Source: Hydractinia symbiolongicarpus
Taxonomy: Eukaryota; Cnidaria; Hydrozoa; Anthoathecata; Hydractiniidae
Length of the DNA: 64,000 bases
Reading direction: 5' to 3'
Assembly (NCBI RefSeq): GCF_029227915.1
Contig: NC_079882.1
Coordinates: 7,812,001-7,876,000, forward strand
Made by a program: the position numbers and the translations under genes. Under the pieces are notes generated by a model. That model saw only the letters and a list, made by a program, of their open reading frames with translations. It did no database searches and was not told where the DNA came from. This document shows positions 1 through 64,000 of the stretch, one piece after another; the first letter of the stretch is position 1; each line of letters starts with the position of its first letter.

Positions 1-352
1 AGAAAAACGACGTGTTACGGAAACACAAAATGCGTTATATAAAGGACGGCGACCCCATGAAATCTTCCACGGGCTAACGACTAGTCTCTATTATAATAGC
101 CGTATTCCGTCTGTCTGTCTCTGTTACAGAAACACGAATATAAAATGCGATATATTTTTATCCACTTTGTTGCGACGGGTAAATTTAAAGGACGGGCGAA
201 CCCGTGGATTTTTTCACGGGCAACGATTTCTCTATAATAATAGTCGTGTTTTGTCTGTTTGTACGCGATAAAATAGCCGTGTTGCAGAAACACGAAATGC
301 GATTTATAAGGGACGGGTAACCCCGTGGATTTTTCTACGGGTGACCGACTAG
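1..352 (+). mobile_element. Head-to-tail array of short Helitron-like ends
   Basis: Three diverged copies of one unit follow each other. Unit starts are at 85 and 229 (both TCTCTAT followed by an ATAATAG stretch and a TCTGTCTGT-like stretch). Unit ends carry a short hairpin (for example CCCGT ... ACGGG at 322-341) followed 8-10 bases later by CTAG, at 81-84 and 349-352. The first unit is cut by the window edge, and the middle unit has a degenerate end. A TC start and a hairpin followed by CTRR are the known hallmarks of Helitrons. The units (about 144 and 124 bp) are far too short to code. Assignment rests on these end motifs only. Confidence 0.5.
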
Positions 353-2278
353 CTTTTACATAATACTCAAATAGCAAATACTTATTCGATTGAAACCCGG
401 GAAAATAAATTATGTGGTTTACGATTGAGTATAGACGATTATCTCAGGAAATTGGAACCCTTGTGTCAAATTTAGCTCTCATTTATAATTTATTTTTAAA
501 ACTTCGGCTCAAAATATAAATTGTTGCTTATATCCAATGTTTATCAATCCTGCAAACTTTAGCACAGTCATTTATAAACTTGTTGCTTATACAAAAACAA
601 GAACCATGTGTAGTATAAATGTTTTAAATAGAAAATGAGAACCCCTTAAAAAAGGTAGAGAAAAGTGTTCATTAAAAATCTAAAAGTCATTGAATGTGCC
701 ATAGTTTCTGAAATAGATTTTTGTCTTAATTGTACAACTATCTTTGTATACAGCGGGTTCCTTACTTTATATATCCCAGTATTTAAGTTAGTGGAAAATT
801 ATTTTGTGGAAAGTATTCGAAGTATTACAAAATTCGTCACGTTTTTGCAAAATTTAAAAGTTAACAGAATAATAAAAATATTGTTATTTTTTATTTATAT
901 TTGTTATTTTCTGATAATAGGGTAGTGGCTAGGACGAATACAACAAATATATTGTCCTTATATATTTTTGTTTGTTTGTTTTTAAGCTAGTTAACATCGA
1001 TGCTTAAAAAAAATTTGCGTGGCATATGTATATGTTTTCCTTATTTGACTCTAATTCAACATTTTTCATGTAAACCATTTACGTTTTTCAAGCTTTTCTG
1101 TGAAAATTTGTTATGCGTTATTTGTGGCGTTAACTATGCTTGTACTTAAACTTCAATATGTTACACCTATCACTTCAGAGTGCATAATTTACAAAACGTT
1201 CTAGTTAAATATCTGATATATCACTCCTTTTAATAAAAATGAGGACTTTTAAACAGTCCTTCCGTCACGAAATTCCCCTTTTTTTTAAAGCAATGAAATG
1301 TCAAACAGTGCCATGTTCGAGACGAACATGCCGCCGGAAAAGGCCTCGTTACGTTACCCTCAAATGCACAGTTTTTCTAGGTGTAATATTTGATAAGATT
1401 TGTTTCAATGTATCAAAGTTTTATATATGACCTTACAAAGTTAAGCGAGCTTGGCGTTTACGCCACATGTTTTTGTCACCCTTCATAAGAAGCAGACAAA
1501 CTGCTTGCATATTGCTCTAGATTTTTTCCAAATGTATAAGTATATTCATACAATCATGTTATTAAGGCTATCGTATACTTGAAATTCAAGCAATTTAGTT
1601 GTGTGTATTTTACTAGATTTATTGGCTAGCAATGAATGGTTACAAAACTTTAGCTAGTGGAAACTTTGAAATTGATTTGTCCACCTGATTATAACACTTC
1701 ATTGGCTCTATAAGGTGAAAAAATTAAATGGTCATGTGATTCTATGTGCCTGAGTGAAGGTAGCTAGGCAGAAATTTAACTTTATATTAATTTTTTTTAT
1801 TTTTATTTATTTTAACCGAACTTTAGAATTCTCATTTTTTGATATGTGTCTGTATTGCAGCTTTTATGTGATGACCGAGATTTACTGTATTTTAGTAGCT
1901 CTTAGTAGGGGTTAGCAACCTAAATCATAAACAGAAAACAAATAATTTCTTTTGAGTTTTTCTTGGTACTTAAAGGATCGTTTGTCCATCCGTGACGATC
2001 ACTGAGTTTCGTAATAGCCCCTCAACAAGAAAACAATGCTGATTAAAATAAATAAAAATTGAAAAAGATATAAATTCAGATCTTGATTATTAGCGTATAA
2101 AAATATCAGTAATTACCGCAAATAAATAATTATCACCAGTACTAAAATTACCCAAATTTGAGCGTTGTGCAAACAAAAAAGCTTTTCTTCTTTTAACTCA
2201 TATGCTTCTGGTTGAAAACAAAAAGCACCCATAAGAAAAAAAAATTATATAAATTTATAAAACGAGAACTCCATAAGT
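353..2278. other. Intergenic, no gene seen
   Basis: AT-rich sequence with only short, non-convincing reading frames and no domain that could be recognised. It should contain the 3' UTR of the minus-strand gene ending at 2279. A TTTATT cluster at about 1801-1812 reads as AATAAA on the minus strand and is a weak candidate poly(A) signal. Confidence 0.5.
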
Positions 2279-4657
2279 TTATATAATAAAATTTCGATCA
2301 ATTTCCATGTATTTTTCGTTGTCTAATTCTTTATCAGAAAGGTGACCTCTGTCTTGTAAAAAGCCTAATACTCTTGATATCATATAAGTGAATGCATTGT
2401 GTTGAATTACAACTTCTTTGTATAGTCTACCTCTCCTACGAGCATTACTTTCTCGTTTTATCGGTGCTTTATAACGAGTCCTCATTTGGTCAAGAATATA
2501 CTCTTGTGTTTCTTCCGGTTGCCGTACAACTGGTACACGCTTTGTTACCTGTCTTTTAATAGTACGTGTAGCAGGTTCTACAGTTTCAATCATAGGTGGG
2601 CTTGGTTGAGGTTCAAACTTTACTTCTTTGGAAGTTCCAGCCTGCTCCTCAGATTCAAAACTTGTTGTTTGCTGTGCTTCTTCGGGATCTGGAACGATAT
2701 CTTCTGTAACTACACTTTGTTTTTGCTTCACTCGATCTGTTAGTCTTTGATATACTCGAACCATTTTTACTTTCTGTTTGCCAAGTGATCCAGATAATCT
2801 CCGTCCTCTTGCTCCTGCAGATTCACCAGAGCTTACTCGACGTGCACCGAGAGAAATAGGAGGAGAATCTGCTTTTAATGGTCTAGTTTCAACTGGTTTA
2901 CTTTCCATCGTGTAGCGTGGTGTGGATTCTACAGGTGCTTTTCTCCTCACTGTTTTGTAGTACGTTTCTTCTTCTTCCACATCAACAACTGTTTCAATTG
3001 TTTCTGGCTGCATATCTCCCATTATTTGCTCATAAACCATTGGTAACTGCGGTAGCTTTCGCATTACATTGGCTGTGCTACGTTCAGTAGGAAACACGCG
3101 CTTAAAATAATTATATAAAAATTCTTTTATCTTTTCCAGTTCATTTCCCAATTGAGAATGACGAAATTGTGGTGGCATTGAGGTGACGCTGATTATTTCC
3201 AAATCTATTCCAGTTGCCAGTAAAACAAATAGGTCTGATATAATCTGCATTTCAGTAAAGACGTTATAAATAATATCAATATGAAATATGGATTTGATTT
3301 CTGGGTAAAATTCTCTCGGAAATGCTGATCCATCCTGTTGTATACATGCAAAATATCTTAAAACATTGCTCCCATAAATCGCCTGTGCCTTTGAAAATCT
3401 CTCTAGTTCAAAATAGAAAAGCGATTCACAATCTATTTCGAATACTTCTTCATTTGTCATTAATTTTGATTTTTCCGTTTCGGTTAAAAATATTCCGTAA
3501 TATTCTAAATTGGTAATGATTTCTAAAACGGAAAATAAAATGATCTAATAGGAGTAACGAAATCTATAATCCCTCATAATCATTATTAGGATTGTATTTG
3601 AAAAGCTGTCGTTCAGTGTGTGGTTTACGACTCCCTATCCTCTCCCCCATTCAATCCTCGCTCCTCGTTTAATTGGTATATTAACATTGAAATTACGGGT
3701 GAGGGGAAGCAGTCTTACCATTTTTGTGAGAGATTTTAGGTGCAATACAGAACCACGTAGCTACATACGAAAAAAGTTCATACAACTAAAAGTTAGTTAT
3801 ATTGCCATTATTAAGTTTTAGATTCTAACTGCAACACGGATTTTGTTAGATAATTGCAAAGCAACGTAACGTTCTTCGTACATGTGAAATCTATCTAATA
3901 TGGTAAATATTACCACTTACCATTTTTTGTTCCAATCCAAACGGGTCTTTCGTCGTTTAAATCTTGCATAATTTCTTTAATACGAAATATATTGGATGTT
4001 CTTATTTTGTAAAATAGACCTAAAATTATAATAAGATATGAAAGCGCCTTATTTTGGTTTAGAAACTAGCTACAGATGGTTCAGTTCTTGTGACTATGTT
4101 TAGTTTTTTCGTGAAGCGTTTTGATCAGGAATTCATAAAGAATCTTGTTAATTTCTCGTATTTATTCTTGTCCAAAAGAAAAGAAAACTTTCAATTCCTC
4201 AAAGTGCAATCATGGTGCAATGCAGGTAAAAAAAGCAAAAAACGAAACGAAAAAAAAGGAAATTTGTTTCTCCGTATTTCTCAATTTAAACCACTACTAT
4301 CAGTGAACCTGTTCTTCTCAACACGTGTACCCAAAGGGTTATTTAAATCCCCATTGATCTCCCAGCCCTTTTTTTCCAGAATAGGACATACCTACTAACA
4401 AAACACACAAAAACACACATAACATTAAAAGTTCAGAACTCACCTAAAACTTTTGATATAAACTCTTGTTCTTTATGATGCTTTGCTTTGTTTGTAGAAT
4501 CGTCCTGTGCCTCTCTATCCCTTAAGCATATAAATCCTGACACAGTCAATGAGACGGCTGTACATATAAAACAAATCAATGTCATTATAGCTGGCACAAT
4601 CATGCCACTGTTCTGCCATATGTCTAACTCTGGAACTAAAGCTGTCGCGTTCACCAT
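2279..4657 (-). CDS. Unrecognised single-pass membrane protein, 518 aa, three exons
   Basis: Three minus-strand exons join in frame: 4657-4444, 4019-3921 and 3522-2279 (214 + 99 + 1244 nt = 519 codons including stop). Both introns are phase 1 and bounded by GTGAGT/TTTTAG and GTAAGT/TTTTAG. Residues 3-5 (NAT) form a possible N-glycosylation site. A hydrophobic segment at about 19-44 is the only clear membrane span and is followed by charged sequence, so most of the protein is probably on one side of the membrane. Residues roughly 72-240 look folded. About 260-460 are rich in Pro, Glu, Ser, Lys and Arg and probably disordered. The C-terminal 60 residues are again compact and basic. No family was recognised. 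An AG acceptor-like site lies 15 nt before the ATG. The third exon has its own in-frame ATG at 3460, so a model starting there would miss the membrane segment. Confidence 0.72.
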
Positions 4658-4672
4658 ATTTGTAATTTTTTG

Positions 4673-6147
4673 CTATAGGCATATAAAAAATATTTATATA
4701 ATTCCGTTAAATATTGAAATTAAGTTTTACATTTAACAGATAAAATGCATTTAGCGGAAATACTTTCATGTTGAAGTAACGGTTTGCACAGATTTGCCCA
4801 TATCCTCTTTTTTTTTGCGAGAATTCTTTTTTTGCTTTTCAATCACTTTCTGTATTTTTATATCCTGCTTTAAAAATTCAACGAAGCGTTAATAGATACT
4901 TTCAAAAAAAGGTTTGAAACATCGACCAAGCATATTTTAGCTTTCAAGGCAAATATGCACTGATAGACAATGACTTGTTAACCAAATCACTACTGTCCAT
5001 TTGGAAAAAAAAACATTTAAACTTCCTTTTCTAAAATTCAATATTCGATGAATACGAAATTTTGGAAAAAATATTTTAAATGCATTAAATTTTATTCAGT
5101 AGTTACGCGTATATCCAAATAAGATCGCAACACGTAAACGAGATCATAGCTAATTTGAAATTGAAATATCCGAGCAAGTCAATAAAAGAGGTTTCCTTCT
5201 ATAGGCTATGATGTCAGGAACCGTCTTCTTTGCTAAGGTTTCATCAAATGAGAATATTATAAGCCTCAATCATTTATTTCAAAAAAAGACAAGTGAAGGC
5301 TCTCTCATTATACAGTTTTTTAAGTTATGGCTTGTCAAATATTTAATATTTGTTAATATTTGACGTAAAGAAAGCGAAGAAGAGATGAACATAATGTCGA
5401 GATTGAACTTCCGCAATGTGTTGGTTTATATTAAGACCTCTCACTAAAATTACTAAACAAAACTATGGTCAGACTGAGCTTTAGATAAACAATTTTTCTT
5501 AAATAATATTTTCCTTTCATTTCAATAGTAGGGAATATGGTAAATGGAAAATTATAAATCTTTGGACAATTTAACTGTTTTTCTGTTGTAGTATTGCCAA
5601 AGCAGATGTTAAATAAACTTAAATTGAGTCGAGTGAAGTCATGGGGAGAATTTTGAATGATTTGGTTTCTGCGATCATGCTGGTTTGTGCAATCAACCCC
5701 TTACATCAGAACTCGATTTATTTAGCGCTTATATCAGACGTTAGTTTCTGAAAAACTGTTAACAAACGCTCTTAAAGGATATTTTTTGCCGTATTTGCAG
5801 GGATTCCAAACTAAATCCTTATATTACAGTCATAAAGAACTGATGCAAATTTACTAAATTGGTATTCTACTGAAATACTAAAAGAAAACATTGTTCCGGT
5901 TGAATTAAGAGCGGCCACACTTCAGCATAATTGTGAATTTATTCGCTTCTGATACACTCGTTTGCTGCAGGGCGAACCCACTTTTTAACAGTGTCTGAAA
6001 AATACGACAATCTGCTTTTTCAATGCAGCAAATAAGGAGCTAACTTTTTAAAAAAAAATAATACATAAAAATATGTTTTAAATAATTTTATATATCATTT
6101 AAGTAGTAAACAATAAATAAAAAATAGAAGTAATTAAAAAAATACAG
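4673..6147. other. Intergenic region between divergent genes
   Basis: About 1.5 kb between the starts of the minus-strand membrane-protein gene and the plus-strand nematocyst-type gene, so it should hold both promoters. It is AT-rich, with a strongly A/T-biased stretch just before 6148. No specific regulatory motif could be defended by eye. Confidence 0.5.
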
Positions 6148-9100
6148 ATGGCAAAATTTGCCGCATTGTTTTCCTTGGCCGTGGTATTACTAGCGAAAGT
6201 ACCGCAAGTAAAAGGTGAGTCTATTTTTTACTGGTGTCAGAAAAACCATAGAAAAAATATGTATAGCGTTAGTTTATGGCTAATTGTCTTTTTCGAAAAG
6301 GAATATGTAGCGATCAGTGTGATAATAGAAATGGAGTACTCTTTCATTCTTTTTTCCTATTTTAAATGCAAGAATTATTATTGGTTAGGAGCTTGAGTTA
6401 AAATACCGGTGTGCTGATTCAACACATATATACCGGATTGCTTTATTTTAGGACTCCGAATTATGTTTGAGTCTTCAGTTTAAGACAATTTATGTCCGTT
6501 AATTATTGGCGAAATTATTATAAGAAAAGACGAATGTGTTTTGAAATGGAGGGGACAATACAGCGACCAAGAAGGGCCTACCATAGTTGGTGTTGTCTTT
6601 GAAATTTAAGATCTGAAGATTGGTTAAAGCACTATCTAAATTCTAAAGTTTACCGTGTTTTCAAAGTTACATCTACACCCCCTTCCGCTAGTTTTATCGG
6701 CCTTATTATCATTTGTGAAGGTAAATTTGATAGACTAATGTAGTCAAATATAAAAATTCGCCGTTACAATATTTACGTATACTGAAATGCTTTTTATGAG
6801 GGACGTCAAACTAAGTCAATAAAAACCAGAAGGAAGGAAAACAAATTGACGTTTTGTGTTTTAATTTAAATGTAAGCAATTGTCAAGCCTACTGATGAAT
6901 AAATCTGCTGACAATCGATCATTGCAGATAACATCTTTCTCCAAAAATTTATTATATTTAAAATTTCAGGAGAATGTCAAATACGAGCAGACCTGTTGAT
7001 GTTGGTTGATGGCTCTGGTTCAGTGACAGGATCTGGTCGTCGCGCGACAGGTGATCCAAATTACTATAAAAATTATGTCTTCAAAGCTTTGAAAGACATC
7101 ATTAATCAATTCAATGTCGCCGAAGATCAAACGCATATTGGTACGCTGTTTTATGGCGACAAAGACATGAGTCAAATAAAAGCTGACGTAAGCATTAATC
7201 ACTGTCATTTAATCCAATAAAATATTCGCCCTAAACCTTTAGTGTATAAACAGTTTCAGTTACTTGATGTGATGCTAATGCATTTGTGTACGGCGTTATC
7301 TGCCCATAACAATTTTAATCTTCCACTAAATTCATGAAAACAGAAAAAAAATGTTTTGCTACCTCTTTTATTAACTTTGCAAATTCTTTTGTGCTAAATT
7401 CCATCCAAGAAGTGGTATAGAGGAAGTTTTTCTTCTTGATTCCTTAGCAACATGGTACAGATGAATTGAGAAAACTGAAAAATAATCTTAGTAAGGATAA
7501 TAACATTGGATTTGAACCAGAACCCGTGTTTCTATTCTTCCACTATTGCAGAATAAAAGTTATTAAATGTCAGTTAGAAATAGAAAAATAGAAAAAAATA
7601 GCGATGTCGCCTACCCCACAAGTGTCTCCTTTGTTTTACCGCTAAGATCTTTCGATTTACACGCATAGTTATGATGCGATATAGAAAGCGATTACCAAGC
7701 TACAACAGTTATCTCAATGCAAGGTTAACATTGTTTTTTCACCTTAAGGGATGGTATTTTGGTCTCGACAAGTACTATGAAAAAGAATCAATGAATAAAT
7801 TCTTTGATGACAAGCCACAAGGGCCAACATTCAGAGCAACGTACACTGGTGCTGGTTTGATTGAAGCAAGATCCATGCTAGATGCCAGCAAACGAAAAGC
7901 TGATTCTACAGTCGGAACTGCTGTTTTGCTTCTGACTGATGGTTACGCTACCGATACCTTGAATGCTGACAAAGAGGTAGAAATTTTTGTATACTAGATG
8001 TATGTCCGTATGTATGAACAGAGGCCACAAAGGACTTTTCGCTGTTTTTAATTTTCCATTTAAGCTGCGGAAGATTTGCAATTTTCTACTAAATTTAAAA
8101 AACGCCTTAGAATTTCACACCTGTCATATTTCAAATGCACGGTGAAAAAAATACTCTGTGGTATTGGCTTTGAAATAAGACCGCTAAATGTATACGCATA
8201 ATTAAATTATTTTGCTTAACATTTTGGGACTAAAAATTAATCAAGGATACTGTTATCTTTGCAAATTGTCCGTGCATAAATAGCCTTTAAAAATAACTAT
8301 TGGCAAAATTACTTGTTTCTCCAAAACAAATTGAAAATTTTCAGAGCGTTACAAGAAAAATCATTATAACAGAAAGGTGTGACTCGAAAGATGTAACTAT
8401 TATCCCTATTATTAAGTTTAGCGCAAAGATTCGTTCCATTTTGTTCCAACTATTTCAAATTTTGTTTTGTTTTTATCCGCGATCAATTTCATATTGATTT
8501 CAATCATTCAAACCAATCAAGCATTAACTTCTTTTGTTTCGAACTTAATTACTATACCTGATTGGTTAAAAGTATTTGAGGCGGGAATTTTTTGAACATC
8601 AACAAACGCATTTTTCATTTTTGTAATAAAACAGAAATTGCATGTCCATTTTTTGTTGAAGTGTCTCGGCTATAACTTGTGAAATATTAATTTCCCTCGA
8701 GTGGATAAGTCTTGACATTCAACGATTATATTTCATTAATGAAAAAGGATAGACATGAGCACTGATAGGTTGTATTCAAGATTTCTTTTTGTTTATGTTG
8801 ATTATACCAATGTGATTATGTTAAAAAGTTATAACACAATTACCTACCTTTTAGTTCAGAAAAGCCAAATCAGACAAAATTGCTGTAGTGACAGTTGGTA
8901 TTGGATCACAAATTGACGAAATATCACTTAAGAAATGGGCAACCAGTGATGAGTACTATCTCAAAACTGGGTTTGATAATATCGCAAGTATTGTACCAAA
9001 ACTGAAAGCCATTTTATGTAAAGGTAAAAATAAGTTAGAAGTTTTTGTATTGTTTTGTAGCATGTCTCGTGTTTTATTTATTCATTTATTTAAACATTTT

Positions 9101-12100
9101 AGCGTGCATGCGAAATTTAAATACTCTCAAAAGTTTTGAATAAATATAATCACGAAGTTAGATATCTCCAATATGAAAACTTTAATTAGAAAAATATCTG
9201 TATCTATCTGCTGCTTCAGTATAACTTGTCTATCCTGTAGTTTGTCACGCGGTCTATTTAAATATACTTTTATGTTACATTTTTCTAATTTTTATTTGTT
9301 TTTATTTAGCTATTGCTGAAGTTGCACCAGCTTCAGTCAATCCTCGTAAGTATATTTCGAATTAATATATATTTCAGATTTTTATTTCGCTTTTGAAATA
9401 GTTTATAACCCTAAATTAGGATTTCTACATTAAGATTTAAAATTTATAACCTCATTGCTTAATATTGATTTGCGAAACGAACGTAAAAACCCTTTTGTCT
9501 TATTTTTAGCTGCTCCAAAACCTGATGAGAACAATTACTGCACACAGCAATTTACTGGTGCAAAATTTTGTTGGTTGTTTGATCGTGTTGTTGAAAGTAA
9601 CAAAGTGCAAGATTTGATCACGCTGCGATATGCAACTTTACATTACGTAAGAATTTTTTCTATTTGTTATATACCCTAAATGGTACTAATTTTGACGTTT
9701 TTCGCAAATTTTGACGAAATTTGCGAAATTGTGTACCTGCGAAATATTCTTCAAAACAACATACTCGAAAAATTATTATCTTCAAAAAGATCCAAAAATA
9801 GTTCGTTAAATTATTTATTTCAAAGAACAATTTTCTTTGCACAATAAAAAGTGAAATGCCAGCGTCAAAATTCTAACAAAAGATCAATAAAACCGTTAAA
9901 GTTTTATTAAGGAAATGCTATATTCTTAAAAATTATTTTTAAAACATTTGTACTTTATTCGCGAAAATTGATACCCAGGAATTGTATTTCTTCTTCGATC
10001 TGTAAAATTATTTACCCGCAAAAATAAGAACCACTATGTTTAAATAAATTGGTAAAAATTTCAATTTTTTAGTCATTTCAAACAGCAATATGAAAAAATC
10101 ACTTCCTTGTTCTTTTGTGTATCTTTTTGTTTTTTGCTGTTACTATTGTTGTTGTTTTGTTGTTGCGTGTGTTATTGTTGTTGTTGTTTTTGTTGTTGCT
10201 ACTGCAGCTGTTGTCGTTGCTGACTTTATTATTGACTTTTCATTTTTTAATTAAATTTTAGAATGCTCAAATTGCTCAAGCTTCATCGCATGGATATTAT
10301 TTAACTTTGTCACATGCTGACATTAGCACACATGGTGCAGGAAAATATCCTTACGTTGATATGGGAAGTTTTGCAGGTATATACATTTTAAACGCTGTTT
10401 AAACCATTTCACTTCATAAAGTAAAGACGGTTTCTTAAGACAATATTTTTTTAATATACCTTAATCTGATATTTCTCTATTCGTTCATGAAGCTAAAAAT
10501 TAAAATTTTTTACATATTATTTGTCATTTTGTTTTAAAACAACTTCGAAAACCAAATCCTTCAATAAACAGGTTATATTTTTTAAATTAAAGTCTATACA
10601 ATCTGTTAAAATTTAGATTTTTTTTGAAATGTTTGTATCATTTCTTTAGGACAATGTGTGTCGGACCCTGATAAGTGTCCTGCTGGTATCACTGTTATGT
10701 TTTGGCTGAAAATGACATCAGCGATGATATCTGAAATGTTGGCTCTTGAAATGACACATCAATACATTTTATCCAGCGGTGGACAAAAAAGTGACTCGAG
10801 GTAAATCTTTAGAATTTAACAAGTCTTTGTGTTTTTAAAAAAGGAAAGCTACTGCACAATACAGCGTTTCTGTGTATGTATTTGAATATGTTACAAGTAT
10901 GCTACAATGCTTATAATTTTGTTCAGAGGTTTCGCCTTCTTGTACCAAAAAGATGGCAGTTATGAAGGGTTCAAACTACAATTGCAAGCAATGAACATGG
11001 ATTATGTAATTGAAATGAAAAGTATTCCAACGAATTGGTTTTTCGTAACTTTTACATGGCATGCAGAGGCTGATGGTATGGTATTATTTTGTTGTATTTA
11101 AAATAACAAAAAATTAATCCTACTATAAATTTTTACAAAGAACCTGGCTAAGTAAGATCAGATGAAAAAAAAATAGCAGAAATGTTTTAATTAATTACAT
11201 ACCCTTGTAATAGTGTTTCTTTATCAAAGTCTTATTTTATTACTATGAAGTTAATGAAGCTGTCTTGAATATAACTATTGTTGCCTTTTTTTGCAGAAGG
11301 TGATGGTGGTGGGGCACGCTATGGATTATATTACTATCAAAATGGTGTACAAGTTGGAAGCGCTGGAACACCTGTTAAAGGAAATTATCCAACGGATGCT
11401 CAAACTACGTTAACTATTGGAAAACCTAATTTTGGAGATAAATATTTTGGTCGATTTTTAATGGATACCTTTGTTATCTACTATCAAGTTGTTTCACAAT
11501 CTCAGATCTTGTCGAGTTACGGAGGAGGTAATTTTATGTTTATTTCAGCTGATAGTGGGAAATTTTTAAATCACTTCCAGATCTAGAATAAGCGGAACCA
11601 CCGTTTCGTTTCTTCCTAAAATTAGTTTTTTAAGTACCGCCAACCCTCGCTTATCATGCTTTATTGAAATCTTTGAATCCCTTTTAGGAATTGGAAGTCC
11701 AGGTGGATCCTCCTCTTCAAGTTCTTCTAGTGGCAGCAGCAGCAGCAGCTCTAGCAGCTCTTCTTCGTCGTCCTCGTCGTCTTCGTCGTCCTCTTCGTCT
11801 TCTTCTTCGTCTTCATCCTCAGGCTCGTCCTCGTCAAGTGGTGGAAGCTCAAGTAGTGGAAGCTCAAGTGGTAAGTTCTTTCCTTACTTAGCACATAATT
11901 AAAGTAATATGTAGCTTTCAAATTACGTTGTGAAAAGGGATTCTTAATTCATAGCTCCCACCTAAGCATCAAAGAAAACGTGTATCTATTCCAGTTGAGT
12001 CAGTTCAAGATCCCTGACAACTAGATTATAACGACTGTAGCTATTTTGTAGAAATAGACTTGCCTCGTCAATCATGTAATTTTTTTGTTTCAATTTTAGG

Positions 12101-15100
12101 TTATACTATCACCATTAAAGTGTACGAATATGCTCGTTGGTTCTGGGCATTTAAATCAGTTACGACTACTGGAACTGGGCAAACGATCTCACCTCTTCAA
12201 CAGCAAGATGCCAATCACAATGCTGTTTTAGGAGTGAGTAACTAGTGATTATTTACGTAGCCTGTTGGTGTTTGTGGCGGTATGCTTCAGTTCCAATGAC
12301 CTTGAGATTTTTTAATTAAGGGTTAATCTAGTAATGGAAAGTAACATTTGTTTGTTTACTCTTTTGGGAATACTAAAACTAGCAATCTTTGTTTACATAG
12401 GGCGGTGCTAAATTATACAGCAGTACTTTAAGAGGACAAGTTCTTTGGTTTGAATCATTTGGTGCTTTTGCAGTACTTGGAGATTATGCTGGTAAGTGAA
12501 AAGTATAAAAAAAACTTTTTTGGTTTTGCATTAACACATGCAACCTTGGAAATTGTTTCCAGCTCTTTAAATTTTTAAGTTTAAGACCTTAGTGAGATGA
12601 ATATTTTTTTGTTTGTTAGACACTTGCGTGAGCGATCCTGATAGATGTTCAACAAGCGATGAAGGTGGCGAAGTTGGAAGTAATGGCTTCACCCAGGGAT
12701 TAACTGTTGCTTTTTGGATGAAAATTACATCAGCTGATTTGAGCATTGCAGACGGTGATAAAGACCAACAGCACCAATATATAATTTCCAGTGGTGGGCA
12801 GGTCAGCAATTCAAGAGGTTTTTCATTTTTGTACGCAGCAGAAGAACAGAAATTCAAGTTGCAGTTACAAACGAAAAAATATGTATACATGATTGAATTT
12901 GACAACATGCCAGAAACATGGGCACACATTGCATTCACATGGAAAGCAGAAGGTGAAATAGATTATGTTTAGTCTCATTAAATATTACTTTACCTACAAA
13001 CATTTTGCTTTGTTCACGTATCTTTCGTTTCTTTGCTTTTTTCACTTTTCTTCGAAGCAAAAAATTGTCTTTTAAGTGGATTAGAAATTAGTGTTTGTTA
13101 TCTTCAGTTTGACTTTTAAAGAGAACCATTTTAGAGAACCTGTGACACTGTTATCTATTATCTTTTTATTTTAGGCCAACTGGTTTTGTACATTAATGGT
13201 CAATTGAAAGATACAAAGGATAAACAAGAAAAGACATTTGAGTCTGATACACATACTAAACTTACATTGGGAAAACCAAATCATATTGATAAACATTTCG
13301 GTCGTTTCAAGATGGACATGCTCGCTATATTTTATTACCAATTGACTTTATCACAAATTGAGCAAATGTCTGGTCGTAAGTCCATTCATTTTTTAATTTT
13401 TTTCTTTTCCCCCTCTCATTTCTATCGTTATATAATAAAGGGTATTTTTATTTAATAGAGAAAATTGAAGGAGGTAGTGAAGGAGGTAAGGAAATGCTTT
13501 TCATAGCTGACGCTCTCTAATTCGACGCCCCTTTATTCGTTAACCTCTCGTTTTCGATACAAATTTGAGGTCCCGAAAATTTTGCTCCCTTATTCGATTT
13601 CTAGAGTGTAAAACGGCCTTTACACGTTTTCGAATTTCAAACGAGTTTCAGGCTTCGGATTTTCGTACGTTCGATTTCTAAAAGTTTTCAAAACAAACAG
13701 GTTCCCAAGAAAAAACTTGATATTCTGCAGAATGTTGAAAACAAAATAGTCTCGTTTATTTTTTGCATTCCGCTCTCTAATGCGACATTTACCCCCAAAT
13801 ATCGAATTAGAGAGGCTATTCGATAAGCTCTCTAATTCGATGAATATCTCATTCCCCTTGAATATCGAATTAGAGAGCGTCAACTGTATGCTAATTTGCA
13901 TCTGATTGCAAAACTATCGTTGTAAAGCTAAAGGCACAAACACGTTATATATTATATAAAGGTTCAAATGTACATAAACCTCTGAATATTCTCTTTATAC
14001 ACACACACTTTGTATGCACACACATACTCCGTACTAGGTAACACGGGTGATCTTGGCGCGCCCACTTTATCGCCCACAACTCCAAGCACAAACACTGGAC
14101 CTTCATCAGCTACACTGCCTATAACAGTAACGCCTACGTCTCCAGGTAGCACTTCCGGCAGTAGCAGCAGCGGTGGGAGCAGCAGCAGCAGTGGTTCCTC
14201 GAGCGGAAGTAGCAGCAGTTCAAGCAGTGGTGGTAGCGGTAGCAGCTCTAGCAGCGGTGGCAGCAGTAGCAGCAGTGGAGGCAATAATGTCACACCTACA
14301 GGGGGTGCCCCAGTTACACCAACAGCTGCAGCCACTACGAAACCAGCCGTTGGAACAACCATCAGACCGGCCACGCAACCACCTACAAAGGTTACCCCAA
14401 CAGGTAAGAAGACCTTTCGCTTTGTAGACTGCTAGTTTGAGGTTTCTAACCATTAACCATCCACTTCTGGCTGTATGTTAAGAAATTTGTTATGTGCCAA
14501 TATAAACATTCTGTTTGAGTATAAAAGCTTTGGTGCGTTGGTTTCTTTTAGACAAACCGAACGGTGTTTGTAATGCCAAGGTTGATATTGTATTGGTTGT
14601 TGATAACTCTGGTTCAATCGAAGCAAGAGGGAGAGAAGGCTACTTCGAGCAAATCAAAATGTTCATTAAAAACATGATGAAATTATTCAAAGTTGGTACT
14701 TCAGCCAATGTTGCGATTATCGAGGCATCTTCAGATGCTCGTGTGATTGCCAAATTTGGCGATGTAAAAGATAAAATGTCGTTTGATCAATATATCAACA
14801 ATTTGAATTATAAACGAGAGCGTTCTTTCATTGGTAAGTTCTTTATGTACACTCTATACTGATTGGTTGATTTTAAGGATTTGTCGTACATAGTTTACGA
14901 AATCGTTTTAATCGATTCGTACTTACTGTCTTCAAAATCACTGAATATCTATGACACGCGGTTTTGCAGTCACATTTCTTATTTATTCGTATATTGTTTA
15001 TATTGTCTTTTCATTCAACAAAGTACCATTTGATTCTTGCCCGTTTGTCATATTCACCAATGTTTTAACATTTAGGAAAAGCTCTCGAGTTAGCTAGAAC

Positions 15101-18100
15101 TGACGTCTTTGCTAAAATTCAATGCAAACAAGGTGCTAAGCTAATGCTTGTCATTACTGATGGTTATGCTTCTGATGACGTCACACTACCTGGAATTGAA
15201 TTACGTGACATGGGTGTGGTTATGTTAGGTATTGGATATGGACCCGAAAGTCAGCTGATGAGGTACACCCTGGAAAGCCTGTCATCAGATCCAAAGGATC
15301 AATTCACATTCATTTTCTGTTATGATAGATTGGTTGAATCAACACAACAAATTGTTAAGCGAGCTTGTGAAGGTACGTGCATTTTTAAAGAGCCTTCGTT
15401 AAAAATTGTTCATTTTTAAAAAGTTCTTAAATACAAATTTTTTTATATTTTTCATTGTTGTCGTAATGTCATTGTTGTCGTAATTTTTTAAACCGATTTA
15501 ACTAAACATTATCTAAGCATTTCTTGATTGTACTCTACCCATGATCAGGAATGGATAGTTTCATTGACGGTGCATGTTCTTCTAAAATATCAACAAACTT
15601 TGTAACAAACTGTATTTTCATTTTTTTAGCTGCCATGGAAGCTTCGACCGTCGATACTACAGATAATGTTGATAATAATCCTATCAAAGGAGGTGGGTCT
15701 TACTGCAACCAATGCTCTAAAAATGTAGCAGGAAACAAAAAAATACCCAAGCTAATTTAATGTCAGAACCTTTAGCAGAAAGAAAATTTCGCGTAAATTG
15801 CGCTAATAATACGTTTTGCGTTTATTTAAAATCGGATCAATTTAGACAAATGATGTTAATTATACTTTAAAAATGGAGATTCGCAAAATTAATTACGCAT
15901 AATCTAGATTTAGCGGGAAAGTATTTTTCGCGATTCACAACATATAACATTGATCTATAATTTTTTAATAACAATGTGATAATATACAAGCTACATCATA
16001 GAAAACATTTATCCCTGTTAGTGTGTATAAACGTTCCCAAAAAGAGTCCATCCTATATACCGATCTTATATACCTTAACAACATCGCTATTTTTTACTTT
16101 GTTTTTGATAATTTTAGCGGTAGGAACAGAATTCATCACGTATTTCATGAACGAAGCGAACAGGTACCGAAGAGAGCACAGTGCCATCCCATTGACATGG
16201 TCTACAGAGCTTAGTTTGAAAGCTCAGCAATGGGCTGAATACCTGGCTGGTGAAGATAAGTACGTATCACTTCTGGTAGTAAACTTATAAAGCAAATAAG
16301 ATATTTCTAAACATTGTTTTGGAGCACTATTTGATTAGCAACTTATCAAATATCTCTCTCGTCAATAATTGTAGCAAATAGGTTCTTATTTGTTTATTTA
16401 TTTTCATATTTATATTACCTTGAATTTTATTTTAGATTACTAACGAAACCCAAAGTTCATTACGGACAGACGTTGTATATTTCTCCTAAGCCTGGACCAA
16501 TCGCTGCGCAGATTGCTGTTCGTGCTTGGTACAATCAAATTATATATTTCGATTTCCAAAAACCAAGAATCTCAGAACTGAACAGTTATTTTGTTCAACT
16601 CGTATGGCGATCAACCACTGATGTTGGTGTAGGAAAATATCAATCAGCTTCCGGCAAAACATACGTTGTGGCTTTCTACAATCCTGTTGGAAATAGTGAT
16701 GATGGACTGACTTTCAACGTGTTGGCAATGACAAGTAAGTTAGACGGTCTATGGTAACAACAGCAACAATGAATTTTTTTAAGGAAAAAAGGGGTTTTTT
16801 CTACTGAAAACATACTGAATAAAAGTTGTTTTTTTAATATTGAGTGGATTCAGTAAACTTTTTCAAAACAATAAAAAAAATGGCCGCTGAGAAACATATT
16901 GTAAGAAGGGAAATCAGTATATATAGGCATAACGTATCATTTGATCTTCCTTTTCAGGTTCTGCCGTAACAGGAGTTAAATCTGGTTACTGCCCAACTGG
17001 CTATCAAGCTAGCAGTGAATATTGCTATAAACTGTACTCTGAGCCCGTTACTTGGGAAGAAGCTGTTGCAACGTGCAGTGCGCAGAAGGGAGCATTAACA
17101 TCCATCACCCGCGATGAAGAGCATTATTTTATTTTCAGTGTTCTCCATACTCATTCTGTAAAGACGACATGGTTAGGCCTTAACGACAGGTAAAAAATAT
17201 CAATTTATTACTTTAATTCTTTGCTTCGATTTTATAGTTTTACAATGCCTCTATTTCAATGTCAAGGAGTGGTTTTTATACCGATTCAGTTTTCTATACT
17301 AAAAATAAATAATCATGATTAAATAACAAATAATTAACCTTTCCTTTTATCTGCATTTCTTTTCTTTTAGAATGCAAGAAGGATCATTTTCTTGGGTCGA
17401 TGGCGCCCCATTGTCGTTCAATGGTTGGACCAACCCACCAGAAGTAGATGGTCAAAAGAATTGCGTACAATTGACAACTGATGTTGGATGGGAGAATGTC
17501 GCATGTGACGCGCAAAATCCATTCATATGTAAAACAATCAGACCAGGTAGACTTGCAAACTTAAAAACCTGTCTTTTTAGTGATCTCTGTTCATAGTGCA
17601 CACTGTTACCAAATGCTATCTTCAAATTTTTAGGTGACTTGATTTTTATGGTGACTATTCATTACCCAACACAACCATGGTCACAAGACTTAGTGTATGG
17701 AACAACACCGGCTGCTGTTGAACTGATACAACGTGTTGAAAAATTGGTAAGACTTTTTGTTATTAAGGATTACTTTTACTACCACGTAGGTAAATTGTCA
17801 TTTTGTTCTTTTATCCAAAGCACATGCTCGTAAAACTTATCTGTGTTAATGTTAGAAAGAACCCGTTGTACTCACAAAGCTGCCAAACTCGTTTTTATTT
17901 TCATTGCTCTTTACCTGTTTAACTCTCCCTAATTTTCCTCCTAGATCATGAGCATTTATGGTACAAAGGATTGGTTCTTGAGCTACACAATTAAAGCCTT
18001 CAGGTAGGAAAAATGCAATCAAATGAGAATTTTTAAACTGTCAAACAACAATTTGAAAACGAATGCAAATTTTCCAAATCTCCTGCTTCATCTACGGGGC

Positions 18101-19607
18101 ATCTTGTATTTTCTCTGATAATGGGACGTTGATAACCGAGGGTCCCTGGAAATCTATCCCTCTGCTGCCTTTTTAATAATTTTTACATTTTTCTTCTGCA
18201 GAGGTCATGTCAGTGTGTTCATTGATATGGAGCTTCGCTTCTCTCCAACTGCACCAATCGATCCCATCGCACCTCTGAAGAACGTCACATACACAGAAGA
18301 TTGTGATGATTTCATCTGTGATTTGACTGACGTGCAAATTGTACCAGGTAAAGTGCCAGATTTTGCAGTTAAACATCAGGTGGAAGGTTTTGCAATAACA
18401 AAAAGTGATTGTAGTAGATCTGTCGTTGTGAAAACATAAGTATTTAACAGATTGATTTTTACATTGACTTAGTACTTATAAGAAACAGCAGGCTTTCAGG
18501 CTTTCCTGGTAAAACTGTTTAAAAGTAAAAAATGTAAAGTATTGAGAAAAACGAAAGGGTGCATGAAGGATTAAAATTTATCATCTGTTCTTTCAGCTGT
18601 CAACATCACATATAATGGAACTTGCTCGCCAAGTTGCTACACAAGTTGTACACCAAACTGTGCTCCTGCATGCTGCTCACCTCAGACACTTCCTACATAC
18701 TATACGTATGAAGTAGTACAAGTGCCTGGAGATACATCATCTGTTCCTCCTCCGCCTCCACCTCCCCCGCCGCCGCCACCACCACCTCCACCACCGCCAC
18801 CACGTAAGTACTTAATATTTATATTTGGAAAGATGACCACGTGCATTTATACTTTAATTAGTGTGTTAATTTTTTACGTGAATTTAACATTTAAAAGCAT
18901 TCAATTTTGTTGATTTAACACCTTAAGGGAATTAGGCAAGTAAATTAGGCAAAAGAAAATTTCACGAAGATTCTCAATGTACATCGTTTTTCAAGGGCGT
19001 TTATGTAGGAGGCGTTATATAAATACTGCTGAAGTTGAAATTGACATATATGTAGTTCCAGATAAACCAGAAATAAAAAAATTAATGTCATCTTTTGAAA
19101 TGAAAAAAAAATTTAAATTTTGCGGAAATTAATTTTTGCGAAATTGATTGGAAAAAACTGGCGATATTCGCGAAAACTTTCCAAAAGACCTTGTATGTAT
19201 AAATATGACATATTGATAGTAATCGTTGTTACCGCCGTCCAGTTGTTACATGTTAGCAACCCATTTGCTTAAAAATTATTTTAAAAAATTGTAGCACATT
19301 AAAGAAAATGAATACAAAAAAGGTATATGCAGTCCAAATCTTAAGGTTTTCGAGAAACGATTGAAAAAGCACTCTTAACATCTTAGCATCGTATTCTAAA
19401 CAATTATAAAATCATTGCATCAAACATATGTCTTACTCAGATCCTTCTTTTTTAGCACTTCAACCACCACCGACCTTTTCATACTGCGCACCCGACTGTC
19501 AAACAACATGTACAAGTGCATGCCCACCAGAATGTTGCAGTCCAATATCAAGAAAAAGAAAAAGGATGGAAATCATGAAGAAAAGATGGTTTCCACAGAA
19601 ATCGTAG
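6148..19607 (+). CDS. Nematocyst-type mosaic protein: VWA, LamG x2, VWA, SCP, C-type lectin, SEA, minicollagen CRD x2
   Basis: 29 exons join with GT-AG boundaries into 5004 nt (1667 aa) without a stop. Exons: 6148-6214, 6970-7187, 7749-7976, 8855-9023, 9310-9345, 9510-9646, 10262-10376, 10650-10800, 10927-11075, 11297-11527, 11688-11870, 12100-12233, 12401-12491, 12620-12952, 13175-13375, 13459-13485, 14038-14403, 14552-14833, 15076-15372, 15630-15692, 16118-16259, 16436-16734, 16958-17189, 17371-17546, 17634-17746, 17945-18003, 18202-18347, 18597-18803, 19456-19607. Exon 1 encodes a signal peptide (about residues 1-23). Minicollagen cysteine-rich domains drive disulfide polymerisation of the nematocyst capsule wall. 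NOWA, a known capsule-wall protein, also joins SCP, lectin and cysteine-rich domains. The inferred role is a secreted capsule-wall or capsule-matrix component made in cnidocytes. No Gly-X-Y collagen stretch is present. The last residues are basic (RKRKR). Alternative exons cannot be excluded. Confidence 0.85.
6970..9023 (+). other. VWA domain 1 (exons 2-4)
   Basis: Residues about 26-227. A MIDAS metal-binding motif is visible: DGSGS near the start, TYTG in exon 3 and LLTDG in the fourth strand. VWA domains bind ligands through this metal site and are common in extracellular matrix proteins. Flanking introns are phase 1; the two internal introns are phase 0. In exon 4 the acceptor at 8853-8854 (TTTTAG) keeps the frame, whereas the nearby CAG at 8858-8859 does not. 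A 12-codon exon at 9310-9345 follows as a linker. Confidence 0.85.
9510..11527 (+). other. Module A1 plus LamG-like domain 1 (exons 6-10)
   Basis: Exons 6-7 encode module A1 (residues about 240-323), an unnamed segment that recurs later in the gene. Exons 8-10 encode a laminin-G/concanavalin-like jelly roll (about 324-500), starting at CVSDPDKC and including an SSGGQ turn, FTWHAEAD and a FGRFLMD segment near the end. LamG domains bind glycans or matrix proteins, but no ligand can be predicted here. Confidence 0.75.
10144..10222 (+). repeat. GTT-rich intronic microsatellite
   Basis: Imperfect (GTT)n tract inside intron 6 of the mosaic gene, shortly upstream of the exon starting at 10262. Simple sequence, probably length-variable. 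Confidence 0.75.
11688..11870 (+). other. Poly-serine linker exon 1 (exon 11)
   Basis: One 61-codon exon almost entirely of Ser with a few Gly, Pro and Ala. Codons switch from AGC runs to TCN runs, the look of repeat expansion under selection for the residue rather than the codon. It separates the two A+LamG units and is probably a flexible, possibly O-glycosylated spacer. Confidence 0.8.
12100..13375 (+). other. Module A2 plus LamG-like domain 2 (exons 12-15)
   Basis: A second copy of the A+LamG unit (residues about 562-814). The intron between exons 12 and 13 has the same phase (0) as the one between exons 6 and 7. CVSDPDRC, SSGGQ, FTWKAEG and FGRFKMD match the first copy at the same places. 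The intron that splits copy 1 after SSGGQ is absent here, so exon 14 corresponds to exons 8 + 9. Confidence 0.78.
13459..14403 (+). other. Microexon and Ser/Thr/Gly linker exon (exons 16-17)
   Basis: A 27-nt microexon (13459-13485, Gly/Ser/Glu) and a 366-nt exon (14038-14403) rich in Ser, Thr, Gly and Pro. Both are bounded by phase-1 introns, so either could be skipped without a frame change. They form the spacer before VWA 2 (residues about 815-945) and are likely O-glycosylated. Confidence 0.7.
13506..13886. mobile_element. Tigger/pogo-like MITE inside intron 16
   Basis: Inverted termini GACGCTCTCTAATTCGA (17 bp, perfect) lie at about 13509-13525 and 13864-13880, with TA dinucleotides outside (13504-13505 and 13887-13888) as a possible target duplication. 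The right end reads CAGTTGACGCTC on the minus strand, a form recalled from Tigger/pogo ends; the left end has lost a base or two. Further inverted CTCTCTAATTCGA copies lie inside. At about 381 bp it has no coding capacity. Confidence 0.55.
14552..15372 (+). other. VWA domain 2 (exons 18-19)
   Basis: Residues about 946-1138. DNSGS and VITDG give the first and last parts of a MIDAS site. The middle motif reads SFIG where VWA 1 has TYTG, so a Ser stands in for the usual Thr ligand; metal binding may be altered but is not excluded. Intron positions differ from VWA 1, arguing for separate acquisition or old divergence. A 63-nt acidic linker exon follows (15630-15692). Confidence 0.82.
16118..16734 (+). 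other. SCP/CAP domain (exons 21-22)
   Basis: Residues about 1160-1306. It begins with a helix carrying NEANRYRREH and ends with QLVWRSTTDVGVGK and a YVVAFYNPVGN strand, the CAP signature arrangement of GAPR-1-like members. The His of the usual GHFTQ motif is replaced by Tyr. CAP domains also occur in NOWA. Confidence 0.82.
16958..17546 (+). other. C-type lectin domain (exons 23-24)
   Basis: Residues about 1307-1442, with six cysteines as in long-form C-type lectin domains, the WLGLND core and a WENVAC segment near the end. The EPN or QPD calcium/sugar motif is not present (PPE stands at that place), so classical calcium-dependent sugar binding is doubtful. Confidence 0.87.
17634..18347 (+). 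other. SEA-like domain (exons 25-27)
   Basis: Residues about 1443-1548. The order MVTIHY, a helix ending in VEKL, an IYGTKDWF loop, then AFRGHVSVFIDMELRF follows the SEA fold pattern. The self-cleavage motif GSVVV reads GHVSV, so the nucleophilic Ser is missing and autoproteolysis is not expected. Assigned by pattern, not by search. Confidence 0.6.
18597..19607 (+). other. Two minicollagen cysteine-rich domains flanking polyproline (exons 28-29)
   Basis: CRD 1 (18623-18676) and CRD 2 (19485-19538) each fit CX3CX3CX3CX3CC exactly, 18 residues each. Between them lies a run of about 20 prolines, split by the last intron, followed by LQPPP. Minicollagens carry such CRDs next to polyproline at both ends of a short collagen helix. 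Here the collagen helix is absent and the whole cassette forms the C-terminal tail. Confidence 0.9.
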
Positions 19608-21779
19608 AAACAACAATTATAAAAAGAAGACAAAGCTTCTTTGGCCGCAAGAATGATATTATTGTTAAAACTTACAAACGCTAAGTTCGATCAAAAAGCG
19701 ATCTTGTAAAAAGAAACATGGAAATTCCATTTATAAATATTTATAAGTTCTAATTATAATTTATTTACTTATTTAACTAATATTTTAGAAAACTCTATTT
19801 TTCCTATATAGTATAGAAAGCGTAAACTCGCTATGCTATGAAATTTTAGTCATCTTGAAGTACAAACATTATGTTATAAACATATTCAATATAAAACACC
19901 CTTTAAAAGGCAATCGTCATTAGAATTTGTTTTTGGAAACAATCTCGATAACTCTTCTACTAAGTCTCCTCTAGAATACCGAATAAGGGGAAGGGGATTA
20001 AACTTGCGTAGGGGGTGAAAAATGTATTGCAAATTAAAAATTGGGAGGAGATACAAAATAGAAAACATAGAATGGTTGCTCTATTCAATCAAATGACGTC
20101 ACTACAATGCAACATGGTTCTTGATTCTTTTCTTCAGTATTATTCGGTACTCTGGAGTACTTGTCGGTGTCTCACTGCGTATAGTTTATTACACAATTCG
20201 GAAAAACTTGGTATAGTTTACTAGCTTTAGTTACTATTTATTTTAACTTATACTAACAAACAAGCCATGGTGGTGCAAAACTTTGCTTTTAGGGAAAAAG
20301 TCCAATTTCATTGGGAAAATTGTGGTCCACCTTTGAATTCCAAATTAAATGTAGCATTTGAAACACACGCGATAAATTTACCACAGACAGTACGAAGTTC
20401 TTTGTACTGGGCGCTGTGAACGGCATTCAGATGGAATTGGACTTTTAGAGAATTGTTACTACCAGGCTAATTAATATTTAATCAGGGCCGAACACAGGTG
20501 AAATCAAACGTGATAATTTGACATTTGTTTATGTTCCACTCTTAACGTTGTAGTATTTTGTAATGAAATAAACATTTCATCAAATCAGAACGTGATGTTA
20601 CCGATCTCGAACCCACTTCCTTTTTTATCGATTCGTAAGTGGTAAACTGTTGCTTTTAAAATTATCGATAACAATAATAAAAGAACAAATGATAAGTGAA
20701 ATCTTTCGTGTAACATTTTCTCTTCGTTACTTAAACATTGTTGCAGTAATTCTTTGTTCATCATTACATCCAAATAATGTAAAAATAAGGTTGTTTAGGT
20801 CAATTTGGTGCCCGGGAAGATGCCCTGGGACGAGGTTGGCTCTAGAGGTCTGTTGCAAATTCCAAGGGAGCGATTATAAAGTAAAAATTTATTGTTAGGT
20901 GGATGAAATCTTCTTTTTTCTACTTTTCTGTCCCTACATTATTTGTTGCGTCGTGAAATTTGTTTGGAATATTCTACTCGCAACAACACTTAAGGGATGA
21001 GTATTTTAAAAATGTTTGACATCTTCGATACTTGGATATGTTTCATACTTACCATGTCAACAATAAAAAATTAAAAATAATAAAGAAAAAATAAATATAT
21101 GTGTGGGAAATCTAAACTTCTGGATGTGCTTATTTTTACCCTTTTTCCAAACACCAATATTCTTCTTTGTGATTTTCTAATAAAGTTGCAAAATTAAAAA
21201 TACATAGAGTAGAAAGGGACAAACCTATTCGACAATGGTTTTTCTTTCAGCAATTCTAGGCTCGCATTATATTATTCAATTAATTTAGGCTCAGTAAGTT
21301 CTTATATATTAAAAAAAATCTCAGCTTTAGCGTACATTCACTCTAAAATTAGTAAGTAACGGTAAGTTTTAACGTCCTTGGGGATTCCATCCTAACGGTT
21401 GGCTCTTCCTCCCTTCTGACTGTAACTATGTTACATTACCGCCAGAGATACGTATAGCATTGCTCTAACTTGCTTGCCTGCCACACAAGCGGTTAGCGTT
21501 ATGAAAAAAACTTTGTGGCATTTACATATCCCTCAAATTTTCCAAAAAAATTCGAAACGTTCGAATCCTTTCTTGCATCCAGGTTTCTGCGATCATAAAA
21601 AAATCCAAAAAGTAGAGGGGATACAAATACGAGAGAGATTCTTTGAAATTGTGTCAAAATAAAAGTTACATGTCATGGTGGTAAATGAAAAATGTACATA
21701 CAAGTAAAAAAATACATGGATTAAATTTTACAAATTAAGAAATTTTCGCTAATTTAGGTGAAACATTGAATTCAAATAC
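19608..21779. other. Intergenic, 3' flank of the mosaic gene
   Basis: Holds the 3' UTR of the gene ending at 19607. No AATAAA was seen close to the stop; an ATTAAA lies near 19997 and an AATAAA near 20568. A TGCCCTGGGACGAGGTTG segment at about 20820-20840 resembles a segment near 60890 and is probably part of a dispersed repeat. No coding gene is supported. Confidence 0.5.
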
Positions 21780-22417
21780 TTAAAAGGAAGAAACTTTCGC
21801 TGGAAGTGAGTTTCGCGGTTTCGCGGGTTTTGGGGCCTTTCCGCAAAAGTTTCTTCCGCGAAATTATCTAAAAGGCGTAGTCCGCGAAAGTATTTTCCCG
21901 CGAATTTTTCTAAAACGTGTTGTCTGCGAAAGTTTTTTCCCGCGAAATTTTTTGTAAATTTAGTTCCCAGTGAAGGCTTTTTATATTAATTGTATTTAAC
22001 CACTCAGTAAAAGCAAAAAACAAGTATCGTTGTCCTAATTTTTTTGTTTCATTACCTAAGTTTATAGAAATGGCTTTAAAAAGAAAGGTTTAGAAACTAT
22101 AACAAAAGTGATACAGAAGCAGAACTATAATTTTTATAATTTTTGTCAACGAAAAAATAATTTTTATTCAAAAGGCTGATGAATTTCGGAAGATTGCGAA
22201 GACATTATAATCATAGACTAAGAATATTATATAGTACTTTTTGTGCGATAAAATAATTACAACATTCATATCCTTTGTTTTATTGTCCACGAAAGTGTCT
22301 TCCCGTAAAAAAAAATTCAAATTGCTTGTCCGCGAAAGTTTTTTTCCGCGATATGCAAAATTTTCGCGGTTATTCCGAACCGCGAAACTTTCTTCCAACG
22401 AAAGTTTCTTCCTTTAA
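21780..22417. mobile_element. MITE with long terminal inverted repeats and TTAA flanks
   Basis: The left end (from 21784, AAGGAAGAAACTTTCGCTGG) and the right end read on the minus strand (AGGAAGAAACTTTCGTTGG) match over about 36 bases apart from a few substitutions, continuing to TTTCGCGGTT on both sides. TTAA lies at 21780-21783 and 22414-22417. Internal sequence repeats CCGCGAAA-type motifs in both orientations. About 638 bp, non-coding. TTAA target sites suggest mobilisation by a piggyBac-type transposase, but the family is not proven. Confidence 0.65.
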
Positions 22418-22867
22418 AGCAGCAACTTTATTGCCATAAATGAAATTGCCAGAACTTATTTTCACATTTTGTCAACGCAAGCTAACGACAAGAATTAAAA
22501 TTAGCACAATGGACAGTCTCTCTACGTCGAAAAGTGAAAAAATTGTTTGAGATGGGGAAAATACGCAAGTAAATAATATATTAATTTTCGCGAGAAAAAA
22601 TTTAAAAATAAAATAAAAATTTTGCAAGTCCTAATGCTTCGTGAGATTTAAATTTTGCGTAAAAATAATGAAATTTTACTTCTAAATTTATAGTGGTTTT
22701 CAGGGGAATTCATTTTATGATTTAGGGGAGTAGGCAAGGGGCTAAATTGTTCGAAAGAGGGAGAAGTTCGAGATAATTGTTGAAGACAAGGAGAGTTTAC
22801 AGCAATTGCTCAAAAATATCTTTATATTAGGTTCGAAATGTTTTAGAATTTATATCTCTAAAAATAT
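22418..22867. other. Intergenic, 3' flank of the F-BAR gene
   Basis: AT-rich sequence expected to contain the 3' UTR of the minus-strand gene ending at 22868. No other feature seen. Confidence 0.5.
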
Positions 22868-25066
22868 TTAAATGTGCTCTATATAGGACGCTGGAACTAA
22901 ACCTTCTCCGTGTACCGAACGCACTTTAAACCAGTCGTCTTCTTTATGTATTAAGACTAAAATTTGTCCTTCGTCTAAACTAAGCTCTTTCTTATCTTCA
23001 GCTTGAAAATCATATAAGGAACGCAATATAACATCTTTGTTATCTATTAGAAGAACATACTGTGATGGGAAGAAGCCATCTTCATTCTTGTACCTTCCAC
23101 GCCACCACCCGGTGTCTCCCTTTTCTAGAACTTCTATCTTGCATCCAGCTTTTAAAGACAAGTGCGTATCGTCCGTCCCGTCAAAGTCGTACAACGTGAC
23201 GCACATCTCGTCGGATGATGATAGAAGTTTTGGCTTCGTTGCTATTGCGGGCTTCTTTGAAATTTTGGGTTTAACGTTTTCCGCTTCATTACTGAATGGT
23301 TTAAACACTCTCGTTGGAACCACCGGAAAAACGGGCATGGTGTGTCTACGTTCAGCTTTGTTATCCGCAGGTTCATTCGGAAGTGGCTTATTTATCGCAG
23401 AAATGCCAGGGTAATGAGCTTTAATTGGAATTAATGGCTTAGTACTAATAACAGGTTTACTTGGAAAGCTTTGAGGAATATCAGTACGGGTTGGCAAAGG
23501 TGGTGGAACAGGCTGTTCTTCTTCTGTGTCAGACAGCCCGTCATAAAATTCATCATCATCGTAACCCTCTTCATAATCGCTTTCAAGATCGATCAGATCG
23601 GTAACAACTGAACTCTCTGCAGCCATTTTTCCTTCTGCTGACTGTAATTTACTTTTTTGCTTGATTGGCACCCCATCACAAAACGGTACGTTCACAGCAC
23701 ATTTCTTATGCACAGGCATCTTGCATAACTTACAAACGAAGCCTTTACTTATCAAAGATATCAATTTACTGCAGTAGAAACACATGAGGGGCTTTATAAG
23801 CGGAAGTTCGGCGAATTCATGCGGTTTCTCCCCTTCTCTCTGAGTATTCGAAGGTTGATGGACAGGTGACTTGTGTGAATGTTTACTTTCTTGCATAATG
23901 TTTGCGGGTGGTGGTCCCAAATAGTTAACCACCTCGGGCGTATACAACTCCATCTGTTTCAATAAGACATTCAAGTTTGCTTCTTTGTCACATATACAAA
24001 GCAAGTCAATCACTTCATTTAAGGAAGGGTCGTCACCGTGATACAAGGCTCGTAACTCTTCACTATCGCCGGCTCTCATGGACGAAATCGCGTCAACTAA
24101 TTGGTTTGTTTGATATTGTAAATACGCTAATCGTCGATGTAGGTTGGGTCGGGTGAATTTATTCACAATGAAGGCTTCTTCTGACTTTTCAGAAGCTACG
24201 CTAGTCCGTCTACTTTGTTCGATCCGGGGGGCAGAAAATTCTTGTCTTGGAGGATTTTTATCCTTTAATCCTTCTTTTATTGTGTGTTTTACAAACTTTT
24301 TGAAATCGGAAACAATATCAATCTTCTCTGCCGCGTGGTCCATCTTGTCGTTGGATTTCAAAAGTTTCTTAAATGTATCTTTCTGAACTGAGAACATATA
24401 CTTAACGTGGTGTCGAAGACTATCATTTAACTCGGCTTGATTCTTCTCCAGGCAGTACAGCACATGTGGTAACACATGAGTGTAGTGTAAGTTATTTATG
24501 CTATTCACAGACGACAATCTTAGCAGATACGTATTGTGACTGTTGTTATAAAACACAATCTGTTTAGTTTTCGGATTAACCGTGCTTCGGGTTTTTGCTG
24601 TGGCGTCAGAGTATTCTTTGTATCGTTTGACCAAGTCGTCCTCTTTCTTTTGAATTTGTTCTTGGTAAGTTTGTACATAGTAAAAACACGTCTTCCAGAC
24701 TTCTCTCTTTTTTTCCACAACCTCTTGAAGAGGTGTAATCACACAATCAGCAAAGGTCGCTCCAACAGAATGTAGCGTTTCAGCCTGTGTTTTCATCTGC
24801 TCCAGTATTCGATGAAGAAACTTAACAAGCGATTCATTCGGACAAAATTTTTGTTTGTTTACTTCGGGGAGTTTTTTTGTGAACGCATCCACAACGTTAA
24901 AAACGTTCGACGCTGCCTCGTCTTGTATGGCAGCAATCTTATGAGACAGCTCGAGGAGGCTTTTGCTCAACTTGACGAAAAATAACAAGTTTTCATGTAC
25001 TCCCTCAGCCAGAGTGGGTGATACACTGGGATAGCTGGGTGTTACATCCGGAAATGCTGCTGACAT
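22868..25066 (-). CDS. F-BAR / C1 / double SH3 protein, 732 aa
   Basis: A single uninterrupted reading frame. Residues 1-290 look like an F-BAR domain (long helices, with a YNNSHNTYLL region typical of the FCHSD/Bzz1 type), which bends membranes. A C1 zinc-finger pattern follows at about 415-465: H-x12-C-x2-C-x12-C-x2-C-x4-H-x2-C-x6-C, all ligands present. An acidic stretch (residues about 490-515) and proline-rich sequence come next, then SH3-1 (about 620-675, ALYDF-like start, GWWRGR) and SH3-2 (about 677-732, ending at the C terminus). The order F-BAR, C1, SH3, SH3 is that of fungal Bzz1, which promotes Arp2/3 actin assembly at endocytic sites; animal FCHSD/Nervous wreck proteins have F-BAR and two SH3 domains. 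A similar cytoplasmic role is inferred. The ATG lies 10 nt after a TGTAG acceptor-like site with a T-rich tract. Confidence 0.88.
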   Translation of the reverse strand: MSAAFPDVTPSYPSVSPTLAEGVHENLLFFVKLSKSLLELSHKIAAIQDEAASNVFNVVDAFTKKLPEVNKQKFCPNESLVKFLHRILEQMKTQAETLHSVGATFADCVITPLQEVVEKKREVWKTCFYYVQTYQEQIQKKEDDLVKRYKEYSDATAKTRSTVNPKTKQIVFYNNSHNTYLLRLSSVNSINNLHYTHVLPHVLYCLEKNQAELNDSLRHHVKYMFSVQKDTFKKLLKSNDKMDHAAEKIDIVSDFKKFVKHTIKEGLKDKNPPRQEFSAPRIEQSRRTSVASEKSEEAFIVNKFTRPNLHRRLAYLQYQTNQLVDAISSMRAGDSEELRALYHGDDPSLNEVIDLLCICDKEANLNVLLKQMELYTPEVVNYLGPPPANIMQESKHSHKSPVHQPSNTQREGEKPHEFAELPLIKPLMCFYCSKLISLISKGFVCKLCKMPVHKKCAVNVPFCDGVPIKQKSKLQSAEGKMAAESSVVTDLIDLESDYEEGYDDDEFYDGLSDTEEEQPVPPPLPTRTDIPQSFPSKPVISTKPLIPIKAHYPGISAINKPLPNEPADNKAERRHTMPVFPVVPTRVFKPFSNEAENVKPKISKKPAIATKPKLLSSSDEMCVTLYDFDGTDDTHLSLKAGCKIEVLEKGDTGWWRGRYKNEDGFFPSQYVLLIDNKDVILRSLYDFQAEDKKELSLDEGQILVLIHKEDDWFKVRSVHGEGLVPASYIEHI

Positions 25067-25076
25067 TTTTTTTGAT

Positions 25077-28000
25077 CTACATTAAAAATAATAATAATAA
25101 CAAAAACTAAGAAATAATTGTACAATATAATAATAACAGCTTCTTAAAAAAACAAAAAACAAACAGAATAATAACAAATACAAAGGTATACCCGAAGCAA
25201 CACTTGACTTGTTAACATAAAAAACGTATACAACTAGAAAATATTTAACAAATGATGTATAATCCGTACATGTAACAAAGGTATTATTCAAATTATATAC
25301 TTTTTGTGTCAGCCACTATAAATGTCAACAAAAAGGCAATTAATAAAGTGAAATAACAAGGATAAACATTGTGCAATACAATTTGACAATAAAATAGTTG
25401 ATGAGAGCCGAGAGTCCCATGTCATGTCATGCCTAGCTGGTATAAATGATTACAAAAAATCATGTCTCATAAATGTTTTAAAAATGTTTGTGAAAGAAAA
25501 AAGAACGCTTTCCACTATTTTAACAGGGGGAGAATGAATCACATAACCGGACGTTATGTTTTCTTTGTAAAAAAGTGTTTTTGTAATTAAGGCATTTCGA
25601 GCCATTTAAGTACAGATCATTGCTCTATAATATGCTTATAGTGTGTTCGTGAAGGACAATGTTGATTTATACTTTTGTTAACAATAGATGAAAGAATATG
25701 TCTTATTTCCTAAACAATAAATTAGCTATTTTGGCATTATGTTATTAGTAAAGTCGTTTGAAGCAACATAACTTGGAAATGGTGGTGATGTTAGTTGTTT
25801 TATCTCCACATAGGCAACCACGTATCACCTCAAATTAAATTGTGAAAATCCCCTAAAACTGGTTGAAACCACCCATTTCGGAACTCCTGAATTGAGATGA
25901 CATCATAAAAAACTGTACATCTTAAACCTACTGAGCCTGTTTTTTTTTTTAACTATAACTTTTGATAAATTTGTCCGAATTTAATCAAACTTTTTTGCCC
26001 CATAAATTTTGCCCCATTTCTGGGTAAACTCTGAAAAAATCCAAAAACCAGATTAATCACAGCCTAAGATTAACAGAATAATTCCCCCTGATGAAATAAG
26101 GATGTGTTGCAAATTTCAAGGATAATCCTAACAAAAGTTATTATATTCCCAGATTATGAGTTTTTCAGAGAGATTTTTAGGGGTAATTTTGAGTAATAGC
26201 CTATATCTAAAGCCTTAAGAGGTATGGGACCTAATAATTTGGCACATAGGTGTCTAACAAAGAAATAAAATCTCAATAAGTATCATAACCATGCACATAG
26301 TAAAAAAAGATTTGAATAAAAAATCCTAGCAGGGGGACTGTTAATATCGCCTGAACTGCTCTTACATAATCCTAATGTCTCATCCTCGAACTCTGTTAAA
26401 CTGTATTCAAAGCTCGCACTGCCTTTTCTCCTTATAAAAGTGTGATGTTTACCTCCTTTGTTCGCAAAATAAGCTGTAATGGAGTGTTAGTTTTCCCGAA
26501 TTATCGTAAAGGTGTATTCAATTGGGATCTAACACAGGACAGAATTTTGGCAGTAAAAAACTTTTATTTTGGTTACCAAGTAAATGTGACAATATCATCT
26601 TTTATATTCATCATCATCTTGGTTGCATGAATACATGGAATCACAGTCCCAATATCTACTTGCGCACGCAGTGAATACGTAATACCCGATGTGCGCGCAG
26701 AAATGGAGTTAAAAATGCAAACAAACTAAGCGGAAAAGTTACTTCCATTTCTGCGCGTTCAGGAAAAACACGGCACTATGATTGAGTGTATTGTCATGTT
26801 ATATTCTTGTGGACGAAAACCCGTCAAGATACTAGCCCAATTATGGGCTGTTATTCAGAATAAGAAGCCGTTATGAAATGGTGTATGCATGCTGTCTTTG
26901 TAATCAAAACCTTCATAAATTCAATACTGGATTTTTTTTAAGAATTTTTTTTCTATCTTCAAATCTTAGTTGCAAATGTTTTAGATACTGGTTAATTTTT
27001 GCCATTTAGTTAAACTTTAAGGCGTTTTTGCTTGAAGTTTTTTTTAATTAAGATTTCTACTGTTAAGGCTTGACCATGAAAAGTCCATGTTGTACACCAA
27101 AGAAAAGCACAGAGAATAATCCGACTGCAAGAATATACCTTTTCTAAACATATGAGAATGTTTTCTAACAAATATCTTTGGTTTCAGAAACTTTCTCGTT
27201 ATCACCCCTGAGTAGTCCGGGGCATATAGTACTACGCTCATCAAAACTTGTATAATCACATATATATTGATGTTAAGGATTCGAGGATGTGGAGATGACA
27301 TCACATCTGAGGGACAACCTGAATTTATTATATAACTTGCAAAGAAGAATGTTTTAGGAACATTTGACCACAGTGTTTTTTTGTCCCAAATTATGCGATA
27401 ATCCTGTTAGTTAAAAACCAAGCCACATGACTTTTTTGCAAAGAAACTGTGGCTTTTAGCTAAAAGATTACTATGACTGGTTATTTATAAAGGCAGTAGT
27501 TATGTTCATATCTTTTAAATAAAACAAATTTTAAAGTTACAACTACCTGGTGATGACTGGCAAAACAAACACAAACACAAACGGTTCTGTTCTGTTTAGA
27601 ACACTCTTCCACGCCGCGCCGCCCTGTTACTAATCAAGTTGTTTAGGCACAGGTTGCTTTGGTGTACCATAGGGTGGGTGCACGGACCAGTTTACTATGC
27701 AACCATTTTCCAAGGCCTTTTTGTTTATATCGAAAGAATGTATATATATCATGCATTTAAATCCTTTCAGAAAATGATAAATCCAACATTGAAACCGAGT
27801 AGCGTGCTTTGTTTCCCTTGGTTTAAGAATCGCAATCGTCCTGTATGTAACAAATTAACAGTCCGTAAGGTTGGTTAACAAAAGAAAAAGAAAAAAGGCT
27901 GCTATTTTCATTAGTTTATGGTATGAAGGCAATCTTATTGTTTAGATCTTTTGTTCTTTTGTATATTTTCATTGTTTATCAAACCAATCGGATTCAACAT

Positions 28001-28449
28001 TCGGTTTTAAAGCCCGCAAGGAAAAAAAAGCAAATGAGACATAATCCGTACACTTGCAACATGGTGAGTAAGAGCAGAGTGGTAAAGTCGTGCTTCCAGT
28101 TTTGTAATTGTATTTTAATTTTTACAACTCGGTACATTGTAATGTTAGGCGGATTACCTTCCAGTGTATTTAGCTAGCTAGGGATGAGCAGGTTTTTCTG
28201 GGAATTTAGGAATTAGGCAGACGCCAGCAGAATTGTATTATGACAGGCTGTGAAAATAATACTAATGTAAACTAAGCCTGTGCTTTTGTGGCTCACAGAC
28301 AGACAGCGAGCATAAAATTTTAAGAATAACAAGTATTAGCTAAAAAGGTAAAACTTTTGTAGCTGGGGTAGCCCTGAAAATACTAGAAACCTGGCTAGTC
28401 CTATCCTTATTACGTGATAAACAAACAGTTTTGATGCTGATATACAAAC
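25077..28449. other. Intergenic, no gene supported
   Basis: About 3.4 kb upstream of the minus-strand F-BAR gene. It contains short reading frames without recognisable domains and stretches such as AACTATAACTTTTGAT (about 25953) that recur near 35179, so part is dispersed repeat. At about 28297-28315 the minus strand reads GCTCGCTGTCTGTCTGTGA, similar to the starts of Helitron-like units elsewhere in the window. Confidence 0.45.
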
Positions 28450-28710
28450 TTTCCCACTCCTCCTCCTCCTCATCATCATTCTCCAGCTTAACGTCTGTTT
28501 TCCATGCTAGCATGGGTTGGACAGGGTATATTAATGACCCTCTTCCAATCTGATCTAGACTGTGTTAGATCTAAACTCAACTTCCTCTGTATCAAGTCTG
28601 TCCTTATCACCTCCTGGCAAGTCTTTCTCCGTCTGCCTCTGGGATTTGCCCCAGCAACTATCAAGTCTCTACACTTTCTTACCCAATTATCCTCCTATCA
28701 CTACATAATC
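28450..28710 (+). repeat. SINE-like dispersed repeat
   Basis: A pyrimidine-rich TCC/ATC lead-in is followed by a core around CCATGCTAGCATGGGTTGG and CCAATCTGATCT. This core resembles the conserved central domain of Ceph-type SINEs from marine invertebrates, as recalled. No clear tRNA-derived head was identified. The match is by memory of the core only. Confidence 0.45.
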
Positions 28711-28917
28711 TTATGGTTTTGACTCTACAGCATGCAGGGGTGAACAGGGCAACAGAGAATCCAACTTTTAAAACACTAATGATTTGCCTTTAACACAAGT
28801 TGTGGCATGACATAATGTTGTAACTTTGCAATCTAGAACAATGGACATGGCCACACGCACATACAGGCAAAGTATATAAACAACAGACCACAACAATTGA
28901 ACAAAAGTCAAAACTCA

Positions 28918-29280
28918 TCTATATATTAATACGGAAGTTGTGTTTGTCTGTGACCACAAAAGTGGATATCTTTATTTTCTTTTGATGTCACCGAAAAAGT
29001 TATGTCTAATTTGTTATTCTTTTTGACGTTATGACGAGACTTCAATGCATTTAGACTGATGTCATTGCGTTTAATAAGATTGGTAAAGCCATTGCATAGC
29101 TTGAACTTGAAAATGATGTGGTGACGTCACCTGGGACCAATTTGGATAAGTTCCCTGAACCTAGGTACCCGTATCCGTTTCAGAATGGCTGGGTTGATGA
29201 CATCATCAAAAAACCTTTAAACCACCCCAATATCTCTAAATTTTCAAAAACATTTTTTCATATATTTGTTTGACTTTGCC
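28918..29280 (+). mobile_element. Possible Helitron-like 5' end
   Basis: Begins TCTATATATTAATACGG and continues into a GTTTGTCTGTG stretch, like the unit starts in the 1-352 array. The right end was not identified, so the end coordinate is nominal. Confidence 0.35.
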
Positions 29281-32200
29281 GACGTCAGCAAAATTTTTAA
29301 CATTTACATTTTCTTAGGCATTCATCCAAACTCTGCGGTTGTATACATTAATTCAATCAAATATTAAATCTCTACACAATAAAGGCAACAAATTTCTAAA
29401 AAAATATCTTGTCTCAGCTCTTTCCTGACGTTATTAAAGTTTAAGTTATGGTTCTCTTTTCCATTGTACTTCTACCTAAGTTGATTTTTCCACAGGCCTT
29501 GACTAGTCGGAATTATTTCTAAAGTTTATTACTAAAGTTTATTTTTATAAAAAACAAATTTCTTAACTTGATTAAATTGATATTGTGTCAGTGATTTTGC
29601 TAAAAGTCTGACTTTTTTTATTTAATTAAGGTGGAACTCAAAAAGTATGTTTCTTAAAAAGAAGACGTAGTATTTATTGATTAAAATAGTTACAGTACTT
29701 GGACCCACATCATCCTCCATCTGATAAGACAAAAAAAAGTATATATATAATCTAATCTGCAAGTATCATCGCAGCTCTGAACGCATTGATTGCTACTTTT
29801 TGTACATCATTTTTTAATAGCAAAAAAAAATTTTCCTTTAGGTGCTTACCTACCTGTGGTATGTTAAAACAATAACTGAAGCAGTGTTAGGTTTTTTTTA
29901 GTCCTAAAAACACAGTAGCTTTTGTCAATTGGAAAATCCATGGATAAAATCCTATTGATCATCCAACCAACTCATTTTTTCATAGACTTAAGGATGATGC
30001 GAACATAACATATCACTGACTTTGACAATCTCATATATATATGTATAAGCCAAAATTTTAAAAATCACAACTGCATGCAATTAAGAATGCTGTTGTTTAT
30101 CCCTGTTATTTGTGCTGTTATTTATGCCTTTGTTTATCCCTTCTTATTTTGTTTTTTCCCTTACCCTGTTGTTTTACCCCTTACCCTATTTTTTATATAA
30201 TTTTATACAATTTATTCATAATTTTATTGCACACATGTTAATAGCAGCTTTTATTAGTCTATATATTGGCAAATAGAAAAAGAAAACAAGGTTTTTATCT
30301 AAGTAACTTGCACTTAATACTTTTCATTGTTCACAGTGTACTTAGGATTTAAGATCTTATGTGTTATTTGTGTCGCTGTGCATTTAAGAGGTGCATAACA
30401 CCATCAAAACATTTGGTTGTTTCACTCAGATATCTGCCGATTTGAGCATGTCGGAAGAAGCATAGTGGGAGGAGGGTTTCCCAGGAGGTAAATAATGAGA
30501 CACTGCAATGAAAATAACTTATGGAACAAATTAAATTCGCATCATAAAATTGTTTGTTATTTGAACAATTATTTGCCAATTTTTTGTTTAATTTTCGATT
30601 ATTTATTTGTTCCTTGTAAATTGTTTAAGGGCTAATTTCACGCCACATTCTTTTGAAAAAATTTTGAGTAGAAACATTGCACATTGGTCATTTCTAATTT
30701 TCTCCTTGAATTATTTTCTCTTTCATCTTGTTCAAGAGTAAGTAAAAATATTTTAACTCGTATTCGAATCTAGAGCATAATGTAAAAACAAATTATTGTT
30801 AAAGATGGTGTCTGCTCTGCATATATTGCAAAATGTCTAATGCAGAAAATCCAATAACGTGAATAAAACTGTTAAAGAGATTGAAAAATGAAACTAAAAT
30901 AAACAAAATGTCTTAAATGAATTGTATGGATGTTTAAATCAGATAAAACAAGAAATTTTTAATTTCATAATGTGGTTGCTAAGATGCTATTTTTAATTAA
31001 ATAGAATAAATAGATTTTAAAAACATTAAAAGCTCAGAAATTATGTAAACAAATGTACATTTTTGGTATTTTATGCAATTATATAAAGTCAAAGCAAACA
31101 ATGATTCACCTTTTTTTCTGGGGAATGTTCACAACTTTTCTTAACTAAACAATATGCGTTACACACAACTCTCAAGGAAAAGCAAAACGGCAGACACAGG
31201 CGGGGAGACCACAAGGCAAACTAGCTCTATTTATAAGTCATTACAACCTTTTATTTACTCATTAAATTCAGCATATCCTTCTGTATCAACAGGTAACTTT
31301 CTGGCGTAACTTAAAAGACACTAAACATTATGTAACTAACTGTTTAGCTACTTCAACAAAATAATTTCCTAGCTTCGAGCTTGAAATTTATTTTTCAATC
31401 TTTGTTTACCAAAAAATATATTTCACTTGCGAAGTTTTACTACGTTGATAATGTGATGCATCCTTGTTTTAAGTATGATTGCTAATTAAAGTTCTGTAGT
31501 TGTTTTCATCCTCTCTTCGCCTCATTATTTGTTTACAATTGTTATTTAAACTTTCTAACGCTCACCTCATCAAGTGACTATGTCTATTGTTTTTTCGATA
31601 GATCCCACTCACTGACATCAACATGCTGAGACCTTTATCACTATATATCATCATATATTACCTTTAAAAACTTTAAAAAAGTGGCAAAGAATGCTTATTA
31701 AAGAATAAGTTTGAGTTATTGCTGTTAACATGTATTTATTGTCATATAGAACAAAGAGTAAGACAATATCACTGACCCTGTAAATATAGCTAAGAAAGTG
31801 TTGGGTTATACAAAAAAGATTGCATATGAGTATTGGATGAAAGTATTTTTGAGCAAGGAAGAATATTAGAAAGCAAGAGAAGCTGTTGGATTCCATCAAA
31901 AAGATTATAGACTATCAGAACAAAAGATTACTGAGGAAGAAGAATGTTAGAAAGTCTTATAGAATACAAAAAGGTTAGTGGTTTTATTAATTGCCAATTA
32001 CAATTGACAAAACCTAATTCACACAGTTTTAAAGATCAATGTGTATTTCACACTTTTACAGTCTGATTCAGATCAGTGGAAACCAGCCTTCACAGTTTCT
32101 GCCATAAAGTTAGAATAACTATAAAGAAAATTATACTTGTGTGGTGCAAAATTAAAGGTTAAATTATGATAATTACGACAGTTCATAGTTCTTGTAGAAC

Positions 32201-34891
32201 TGGTACGCTCATGTGCTGATTGAAAGTTCCATTAATATGATTTTTACCCAGTTAAATTTTTTTACACGTACCCGGTGTATTAACAGATTTTGTTGTAAAA
32301 TCAATTTCATGGTGTGTAGATAAAATTAACCATGCTTAGAATGTTGCGTTAAAAATATAATGTACACTTTGATCACATGTTTCTGTGTGTCTGCATTTAA
32401 TTATCAAAGGTGCACAAGCTATTTCTCAATATTTGACTTGGTTGTTGTATTTTCAGTATTATAAAGTACAATATATTTTATCACATTAGTGTTTGCATTG
32501 TAGCAAATTTTTTGTAGCCACATCCCTAACTTTTATATAATGTGTTATTATGTTTGCTTTTTCAAATTTCAATTTAGAGTGGTAGATTTTAATAAAGGAC
32601 CAAATAGTATATCCTTTTTGTAATTAAGACTATTTTTTTTATTGAGAGACGTTTTTATTTTTAGTTTCATCTGGTTAGTAGGATTTATCTAGACACGTAA
32701 ACTTCTACGGATGCACATTTTTGCATCATTTCTGTCCAATTCTTATTTGTTATTTTCCTAATTTGTTTTAAATCTCAGATTATAAATATTTCATCCAAAG
32801 AATCTAATGATGTTAATAATTTGTCTCCATGAATTTTAAGTGCTGGATTATAAGCCCATTTTAAAAAGTTTGACCTTTTTATTAAGTTACAGACATGTGT
32901 AGAATGTTATAAAAATGTTTTTTGCAAAGCACTGCTACTGCACTCCTAACTAATAAATTTTAACAAAAATCTTACTCAAATGTCAAGTAGATGTCAAATC
33001 ATAATCTTGTTAGATGTTATTTCTTTTTATAAAAGTACTTTCGCAAGGCTTTTGTTTCAAACATTTTTAAGCCTTGGGTTTTTGTGCTAATACAGATAAT
33101 TGTTTTGTATTATATAAATTTAGTGTTTCTAGGCAACTTTTTTGGTGACGTTATGTTTTTCATCTAAATCACATTTTTTATTTTCGTATTTAATGCCTTG
33201 TTTAATCAGTGTAGCTGCGGTACGACTTATTTTACCATTTTTGGGATATATATCGGTATTTATATCAACTTTAAAACCTGACACACACATACACATTTTT
33301 AATGTACGCTTGCCGTAGTAAGTTTTTCTTATTTGATAAGAATTATTCATGTTTATTCTTTTTCCTGATAAACGGAAGTGTTGAATGGTGTTTCTTTTTT
33401 ATTGATCTGTTTATGATTGACATATAATGATTGACAGTATCCTGAAATTGTGTATATTGTTCCGTTTCATAAATTGTGAAGTCATCATAGTAACTGTGTT
33501 TTTAATGAATGGCAATTTGTTATGTGAAGTGAGAAGAAGTTTAACAAGCTCTTGAGTATAAAAAGATTTAATTTGTTTATTTTATTTTTTATTTTTTTTA
33601 TTTTTCTGTACCACTTTTTGTAAAATTATTGGCATGTGCTGTAAATAATTATGTGTGTTGACATAATTTTCTCTCAAGATATAGGTAATTGTTGTTATCT
33701 GTTTCAACAAGTGTAAAAAAAGAAGTACAGAGTGTATCACTTTTGTATAAAAATAATATTTTTGTTTTGTGTAAAAAAATGTGAAACATTTTTATGGGCT
33801 TAGAAAACAAAGTTTTTTTTAATCTTTTATATCTTTAAATATATATTGTTTTAAATATAGTATAGTATATATAATACTTTTTTTGCTCTAAATTAATCTC
33901 GGAAAGTCATGTAGCATACGATTATTAAAAGTTTGTTTCATGTGGGTTAATCCTTCATAAACATCACAATCAATTTTGTATGCTTTGAAATTTAATATCG
34001 TTACTTGTAAAAGGCAGTGTAAAACACTGAAATCTGCTTCTGAAATGTAACAATTTGTTTTTTAATTTCAGATGACTACATGTTTTAGATCAATCAAATT
34101 AAAAATTAATAAAAATTTTGGGAATTTTTTTTTGTTTAAATGTTTGGTCATGTTTTTTTGTTAAATGTTTGGTCATTTTTTTTTTTGCATGGGTTTAAGT
34201 GTTTTATAAACGGCGAAATATCCGAAATTGGACTTAGCATAAGCGATGACAGTATTATGGAAAACTGCAAGTTTGTTTTTGCAGTTGTGCACCCAATAAA
34301 TACTGGTGTAATGGTTTTGGAGTGTTTTTAGACACATGTTTTAGTGCTGATGCAGTATTTTTAGTATTTTGTGGTTAGTTTCGTTTTTCTTTGTTAAAAC
34401 TGGAGCAATTTACCTCTTTCACCTTGTTTTCAATCTTATGATATGACCCCCCTTAATTAAAGCAGTATACTTTCAAAAATAGTCTGCATGCAAAAGTGTG
34501 TTCTCAAACAACACAAAGTTTTTATAAAATTGGTATGCCATAATGACCACTAGCTTACTTTGCAATTATAAGTTTGTCCTTTGAACTATGCTTCAAGTTT
34601 ATGCATTAACATGTGATAGTAATTATATATATATGTGTATTTTGTTTACCTCAGGATTTTTGCTATGTGTAATCATTATCTTCATGTCTTTTATCATGTT
34701 TCTGTAACAGTCATGCACTCAGAGAGAATGACGTTTTTACTGTATATGATTTTAGACATCTTTTAATCAATTTAAACAAACAATATAGATTTGATGACAG
34801 TTAAATTAACCACTTATTAAAATACTAGACTATTTATTTAATTTTGTTGAAGGCATATATCAGTAGACTTATGCTGTCTTGATTTATTTTA

Positions 34892-34965
34892 TTTTAACCT
34901 GAAATGTTTTTTAATTTTAACCTGAAATGTTTTTTTAATTTTAACCTGAAGTGTTTTTTAATTAA
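34892..34965. repeat. Three tandem copies of a 25-bp unit
   Basis: The phrase TTTTAACCTGAAATGTTTTTT recurs three times head to tail with minor changes. Confidence 0.8.
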
Positions 34966-34988
34966 GCCTACAAACCTTTTCTTTTTAG

Positions 34989-35044
34989 ATTTATGTGATG
35001 TATTAGTTGTTTGTTATGACAACAACACAGAGTCGTGGTAACAG
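34989..35044 (+). other. Candidate 5' exon (very tentative)
   Basis: A 56-nt stretch bounded by a T-rich acceptor (TTTTCTTTTTAG) and a donor (ACAG/GTATGT). It contains an ATG at 35016 followed by nine open codons. It could be an upstream exon of the ZMIZ-family gene, but no frame links it to the coding exons, so any role would be untranslated or as an upstream reading frame. Confidence 0.2.
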
Positions 35045-36884
35045 GTATGTTATTTATGTATTAGCTATTATGCTGTCTGTTCTACGTTCTGTTACTTTTG
35101 GATAAACAAAACAGTAAATCAGATTAGTGTTGGAACCCTAGGATTCTCACTCCCTGGGGTGAAAATCTATCCATTCAACTATAACTTTTGATCTACTTAT
35201 TTATTTAGCTAAAATTTACGTGCTTTTTTCTTCCAAAACTCAAAAAAATTGGTATCAAACAATCAAAAAATTATTTGATTTTTGATCATGTGATACCAAT
35301 TTTTAAAACATCTGGCGATTCTGTTTGCAATATACTTCATTGTGGTTTTTGTTGAGTTTTGTGATATTTTTTGTTATTTCTGAAATTTTGTGTATTCACA
35401 AAATGCCCAAAATTTAAATACCAGTGTAAGTGTCAGCAAAAAATATTGGAAATTTAGGGTACTTCAGACAACTGCTGTGGAGTGTAAGGGTTTAAGTAAA
35501 AAATGATTCACATAAACAAATCTTCATTAGATTGTAATTTAAATGTGTTATCACTCTTAAAAAATAAAGTTTTTTATTCAGTAACATCAAAATTCTAAAT
35601 CCTAATATATCACAGCTGTGGCATGGAAAATGATACTGCTTCTGTTAATTTTTTCTTTAAGAAGGTCAGATTTGGATATTTTCACAATAAACTTTTATTT
35701 GCAGGTGGCTTTCAAGGCTGTTGTTTTTCATAAGTTCATTCAATTTATTCCAATGCTAGATAACCAAGTCATCATTTTTTAGGTATTGTATCTGGTTTCT
35801 ACTTTCATGAAAATATACCGTCCCATGGTAAATATATCACTTTTATATTCGGATGCATTAAACAACATTAGCCATGTTGAAGAGTTATGGTTTTAACAGA
35901 AAGAAAAGTTTGCAGGTATTTTGACAAAAGTTGACACAAAACTTAAATATTTAAGTTTAATTTAGTTTTGTGTTGAAACAAGAAATTCACATTCACTTAT
36001 AAAATATTGTTTTATTGCTTACAAAAATATACAACTAAATGTTTCCACAGGCATCTTGTGACATGTTTCTTAATGTTTTTTTGCATATCTTTAAGCTTCA
36101 ATCAATCTTGATCACATTTTTCAGACAATAGCAGTATTTCAAATAGTTAAAAGGTCTGCTTGTTTTAAAAAACCTCTTATGCTTATGCAGTCATGAAAAA
36201 TAAAATTTGAAAACATCTAAATTTTTAAAAACATCTGAAAATTGCATTGACTTCTTTGGGCTACAAAATCACTACTTTAGCAAATGCTTAGGTGCGGTGG
36301 AAAGCTCTAACATTTTCAATCTTAAATTACGAAATAATTCTCATGAGGGCCCAGAAAAACCTAAATATTTAAAAAAGAAACATGCTGACGTCAGCAAAAA
36401 TCAACTTCTTTTGGGGTTTTGTGTCTATCCAAATCCACTGTGATCAATGACAAGTGAACATTCACAAGTTCGAAACACTTCAATCTTATAAAGAGAAAGT
36501 TAAAATTTGCAGTCTACAATCCTGGTCTCAACAAATTTTAACCAGGATTGTAGATTTCAGATTTGTTAGGAATTTTTTTGGTTTTTACTACATGCAAATT
36601 CCTTTATTCATAAAATTCATTATTAATAATCTATTTTTTTCTTTATTTTAATTTCAAAAAGTTACACTCCCCATGTAGCCAATCTCACAAGAAGCATAAA
36701 TGTTCTCTTTTAATTGTTTTAAGCCGCATTTTTTTAATTTTTTGCATTTTAAAAGATTGATATTCATGCTTCGTTTTCTCTTTTAGAAAACTTGATAAGT
36801 CAGATTTTTGCTAAAACTTTCAACATCCTATTTGTGGTGGTCAGTGTGTTAAATGGTGTATGCAATACTGTGAGAATGCTGCTT

Positions 36885-36902
36885 CCCCCCCCCCCCCCCC
36901 CC
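36885..36902 (+). repeat. Poly-C followed by poly-A tract
   Basis: An uninterrupted C run of about 18 followed at once by an A-rich run. Length may be unreliable in assembly. Confidence 0.85.
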
Positions 36903-39073
36903 AAAAAAAAAAGAAAAAAAATTATTTTGACATCTAAAAATCTTCATTATTTTTATATCATAATTTTTCTAAGTAAATTAGTAATTAGGTAAACTAAGAT
37001 CAATTCGAATGTGTAGGCTTGTGATAGAAATAGCTGAAATTACAAGAAGGAGTTCAGGAAACACCACCAGAGAATTTGTACTTCAGTGTTAATTGGTGTT
37101 GGAGTAATTCAGCATTGTTTTGATGCTTCCAATTCTCATGGTAGATAAAGGTATTTTTTAACTTTTTCTTTGAAGTGCAATATCAGAGATGAAATTAAAT
37201 GTTAGGAATGTTAAATATAAATGTTATAAAGGTGGAACTATGTTGTTTTCCATGTAAAAAGGAAATTTGAAATTCACAAATGAAAATAGTTTTCTAAAAT
37301 TTAACTTTAGTAAAGAAATTTCTAAAAACAAGTAAACTTATGTTTTGTATACCTATCACATGAAATGTCATTATTTTTATAGAAAATTTTTTTTATAATT
37401 AGGTATGTGTGTACAAGATTACTAGAATGTAAAGCTCTGAATCAATTAGTCCCAATTAAATAACTGACAGCTGATTAATTAATATGGTACTCCATTTGTG
37501 TACGCTTATCTTTTTTTAACATTTTATCTTTTCCTGTTGCTGAACGAAACTTCATAAGTATATTCCTTATCTCTTTTTTAAGTCAATAAGTAAATACATG
37601 TACTATTCTAAATTTATCCAATTCATCATTTAGTTCCTGCCTCATTAGACAATTAGAATAAAACTTTCTGTGAAGCTCTCTTATAAGTGATCAATTTTTA
37701 AATGGTTAATAATTATTGCTAATAAAAGCTAAACAATTCTTGTATAGTAATAAAAAACTGTAATTATTGAACTGTGGCTTAAAAAATTTTATTTTTTGTT
37801 AGATGATTCAATTAGAAAAAGTATATCTTGATAGTTTGAAATTCTGCAACACAAAAGACCAACATCTTTTATTTGTGTTGGGAGTACATTTTTTAAAAAA
37901 ATTGTTTTTATGCAAGTAAATTTTTGTTTTTACTAGTACATTTTTGTCCAGATTTTTATTAGATATGCAAGAATTATTGGGATGACCTGTTGAACCATGT
38001 CACCTCTGTGGATGAAAATAGGTTGCTCTATGTTTGTTGTTAGTTTTTCTTGCATGGGTATTAAGTTATAAATTCAAACTTAATTAACAACACTTTAAAA
38101 GATTAGTATTTATTGTTTTAATTTTTTCTTTAATCAATGAGTTATCTTTTATCCACTATTATTTGCTTGAGTTTGTCTAACCGTAATGATAAACACTAAT
38201 TGTATCATAGGAAAGTATGTCTAAAGTTAAATGCTTTTTATTCTCTAGAGTGGTACCAATGAATAAGAAGATCAGATAAAATTGCAGAGCTTGTGCCGCA
38301 ATTTTCTAGCTCAGATTTGTATGCTAAAAGTTGTTATCAGCTCTCTCTCTTTTTTAATTAATATTGAAACATTATACACATAATGTTGGTTGTTTATTTT
38401 TTTCAAAAAAAGTTTTATATTAAACACACTCAAGCTGTTCCATTCATTCCATTCAGTTTTTTTTTGTTGTTGATTTGTTTGAAATCAAGTTGTTTCAAGC
38501 TAGGAAAGATCATCAGCTGTTTTTTTTTATATTTGTTCAAAAACTTTTCTCTTGTTTTATGGTAATACATAATTTGACAGCTGTTTGGTTTGAGGTTGTT
38601 AAAAGCTTAAACCTTAGATAATTTAAAGCAAAATATTTTACAAGCTCTATCTGTTTGTGGGTTAAATATGAAATAGCTTAAAATATCTTATTATGTTATA
38701 TATATGTTATATAAAAAAGGTTATAAATTTAAAATAAGTAGAATTACTAATAAGTAGAATTAACTGTTTTTTTTAATAAGCAAGCATCAATATCTCAGGC
38801 AGTCTTCAAGGAAATGTTGCAAAAATAACCTATTAGCAGCCAAACTCTTCAAGGGTTTTGTTTAATGATTTTGGTTGTGCATGCAACCAAGCACATTTTT
38901 TCTTAAAATTATTTAACTACTGATGACTCAAACGTTTTAATCTAAAAATGAAAACATTTCACGTTTTCATCATTGTGTTATATCCTATTTTATTTTTAGC
39001 TTATAAAGTGTTTTGCAAAATGTTGAAAAAAAAACGACAGTGTCATTTTGATTTTTTTTATTATACAACTGAA

Positions 39074-39160
39074 TCTAGACTATAATGCTCGCTGTCTGTG
39101 TGTGAGTTAAAAATGGTAGCTGCCAGTAGTGACGTGAATTGCTGTGGATTTTTTCACAGG
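39074..39160 (+). mobile_element. Short Helitron-like remnant
   Basis: Starts TCTAGACTATAATG, continues into a GCTGTCTGTGTGTG stretch, and ends with the hairpin CTGTGGATTTTTTCACAG. This is the same start-plus-hairpin layout as the units at 1-352, only about 90 bp long. No CTRR end is clear. Confidence 0.35.
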
Positions 39161-39885
39161 TTTAAATTTTTTGTTACATCTTACTCTTCCTTGCTTGAAT
39201 AAGGATCCACTATTGTGGTTGAACGTTTCTAATTCACTTGACACTCAGCAATTTTAATGTTTTTTAACAAAGCATGCAAGCAAATGCTATTTCATGTTTA
39301 AAATTTTTTACAGATGTGGGAAATTTGAATTAGAAAAGTAGTCTTGTTAGAGTTGTTGCGACAACTTTTTGAAAAAAAATGGTAATCCTTTTCTTTTCCA
39401 AAAAGTTGTAGCACTAATATCTTGCAGTCACATTCCTAATGCAACTTGAAATAACTTTTTTATTTGCTTGCTTATAAATAATTTATGTTGCTGGTTTAAG
39501 CTTTAGCTCTATGCAGGTGCTGTTTTATACATCTTGTATAAATACTATTGGTTTTCTTTTCTCTTTATTTTCCTTTTGTCAAAACAATAAATCTATTTTA
39601 TATCTAGTACAATCCCAAGGTACTCTTCAATAATAGTAAGTAAGATATTTAAATAGAAATAAAAAAAGTTGGCAAATATTTTGTGTTGGTTTACATGATT
39701 TGTTGTATGCAATACCACAAAATTCATCTTTGATAAAAATACTTATTGTTTGTTTATTTTCCAAATGTAATTCTTATTCGAAATTATTGAATTTTTGTGA
39801 AACAATTTATTACTGTGAAAATTTATCATTTCTTGAACATGATAGTTTAGTAGGCGACGTTTTGGGAGATCCTTCTTCCATCATC

Positions 39886-39973
39886 AGGCAAAGTAAAATA
39901 ATGTTGCGCATGTATTTATATAGTTGCAGAGGATCAACTATATAAATACATGCGACATCATTTTACTTTGCCT
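39886..39973. repeat. Near-perfect 39-41 bp inverted repeat (hairpin)
   Basis: Left arm 39886-39926, 8-nt loop, right arm 39935-39973. The arms pair throughout except at the middle, where the left arm has TTGCGC against a shorter right arm. The left flank (39852-39885) on the minus strand reads CTGATGATGG ... AAAACGTCG, resembling the ends of Penelope-like elements. No coding sequence. Confidence 0.75.
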
Positions 39974-42820
39974 CCACAGTAATATGAATACCGAACAGAC
40001 AAACCAAAATAATATCTTCAATAAAACAATTTATTCTTTTTAATTTTCCTATAGAAGCATGAGGAACTTTTTAAAGTATCTTGTGTTTAATATATACCTA
40101 CTTTCTGTGTGTGAAAATATTTAATAAAGAATCTTCAATGGAAGTATAGTCTTTTCTGGGAGCCGTGGATTTCCTGTTTCCAGTTTTGTATGAAGACATT
40201 TTTTAAAACACAGTTAATACTGCTGATATTTAGCACGAAACATTGACAAGTTGTTGTACATACGCATTTTCACACGAAAAGTAATTAAATTTAAATCATC
40301 CTTACACAAAACTTGTTTTGAGTATGTTGAAGTAGATTTTCTTTTCAAAATGTACATCATGGTTTAATACGGTTTAATTTTTCATGATTAGCATCATTGT
40401 TGTGACATTATAGGAACCTAACCCTATAACCAAGAAATTAAAATATTTTAGTTCAGAGATCTCAGTTATACGTCCTGAAGATGATATGACTTTCTCGTTT
40501 TGGTTATCAAAGTAATAATGTTTCTAATTGTTTGATTATACAATATTGTCAATGGAATATTTGGCAAATGCATAGACCTTGCCAGGCTGTAAGGTAACCA
40601 CAATTCTCCCATATAACCGCTTCTAGATATAAGGGCATAACATTACCACAGCATTTTGCATCTGGTTATGAAAAGCATGGTTAAACATGTGTAAACATTA
40701 ACATGAATTGATTGTTAGTTTTTTCGCAACTTCACTTCCTTTTTGCTTGTTTTAGATTCCACGTGAAGGGATTAACGTAATGATAACTAAATTTATGCAA
40801 GCTTAAGGTTTAGTGTTATTATGAATTTCTTTATGAAATTTGAAATTGTAGTCATCTTAGTCAAACCTTCTGATACTTCCAAAATTTTGCCTACTACTAA
40901 TGTTTTTCAATGTTACATGGATTGTAAAATACATGTTTTATTCTCGTGTCGGCATAAAAAAACAAATGTAAACAACCTCTAAATATGTCAAGAGTTTTTA
41001 CCAGTAATGACTTGTTTGTGGTGAAGCACATAGTAAGAAGAAATTTAGTGTTTTACTTTTCTAGATGAATGGTGTTTATTAGTTTTAAAAAATGGAATTA
41101 AACAAGTCTAAAAATATTTGTTTCTACCTGCAGGATGCCAATGTGTGATTGTATTAAAAATTAAAAAAATTTATAACAATAAAAAAATTTATAACATATA
41201 TTTATTTATAATGTTTGACCTTGGGTCACTTCTCTTTGCTCCGAGCATGAGTAATTTTCTTATTTTGTTTTCTGTCTCTGTAAATGTTATTTTGAGGTTT
41301 GATATGTATCCATTAACGAGATTTGATTGCTACCAATGATTAGATTTGCTTCACCACAACAATACAAAAGCGTAGTCTGTTTTTATATTTCTCAATTTAT
41401 CGAAGGAGTATGAAAGTTGGCATTTTTTTTACAGGAAATGTAGTTTTTTTATGAATTCTTCCTTAACAGTAGTGTTGACTGTATCTACTACAATTTTTAG
41501 TTGACAATGATTTAAATTAACTTGCCAGGAATGCTAATTTTGTTTCCAGAGTTGCCTAACTTTGTTAGTTGAGAGCTATGAAAGCAATTTTCAACTAAAA
41601 AGTTATAGGATGACAACATTGATTGATCCTATAACGAGAATTTATTACTTATTATCCCACGAAACATTTTGGTGCAGAATTTAGTCAGATTTCTTGTACA
41701 ATTCATGGGCAAGCCCATAATCACTGATGGAGGAAGTGTTACGATCAAACAAATTTAATATATAACTGTTCTTGTTGACTTGTGGCAGTAGCTTATCTAT
41801 TCAGAGATGTCCATTCTTCTTTGGACATTTTTTAAGGGTGATTAAAATGATTTATACCTATCATCACTATAGGAACTAATGGTGTTAAGAATTAATTAAA
41901 TCAGAATAACAAGGGGGTGTTGTTAACATATTAAAGCAAAGCTGTGTGTGTATTTTATAGTAAAAACATATATTGTAAACCTCCCTGAGTTTAGTCTTCC
42001 AGTGTACTTGCCCCCTCTCATAAATCAAAAACAGATTGCATATTACAATTCATTATGTAAAATGAAGTGTGACATTAGATCAAGTGAGCTTTTTTTACTT
42101 CTTGTTAAGACTGCTTGTAATTGCTTTGAAAAATATTGTTGTCAATAATTCAATTGTTAAATAATTTTTTATTGATTTTGGATTTTTTTTAATCGTAATT
42201 ATTATATACTTTTCTTTTCTTTTTTATCTTTGGAAAGTTAGTTTCTTTTTATGTGTGGCTCAATTACTCAATCTGTGCTTATAGTATAATGTGCCAACAT
42301 TTTTGAAATACGCCATGTATTTTTTATGGTAATGACTTGGTTTTGGAGATATACCTTTTCATACTTTTCCTGCGTTATTCGGTAGATTGGATCAGTGCAG
42401 AACTCTTCTGTTAGGTATATTATTAGTTCTGAGATCTCTGAACTGTTGTCTCCAAATGATGATAAGCAAGTGGCTAAGTGTGAAACAACACTAAGAGTTA
42501 ATCTTTCCAGAGATTAATATTCTTTATTTTGTTTGTTATTTTATTTAAAGAATAGATAAAGCTGGGGCAGCTGGAGTTCTTCCTCTCTTTTTTATAGAAG
42601 AAAACTTTTTTCGTAGCTGTGCTTCTACTTTGCGTTTATAACACATTCCATTGGATTTAGTATAGAATGACATGACACATTGGATATTAGCCTTGCCTTT
42701 GTAAATTTTTCATTTTCATGTGGACTTAATTTTTATTTTTATTTTTTTGTGCAAATCTTGTTGTTTTTTTAAAATATTAGTTTAACACTTCATATCTAAT
42801 AATATTTTGTCTCTGTGCAG

Positions 42821-42842
42821 GAGAGTCCCATCCCAAGTACAG
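42821..42842 (+). other. Candidate 22-nt microexon (very tentative)
   Basis: A 22-nt stretch between a strong acceptor (TGTCTCTGTGCAG) and a donor (TACAG/GTGAAC). If real it would be a 5' non-coding exon of the downstream gene. Such pairs also arise by chance in AT-rich DNA. Confidence 0.18.
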
Positions 42843-45442
42843 GTGAACATAAATGTACATTTTTTGTAATTCATTGATAAGTATGTTAGCTAATATTTTA
42901 TTTCTAAAGAATTAATATCAGTTGTGGTAACAGTGCTTAGCCCTTCTTTGTTTGGAATCAGGAGAATGTCAGCAAAAGCTAATTATTTATGGGGGAAGAG
43001 TTGGGTTTTTTTGTTATGCAAACAAGTAAAAATAATAAATTATATAAAAAGTAAAAGAATTGTGCAAAGATTAATAATGCTAGAAGTGTTAAACTGAGAT
43101 TTGAAAAAAAACATCTTGATATTAAGTAGGTGTTTTGTTGAGAAGATTTTGGTATTAATGAATTTCAAAAGTACAGAATGCATAGGTGGTTCTTCAATGA
43201 ACTGTAGTAATTCTTAAACATTGATTGGAATATAGAAGCATAGGTTATTTTAGCAGCTTATATTTTTACCTTGTAAATAACATTAGGAACAAATTTTTTC
43301 TCTTCTTGTTGCCATGCAACCTCATGCTTTGCACAAAGGAATGAGTGAGTAACATGTGTTTGGAACAATAGTGTGTATTAGAAAAGTGTTTTCTGCTTGT
43401 GTTGTGTTAAGTGAAGTTCTATGAACTGATTTTCTCTGTTTACATAGTTTTGTTGTTGTTTTTTGTGAGAAATGTTTTTAAAAAACATACAAAATAATGT
43501 CAAAGTTTCTTGCATCGGGATAGTGATGTTTTTTTAATAATGTTCAGGCTTGATATAAAGACTTTATTTTCTATGTATGTTTAAATAATATAGGCAAATC
43601 AAGTAATTAGATTAATTCTGTCAATTCACCAGTGCAATATTTGTGAAAATTTCTCTTCTGCATGTACAAACAGATTTTTGGTAGATTTGTTTTTGTGGTT
43701 TAAGAGTTGTGTCAGTTAATCCCTTAAAAAAATTTAAACTTTGTTTTTATTTCTTTTCAAGTTAAGTATTTGTTTGAACACTTCTTGTTACTGGTAGTCA
43801 GACGATTACGATTCCTTTCAGTAAATTTTCCCCTGTATACTGATAGAAAATCTTGTATTTACTGTTAGATCAGTTGACACTGCTTTAAATTATTTTGTGT
43901 TTTGTATGCTAAAGCATGGTAAAGTCTCTGAGTGCTTAACTGCAAATGTATTTCGTGTACCCTGTGGTGGAGAGTGTAATAGGATAATTTTTTTTTGAGT
44001 GTGTCCAGGCCACAAGGATTCTGGTTAAAAGCTCTGTTATGTTGGTTGTCAAGACAATTTTGGTGTTAACATAATAGCATCAAACAAACAAAACTGTTTA
44101 GAGGTTTTTAATTTCTGATGGTTAGCTAATTAAACGCACACGCACGTGTATTGGCACATTGTTGTATTACTGCTGTAATGAAATATACACCTGGTTTTTT
44201 GTTTTCGAGTGCTTTCAAAGTTTTAAAGTTTATTTCATTTAAGAGGTATTGTAACCTCATTTATTTTCTCCCTTAAAAAGTCAATGTTGATTAGTTTGTT
44301 GCTCGTCAATTATTAATGAGTGTAAATTAATACTTTTTTTCTTCTGTTCTGGTTCATTAATCCTCTTTGTGTATGAAAGATCATTAATCTATGCATAATT
44401 AGCATTCATAATACGGTGTGAATATAGTTCATTTTTCATCCAAATTATGCAAATTAAATATGTTTATTTTATTGTTTTGTTTATTATTGTAGCTAATACT
44501 ATTTAAAGAGGAATGAGGTATTAGGTTGCAATGATTTTGGTGTTTTGTACATAGTTTTTAAGGTCCAAGGTCAAGTACTGTACATTGATATTTAAATAAA
44601 AATAAAAAGGTAGAAGAGCAGTTATGCATTATTTATAAAAAAAATTCACAGAAAAGCATATTCCAGGCGTTCAAGGCTGATTGAATATCAAATATCTTAA
44701 GCAGAGCTTTTTTCTTAGATATTCCAAAAATTTCAACTAAGCATTTCTTTTTGTATAATTTTGTACATTCGCATAATCTGTTTCATTTTGTTACTGCTAA
44801 TCAATTTTAATGCATACTGTATGGAATTAAAGTTGGATGGCCATACCAGGTCAAATAATGTTGCATTGAATGGTTGTTGTTTTTTCAATCAAGACTGAAA
44901 AGGATGTTTACTGTTTTCCCATGAGTAAACTACCCACAAAGTCTGTAAATATGTCAGAATGAAAAGAGATGAATTGGATATGATTACAAGTTGGAGATGA
45001 TTGAGAGAATAAATTTGCAATCCTCTGCATTGAGGATATTTATAAAGGCTATAAAGTCACCTGCAATTGTCATTTCAATAGAATAAAAATTTTTTTTTTT
45101 ACTCAGTTTAAAAAATGATACAATTCTAGTGAATTTTAAAATTATGATCTATGTAATTAAAAATTTATGAAAGTGGTTCAACTTACTATAATCGCTGAGG
45201 TTTTTTCAGGTTGAATGAGTTGTCATTTTTATAATTTTAACTTGTATATCTCATTTGAAAAGGTGACAAGTTGTAGAACGGCCACTTGTGTTAAAGATAG
45301 AGAAGAAGATAAAGGATTATTCATAGTGTGTATTAAATGGTTGTTTCTTTTATGAATGCAAATGAGAAAAATGCATTCAATGCTGCTGGATTTTTTATCA
45401 CATTTTTTTATTAGTATCACTCATTTGTTAGTTGTATTGACA

Positions 45443-45560
45443 GAAATATGAGGGAGAAGAAAGGGATGAAGAAGAAGAGGAAGAAGAAAAAGTAGAAGAA
45501 GAAGAAAAAAAAATAAGGAAAAGGAAAAAGAAAAGAAAACACACAGAAGAAAAGATAGAA
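45443..45560 (+). repeat. GAA/GGAA purine tract
   Basis: About 120 bases almost purely A and G, with GAAGAA and GGAAAA phrases. Low-complexity DNA. Confidence 0.75.
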
Positions 45561-46641
45561 AGTTTTTAGCAGTATAAATTTGTTGATATCTTTGTTATCC
45601 TTTTGAGCATTTTTTGAAGTATGTTTATGGTTGTTTGTTCATAATACTCAAAAAAACTGTGTTTACTTTTAGCATGATACAAAAAACAGGTGAAGTTCTA
45701 CACATTCCCCAAATAATGTTCAACAAGAAAGTGCTATTTTTGTAAAGATATGTTCCTTTTAAATGAATCTTAGCCTTGTGAATCACCTTGTCTGCATGCT
45801 GTTAATAAGTGTTTTATAGCAATGATAATAATGTTCCAAATGTGTGTGAAAATTGGTAAAGTGAAGTTTTATTGTTGCTAGCTAGATAGCTTGAGCATTA
45901 AAAACATGCTCTTTGTGAAGTAAAATTAAAAGCAAGAAAGAAGCAAAAAGCATCCTTGCATTAGTAATGAAGATAGAGTTGTTGTTTTTTTGTTTTTATA
46001 TACTTATTAGCTGATGTATAATAAACGTTTTTGTTGTATGACTCTCTAAATATTTTTATAAAAAATATTGTTTTCTTACACGACTTCTATTTCAGGCCTC
46101 AATCTCCTGATCTTTAAAAGATTTTAGAAGATAGAAAAAAGTAAACTTTAATGTTATTATTTCTTTTAGAAAATATCAGTAAAAATGTTTTTGTGATTTG
46201 GGTGATGCAAGAAATTGCAAGCCTGTTGTTATCCTGTGAATATATTAGCCTGCTTTTTACTTGTTTTTAAATGTTTTTATTTGTCTGGTATGTACAATGT
46301 AAACACTCCTCAATGATGTTCTTTCGGATTATGACACTGGACATGAGTAATGTGAAATTGCTTACATAAAATTTGTGTGAAGTACTTAAGTCAAACGAGA
46401 AGTTTGTTTGGACTGTTTACATGTTCTTGTTAGTGTTATTATTGCAGGGGTTAACTTTTTCTTAGAAATTTATTTGTAGATGATGGAATTTATTTGTAGA
46501 TGATGGATTTCTGTGTATTGTAAATTATGTATGTAGTCTTGAGTAATTTTCTACATCAATGCCTCATGTTTTTTTTTATTTGTATTTAGAAAAAAAACAA
46601 CAAAAATTAAAATAATTGTAATAACATAATGATAGTGAAAA

Positions 46642-49054
46642 ATGGGCGATTTTAATGGAACTATGGGCGATTTTGGTGGCTTTGTGTCCGATAATTTTGT
46701 TGGTGGCGGAGGTGGTAACTTTAATGGTCTGAATCCACCGCAAATCCCTCCAGGTCCACAGCTGCAACAACAGCAAATGGCGGGTAAGTTTTTGTTTATG
46801 AATCCAACTGTCGTGTTTTTTTGAGTTTGTGTCAATACTGAACTTGTGTACCCAGAGTTGCGCTTGAGCTGACATGTTCTTAAAATACACGTGAGATAAA
46901 TACATACTTTGCTTTGGGATTTCAGGTTTAAAATAAGTCTATTGTTTGGAACAATAGAAAAATTAAAATAATGACCAGCTTGCTTGAAGTTTTGGTATTC
47001 TTATAAAAAAAGTGTTTAAATTTATTTCTTTTGCTAAGTTAAATAAACCAGTGTGATTTTCACATGAAAGTACTTATATATTATTTCACATTTCTTCCTC
47101 TTACACCAAGGCGCGACAAAATTTGTAATCTGTATCTCATTTCTCTAGCATCTTGTTAAGTTATGGGAAAGAAAATATTAAATGAAAGTGACTTTTGTGA
47201 CTATCTTGAACCGTTTAAGTTGTTAGCAGAAATGTGATAGAATATAATTACTGCACTTTTTTTACATATCTTTTGTGAAAAATATACTCTCTAATTAAAA
47301 TTAAAAAAAAAACACGTGACATCGTCAGGTCATGACATCACACGTGTCATCAATAAGTTTTGTTTACATAACGTCAATCATCAAAAAAATAGAAGCTTTT
47401 CACTTTATGTTTAAACAGCATTACTCTGTCAATCTTTTATTTTTTGATGACCTAATGTTTCTGATTATAAGCAGTATACATGTAATGAGTGACATATGCT
47501 GAGCCCATGATGATGTAATTAAATGCCATTATACAGAGAGCTATTATAAACTAAACTAATAGCTTTTCTTTGTTGCAGAAAGTAACGTATAATGGGGAAA
47601 CAATTAAGCCGGAATTTTGATTATCTGACGACCATTCTTTAACGTGTTGAATTTTTTTTTATGTGTTTCAACAAAATCGTTAAAGGAACTGAAATGAAGT
47701 TTAAAACAAATTATGATTAGTTTTTATTTTAAGTGGTTAATTTTTTATTTATTGTTATTATTAGACTTGGCAGATTAATGAAAGGGTAATTTAACCCACA
47801 CCTCTGACTTTCATTAATTTTTTTGTCAGCTTTAATTATTTTTTTTAGAGAGTGTTGATTTTGTTTTTTCTTGTTTCAGCCATCAACAACCGGCTGAAAA
47901 GAAAGTTTATAACGTGCTTGTTATTTTCATTTGTTATTTTTTACTGTTTAGAAAATATTCAACTTAGCATGGAACAGCATATACAGCAAACGAACGATAG
48001 GTTGAAATGTATACAAAGAGACCTGAGTTCGATGCAAACATTTCAAGGTGCTGCACGTGAACTACTAGAGTGGTGCGGGGATGCTCGTGCATTTCAACCG
48101 GCTTACGAACAAAATTTGATGCATTGCTTAACGGTATGGAATATGTTTCACTGTGTGTTCTTGAATGTAATGAATATTTTAGTGGCTGGAAGGAGAGACG
48201 TGGTAAACATGTGCTAAAAGTGGATTTTGAAAGGTTTTTTTATGTAGTACTGTATGGCTATGAAAGTGAACTTTGGATTAACTACAAGGATTAAACTTGA
48301 TAAAGTTGATTATGAGATTGAAAAAAAAGACAGTGCTGTCAATTTGTCTTCTGTGTTTATTTTTTTATTAACGATATTTTGATTTGTTTACAAGACATGT
48401 CGACAGCATTCTCATAGCTTTTTCCGAAGCGTTTTTTTGTTGTTGTTGTTGTTAAATAATTACTGAGTCAGCATTTTGTTGTGATTTACTCAGAAAGAAC
48501 CCCGTCTGTGACTTCTAAGCGTCTTGATGTTTTATACCTCGGTGAAAGTTAAGTTATTCTATGTTTATTTGTTTTTGTTCTAGATTGTCAGTAAAGTTGC
48601 ACCGTTGCAAGGTTATGATATTGACTTAGGTAAGGTGAAGCTGTTGTTGAAAACGAAACTAGGAAGTGAAAAGCATGCTCTATAGTTCATAGTATTTCAC
48701 TGATTTAAACCTATTGATCCTGATAATATCCATTAATGAAAGAATTTATTAAGCTTTTTCCATTCCTGGCCATTTTTTGACAGCGGGTCGCCTTTTGTTT
48801 GTTTTATTTGCAACAGCTAAGTGTATGTTTGTTTTGATTTGTTGTTTACGTTATGTCTCTTAGGTTACCGCTTACTGGCAGTGTGTGCCGCCCACCGCGA
48901 AAAACTTTCCAGGAAATCTTCAGGTGAGAATCTCCTCCTAACTCCCCCCTTTTTTAATTATAGGTGCGAAAAAGTTTAGTCAGTGAACATTTCTTATTTA
49001 TGACTAGTCACTGCTATCTGTTATATTATTTTTTATATTTTAATATATATTCCA

Positions 49055-49092
<38 letters not shown>

Positions 49093-52000
49093 CTCATAGG
49101 TAATTGTTTTTCGATAGCTATGTAGGTTTTAGTAAATAAAAAAATAAATAAAAAATATATTTTATTCTGTGAAAAAGAGGCCGAAGTTTGTCACATTAAA
49201 AAAAGCTGTTCTCAATAGGAATTTTTTTAACCATTGTGTTCCATTCGTGCACCTCCACTTCAATTTCTGCAGTAATGAGTTTCTTGCCTTGAATTATTGA
49301 TGAAGAACGTCGAATTTGTTCTTGAATGTTTTATCTCGTTGTGTATTACTCATGCATATTTGAGTTATTTCTTTTTTCATCCTTAATTCATTATATTTAT
49401 AAAAAAACGAGCTAATGAATTTCGATATTGTGTGTTGTTATATTTATATCGATTTCTGCAAGAGGATGTGTTTGACACTAAGGCTCTCTACCTTTCTCTT
49501 CAGCAATGCTTTCGTCATGGTGTGAAGAGTTGGGAAGGTTGCTATTGCTACGTCATCAGAGAAAAGCCGACGTTAAACCGTTTGCAAACAACCCGATAAA
49601 AAACATGGCTGCTCCAATGCCGCATGGGTATGTTATTTCTAAGTTTAATTTTTGTAGGTCTATTTAATTTTTTTTCAGTCATGATTTTTTGAGTAGTGTC
49701 ATCGTGAAAGGGGTGGGATGGGGCATTCGTTAAGGTCAATCGTCATTGGTTTATTTTTACTTGGAAATTTTCACTTGGTTTATCTTCACTTGGAAAACGG
49801 GAGTGGTCCATGGGAGGTGTAGGGTTTGATGCAAAGGCTGTCCTCCCAATTATGCAGTGGTGTATTACTTATTATATGTAACCCTAAATAAACCACTCGT
49901 TGTTAAACATGTACTGTGAGAGAGTACTCTTAACAGAAAAGGTATATAGAAAGCAATCTTAACTTCACCGAACATATGCGCACTTTATTTATTGGTTTAT
50001 CTGCATTGTTGACTAATCAATCTTTTATGGGTACTACATTCAAGTGTTACTGTTTTTATACGTTGTTTTTTTTTTTTGCTTACTTTAGTGACAGCACGAT
50101 AGCCTGGCAACCCAATAACCCACAGCAAACAAATGTGTCAGTATCCGTCTCATCTGTTTGGGGAGTATCTTCGTCGCCATCAGTAGTCAATCCAATGATG
50201 CCGATGCAAGGAGGCGGCGGATTAACGCAAGGTGGCGCACCGCAATACGATCAGTCAATGCAAAATGTCCCAATGAAGTTTCCCAATCAAGGTAAGATAT
50301 ATGGAAAGAATGTCATTATAAAAGGATATTGTGTCATTGCTTGGTCTATTTTTGTGTGTGCCTCCTTTTTTCTTTTTTATCTGTTATCAACGCTATTGTT
50401 GATTTTTTCTTTTCTGTGACACATTGTGATGTTAGTTGTGTAACCCTGCCTAGGTTTCAATCCATCCAATGGAGGAATGCGCGGAAATGAGATGCCAAAC
50501 ATTCAAAACATGAACACGATGAACAACGTGAATACGAACATGTTTCAACGCCAGAATAGTAACATGAACTTCAACCAAGGCGCAAACACTCCGACCAACC
50601 AACAGAATAATTTTCAACAATTTCAACAAGGGCAGAATCCTAATAATCAGTCTGGTCCATTTCCTGCTGCTGCGGCAGCTGCCGCTGCAGTGGCGGCAGC
50701 AGCAGCTACGGCTACAGCGACGGCCACTGCCACAGCCACGTTGCACATGCAGGGTGAAGAACAAATGACGAACAATGGTATGTATCACAGTATGTTGAAG
50801 AATGAACAAACTAGAAAATATTTTACTCGTTTTTTTAATTAACAAAAGGATAGACGAGTAATTAGAATTTGTTTAATTAAAAGTTCTTTTGTTAACAGGA
50901 GAATTCATGGACAACCAACCGTATCAAGTGCAAGGTCAAACGCAATTTCATGCTAGAGGTGGGATGAATCCAATGAACACCCGTGCCATGTTTAACAAAG
51001 CAGTGGGTTACAACATGGGTGGGCCTAACAACATGTGTGGTGGTTATATGGGCCAACGAAATATGTACATGGGTCAGCAGGGAATGGGTGGTAAGTGACA
51101 GTTTCTTCCACGAATAATTTTATTATTTATATTGTATTTTGCTTCAAACTTTGCTTATTGGTGTTTAATTTTTTCTAGGTGGTATGCCTTCTACAATGGC
51201 TGCTGCACAAAGAAATATGATGCGCTACACAGGACCACCTATAAAACGATCAGCATCAATGATGGGTTACAACCAACAAATGATGGGTGGAAGCCCGATG
51301 ACGCCCGAACCACCCGGTGGACAGTTTAGTCCGTTTGGCCACGGCGGAATCGGGAAAGGCGGTCCCTTTTCACCAGTTTACAATGGTCCCAACCAATTCG
51401 GCCCGAACATGGGAGGAATGGGAATGACTGGCTCGATGACTGGAAATATCGGTATGCCTCCTCAATACAACCAAATGAATAATATGAACAATACCATGGG
51501 TAACATGATGGGTCAGCCAGGTAACATCCAACCAATGACTACCCAAAGAAGGCCCAGCACGTTACAGTACCAACCGCAACCCTCTGCTGTGCATCCTCCA
51601 CAATCGCCGAATACTCCGGCAAATAACAATCGCTATGGTATGTCTATAGACACGCCAACACCCGGGAGCATGGCAGATGTTAAACCTCAAATAGCAGGTC
51701 CGCCACAACCGATGAAAAACATAGTACCGTCTCCGGTCCCTCCAGCCGACATCAAGCCTATAATAAGTACGTGTGTCACCTAGCCTTTTTCTCTATGTAA
51801 TACATAGTAGTAGCCTAAGATATTTCTGTTCAGTAGGTTTCTGCTTGGGTAACGTCTACCTTTTTTAAATATATATTTCTTTTTTTTCGATATTTATTAT
51901 GCTTAATATTTGAACATATACCATGTTAAGGCTGCTGCAAGGGTAAGCAAATTATTGTTAACTATCCATGGTTTTATCTAGAAACTGACAAGGATTGTCT

Positions 52001-54862
52001 CCGTTTAACCTTTAACGTAGCTAATGGCATCGTGCTGCAACCGTTCAGGCTTCAGCATAATCTGGCTGTCAGTAACCATGCTTTCTTCTTAAAACCGCAA
52101 ATTCATCAAACACTTATGAGCAGGTAATCTTGTTTTTGTTTTTCAAATTTGTTTTCCTGATGCTGGTATATGTAGTAAATCTTTTCCCACATCTTTCGCT
52201 TGTGTTTTATTAAAATATATAGACACTCCTGTTACGTCTTGAAAAGAAAAAAAGAAGAGAAAAATGTATTCTTTAAAACACTGCATTACTACTACTGTTG
52301 GTTTACCCCCAGAAAATGGTTCAGTCTTTTCGAACTTAGGCTTTTTGTGCAATACAAAAATGCAAAATGGCTTTCTTTATTGCTTTTAACGTTTTTTTCC
52401 AAACTACGAGAGTTTAAGTCTATCGCGAGTTCTTACCGAAAGGTAAATTAATTCTGAAAATTATTTTTAACTAATATTATTATTTTGTAGCGACGATAAT
52501 TTTTTTTTAGACCTGATTTGGAGCTTCAGTTTAAGTGCTACCATCACGAAGACAAATCTGTGACAACTAACTGGCCCAACTCCGTGAGTGTCAGCGTCAA
52601 CAATACACCGTTAAATCTCGAAAGAGGAGACAGCAAAACTTCGCACAAACCTTTGCTTCTGAAGAACGTGTGCAAACCTGGTCGAAACACCATCCAAATC
52701 AACGTCCTCGTTTGTTGTTGTGTAAGTGTCCTCCTCCACGGATACTAGCAGCGCGAATTTCGCCGCCGTGCAATTTGTATTTATTTATAGTATATCCTTC
52801 CGATGTATTAATTGCTTGATTATTTTCATGCCCTAGTCTCACTTATTCGTGCTGCAGCTTGTCCACCGACCGTCTGTTAACTCAGTGCTTCAGGGCCTGC
52901 TTAAGAAAAGATTGCTACCAGCCGAACATTGCATGAAAAAGAGTAAGTGTTGATTGCATGACGCATTTTTAGAACGTGTTAAGTAACTGTCTATATTTTA
53001 AGTCAAAATGTTAGTAGCGACGGGTGAATTACCGTGGAGTTTTTGCGCTACACTAAGAGGATCATATGCGTAATAATCAGTAAATTTAAGCTTCCTGTCA
53101 TCCGGATGTCTAACTGACTATTTTTTTTCTAATCTTGTCGTAAACAATAGCTCATTTCAAATAGCCAGCCTGTTTGTTGATTCTTTTTAGTTAAATACAA
53201 CTTCAAAACATCGGCCGCCAACGGAACTACGGTGTCCAACTCTGTCGAAGATGGCGTCGAACAAACGGCAATCAAAGTTTCGTCGAAATGCCCCATAACG
53301 TATCGAAGGATAAACGTGCCAGCTCGTGGACATGATTGCAAACACATACAATGTTTTGACTTAGAGTCGTATTTAAAGCTAAATGTGGATAAAGGGGCAT
53401 GGAAGTGTCCTGTATGTAGGTAAGATAATTGTGTCGATTAGCGTCAGCACGTGGTAAGACATCATGTACATGGACTTGACGTAGGGAGTTCGATCATTTG
53501 TGCTTACCATTGCTTTGTGTTTTCATTTAGCAAAAACGCTATACTGGAAGGACTGGAAGTTGATCAGTACCTTTGGCAGATTATAACAACTTTAACGAAG
53601 TAAGTTTGAAGTCAATATTCCAAACTCTGCAATAACACAGTCTACATATTTTATATATTTCTCTATCTTATTTTTTATTCAATTTTAGAACGGGGCTGGA
53701 AGAGGTGACCTTAGATTCGAGTGCGTCATGGAAACCTGTCGCTATAAAACAAGAAATTAAACAGGAGGAAACGGAATCTTCGGGCACGTGTTCTGGCGCT
53801 CCTCCCGCCAAGCGCATAAAATCGGTAGATAGCGGTGTGGCTTCACCAATGTCTATTGGAAATCCAGCTACACCGGGCTCTTATAAGCCTCCAACGCCAG
53901 TTCAGCCGTGCACGCCTAATTCTTTACAAGGACCAAAAACTCCACAGCAATGCCATTCAGGCGTATCGTCGTCCACAAACATGGACCCCAAGTTCGTTGT
54001 ACCCAGTCCTGTTGCCATGTCACAACCTCAGCTAGTAAGACAACAAAGTTTACCGGTGAATGGTTCGAACAACAGACCGGAAAACAACTGCCATCTGGCT
54101 CCTACGGGTAAGTTTGCAGTAAATTTAGTGGTGTTCTTATCCAATACAAGTCTTTGTTATTGGGTATGATTTTTTCTCTCCATAGGTGGACCGCCTACGC
54201 TGATGCGTTCTCCTGACGCTCCACCGCCACCTTCGTCATCAGCTCCACCCACCTCTGTGCAAAATGATGTAAGCGTGTCGAAAACAAATGATACGAGTGA
54301 CTGGACAAACGCAGAATTCAATTTAGACTCAATGTTTAGTGCAGCTGAAGCCAGTGATATGGGAGATAACGACGACGGCGAGGAAGGCAGTTTAAACGTA
54401 GGCTGATTTACTAAATTTATACTTTTTTGAGTAATCGCAACAACAATATTTGAAGTTTTCTTCACCAAAACTTAACAACTTGCTGATATAGTTTGTGCGT
54501 ATGTCACCTTGGACCTCTGTTTAAAACGATTCCGCAACCTAAGACTTTAGCTGTGGTAATAGTGCCACTAAACAGTACTTATAAGTTCATATTGAATTAA
54601 AACTCTCTACACACCTGACTAATCCAAAACTTTAAAAGAGAGTAAAGTTCAGGTAACGACTTGCTCACCCTTTGACTCGCTTACCCTTTCGAAGTTTCAG
54701 AGAAAAATATTTCAATTTTCACGTGTTTTGTTTCTACTATTTTAGATTCTTCCAGATAGTTTGGACGAGAATGAACTCTTGTCATACTTAGTAGCTCCCG
54801 ATGCATCATCTGAAGATCTGATATCAAGTATGTTCGACAGCATGAACTCGGCGGGAAAATAA
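46642..54862 (+). CDS. ZMIZ1/2-family SP-RING (MIZ) SUMO ligase / transcription coactivator, 1121 aa
   Basis: 17 exons join in frame (3366 nt): 46642-46783, 47952-48133, 48584-48629, 48864-48923, 49504-49627, 50089-50291, 50454-50777, 50899-51090, 51179-51766, 51982-52123, 52511-52721, 52837-52942, 53191-53419, 53531-53599, 53689-54107, 54186-54397, 54746-54862. ZMIZ proteins are nuclear PIAS-like SUMO E3 ligases that coactivate transcription factors. Visible matches to vertebrate ZMIZ1 (recalled): HIQQTNDRL near residue 55, a poly-Ala/Ala-Thr stretch at about 323-353, the [11 protein letters not shown] region, [11 protein letters not shown], and the SP-RING with [15 protein letters not shown] and CPVC (about 803-850). 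Two IKQE SUMO-acceptor motifs follow the RING. The C-terminal ENELLSYL segment matches the vertebrate activation-domain end. The first exon (Gly/Phe/Gln-rich) is an N-terminal extension; a start at the internal Met of exon 2 is possible. AATAAA overlaps the stop codon. Confidence 0.92.
49058..49089. repeat. (AT)n microsatellite in an intron
   Basis: About 16 AT units in the ZMIZ-family intron between exons 4 and 5. Confidence 0.9.
50664..50755 (+). other. Poly-alanine plus Ala-Thr repeat in the ZMIZ-family protein
   Basis: Within exon 7: a run of Ala broken by one Val, then alternating Ala-Thr. Codons are mixed (GCT, GCG, GCA, GCC, ACG, ACA), so this is not a pure trinucleotide expansion. 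Vertebrate ZMIZ1 has, from memory, nearly the same pattern at the same place. Confidence 0.85.
53191..53419 (+). other. SP-RING (MIZ zinc finger) exon
   Basis: Exon 13 carries nearly the whole SP-RING: CPITYRR, the [16 protein letters not shown] zinc-ligand core and the CPVC end. This domain recruits the SUMO E2 enzyme Ubc9 in PIAS-type ligases. Confidence 0.92.
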
Positions 54863-57370
54863 AGAAAAAACTTAATATGTGTATATATATTCTTATTTTG
54901 ATATTTTTAATGTTTTATTACGTGGAGAACATAAATATAGCTGATCGTAATATAAGCCTTGTAGAAAAAAATGGCGTGAAACCAGTGTGTTTTTACCGGT
55001 ACCGATTATAAGTTATAATTTTTTTAACAAACAGACTGGTTTTTTAGCCTTACGAAGATGTTGATAATAAAAATAATAAAAAAACTTCTGGGGAGGGTGG
55101 GGTGAACTTTTTTGTTTACTGTTGTTGTTCATGTATTTTTACTGCTGGTGTAAACAGTTTTTTTTTTCTTTTACGCTAACATTTTTCATTTTTTTTTTAA
55201 GCTTTTTTTCAACAATGATTAAAATATCAGCTACTGTATATAATTCTCTCCTTACAACTAAAACGCCATTTTTATACTGCTATTTTTTTCATATTATAAA
55301 ATTTCCAAGAATCTTCTGCGCTGGCTTCTTTTCTACTACGGACGAAAACACAGGCAAGTAAACAATCTTAACCGCCAGATTGTATATGCCACGAATCGGT
55401 ATAAGTTTACAAACTTCCTTGATCGTGGTTTAAATTCGCTGGTTGTCGAGTTAACCTGTCCATGGCTGCATTTCCATGCATAAGGTGCATGTTCTTCAGA
55501 ATCGAAATGTCTTAAAGAATCTCTAAGAAGCAGTTGAAAGATGGCGTTTGTAATTTGTACGTAGATAATTTTGGTATATTAAAAAAACATGTAGTTTAAT
55601 GCTATAAACTTTTAACTTTCACGTAATACGAGAGTGTTTTATATGAGAAAAATATTTTAACTTATTATGTGAAGTGTCTTTTTGTGTGTGTCTTATACCT
55701 GGAACGATATCTTTTTTCAGTCTAATTTCTTTAGTAAAAAGGGTTTTAATAATTAAAATGAAATATTTGCAATTCGTAAAAATATTTGGAGTATTACGAA
55801 AGACAACAACTTCAACTCGACACAAACATTGGTGTATCTGTAACACAAACTTAGTGTTTATATGTATCATTGTTCAATTTTTTAACTTACTTTCAAAAAT
55901 GGTGTATTCGATGTATATAATACTTAATGCATTCTTGTTTTGCCGCCATATTATTTCATCGCCATATTTTATACGAAATAGAGACAAACAGACGTGAGCC
56001 GAACAGCGGGAAACCACTTTTCTTGTGTCGAAGATTTATCTGATTAAAACCTGTGAATCGTGAATTGTTTTTACACCGACATTGACGGTTTTTTACACCT
56101 ACATCGAGTGTTCCCTTTTTTATGTTATTTTTTTGGTTTATACTACACAAAACCTATGTACTTATGGGCGGAAAGTTTTTATTTGTAAAAAGTTTTTATT
56201 TTTTCGGAGTATCCATGTTGAAGATGGAAAGATACTATTTATCTTCAGTTCAACTAGAACATGTTTTGTGAAGTAATTTATTTTTTATGTTGTTAGATGT
56301 TTAGATCTCGTAAAAAATCAACATTTTTTTTATCGATGCTAATAATTGAGCTTTCTTAGTTATTTTTTTGTGAAATAACAAATGTAAAATGTGTTTCTTA
56401 ATCTTTCTTGTTTTCAATTATTTTTTAAATTAAACCTATCTCTGTTTTACATACAACTTCGTACTTAGTTTTTCCCTATATGCCAATAAAGAAGCCCAAG
56501 TTGGCACACTATTTTCAAATGCGAAAGTTCGAAGTTGGCCTACGTTTTATTACTATTGGGTCTGTTATTGAGATTTTGTACATAAAGAAACTCCTGTTAG
56601 GGAGAAATAAAGTGTATTTTAAACGAACTTGTCATTTTTTACCCTCTCTTCATTCACATTTATTAAAAACTAACACTTGATTTTTTCACCATTACACCAA
56701 AAAAAAAAAGATGCTAGAAATCACCTAGAGACTGTATGCTCACATAAGACGTTTTTACTTATCACATAATCTTACGGAGGGCTGTAACATAAATAAAACC
56801 AGAATGACAAAAATAAAGAGCGAAAGGATTAGCTTTACAATTTTAAATATTTTTTCTGCTTAGATTCCGTATTGTAAACTATGCTATGTTTTCATGGATA
56901 TAATAATTTAAAATTATATTTATGAAAACATAACAGTATAATTTAAGGTTCTACGAAATCCAATTTTGACAATGCTTTTGGCAAAATCAAAGTTCTTATT
57001 ACGAAAGAGGTTTTTATTGGACAGTGCGTTGGGCTAATATAGTATGATAGCAGTGAAATTAGTGAAAACCATCGGGACTTAAAAAAGTGCCCGCTATAGT
57101 GTTTCCTCCAAAATTGCTTTAATATCTGCTCTGGTGTGTCGGGTAAAGTATGCCTAAATACTCGTTTAAGAAAAATAAAGAGCCTTAATGAGGATTTTCA
57201 CAAAGCGAATTGAACGGCGAATTCGCATTGAATAGTTATCAAGTAGCTGTTGGAAAAGATTTCAAAAGAATAACTTTCTTCTTATGTAAATATAACGATA
57301 TGGGAATATCAAATCTGGATTTTTTGATACCTGTACAAATGAAAATGACAGTGGACCAGATTCAAAAGTC
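54863..57370. other. Intergenic, 3' flank of the ZMIZ-family gene
   Basis: Contains the 3' UTR, with a further AATAAA near 55073. Several reading frames of 65-105 codons exist but have no recognisable domain and are AT-rich, as expected by chance. Confidence 0.5.
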
Positions 57371-58310
57371 ATGAAAGTCTGGCATGAGGAATCGTATGAG
57401 CCACCGTGCATTATTGTTAATAAGGATATTGATGATTCAAAAGCTGGTACCCATGAAGCAAAGAAGGCACCAGTTGCACCTTTAACATCAGAGGAAGTTT
57501 TGCAACTTATACACAGTGAAGTGATACAAGAAAGTCATTTTTTCTTCATAATACGGAGAAATACAACTCTTCAAAGAATCCCCAGTGTGTGGCAACGTGA
57601 AGCCTAAAAGGGAGGCTTGAAAAAGAAGTTGATGATTCATTTTGCTGGAGAAGTTGGCATTGATGAAGGTGCTTTATCAAAAGTGTTTCTCACTAGCGCT
57701 ATGCATGAAATTGCAATTAACATTTTCCCTAATGAAGCTCCAGTCGATTCCATGTTGCATGTTCAGAATGGCAATTTTGTAGCTTGTGGACAGTTGGCAG
57801 CATATAGTTTAGCTCATGGTACATCACCGCAATGTTTTCTTCACTCTAATGTCTTTTCAATAATATTAGATATTGACTTCAAAAGGGAAAACCTGTCAAT
57901 AGAAAATCATTTAACTGATGCAGAAAAAGAGATGTTGTCATCTTTGAAAACTGATCCAACAAATTTTACTGATGTTATCATTGAACATGGGTATACTGGC
58001 CTTATTAATCAACATAACTCTGATCAAATTATTGGAACAATACTTGTCAGTATTGTCAATGCGTTATTCGGAAGAATTTTCAAAGGGATTGGAACTATTC
58101 AATGTATACAAGTACATGAAGCAGTTTTCTACTATTTTCAAGTCCTTATTTGTATTTAAATCTGACAATATCATTGATGGGAATTACATTGTATTAATTC
58201 TTCGCCCACAATATGCGGAAGATCAGACGACTAAGAGGCAAGTCGAGGAAATGGTTATTGATTTTTTCACGATTTTCTGGCAGAAGTTGAGACAAAAGAT
58301 TTAGTTGTTT
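57371..58310 (+). pseudogene. Broken HECT-domain (G2E3-like) gene
   Basis: Three overlapping reading frames together cover much of a HECT ubiquitin-ligase-like domain. The first (57371-57607) ends with RIPSVW; the second (57617-58159) starts MIHFAGEVGIDEGALSK and contains GNFVACGQLAAYSLAHGTSPQCF; the third (from about 58055) contains EFSKGLELFNVYKYM and a conserved acidic segment. A stop near 57605 and a frame change near 58060 break it, and the catalytic-Cys end was not found. Such G2E3-like HECT genes are often multicopy in cnidarian genomes. Non-functional on this evidence. Confidence 0.7.
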
Positions 58311-58432
58311 CTGATGTATACACATCGCTTGGAAGGATGATAGAATCAAAGATGACAGAGCCAAAGATGATAGAATTGTTAAAGTTCAGTATGAAAACGT
58401 TTCCATTACGGCCAGAACAATACTTTCCTGGA

Positions 58433-59231
58433 TCACTGGACAAGAACAATGTCAGCAATTTTTTCATCAAAGTTGTATTTGACCATGAATGTTTTGTTAG
58501 AAATCCTAAGCATCAAATTTCTTGGCGACGGGACGTACCTATGGGACTCGGGATTGGCACGAAAAAATGCTTGAATTGCGGCCGCAATACAGTTCTCTGT
58601 CCCCAAATCAGTAATCAGTTCATCTGGGCATTCTTTATTTTCAATAACGCAATCAACGAACATCCATGCTTGTCACGTTTAACCATAATATTTTTCTGCT
58701 AAAACCATCGATAGCACCGTGAATGGGGAAACCATATGGCTTCAGTTTATCATATCCGTCAATGTGCCAGGCGAAGTTTGGGTCAGGATTCGAATATTCC
58801 CTCCTCTTAAGACGGCGGGATTTTCTGAATTCAGTACCTTCGGGATCCAACTCACGTAGCAATTTAGATACAACACATCTTGGTATATCCCATCCTTCCA
58901 TTTCTAGAGTATTCCAAACAGTACAATAACCACCACATGACCCTGGACCGTCAACAATCTCCCGTATTCTTTGTTCAATTCTTTGATGTGAGTTAACAAC
59001 ATTGCGATTACGTCTACACAGCCCATAACTTTTAAGGCGTCTTAGAAGCGTACTTTTGCTTATGTTGCAGTTGTGTTTCCTCTCAAGTAAGAGAACGATT
59101 TCTGCATACTCAAAACCACAGTGAAAATAATATTTGATTACATTTTCTTCATCGAAAATGGCGTCCTCTGTGGACTCTTCTAAAAATACAAAACATTCGT
59201 TGCGATGCAGCCTAGCAGGAATTTCTCAAAA
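58433..59231 (-). pseudogene. Broken integrase/transposase gene (HTH plus rve-type integrase core)
   Basis: On the minus strand, a helix-turn-helix-like segment (NISKSTLLRRLKSYGL, about 59070-59020) leads into FAWHIDGYDKLKPYGF and AIDGFSRKILWL, with the first catalytic-type Asp. A frame change near 58655 follows, then LGTENCIAAAIQAFF with the next acidic position and HRYVPSP. This is the integrase-core layout of transposon-derived integrase genes common in cnidarians and fish. Stops, the frame change and missing sequence mark it as dead. It converges on the HECT remnant 123 bp away. Confidence 0.7.
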
Positions 59232-59429
59232 ACCTACATTTTCTGAAAGTAAGTCATGAATAAGTAAACACGTTTTAATGTCTCGCAACACAAGACAAAT
59301 AAGCTCTGTGAACATCTACCTCATCTCTAACCAACAACCCAACACGGTCAACAATAGACAACACGTACAGCCTGAAAGAGGCGCCGAAGTCACCTTATTG
59401 TTTTGTTTAATCAACTTGATTTTTCAGAG

Positions 59430-59589
59430 TTTCTTTATTTGCCGTGAAATTTCTTTATTTGCCGTGAAATTTCTTTACTTGCCGTGAACTTTCTTTATTT
59501 GCCGTGAACTTTCTTTATTTGCCGTGAACTTTCTTTACTTGCCGTGGACTTTCTTTTTTTGCCGTGGAGTTTTTTAATTTGCCGTGACA
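59430..59589. repeat. Eight tandem copies of a 20-bp unit
   Basis: Unit TTTCTTTATTTGCCGTGAAA, repeated eight times with no spacers. Changes accumulate toward the right end (GAACT, GGACT, GGAGT variants). Confidence 0.92.
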
Positions 59590-62538
59590 CTTGTGGGCCA
59601 CCGTAGAAGCTAGCTTGCTGGCTGGTAAACAAACGGTTTTAAGGTGGCAGTAACACTTTTTTAGCTGTCCAAATAGCTGAATTATTTACTCAGTGTTTTA
59701 TTTATACCATTTTTTTTTACTATTTCCTTTCCTGCCTTAATGCATAATAAAATGATTTTAACTTAACACTAAAATTGCTCAGAAATTTCTTTTTAAAAAT
59801 GTATCAAAAACAAGAAAAAAATCAGCTTCTACGAAGCTCCAACTTTTTATAATCTCGTTATTTTTCATCAGCTTCTGTTTCTAAATGAACCTCGGGTTAA
59901 CCCTGTTAAAACGGTGTGCGGATTTTTTTGTTCATTCTTATTTTTTTAACAATAACCTTTTGTTTTTTTTCAAAAGATTCTTTGTTAGCATATCCTGCTG
60001 CATCGAACGCTGTTAATAAAAGAAAAATATTCCGAATAAAAAGATTTCCACACCGTATCATGGCTGCATGATTCACCAAGCATGTCTGAAAATTTTTAAG
60101 TAAAACGAAAATGCTCTCAAAAGTTAAAGCTGGTGCTGTGTAGCATAATGAAGATCATCTTAAATTTCTACATAAAGCGCCATTTTTGTTGTTATTAACA
60201 ACGTTTTTCTTTAATAATTACGTCATTTCTTTCTGTACAATTTCGCAAGCACTTAAACTATGTTCGGCAGAACTAATTAATTATTCATGAATTTTATTTT
60301 AAAGAGGAATTGTTGAGGTTGAATATTTTTGGTGAAAGATAATAGTATTTTAGCCATAAAGTGGTGACAAGTGTGTTATAACAGAAAAAATATGGATATA
60401 TAGTTTGAAAATAACCTTTCGTAACTAACTATGATTTGATGTTATGAAGTATGACTTTAAGACCCGGGATACATAGGAGATATCCCCTCTTCAATTGGCA
60501 TTAATTGTGGCACTTCTATTGTTCTAAAAAGGGGAAATAAATCAGTTTAACTTTTAAACAGATAAATTTTTTGATTATTTTTCAGCAAGATGTAGAGGGC
60601 CCACCTTTTTTTCTAGACCCCCCCCCTCCCTTAACATAAAAAGTCTCAGGTAAAATATAGACAAACTCCTGACAAGAATTGTTTTATATGACCCAATGTT
60701 TAGCGTGTCCGCTATAATAGCATCATTTTTAGGAGGTTAATGTAATTTGAGACCTTGAAATGACGTCCGTTACATACATGGTGGTTTGTTATTATGATCG
60801 TCAGTTTATTCGTTTTTCTGAGAAAAATGTCAGTTGTAGAGGGTTCATTATTACAACCTTGTCCACAAAGTTTGTTGCAACCCTGAGGACGAGGTTGTAT
60901 GCTAAGAGGTCCGAGGTTTTAATCACCTAGAACTTATTCCGGTTTTATCTGCTGAGCATTGCTGTTTTTTATCTTAGTGACTAACACGTGAAGCTAATGT
61001 TTAGCTTTTTCTCTACATTTATTATTTTTTTTTTTTTTTTACTTTTGAGGTGAATACAAAGGATTTTTAGATTTTACCATTTTTAACTTTATAAATAAAC
61101 TATAAATACATTCATAGATACATTGCAGGGTGTATGGAGAAAAGTATCAACTTTTCATATTCTATCATATGATGCTTTTTCTCCAAATGCCTTGCATGCT
61201 AATTTTTTTTAACTTATTCTTATAGGACGTATATGAAAAACAATTTCTTGTAAATTGATTATACCTATCCTTTATTCGGAACAATAACAATAACAATAAC
61301 AATAACAATAACAATAACAATAACAATAACAATAACAATAACAATAACAATAACAATAACAATAACAATAGTAATAATAATAACAATAACAATAACAATA
61401 AAAGATTTTGATCTTTAAGACAACATCAGATATCCAAATATAGAACTAAAAATACCGTTACGTAGCCCCCGTAATGAAGTGCATAGTACCTAAAAATGTT
61501 AATTTAGCGACACTGTAGTTTACATGGTAATTTTCAAGACGTTATAAGACCGTTGCACCCTATGTAATCAAGATGTGATAGGGCTCTGGGAACGAAGATG
61601 CATTTAGCCACTTTTTATTATTAGCTGAAAAACTGGGGAGAAAGCCTGTAGATTTTTTGAAGGGCAAACAGAAAGTGAAATCATTTTTCCAAGTATCAAT
61701 TCGTGCATCTTTCGGGATGAAAAAGACCCCGACAAAAACAACAGAAAGCACTCCACCGTATTGCTTATCCAAATCTAACACGTATTCTTATATTTTAAGC
61801 GTTAATTATTGTTTTTTAGATAAGGCAAAATTGGGCGTAGGGACTTCATTTTTCCTTAAAAATAGTTTAATGTCTTATTCATAATTCACAAGAAAGTAAA
61901 CTATCATTCAAATAGCATCCTTTTATCTTCAGTCCAAAAGCTAAACACCGTGGGTACGAAATTGTGTTTAACTATATACGAACATATAATTTATAAGAGC
62001 CTTTTTCATAGAAAATTTTCTCCGAGCTTCAATAGTTCTTCGTGGTTAAAAACTGTAACGCTGATTTTTCTCTATTATTATCAGGCAAAAAATGTCGGAT
62101 AACAAATGTGATAAAATTTTTGGAAGGTGACCGAGATTTTTTCCGACGAAAATTTTGCTTTGTAATAATCTGTACTAATATGTGTTTAGAGCAATATGAT
62201 AGGATTTTATGCGAAGAGCATTATTAGATGAGATGGATAAGATTCAAGCATTACTCGTATTCTTCTTAAAAATTGGGAGATTTTTGAGCTGTTATTTGAA
62301 AGAAAATAAAGTTTTTACGTTTTTCTTGAGTAACCCCCGGGGGGGAGAGTACGGCTTAATTATTTTTTACTTGACAGTTCGGTGAAAACAATTTCATAAT
62401 AAGTATCAGTAGCGGCTCGGCGTGCAAAAAGGAAGAGCTCCCCGAGCGAACTTCCTGAAGAAAACCTGACATTATTTTGCTTATTTTGGTGCTAAATCTC
62501 CTGGAATGTGATTAGGTGTATCAAAATTATTTGCAGCT
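59590..62538. other. Intergenic, no gene supported
   Basis: AT-rich, with a C-run near 60619 and a CTGAGGACGAGGTTG segment near 60880 resembling one near 20835. No domain was recognised in any reading frame. The 3' part should hold the promoter of the gene starting at 62539. Confidence 0.5.
61280..61400. repeat. (AACAAT)n microsatellite
   Basis: About 120 bases of AACAAT units with a few GTAATAAT variants. Read on the minus strand it yields a spurious poly-leucine frame. Confidence 0.95.
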
Positions 62539-63510
62539 ATGGCATCAAGAAAAATAAATAATTTTGCATGGAAGGGCGAAGATTATTTTTTATCTCAAAT
62601 TACGACGCTGGATAAAGTTGAAACTGTGAATTCTCCTTGGGTATTCTCATATTTTTTTGAGAAGTTATCGAGTGTGTTTATACTGAGGTACATGAAGAGT
62701 GCATATAAAAACGACTGGCCATTCTTTGTGATAATTTTGTGGACCAAAATTGTTTTATTGATGACAATATTTTTAGTACTTCCAAATGCTGTACTGACAA
62801 TTTTCAGTATATTATTACATACATTATTGCACACTGTTCTACCTGGATTGTTATGTTTTCTGGTTTACTTATGGATTGGAATGATTCTGAAAAATCAGTC
62901 CTTGTTTTTTTCTGTCAGATTATGTTTTATAAGTTGCATAATTCTTGAAGTTTTAATTGAACTCTTTGTAAGCACGGGATTGGAATCCACAGCGAATTCA
63001 TTTGTGATTGGAACCACCTTGCTGTTCATCATAATTTCAACTGGTTATTATATAATGGACAAAAAATATTTCAACACATCGGCTTTGGTTGGTTCCATTA
63101 TATTTGCACGTTTTTTTGTAGTTGTAAACGTGACAACTTTATATTATCATGCAATGTCATCCTTATTGATGTATATGTGCATTGTGGGAGGTAAGTTGAA
63201 GTTTTAAGCATGCTTAAAAAGCTTTTATTTTAACCTAATCTGTAGATATTACTTTGCTGACTAAATGTTTCAGTAGTTTGGTTTAATTTTAGAACATCAT
63301 ATTTGATACATTTTATGTTCAACTTTTCCTCTTTAATATTTTTATAGCTATGATTTTGAATTACTTTATTAATATTTAATAGGTAAATGTATTCACCTCT
63401 CTACATCTTCAATATTTATATGGCCTGTAGTTGACATGGTATTTAATTCTTCCTATTTAAACAAATTTCAAAATATGTCATCACAACAAATTTTCATAAT
63501 ACTCTTATGA
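62539..63510 (+). CDS. Unrecognised multi-pass membrane protein, 259 aa, two exons
   Basis: Exon 1 62539-63190 ends at GGAG/GTAAGT (phase 1). Exon 2 63383-63510 starts after TTTAATAG and reads on to a TGA, total 780 nt. About six hydrophobic segments are visible between residues 55 and 225, starting with WPFFVIILWTKIVLLM. The N-terminal 50 residues are charged and probably cytoplasmic. A TTTGCAG acceptor-like site lies two bases before the ATG. No family was recognised. A competing acceptor at 63346-63347 would give a shorter C terminus (10 extra residues). Confidence 0.6.
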
Positions 63511-64000
63511 AGAAAGTTTGTATATATCATAGCAATTCAATTGATACAATGTCCAGGACATGTAAAAGAAGCCTGTTTTTATTTATTTAAAAAGGCCTGT
63601 TGGTTTTATAGCTACCTATTTTAAATCAATATATCATATATATAGTATCTTATTAAATGACTTGTGGCTTTACCCTGATAGCAGGCTTTTTATATACATG
63701 ATTTTGATTTCTCATTTATTTAAACTTTGACCTCTTGTTAATAAATTCACAAATGAATCACATATACATTCATCAGTTTTATCCACAGTTTGCTTCTAAT
63801 AATTTTAAAATTGGCTCACACAAAATAAAATGAAACTTGTTTTGTTCTATTACAATGAAACCTCTTTCGCTTTAAGGTGTAAAATTGTGTGATATTATTT
63901 AGATCCAAAATTTCATGTTTACTTTTGATATAAAATTATTGCTCATATTTTTTTTATTTACACATTGTTTTGGTTGAAAGTATGTCGGTGTTTGATTAAT
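63511..64000. other. 3' flank to window end, nothing seen
   Basis: AT-rich. If the second exon above is wrong, further exons of that gene could lie here or beyond the window. Confidence 0.4.

Follow-up and report, generated by a model that had tools for sequence, protein, structure and literature searches.

The window analysed here, a 64,000-nucleotide stretch of Hydractinia symbiolongicarpus DNA, carries a plus-strand gene that runs in frame from an ATG at 6148 to a TAG at 19605-19607. Starting from 29 approximate exons judged by eye, a dynamic-programming splice search that allowed GT or GC donors and AG acceptors no more than 14 nt away closed on a model of 29 exons and 5004 nt encoding 1667 amino acids, reproducing the coordinates of the original prediction. 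As the approximate exons came from the span of that prediction and from our own reading, the search is a check on the closure of the model and not an ab initio prediction. All 28 introns have GT/AG ends and lengths of 83-878 nt, and 19 of them, including the intron between exons 20 and 21, are in phase 1. In a search of the 64-kb window, the encoded protein matched nothing beyond the gene itself. The modules of the protein are listed in Table 1.

Table 1 Modules of the window gene, with window positions
Feature	Residues (aa)	Exons	Position	Strand	Basis
Start codon and predicted signal peptide	1-23	1 and first bases of 2	6148..6971	+	Hydrophobicity
VWA domain 1 (DGSGS motif)	24-227	2-4	6972..9022	+	Pfam VWA, E 4.1e-17, cut out
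LamG module 1	240-500	5-10	9345..11526	+	Pfam Laminin_G_3, E 9.2e-12, cut out
Serine-rich linker (50/62 Ser)	501-562		11527..12101	+	Composition
LamG module 2	563-815	12-16	12102..13460	+	Pfam Laminin_G_3, E 1.1e-16, cut out
Ser/Gly/Thr/Pro-rich linker	818-947		13467..14556	+	Composition
VWA domain 2 (DNSGS motif)	950-1140	18-20	14563..15634	+	Pfam VWA, E 6.1e-28, cut out
CAP (SCP) domain	1162-1312	21-23	16123..16974	+	Pfam CAP, E 9.4e-15, cut out
C-type lectin-like domain (CTLD)	1320-1441	23-24	16996..17542	+	Pfam Lectin_C, E 6.7e-21
SEA-type module	1441-1548	24-27	17540..18346	+	Likeness to NOWA module, shared exons
Minicollagen CRD 1	1558-1575		18623..18676	+	Exact C-x3-C-x3-C-x3-C-x3-CC
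Proline-rich spacer	1603-1627	across intron 28	18758..19484	+	Composition
Minicollagen CRD 2	1628-1645		19485..19538	+	Exact C-x3-C-x3-C-x3-C-x3-CC
Short basic tail	1646-1667		19539..19604	+	Sequence

Modules of the encoded protein

Hydrophobicity along the whole chain peaks at the N terminus (19-residue mean of 1.79 at residue 1), where a signal peptide is predicted from hydropathy, without a dedicated signal-peptide predictor. For the rest of the chain the original prediction had named two VWA domains, two LamG domains and one each of SCP, lectin and SEA, and had suggested an HMM search of each; Pfam bears out both VWA domains, CAP (also found at E 2.9e-13) and Lectin_C, and recovers both LamG modules as cut-out pieces, whereas SEA taken alone stays below threshold. 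In the whole-protein Pfam scan Laminin_G_3 was absent and Toxin_R_bind_N fell on LamG module 2, with 26.5 bits against a cut-off of 23.8. When this module was cut out, LamG scored 61.8 bits and Toxin_R_bind_N 29.9 bits on the same piece; we set the latter identity aside and, because LamG scores higher, read the match as reflecting the jelly-roll fold that we take the two families to have in common. Both VWA domains retain D-x-S-x-S, a motif that allows metal-dependent ligand binding. The EPN/QPD and WND sequences, the sugar-binding motifs of CTLDs, are missing from the aligned CTLDs of the window protein and of the NOWA protein of this genome, leaving lectin activity uncertain.

As had been predicted, the protein ends in two exact minicollagen CRDs. 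In all six frames of the window the exact pattern occurs twice, both times in this gene, and it was absent from each of 40 single-base shuffles. The closest solved structure to CRD1 is the NOWA CRD 2hm3, with a weak E value of 0.024; for CRD2 the best match among solved structures, a NOWA CRD mutant, is not significant (E 2.4). Published excerpts describe CRDs as cross-linking through disulfide exchange and as adopting N-type and C-type folds that form different oligomers, a NOWA N-type CRD having been converted to the C-type by G4V and K14P (PMC4863159). CRD1 of the window protein (S4/A14) has neither C-type residue and CRD2 (D4/P14) has one of the two. A NOWA peptide with P14 and without V4 is represented by two structure entries, 2hm4 and 2hm5; this peptide is taken to sample both CRD folds, and it would be speculative to see in CRD2 a switchable cross-linker.

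The principal alternative to this model is that two adjoining genes have been fused in it, an extracellular matrix (ECM)-type VWA–LamG–LamG–VWA gene reaching to about exon 20 and a NOWA-like gene beginning at about exon 21. NOWA has its own start just ahead of CAP, a break here would coincide with a phase-1 module boundary, and VWA and LamG lie near one another without CRDs on contig C15 of the same genome. An alternative ATG, at 15551, leads into exon 20 and has a usable phase-1 donor, but it is weak, with a hydropathy of 1.38 against 2.82 at the true start; the more hydrophobic starts at 14573 (2.15) and 14951 (2.22) lack a phase-1 donor, and in the scanned segments 14404-15075 and 15374-16117 no ATG combines such a donor with a strong hydrophobic N terminus. 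Intron 20 is, moreover, only 425 nt long, AATAAA and ATTAAA are absent from introns 17, 19 and 20, and the frame is kept across exons 20 and 21. From these features of the sequence we favour a single gene, and regard two as unlikely.

A NOWA gene in the same genome

The genome searched (G000) comprises 481 Mb in 76 contigs and holds the window on contig C8. Searching it with a protein query assembled from CRDs yielded five matches: both CRDs of the window gene, a pair of fragments from one locus at C8:4.148 Mb, and C8:7225560, the last of these close to a CAP match at C8:7223008. At this position we identified an 11-exon gene encoding 727 amino acids (G000:C8:7220812-7226408), on the same chromosome and strand as the window gene and about 592 kb from it. 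Its product consists of a signal peptide, a short segment, CAP, a CTLD, a SEA-like module, six CRDs (one exact and five with a longer first spacing) and a basic tail. Pfam finds Lectin_C and CAP in it, with SEA at E 3.9e-4 and 21.0 bits, below the cut-off of 26.4. The first of its CRDs agrees with the solved CRD of Hydra NOWA, 2hm3, in 16 of 18 residues (E 7.9e-10), and on the basis of this match we take the gene to be the NOWA of this animal.

The C-terminal 500 residues of the window protein follow the NOWA order of CAP, CTLD, SEA, CRD and basic tail. Pairwise comparison of the modules gave 46/151 identities for CAP (25.8 SD over 500 shuffles), 37/117 for the CTLD (27.3 SD over 500 shuffles) and 28/110 for SEA (14.8 SD over 500 shuffles). 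As CAP and CTLD are large families, it is the SEA value and the exon structure that carry the argument for kinship. Exons 26 and 27 of the window gene equal exons 8 and 9 of NOWA in length (59 and 146 nt), with the three bounding intron phases identical and the junctions aligned. The intron inside CAP differs in position between the two genes; of the two introns in or bordering the CTLD, neither agrees with NOWA in position or in phase. By itself the window segment has SEA as its top Pfam match, but at E 0.022 and 15.3 bits, below the cut-off of 26.4, and against solved structures it returned three Internalin chains at chance level; a two-sequence profile of the window and NOWA segments ranked chain 1ivz, which we take to be a SEA domain, first in the PDB (E 0.011), directly ahead of Internalin chains.

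Among open reading frames from 15 loci, the window protein is the best match of both the NOWA CTLD (62.8 bits, next 46.6) and the NOWA CAP (69.3 bits, next 54.7), although two other CAP genes come slightly ahead of NOWA as matches of the window CAP (74.3 and 73.9 bits). The trees are too weak to settle kinship: that of CAP joins window and NOWA at a support of 41, and that of the CTLD pairs NOWA with another CTLD at 75, the window joining that pair at 73.

The order of the NOWA family, CAP followed by C-type lectin, SEA and CRDs, is present in the window gene, with SEA recognized through its homology to NOWA, whereas two further traits of the family, a CAP domain near the signal peptide and many CRDs, are replaced by an intervening VWA–LamG–LamG–VWA head and by two CRDs. 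A family member would further be expected to lie in the nematocyst tube or capsule and to be required for invagination. Because the head lies between signal peptide and CAP, we call the gene a paralogue or variant of NOWA and not NOWA itself. It probably encodes a secreted NOWA paralogue with a VWA–LamG–LamG–VWA head, which would act as a CRD-cross-linked adaptor to matrix.

Comparison with known proteins

The original prediction knew of no precedent for this chain of domains. In excerpts of published work, CAP, lectin, SEA and CRDs together constitute NOWA (PMC11565402, PMC10014300, PMC3627010), so that the chain is not without precedent along its whole length; the joining of the head to them stands as unusual. 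NOWA proteins of Hydra and other hydrozoans are described with a signal peptide, CAP, C-type lectin-like domain, SEA and CRDs in the order found in the window protein, and the Craspedacusta protein as SP–CAP–LectinC–SEA–repeats (PMC11565402). With the NOWA of its own genome the window gene shares the basic tail and the SEA exon structure. That protein, at 727 residues against 1667, has no VWA–LamG–LamG–VWA part and only a short segment between signal peptide and CAP, whereas in the window protein no segment is seen between signal peptide and first domain; it has six CRDs, and Hydra NOWA eight (PMC10014300), as compared with two in the window protein, both with 3-residue spacing. Read from the model, the unusual feature is the VWA–LamG–LamG–VWA head with its two serine-rich linkers ahead of CAP.

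Minicollagens, like the window protein, combine CRDs with polyproline; they also have a short Gly-X-Y collagen domain between CRDs, whereas the Pfam scan found no collagen domain anywhere in the window protein, which has only the proline-rich spacer and whose CRDs are both C-terminal. Cnidoin resembles it in having CRDs without a collagen helix, but its CRDs flank, on either side, an elastic repeat rich in Gly and Gln (PMC4321713). Cnidocyte-specific vWFA proteins and four NOWAs are reported from Nematostella (PMC12549020) and share VWA domains or NOWA kinship with the window gene in a comparison by name, not by architecture, so that an anthozoan counterpart may exist. The best database matches of the window protein, collagen VI-type VWA proteins and BMSP of Mytilus, arise through VWA, and CAP, CTLD and the CRD cassette are absent from their listed Pfam domains. 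The protein database yielded generic VWA or lectin matches and no orthologue (2/7993, 0/2593 and 11/5694 candidates scored), which means little given the uncertain cnidarian coverage of that database. In the nematocyst and minicollagen literature, as screened through titles and abstract openings, no such mosaic appeared. VWA and LamG do have precedents in nematocyst or polar-capsule proteomes (PMC4619090, PMC5566210), and in myxozoans the sequences that match the nematocyst proteome of Hydra include VWA, LamG and SEA domains (PMC4619090).

Other CRD loci

Across 61 loci, CRDs were found in the window gene, in NOWA and in at least five other places (C8:4.15, 10.78 and 23.87 Mb, C12:16.97 Mb and C15:8.54 Mb); the survey used two queries and covered CRDs other than those of minicollagens proper, so that this count is a lower bound. 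None of the five coincides by coordinate with VWA or LamG among the matches listed, the VWA list being itself a lower bound with 150 of 373 candidates scored. With CRDs on several unrelated scaffolds in this genome, the CRD seems to be a cross-linking tag that can be moved from protein to protein.

On the chromosome that bears both NOWA and the window gene, a minus-strand 500-codon open frame (G000:C8:4147876-4149375) is a further lectin–CRD mosaic: its first 285 residues contain a galactose-binding lectin domain of the SUEL type (Pfam E 1.2e-13), and eight exact CRDs follow. The other open frames carry six CRDs with polyproline (G000:C8:23870724), two CRDs in a Ser/Thr-rich context (C12:16971002), two CRDs of which one lies beside polyproline (C8:10782920) and three CRDs in a Lys/Glu-rich context (C15:8536150).

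Proposed location and role

Two further alternatives bear on what the CRD tail means. One is that the protein is a secreted matrix or glue component from outside cnidocytes in which the CRDs are incidental. VWA and LamG occur generally in the ECM, and nothing resembling a minicollagen propeptide was seen in the window protein. Against a non-cnidocyte origin, the C-terminal half is NOWA-like, and the CRD proteins minicollagens, NOWA and Cnidoin are nematocyst components in the excerpts consulted (PMC4321713, PMC10014300, PMC12549020); we consider this origin improbable. Least probable of all is convergent shuffling in a CRD-rich genome, by which the CRD tail and CAP–CTLD would have been combined independently of NOWA, for although the further CRD loci, the weak CAP and CTLD trees and the dissimilar introns of those domains would allow it, SEA residues, two exon lengths with their phases and the whole domain order are held in common with NOWA.

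For the NOWA paralogue that we prefer, a location in the nematocyst is what we infer. The original reading of a nematocyst-type mosaic is supported, more strongly than was first argued, by the NOWA order and by the SEA exons shared with the NOWA of this genome; its placing of the protein in the capsule wall is now doubtful, since a 2023 report puts Hydra NOWA on the invaginating tube instead of the wall and proposes a lectin–chondroitin zipper (PMC10014300).

We propose that the VWA–LamG–LamG–VWA head may have been joined to a NOWA-like gene by exon shuffling through phase-1 introns. In developing cnidocytes the protein would pass into the nematocyst vesicle, and its CRDs would form intermolecular disulfides with the CRDs of minicollagens and NOWA, while the serine-rich and proline-rich spacers would hold off the head and the lectin-like parts, leaving these to bind chondroitin or other matrix proteins. 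The protein would then serve as a covalent adaptor that links the CRD polymer to an ECM-type matrix of capsule or tube, and an adaptor with its tail in the polymer and its head on matrix appears to be its most likely role. A more specific version, which we put forward only tentatively, is that of a stinging-organelle adaptor in which the CRDs lock into the disulfide polymer and the metal-site VWA and LamG domains, on flexible spacers, reach chondroitin, collagen or membrane, so as to couple the wall of capsule or tube mechanically to the matrix around it. We know of no described nematocyst protein that provides a mechanical wall-to-matrix link of this kind. The capsule wall withstands up to 150 bar (PMC4863159), and a NOWA relative with adhesion modules offers a single-gene approach to how so pressurized a wall is tied to its tube and matrix. 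Stinging-capsule diversity may grow by the shuffling of ECM modules onto CRDs.

Further observations

On contig C15, a minus-strand stretch (G000:C15:3134160-3146500) carries, one after another, a VWA domain, an acidic open frame of 1375 codons and low complexity, and a LamG module that resembles those of the window gene; their membership of one gene is putative, and the two stretches read there contain no CRD. Near-identical VWA scores recur at paired places on C4 (about 0.29-0.39 and 8.89-8.98 Mb) and C3 (30.9 and 33.75 Mb), and a tandem VWA array lies on C5 at 10.74-10.76 Mb. Elsewhere in the window, both on the minus strand, a single 737-codon open frame at 22871-25081 encodes a C1 domain and two SH3 domains, and a mobile-element-like open frame at 58656-59225 has a sub-threshold HTH match and an integrase-core match at E 5.4e-10.
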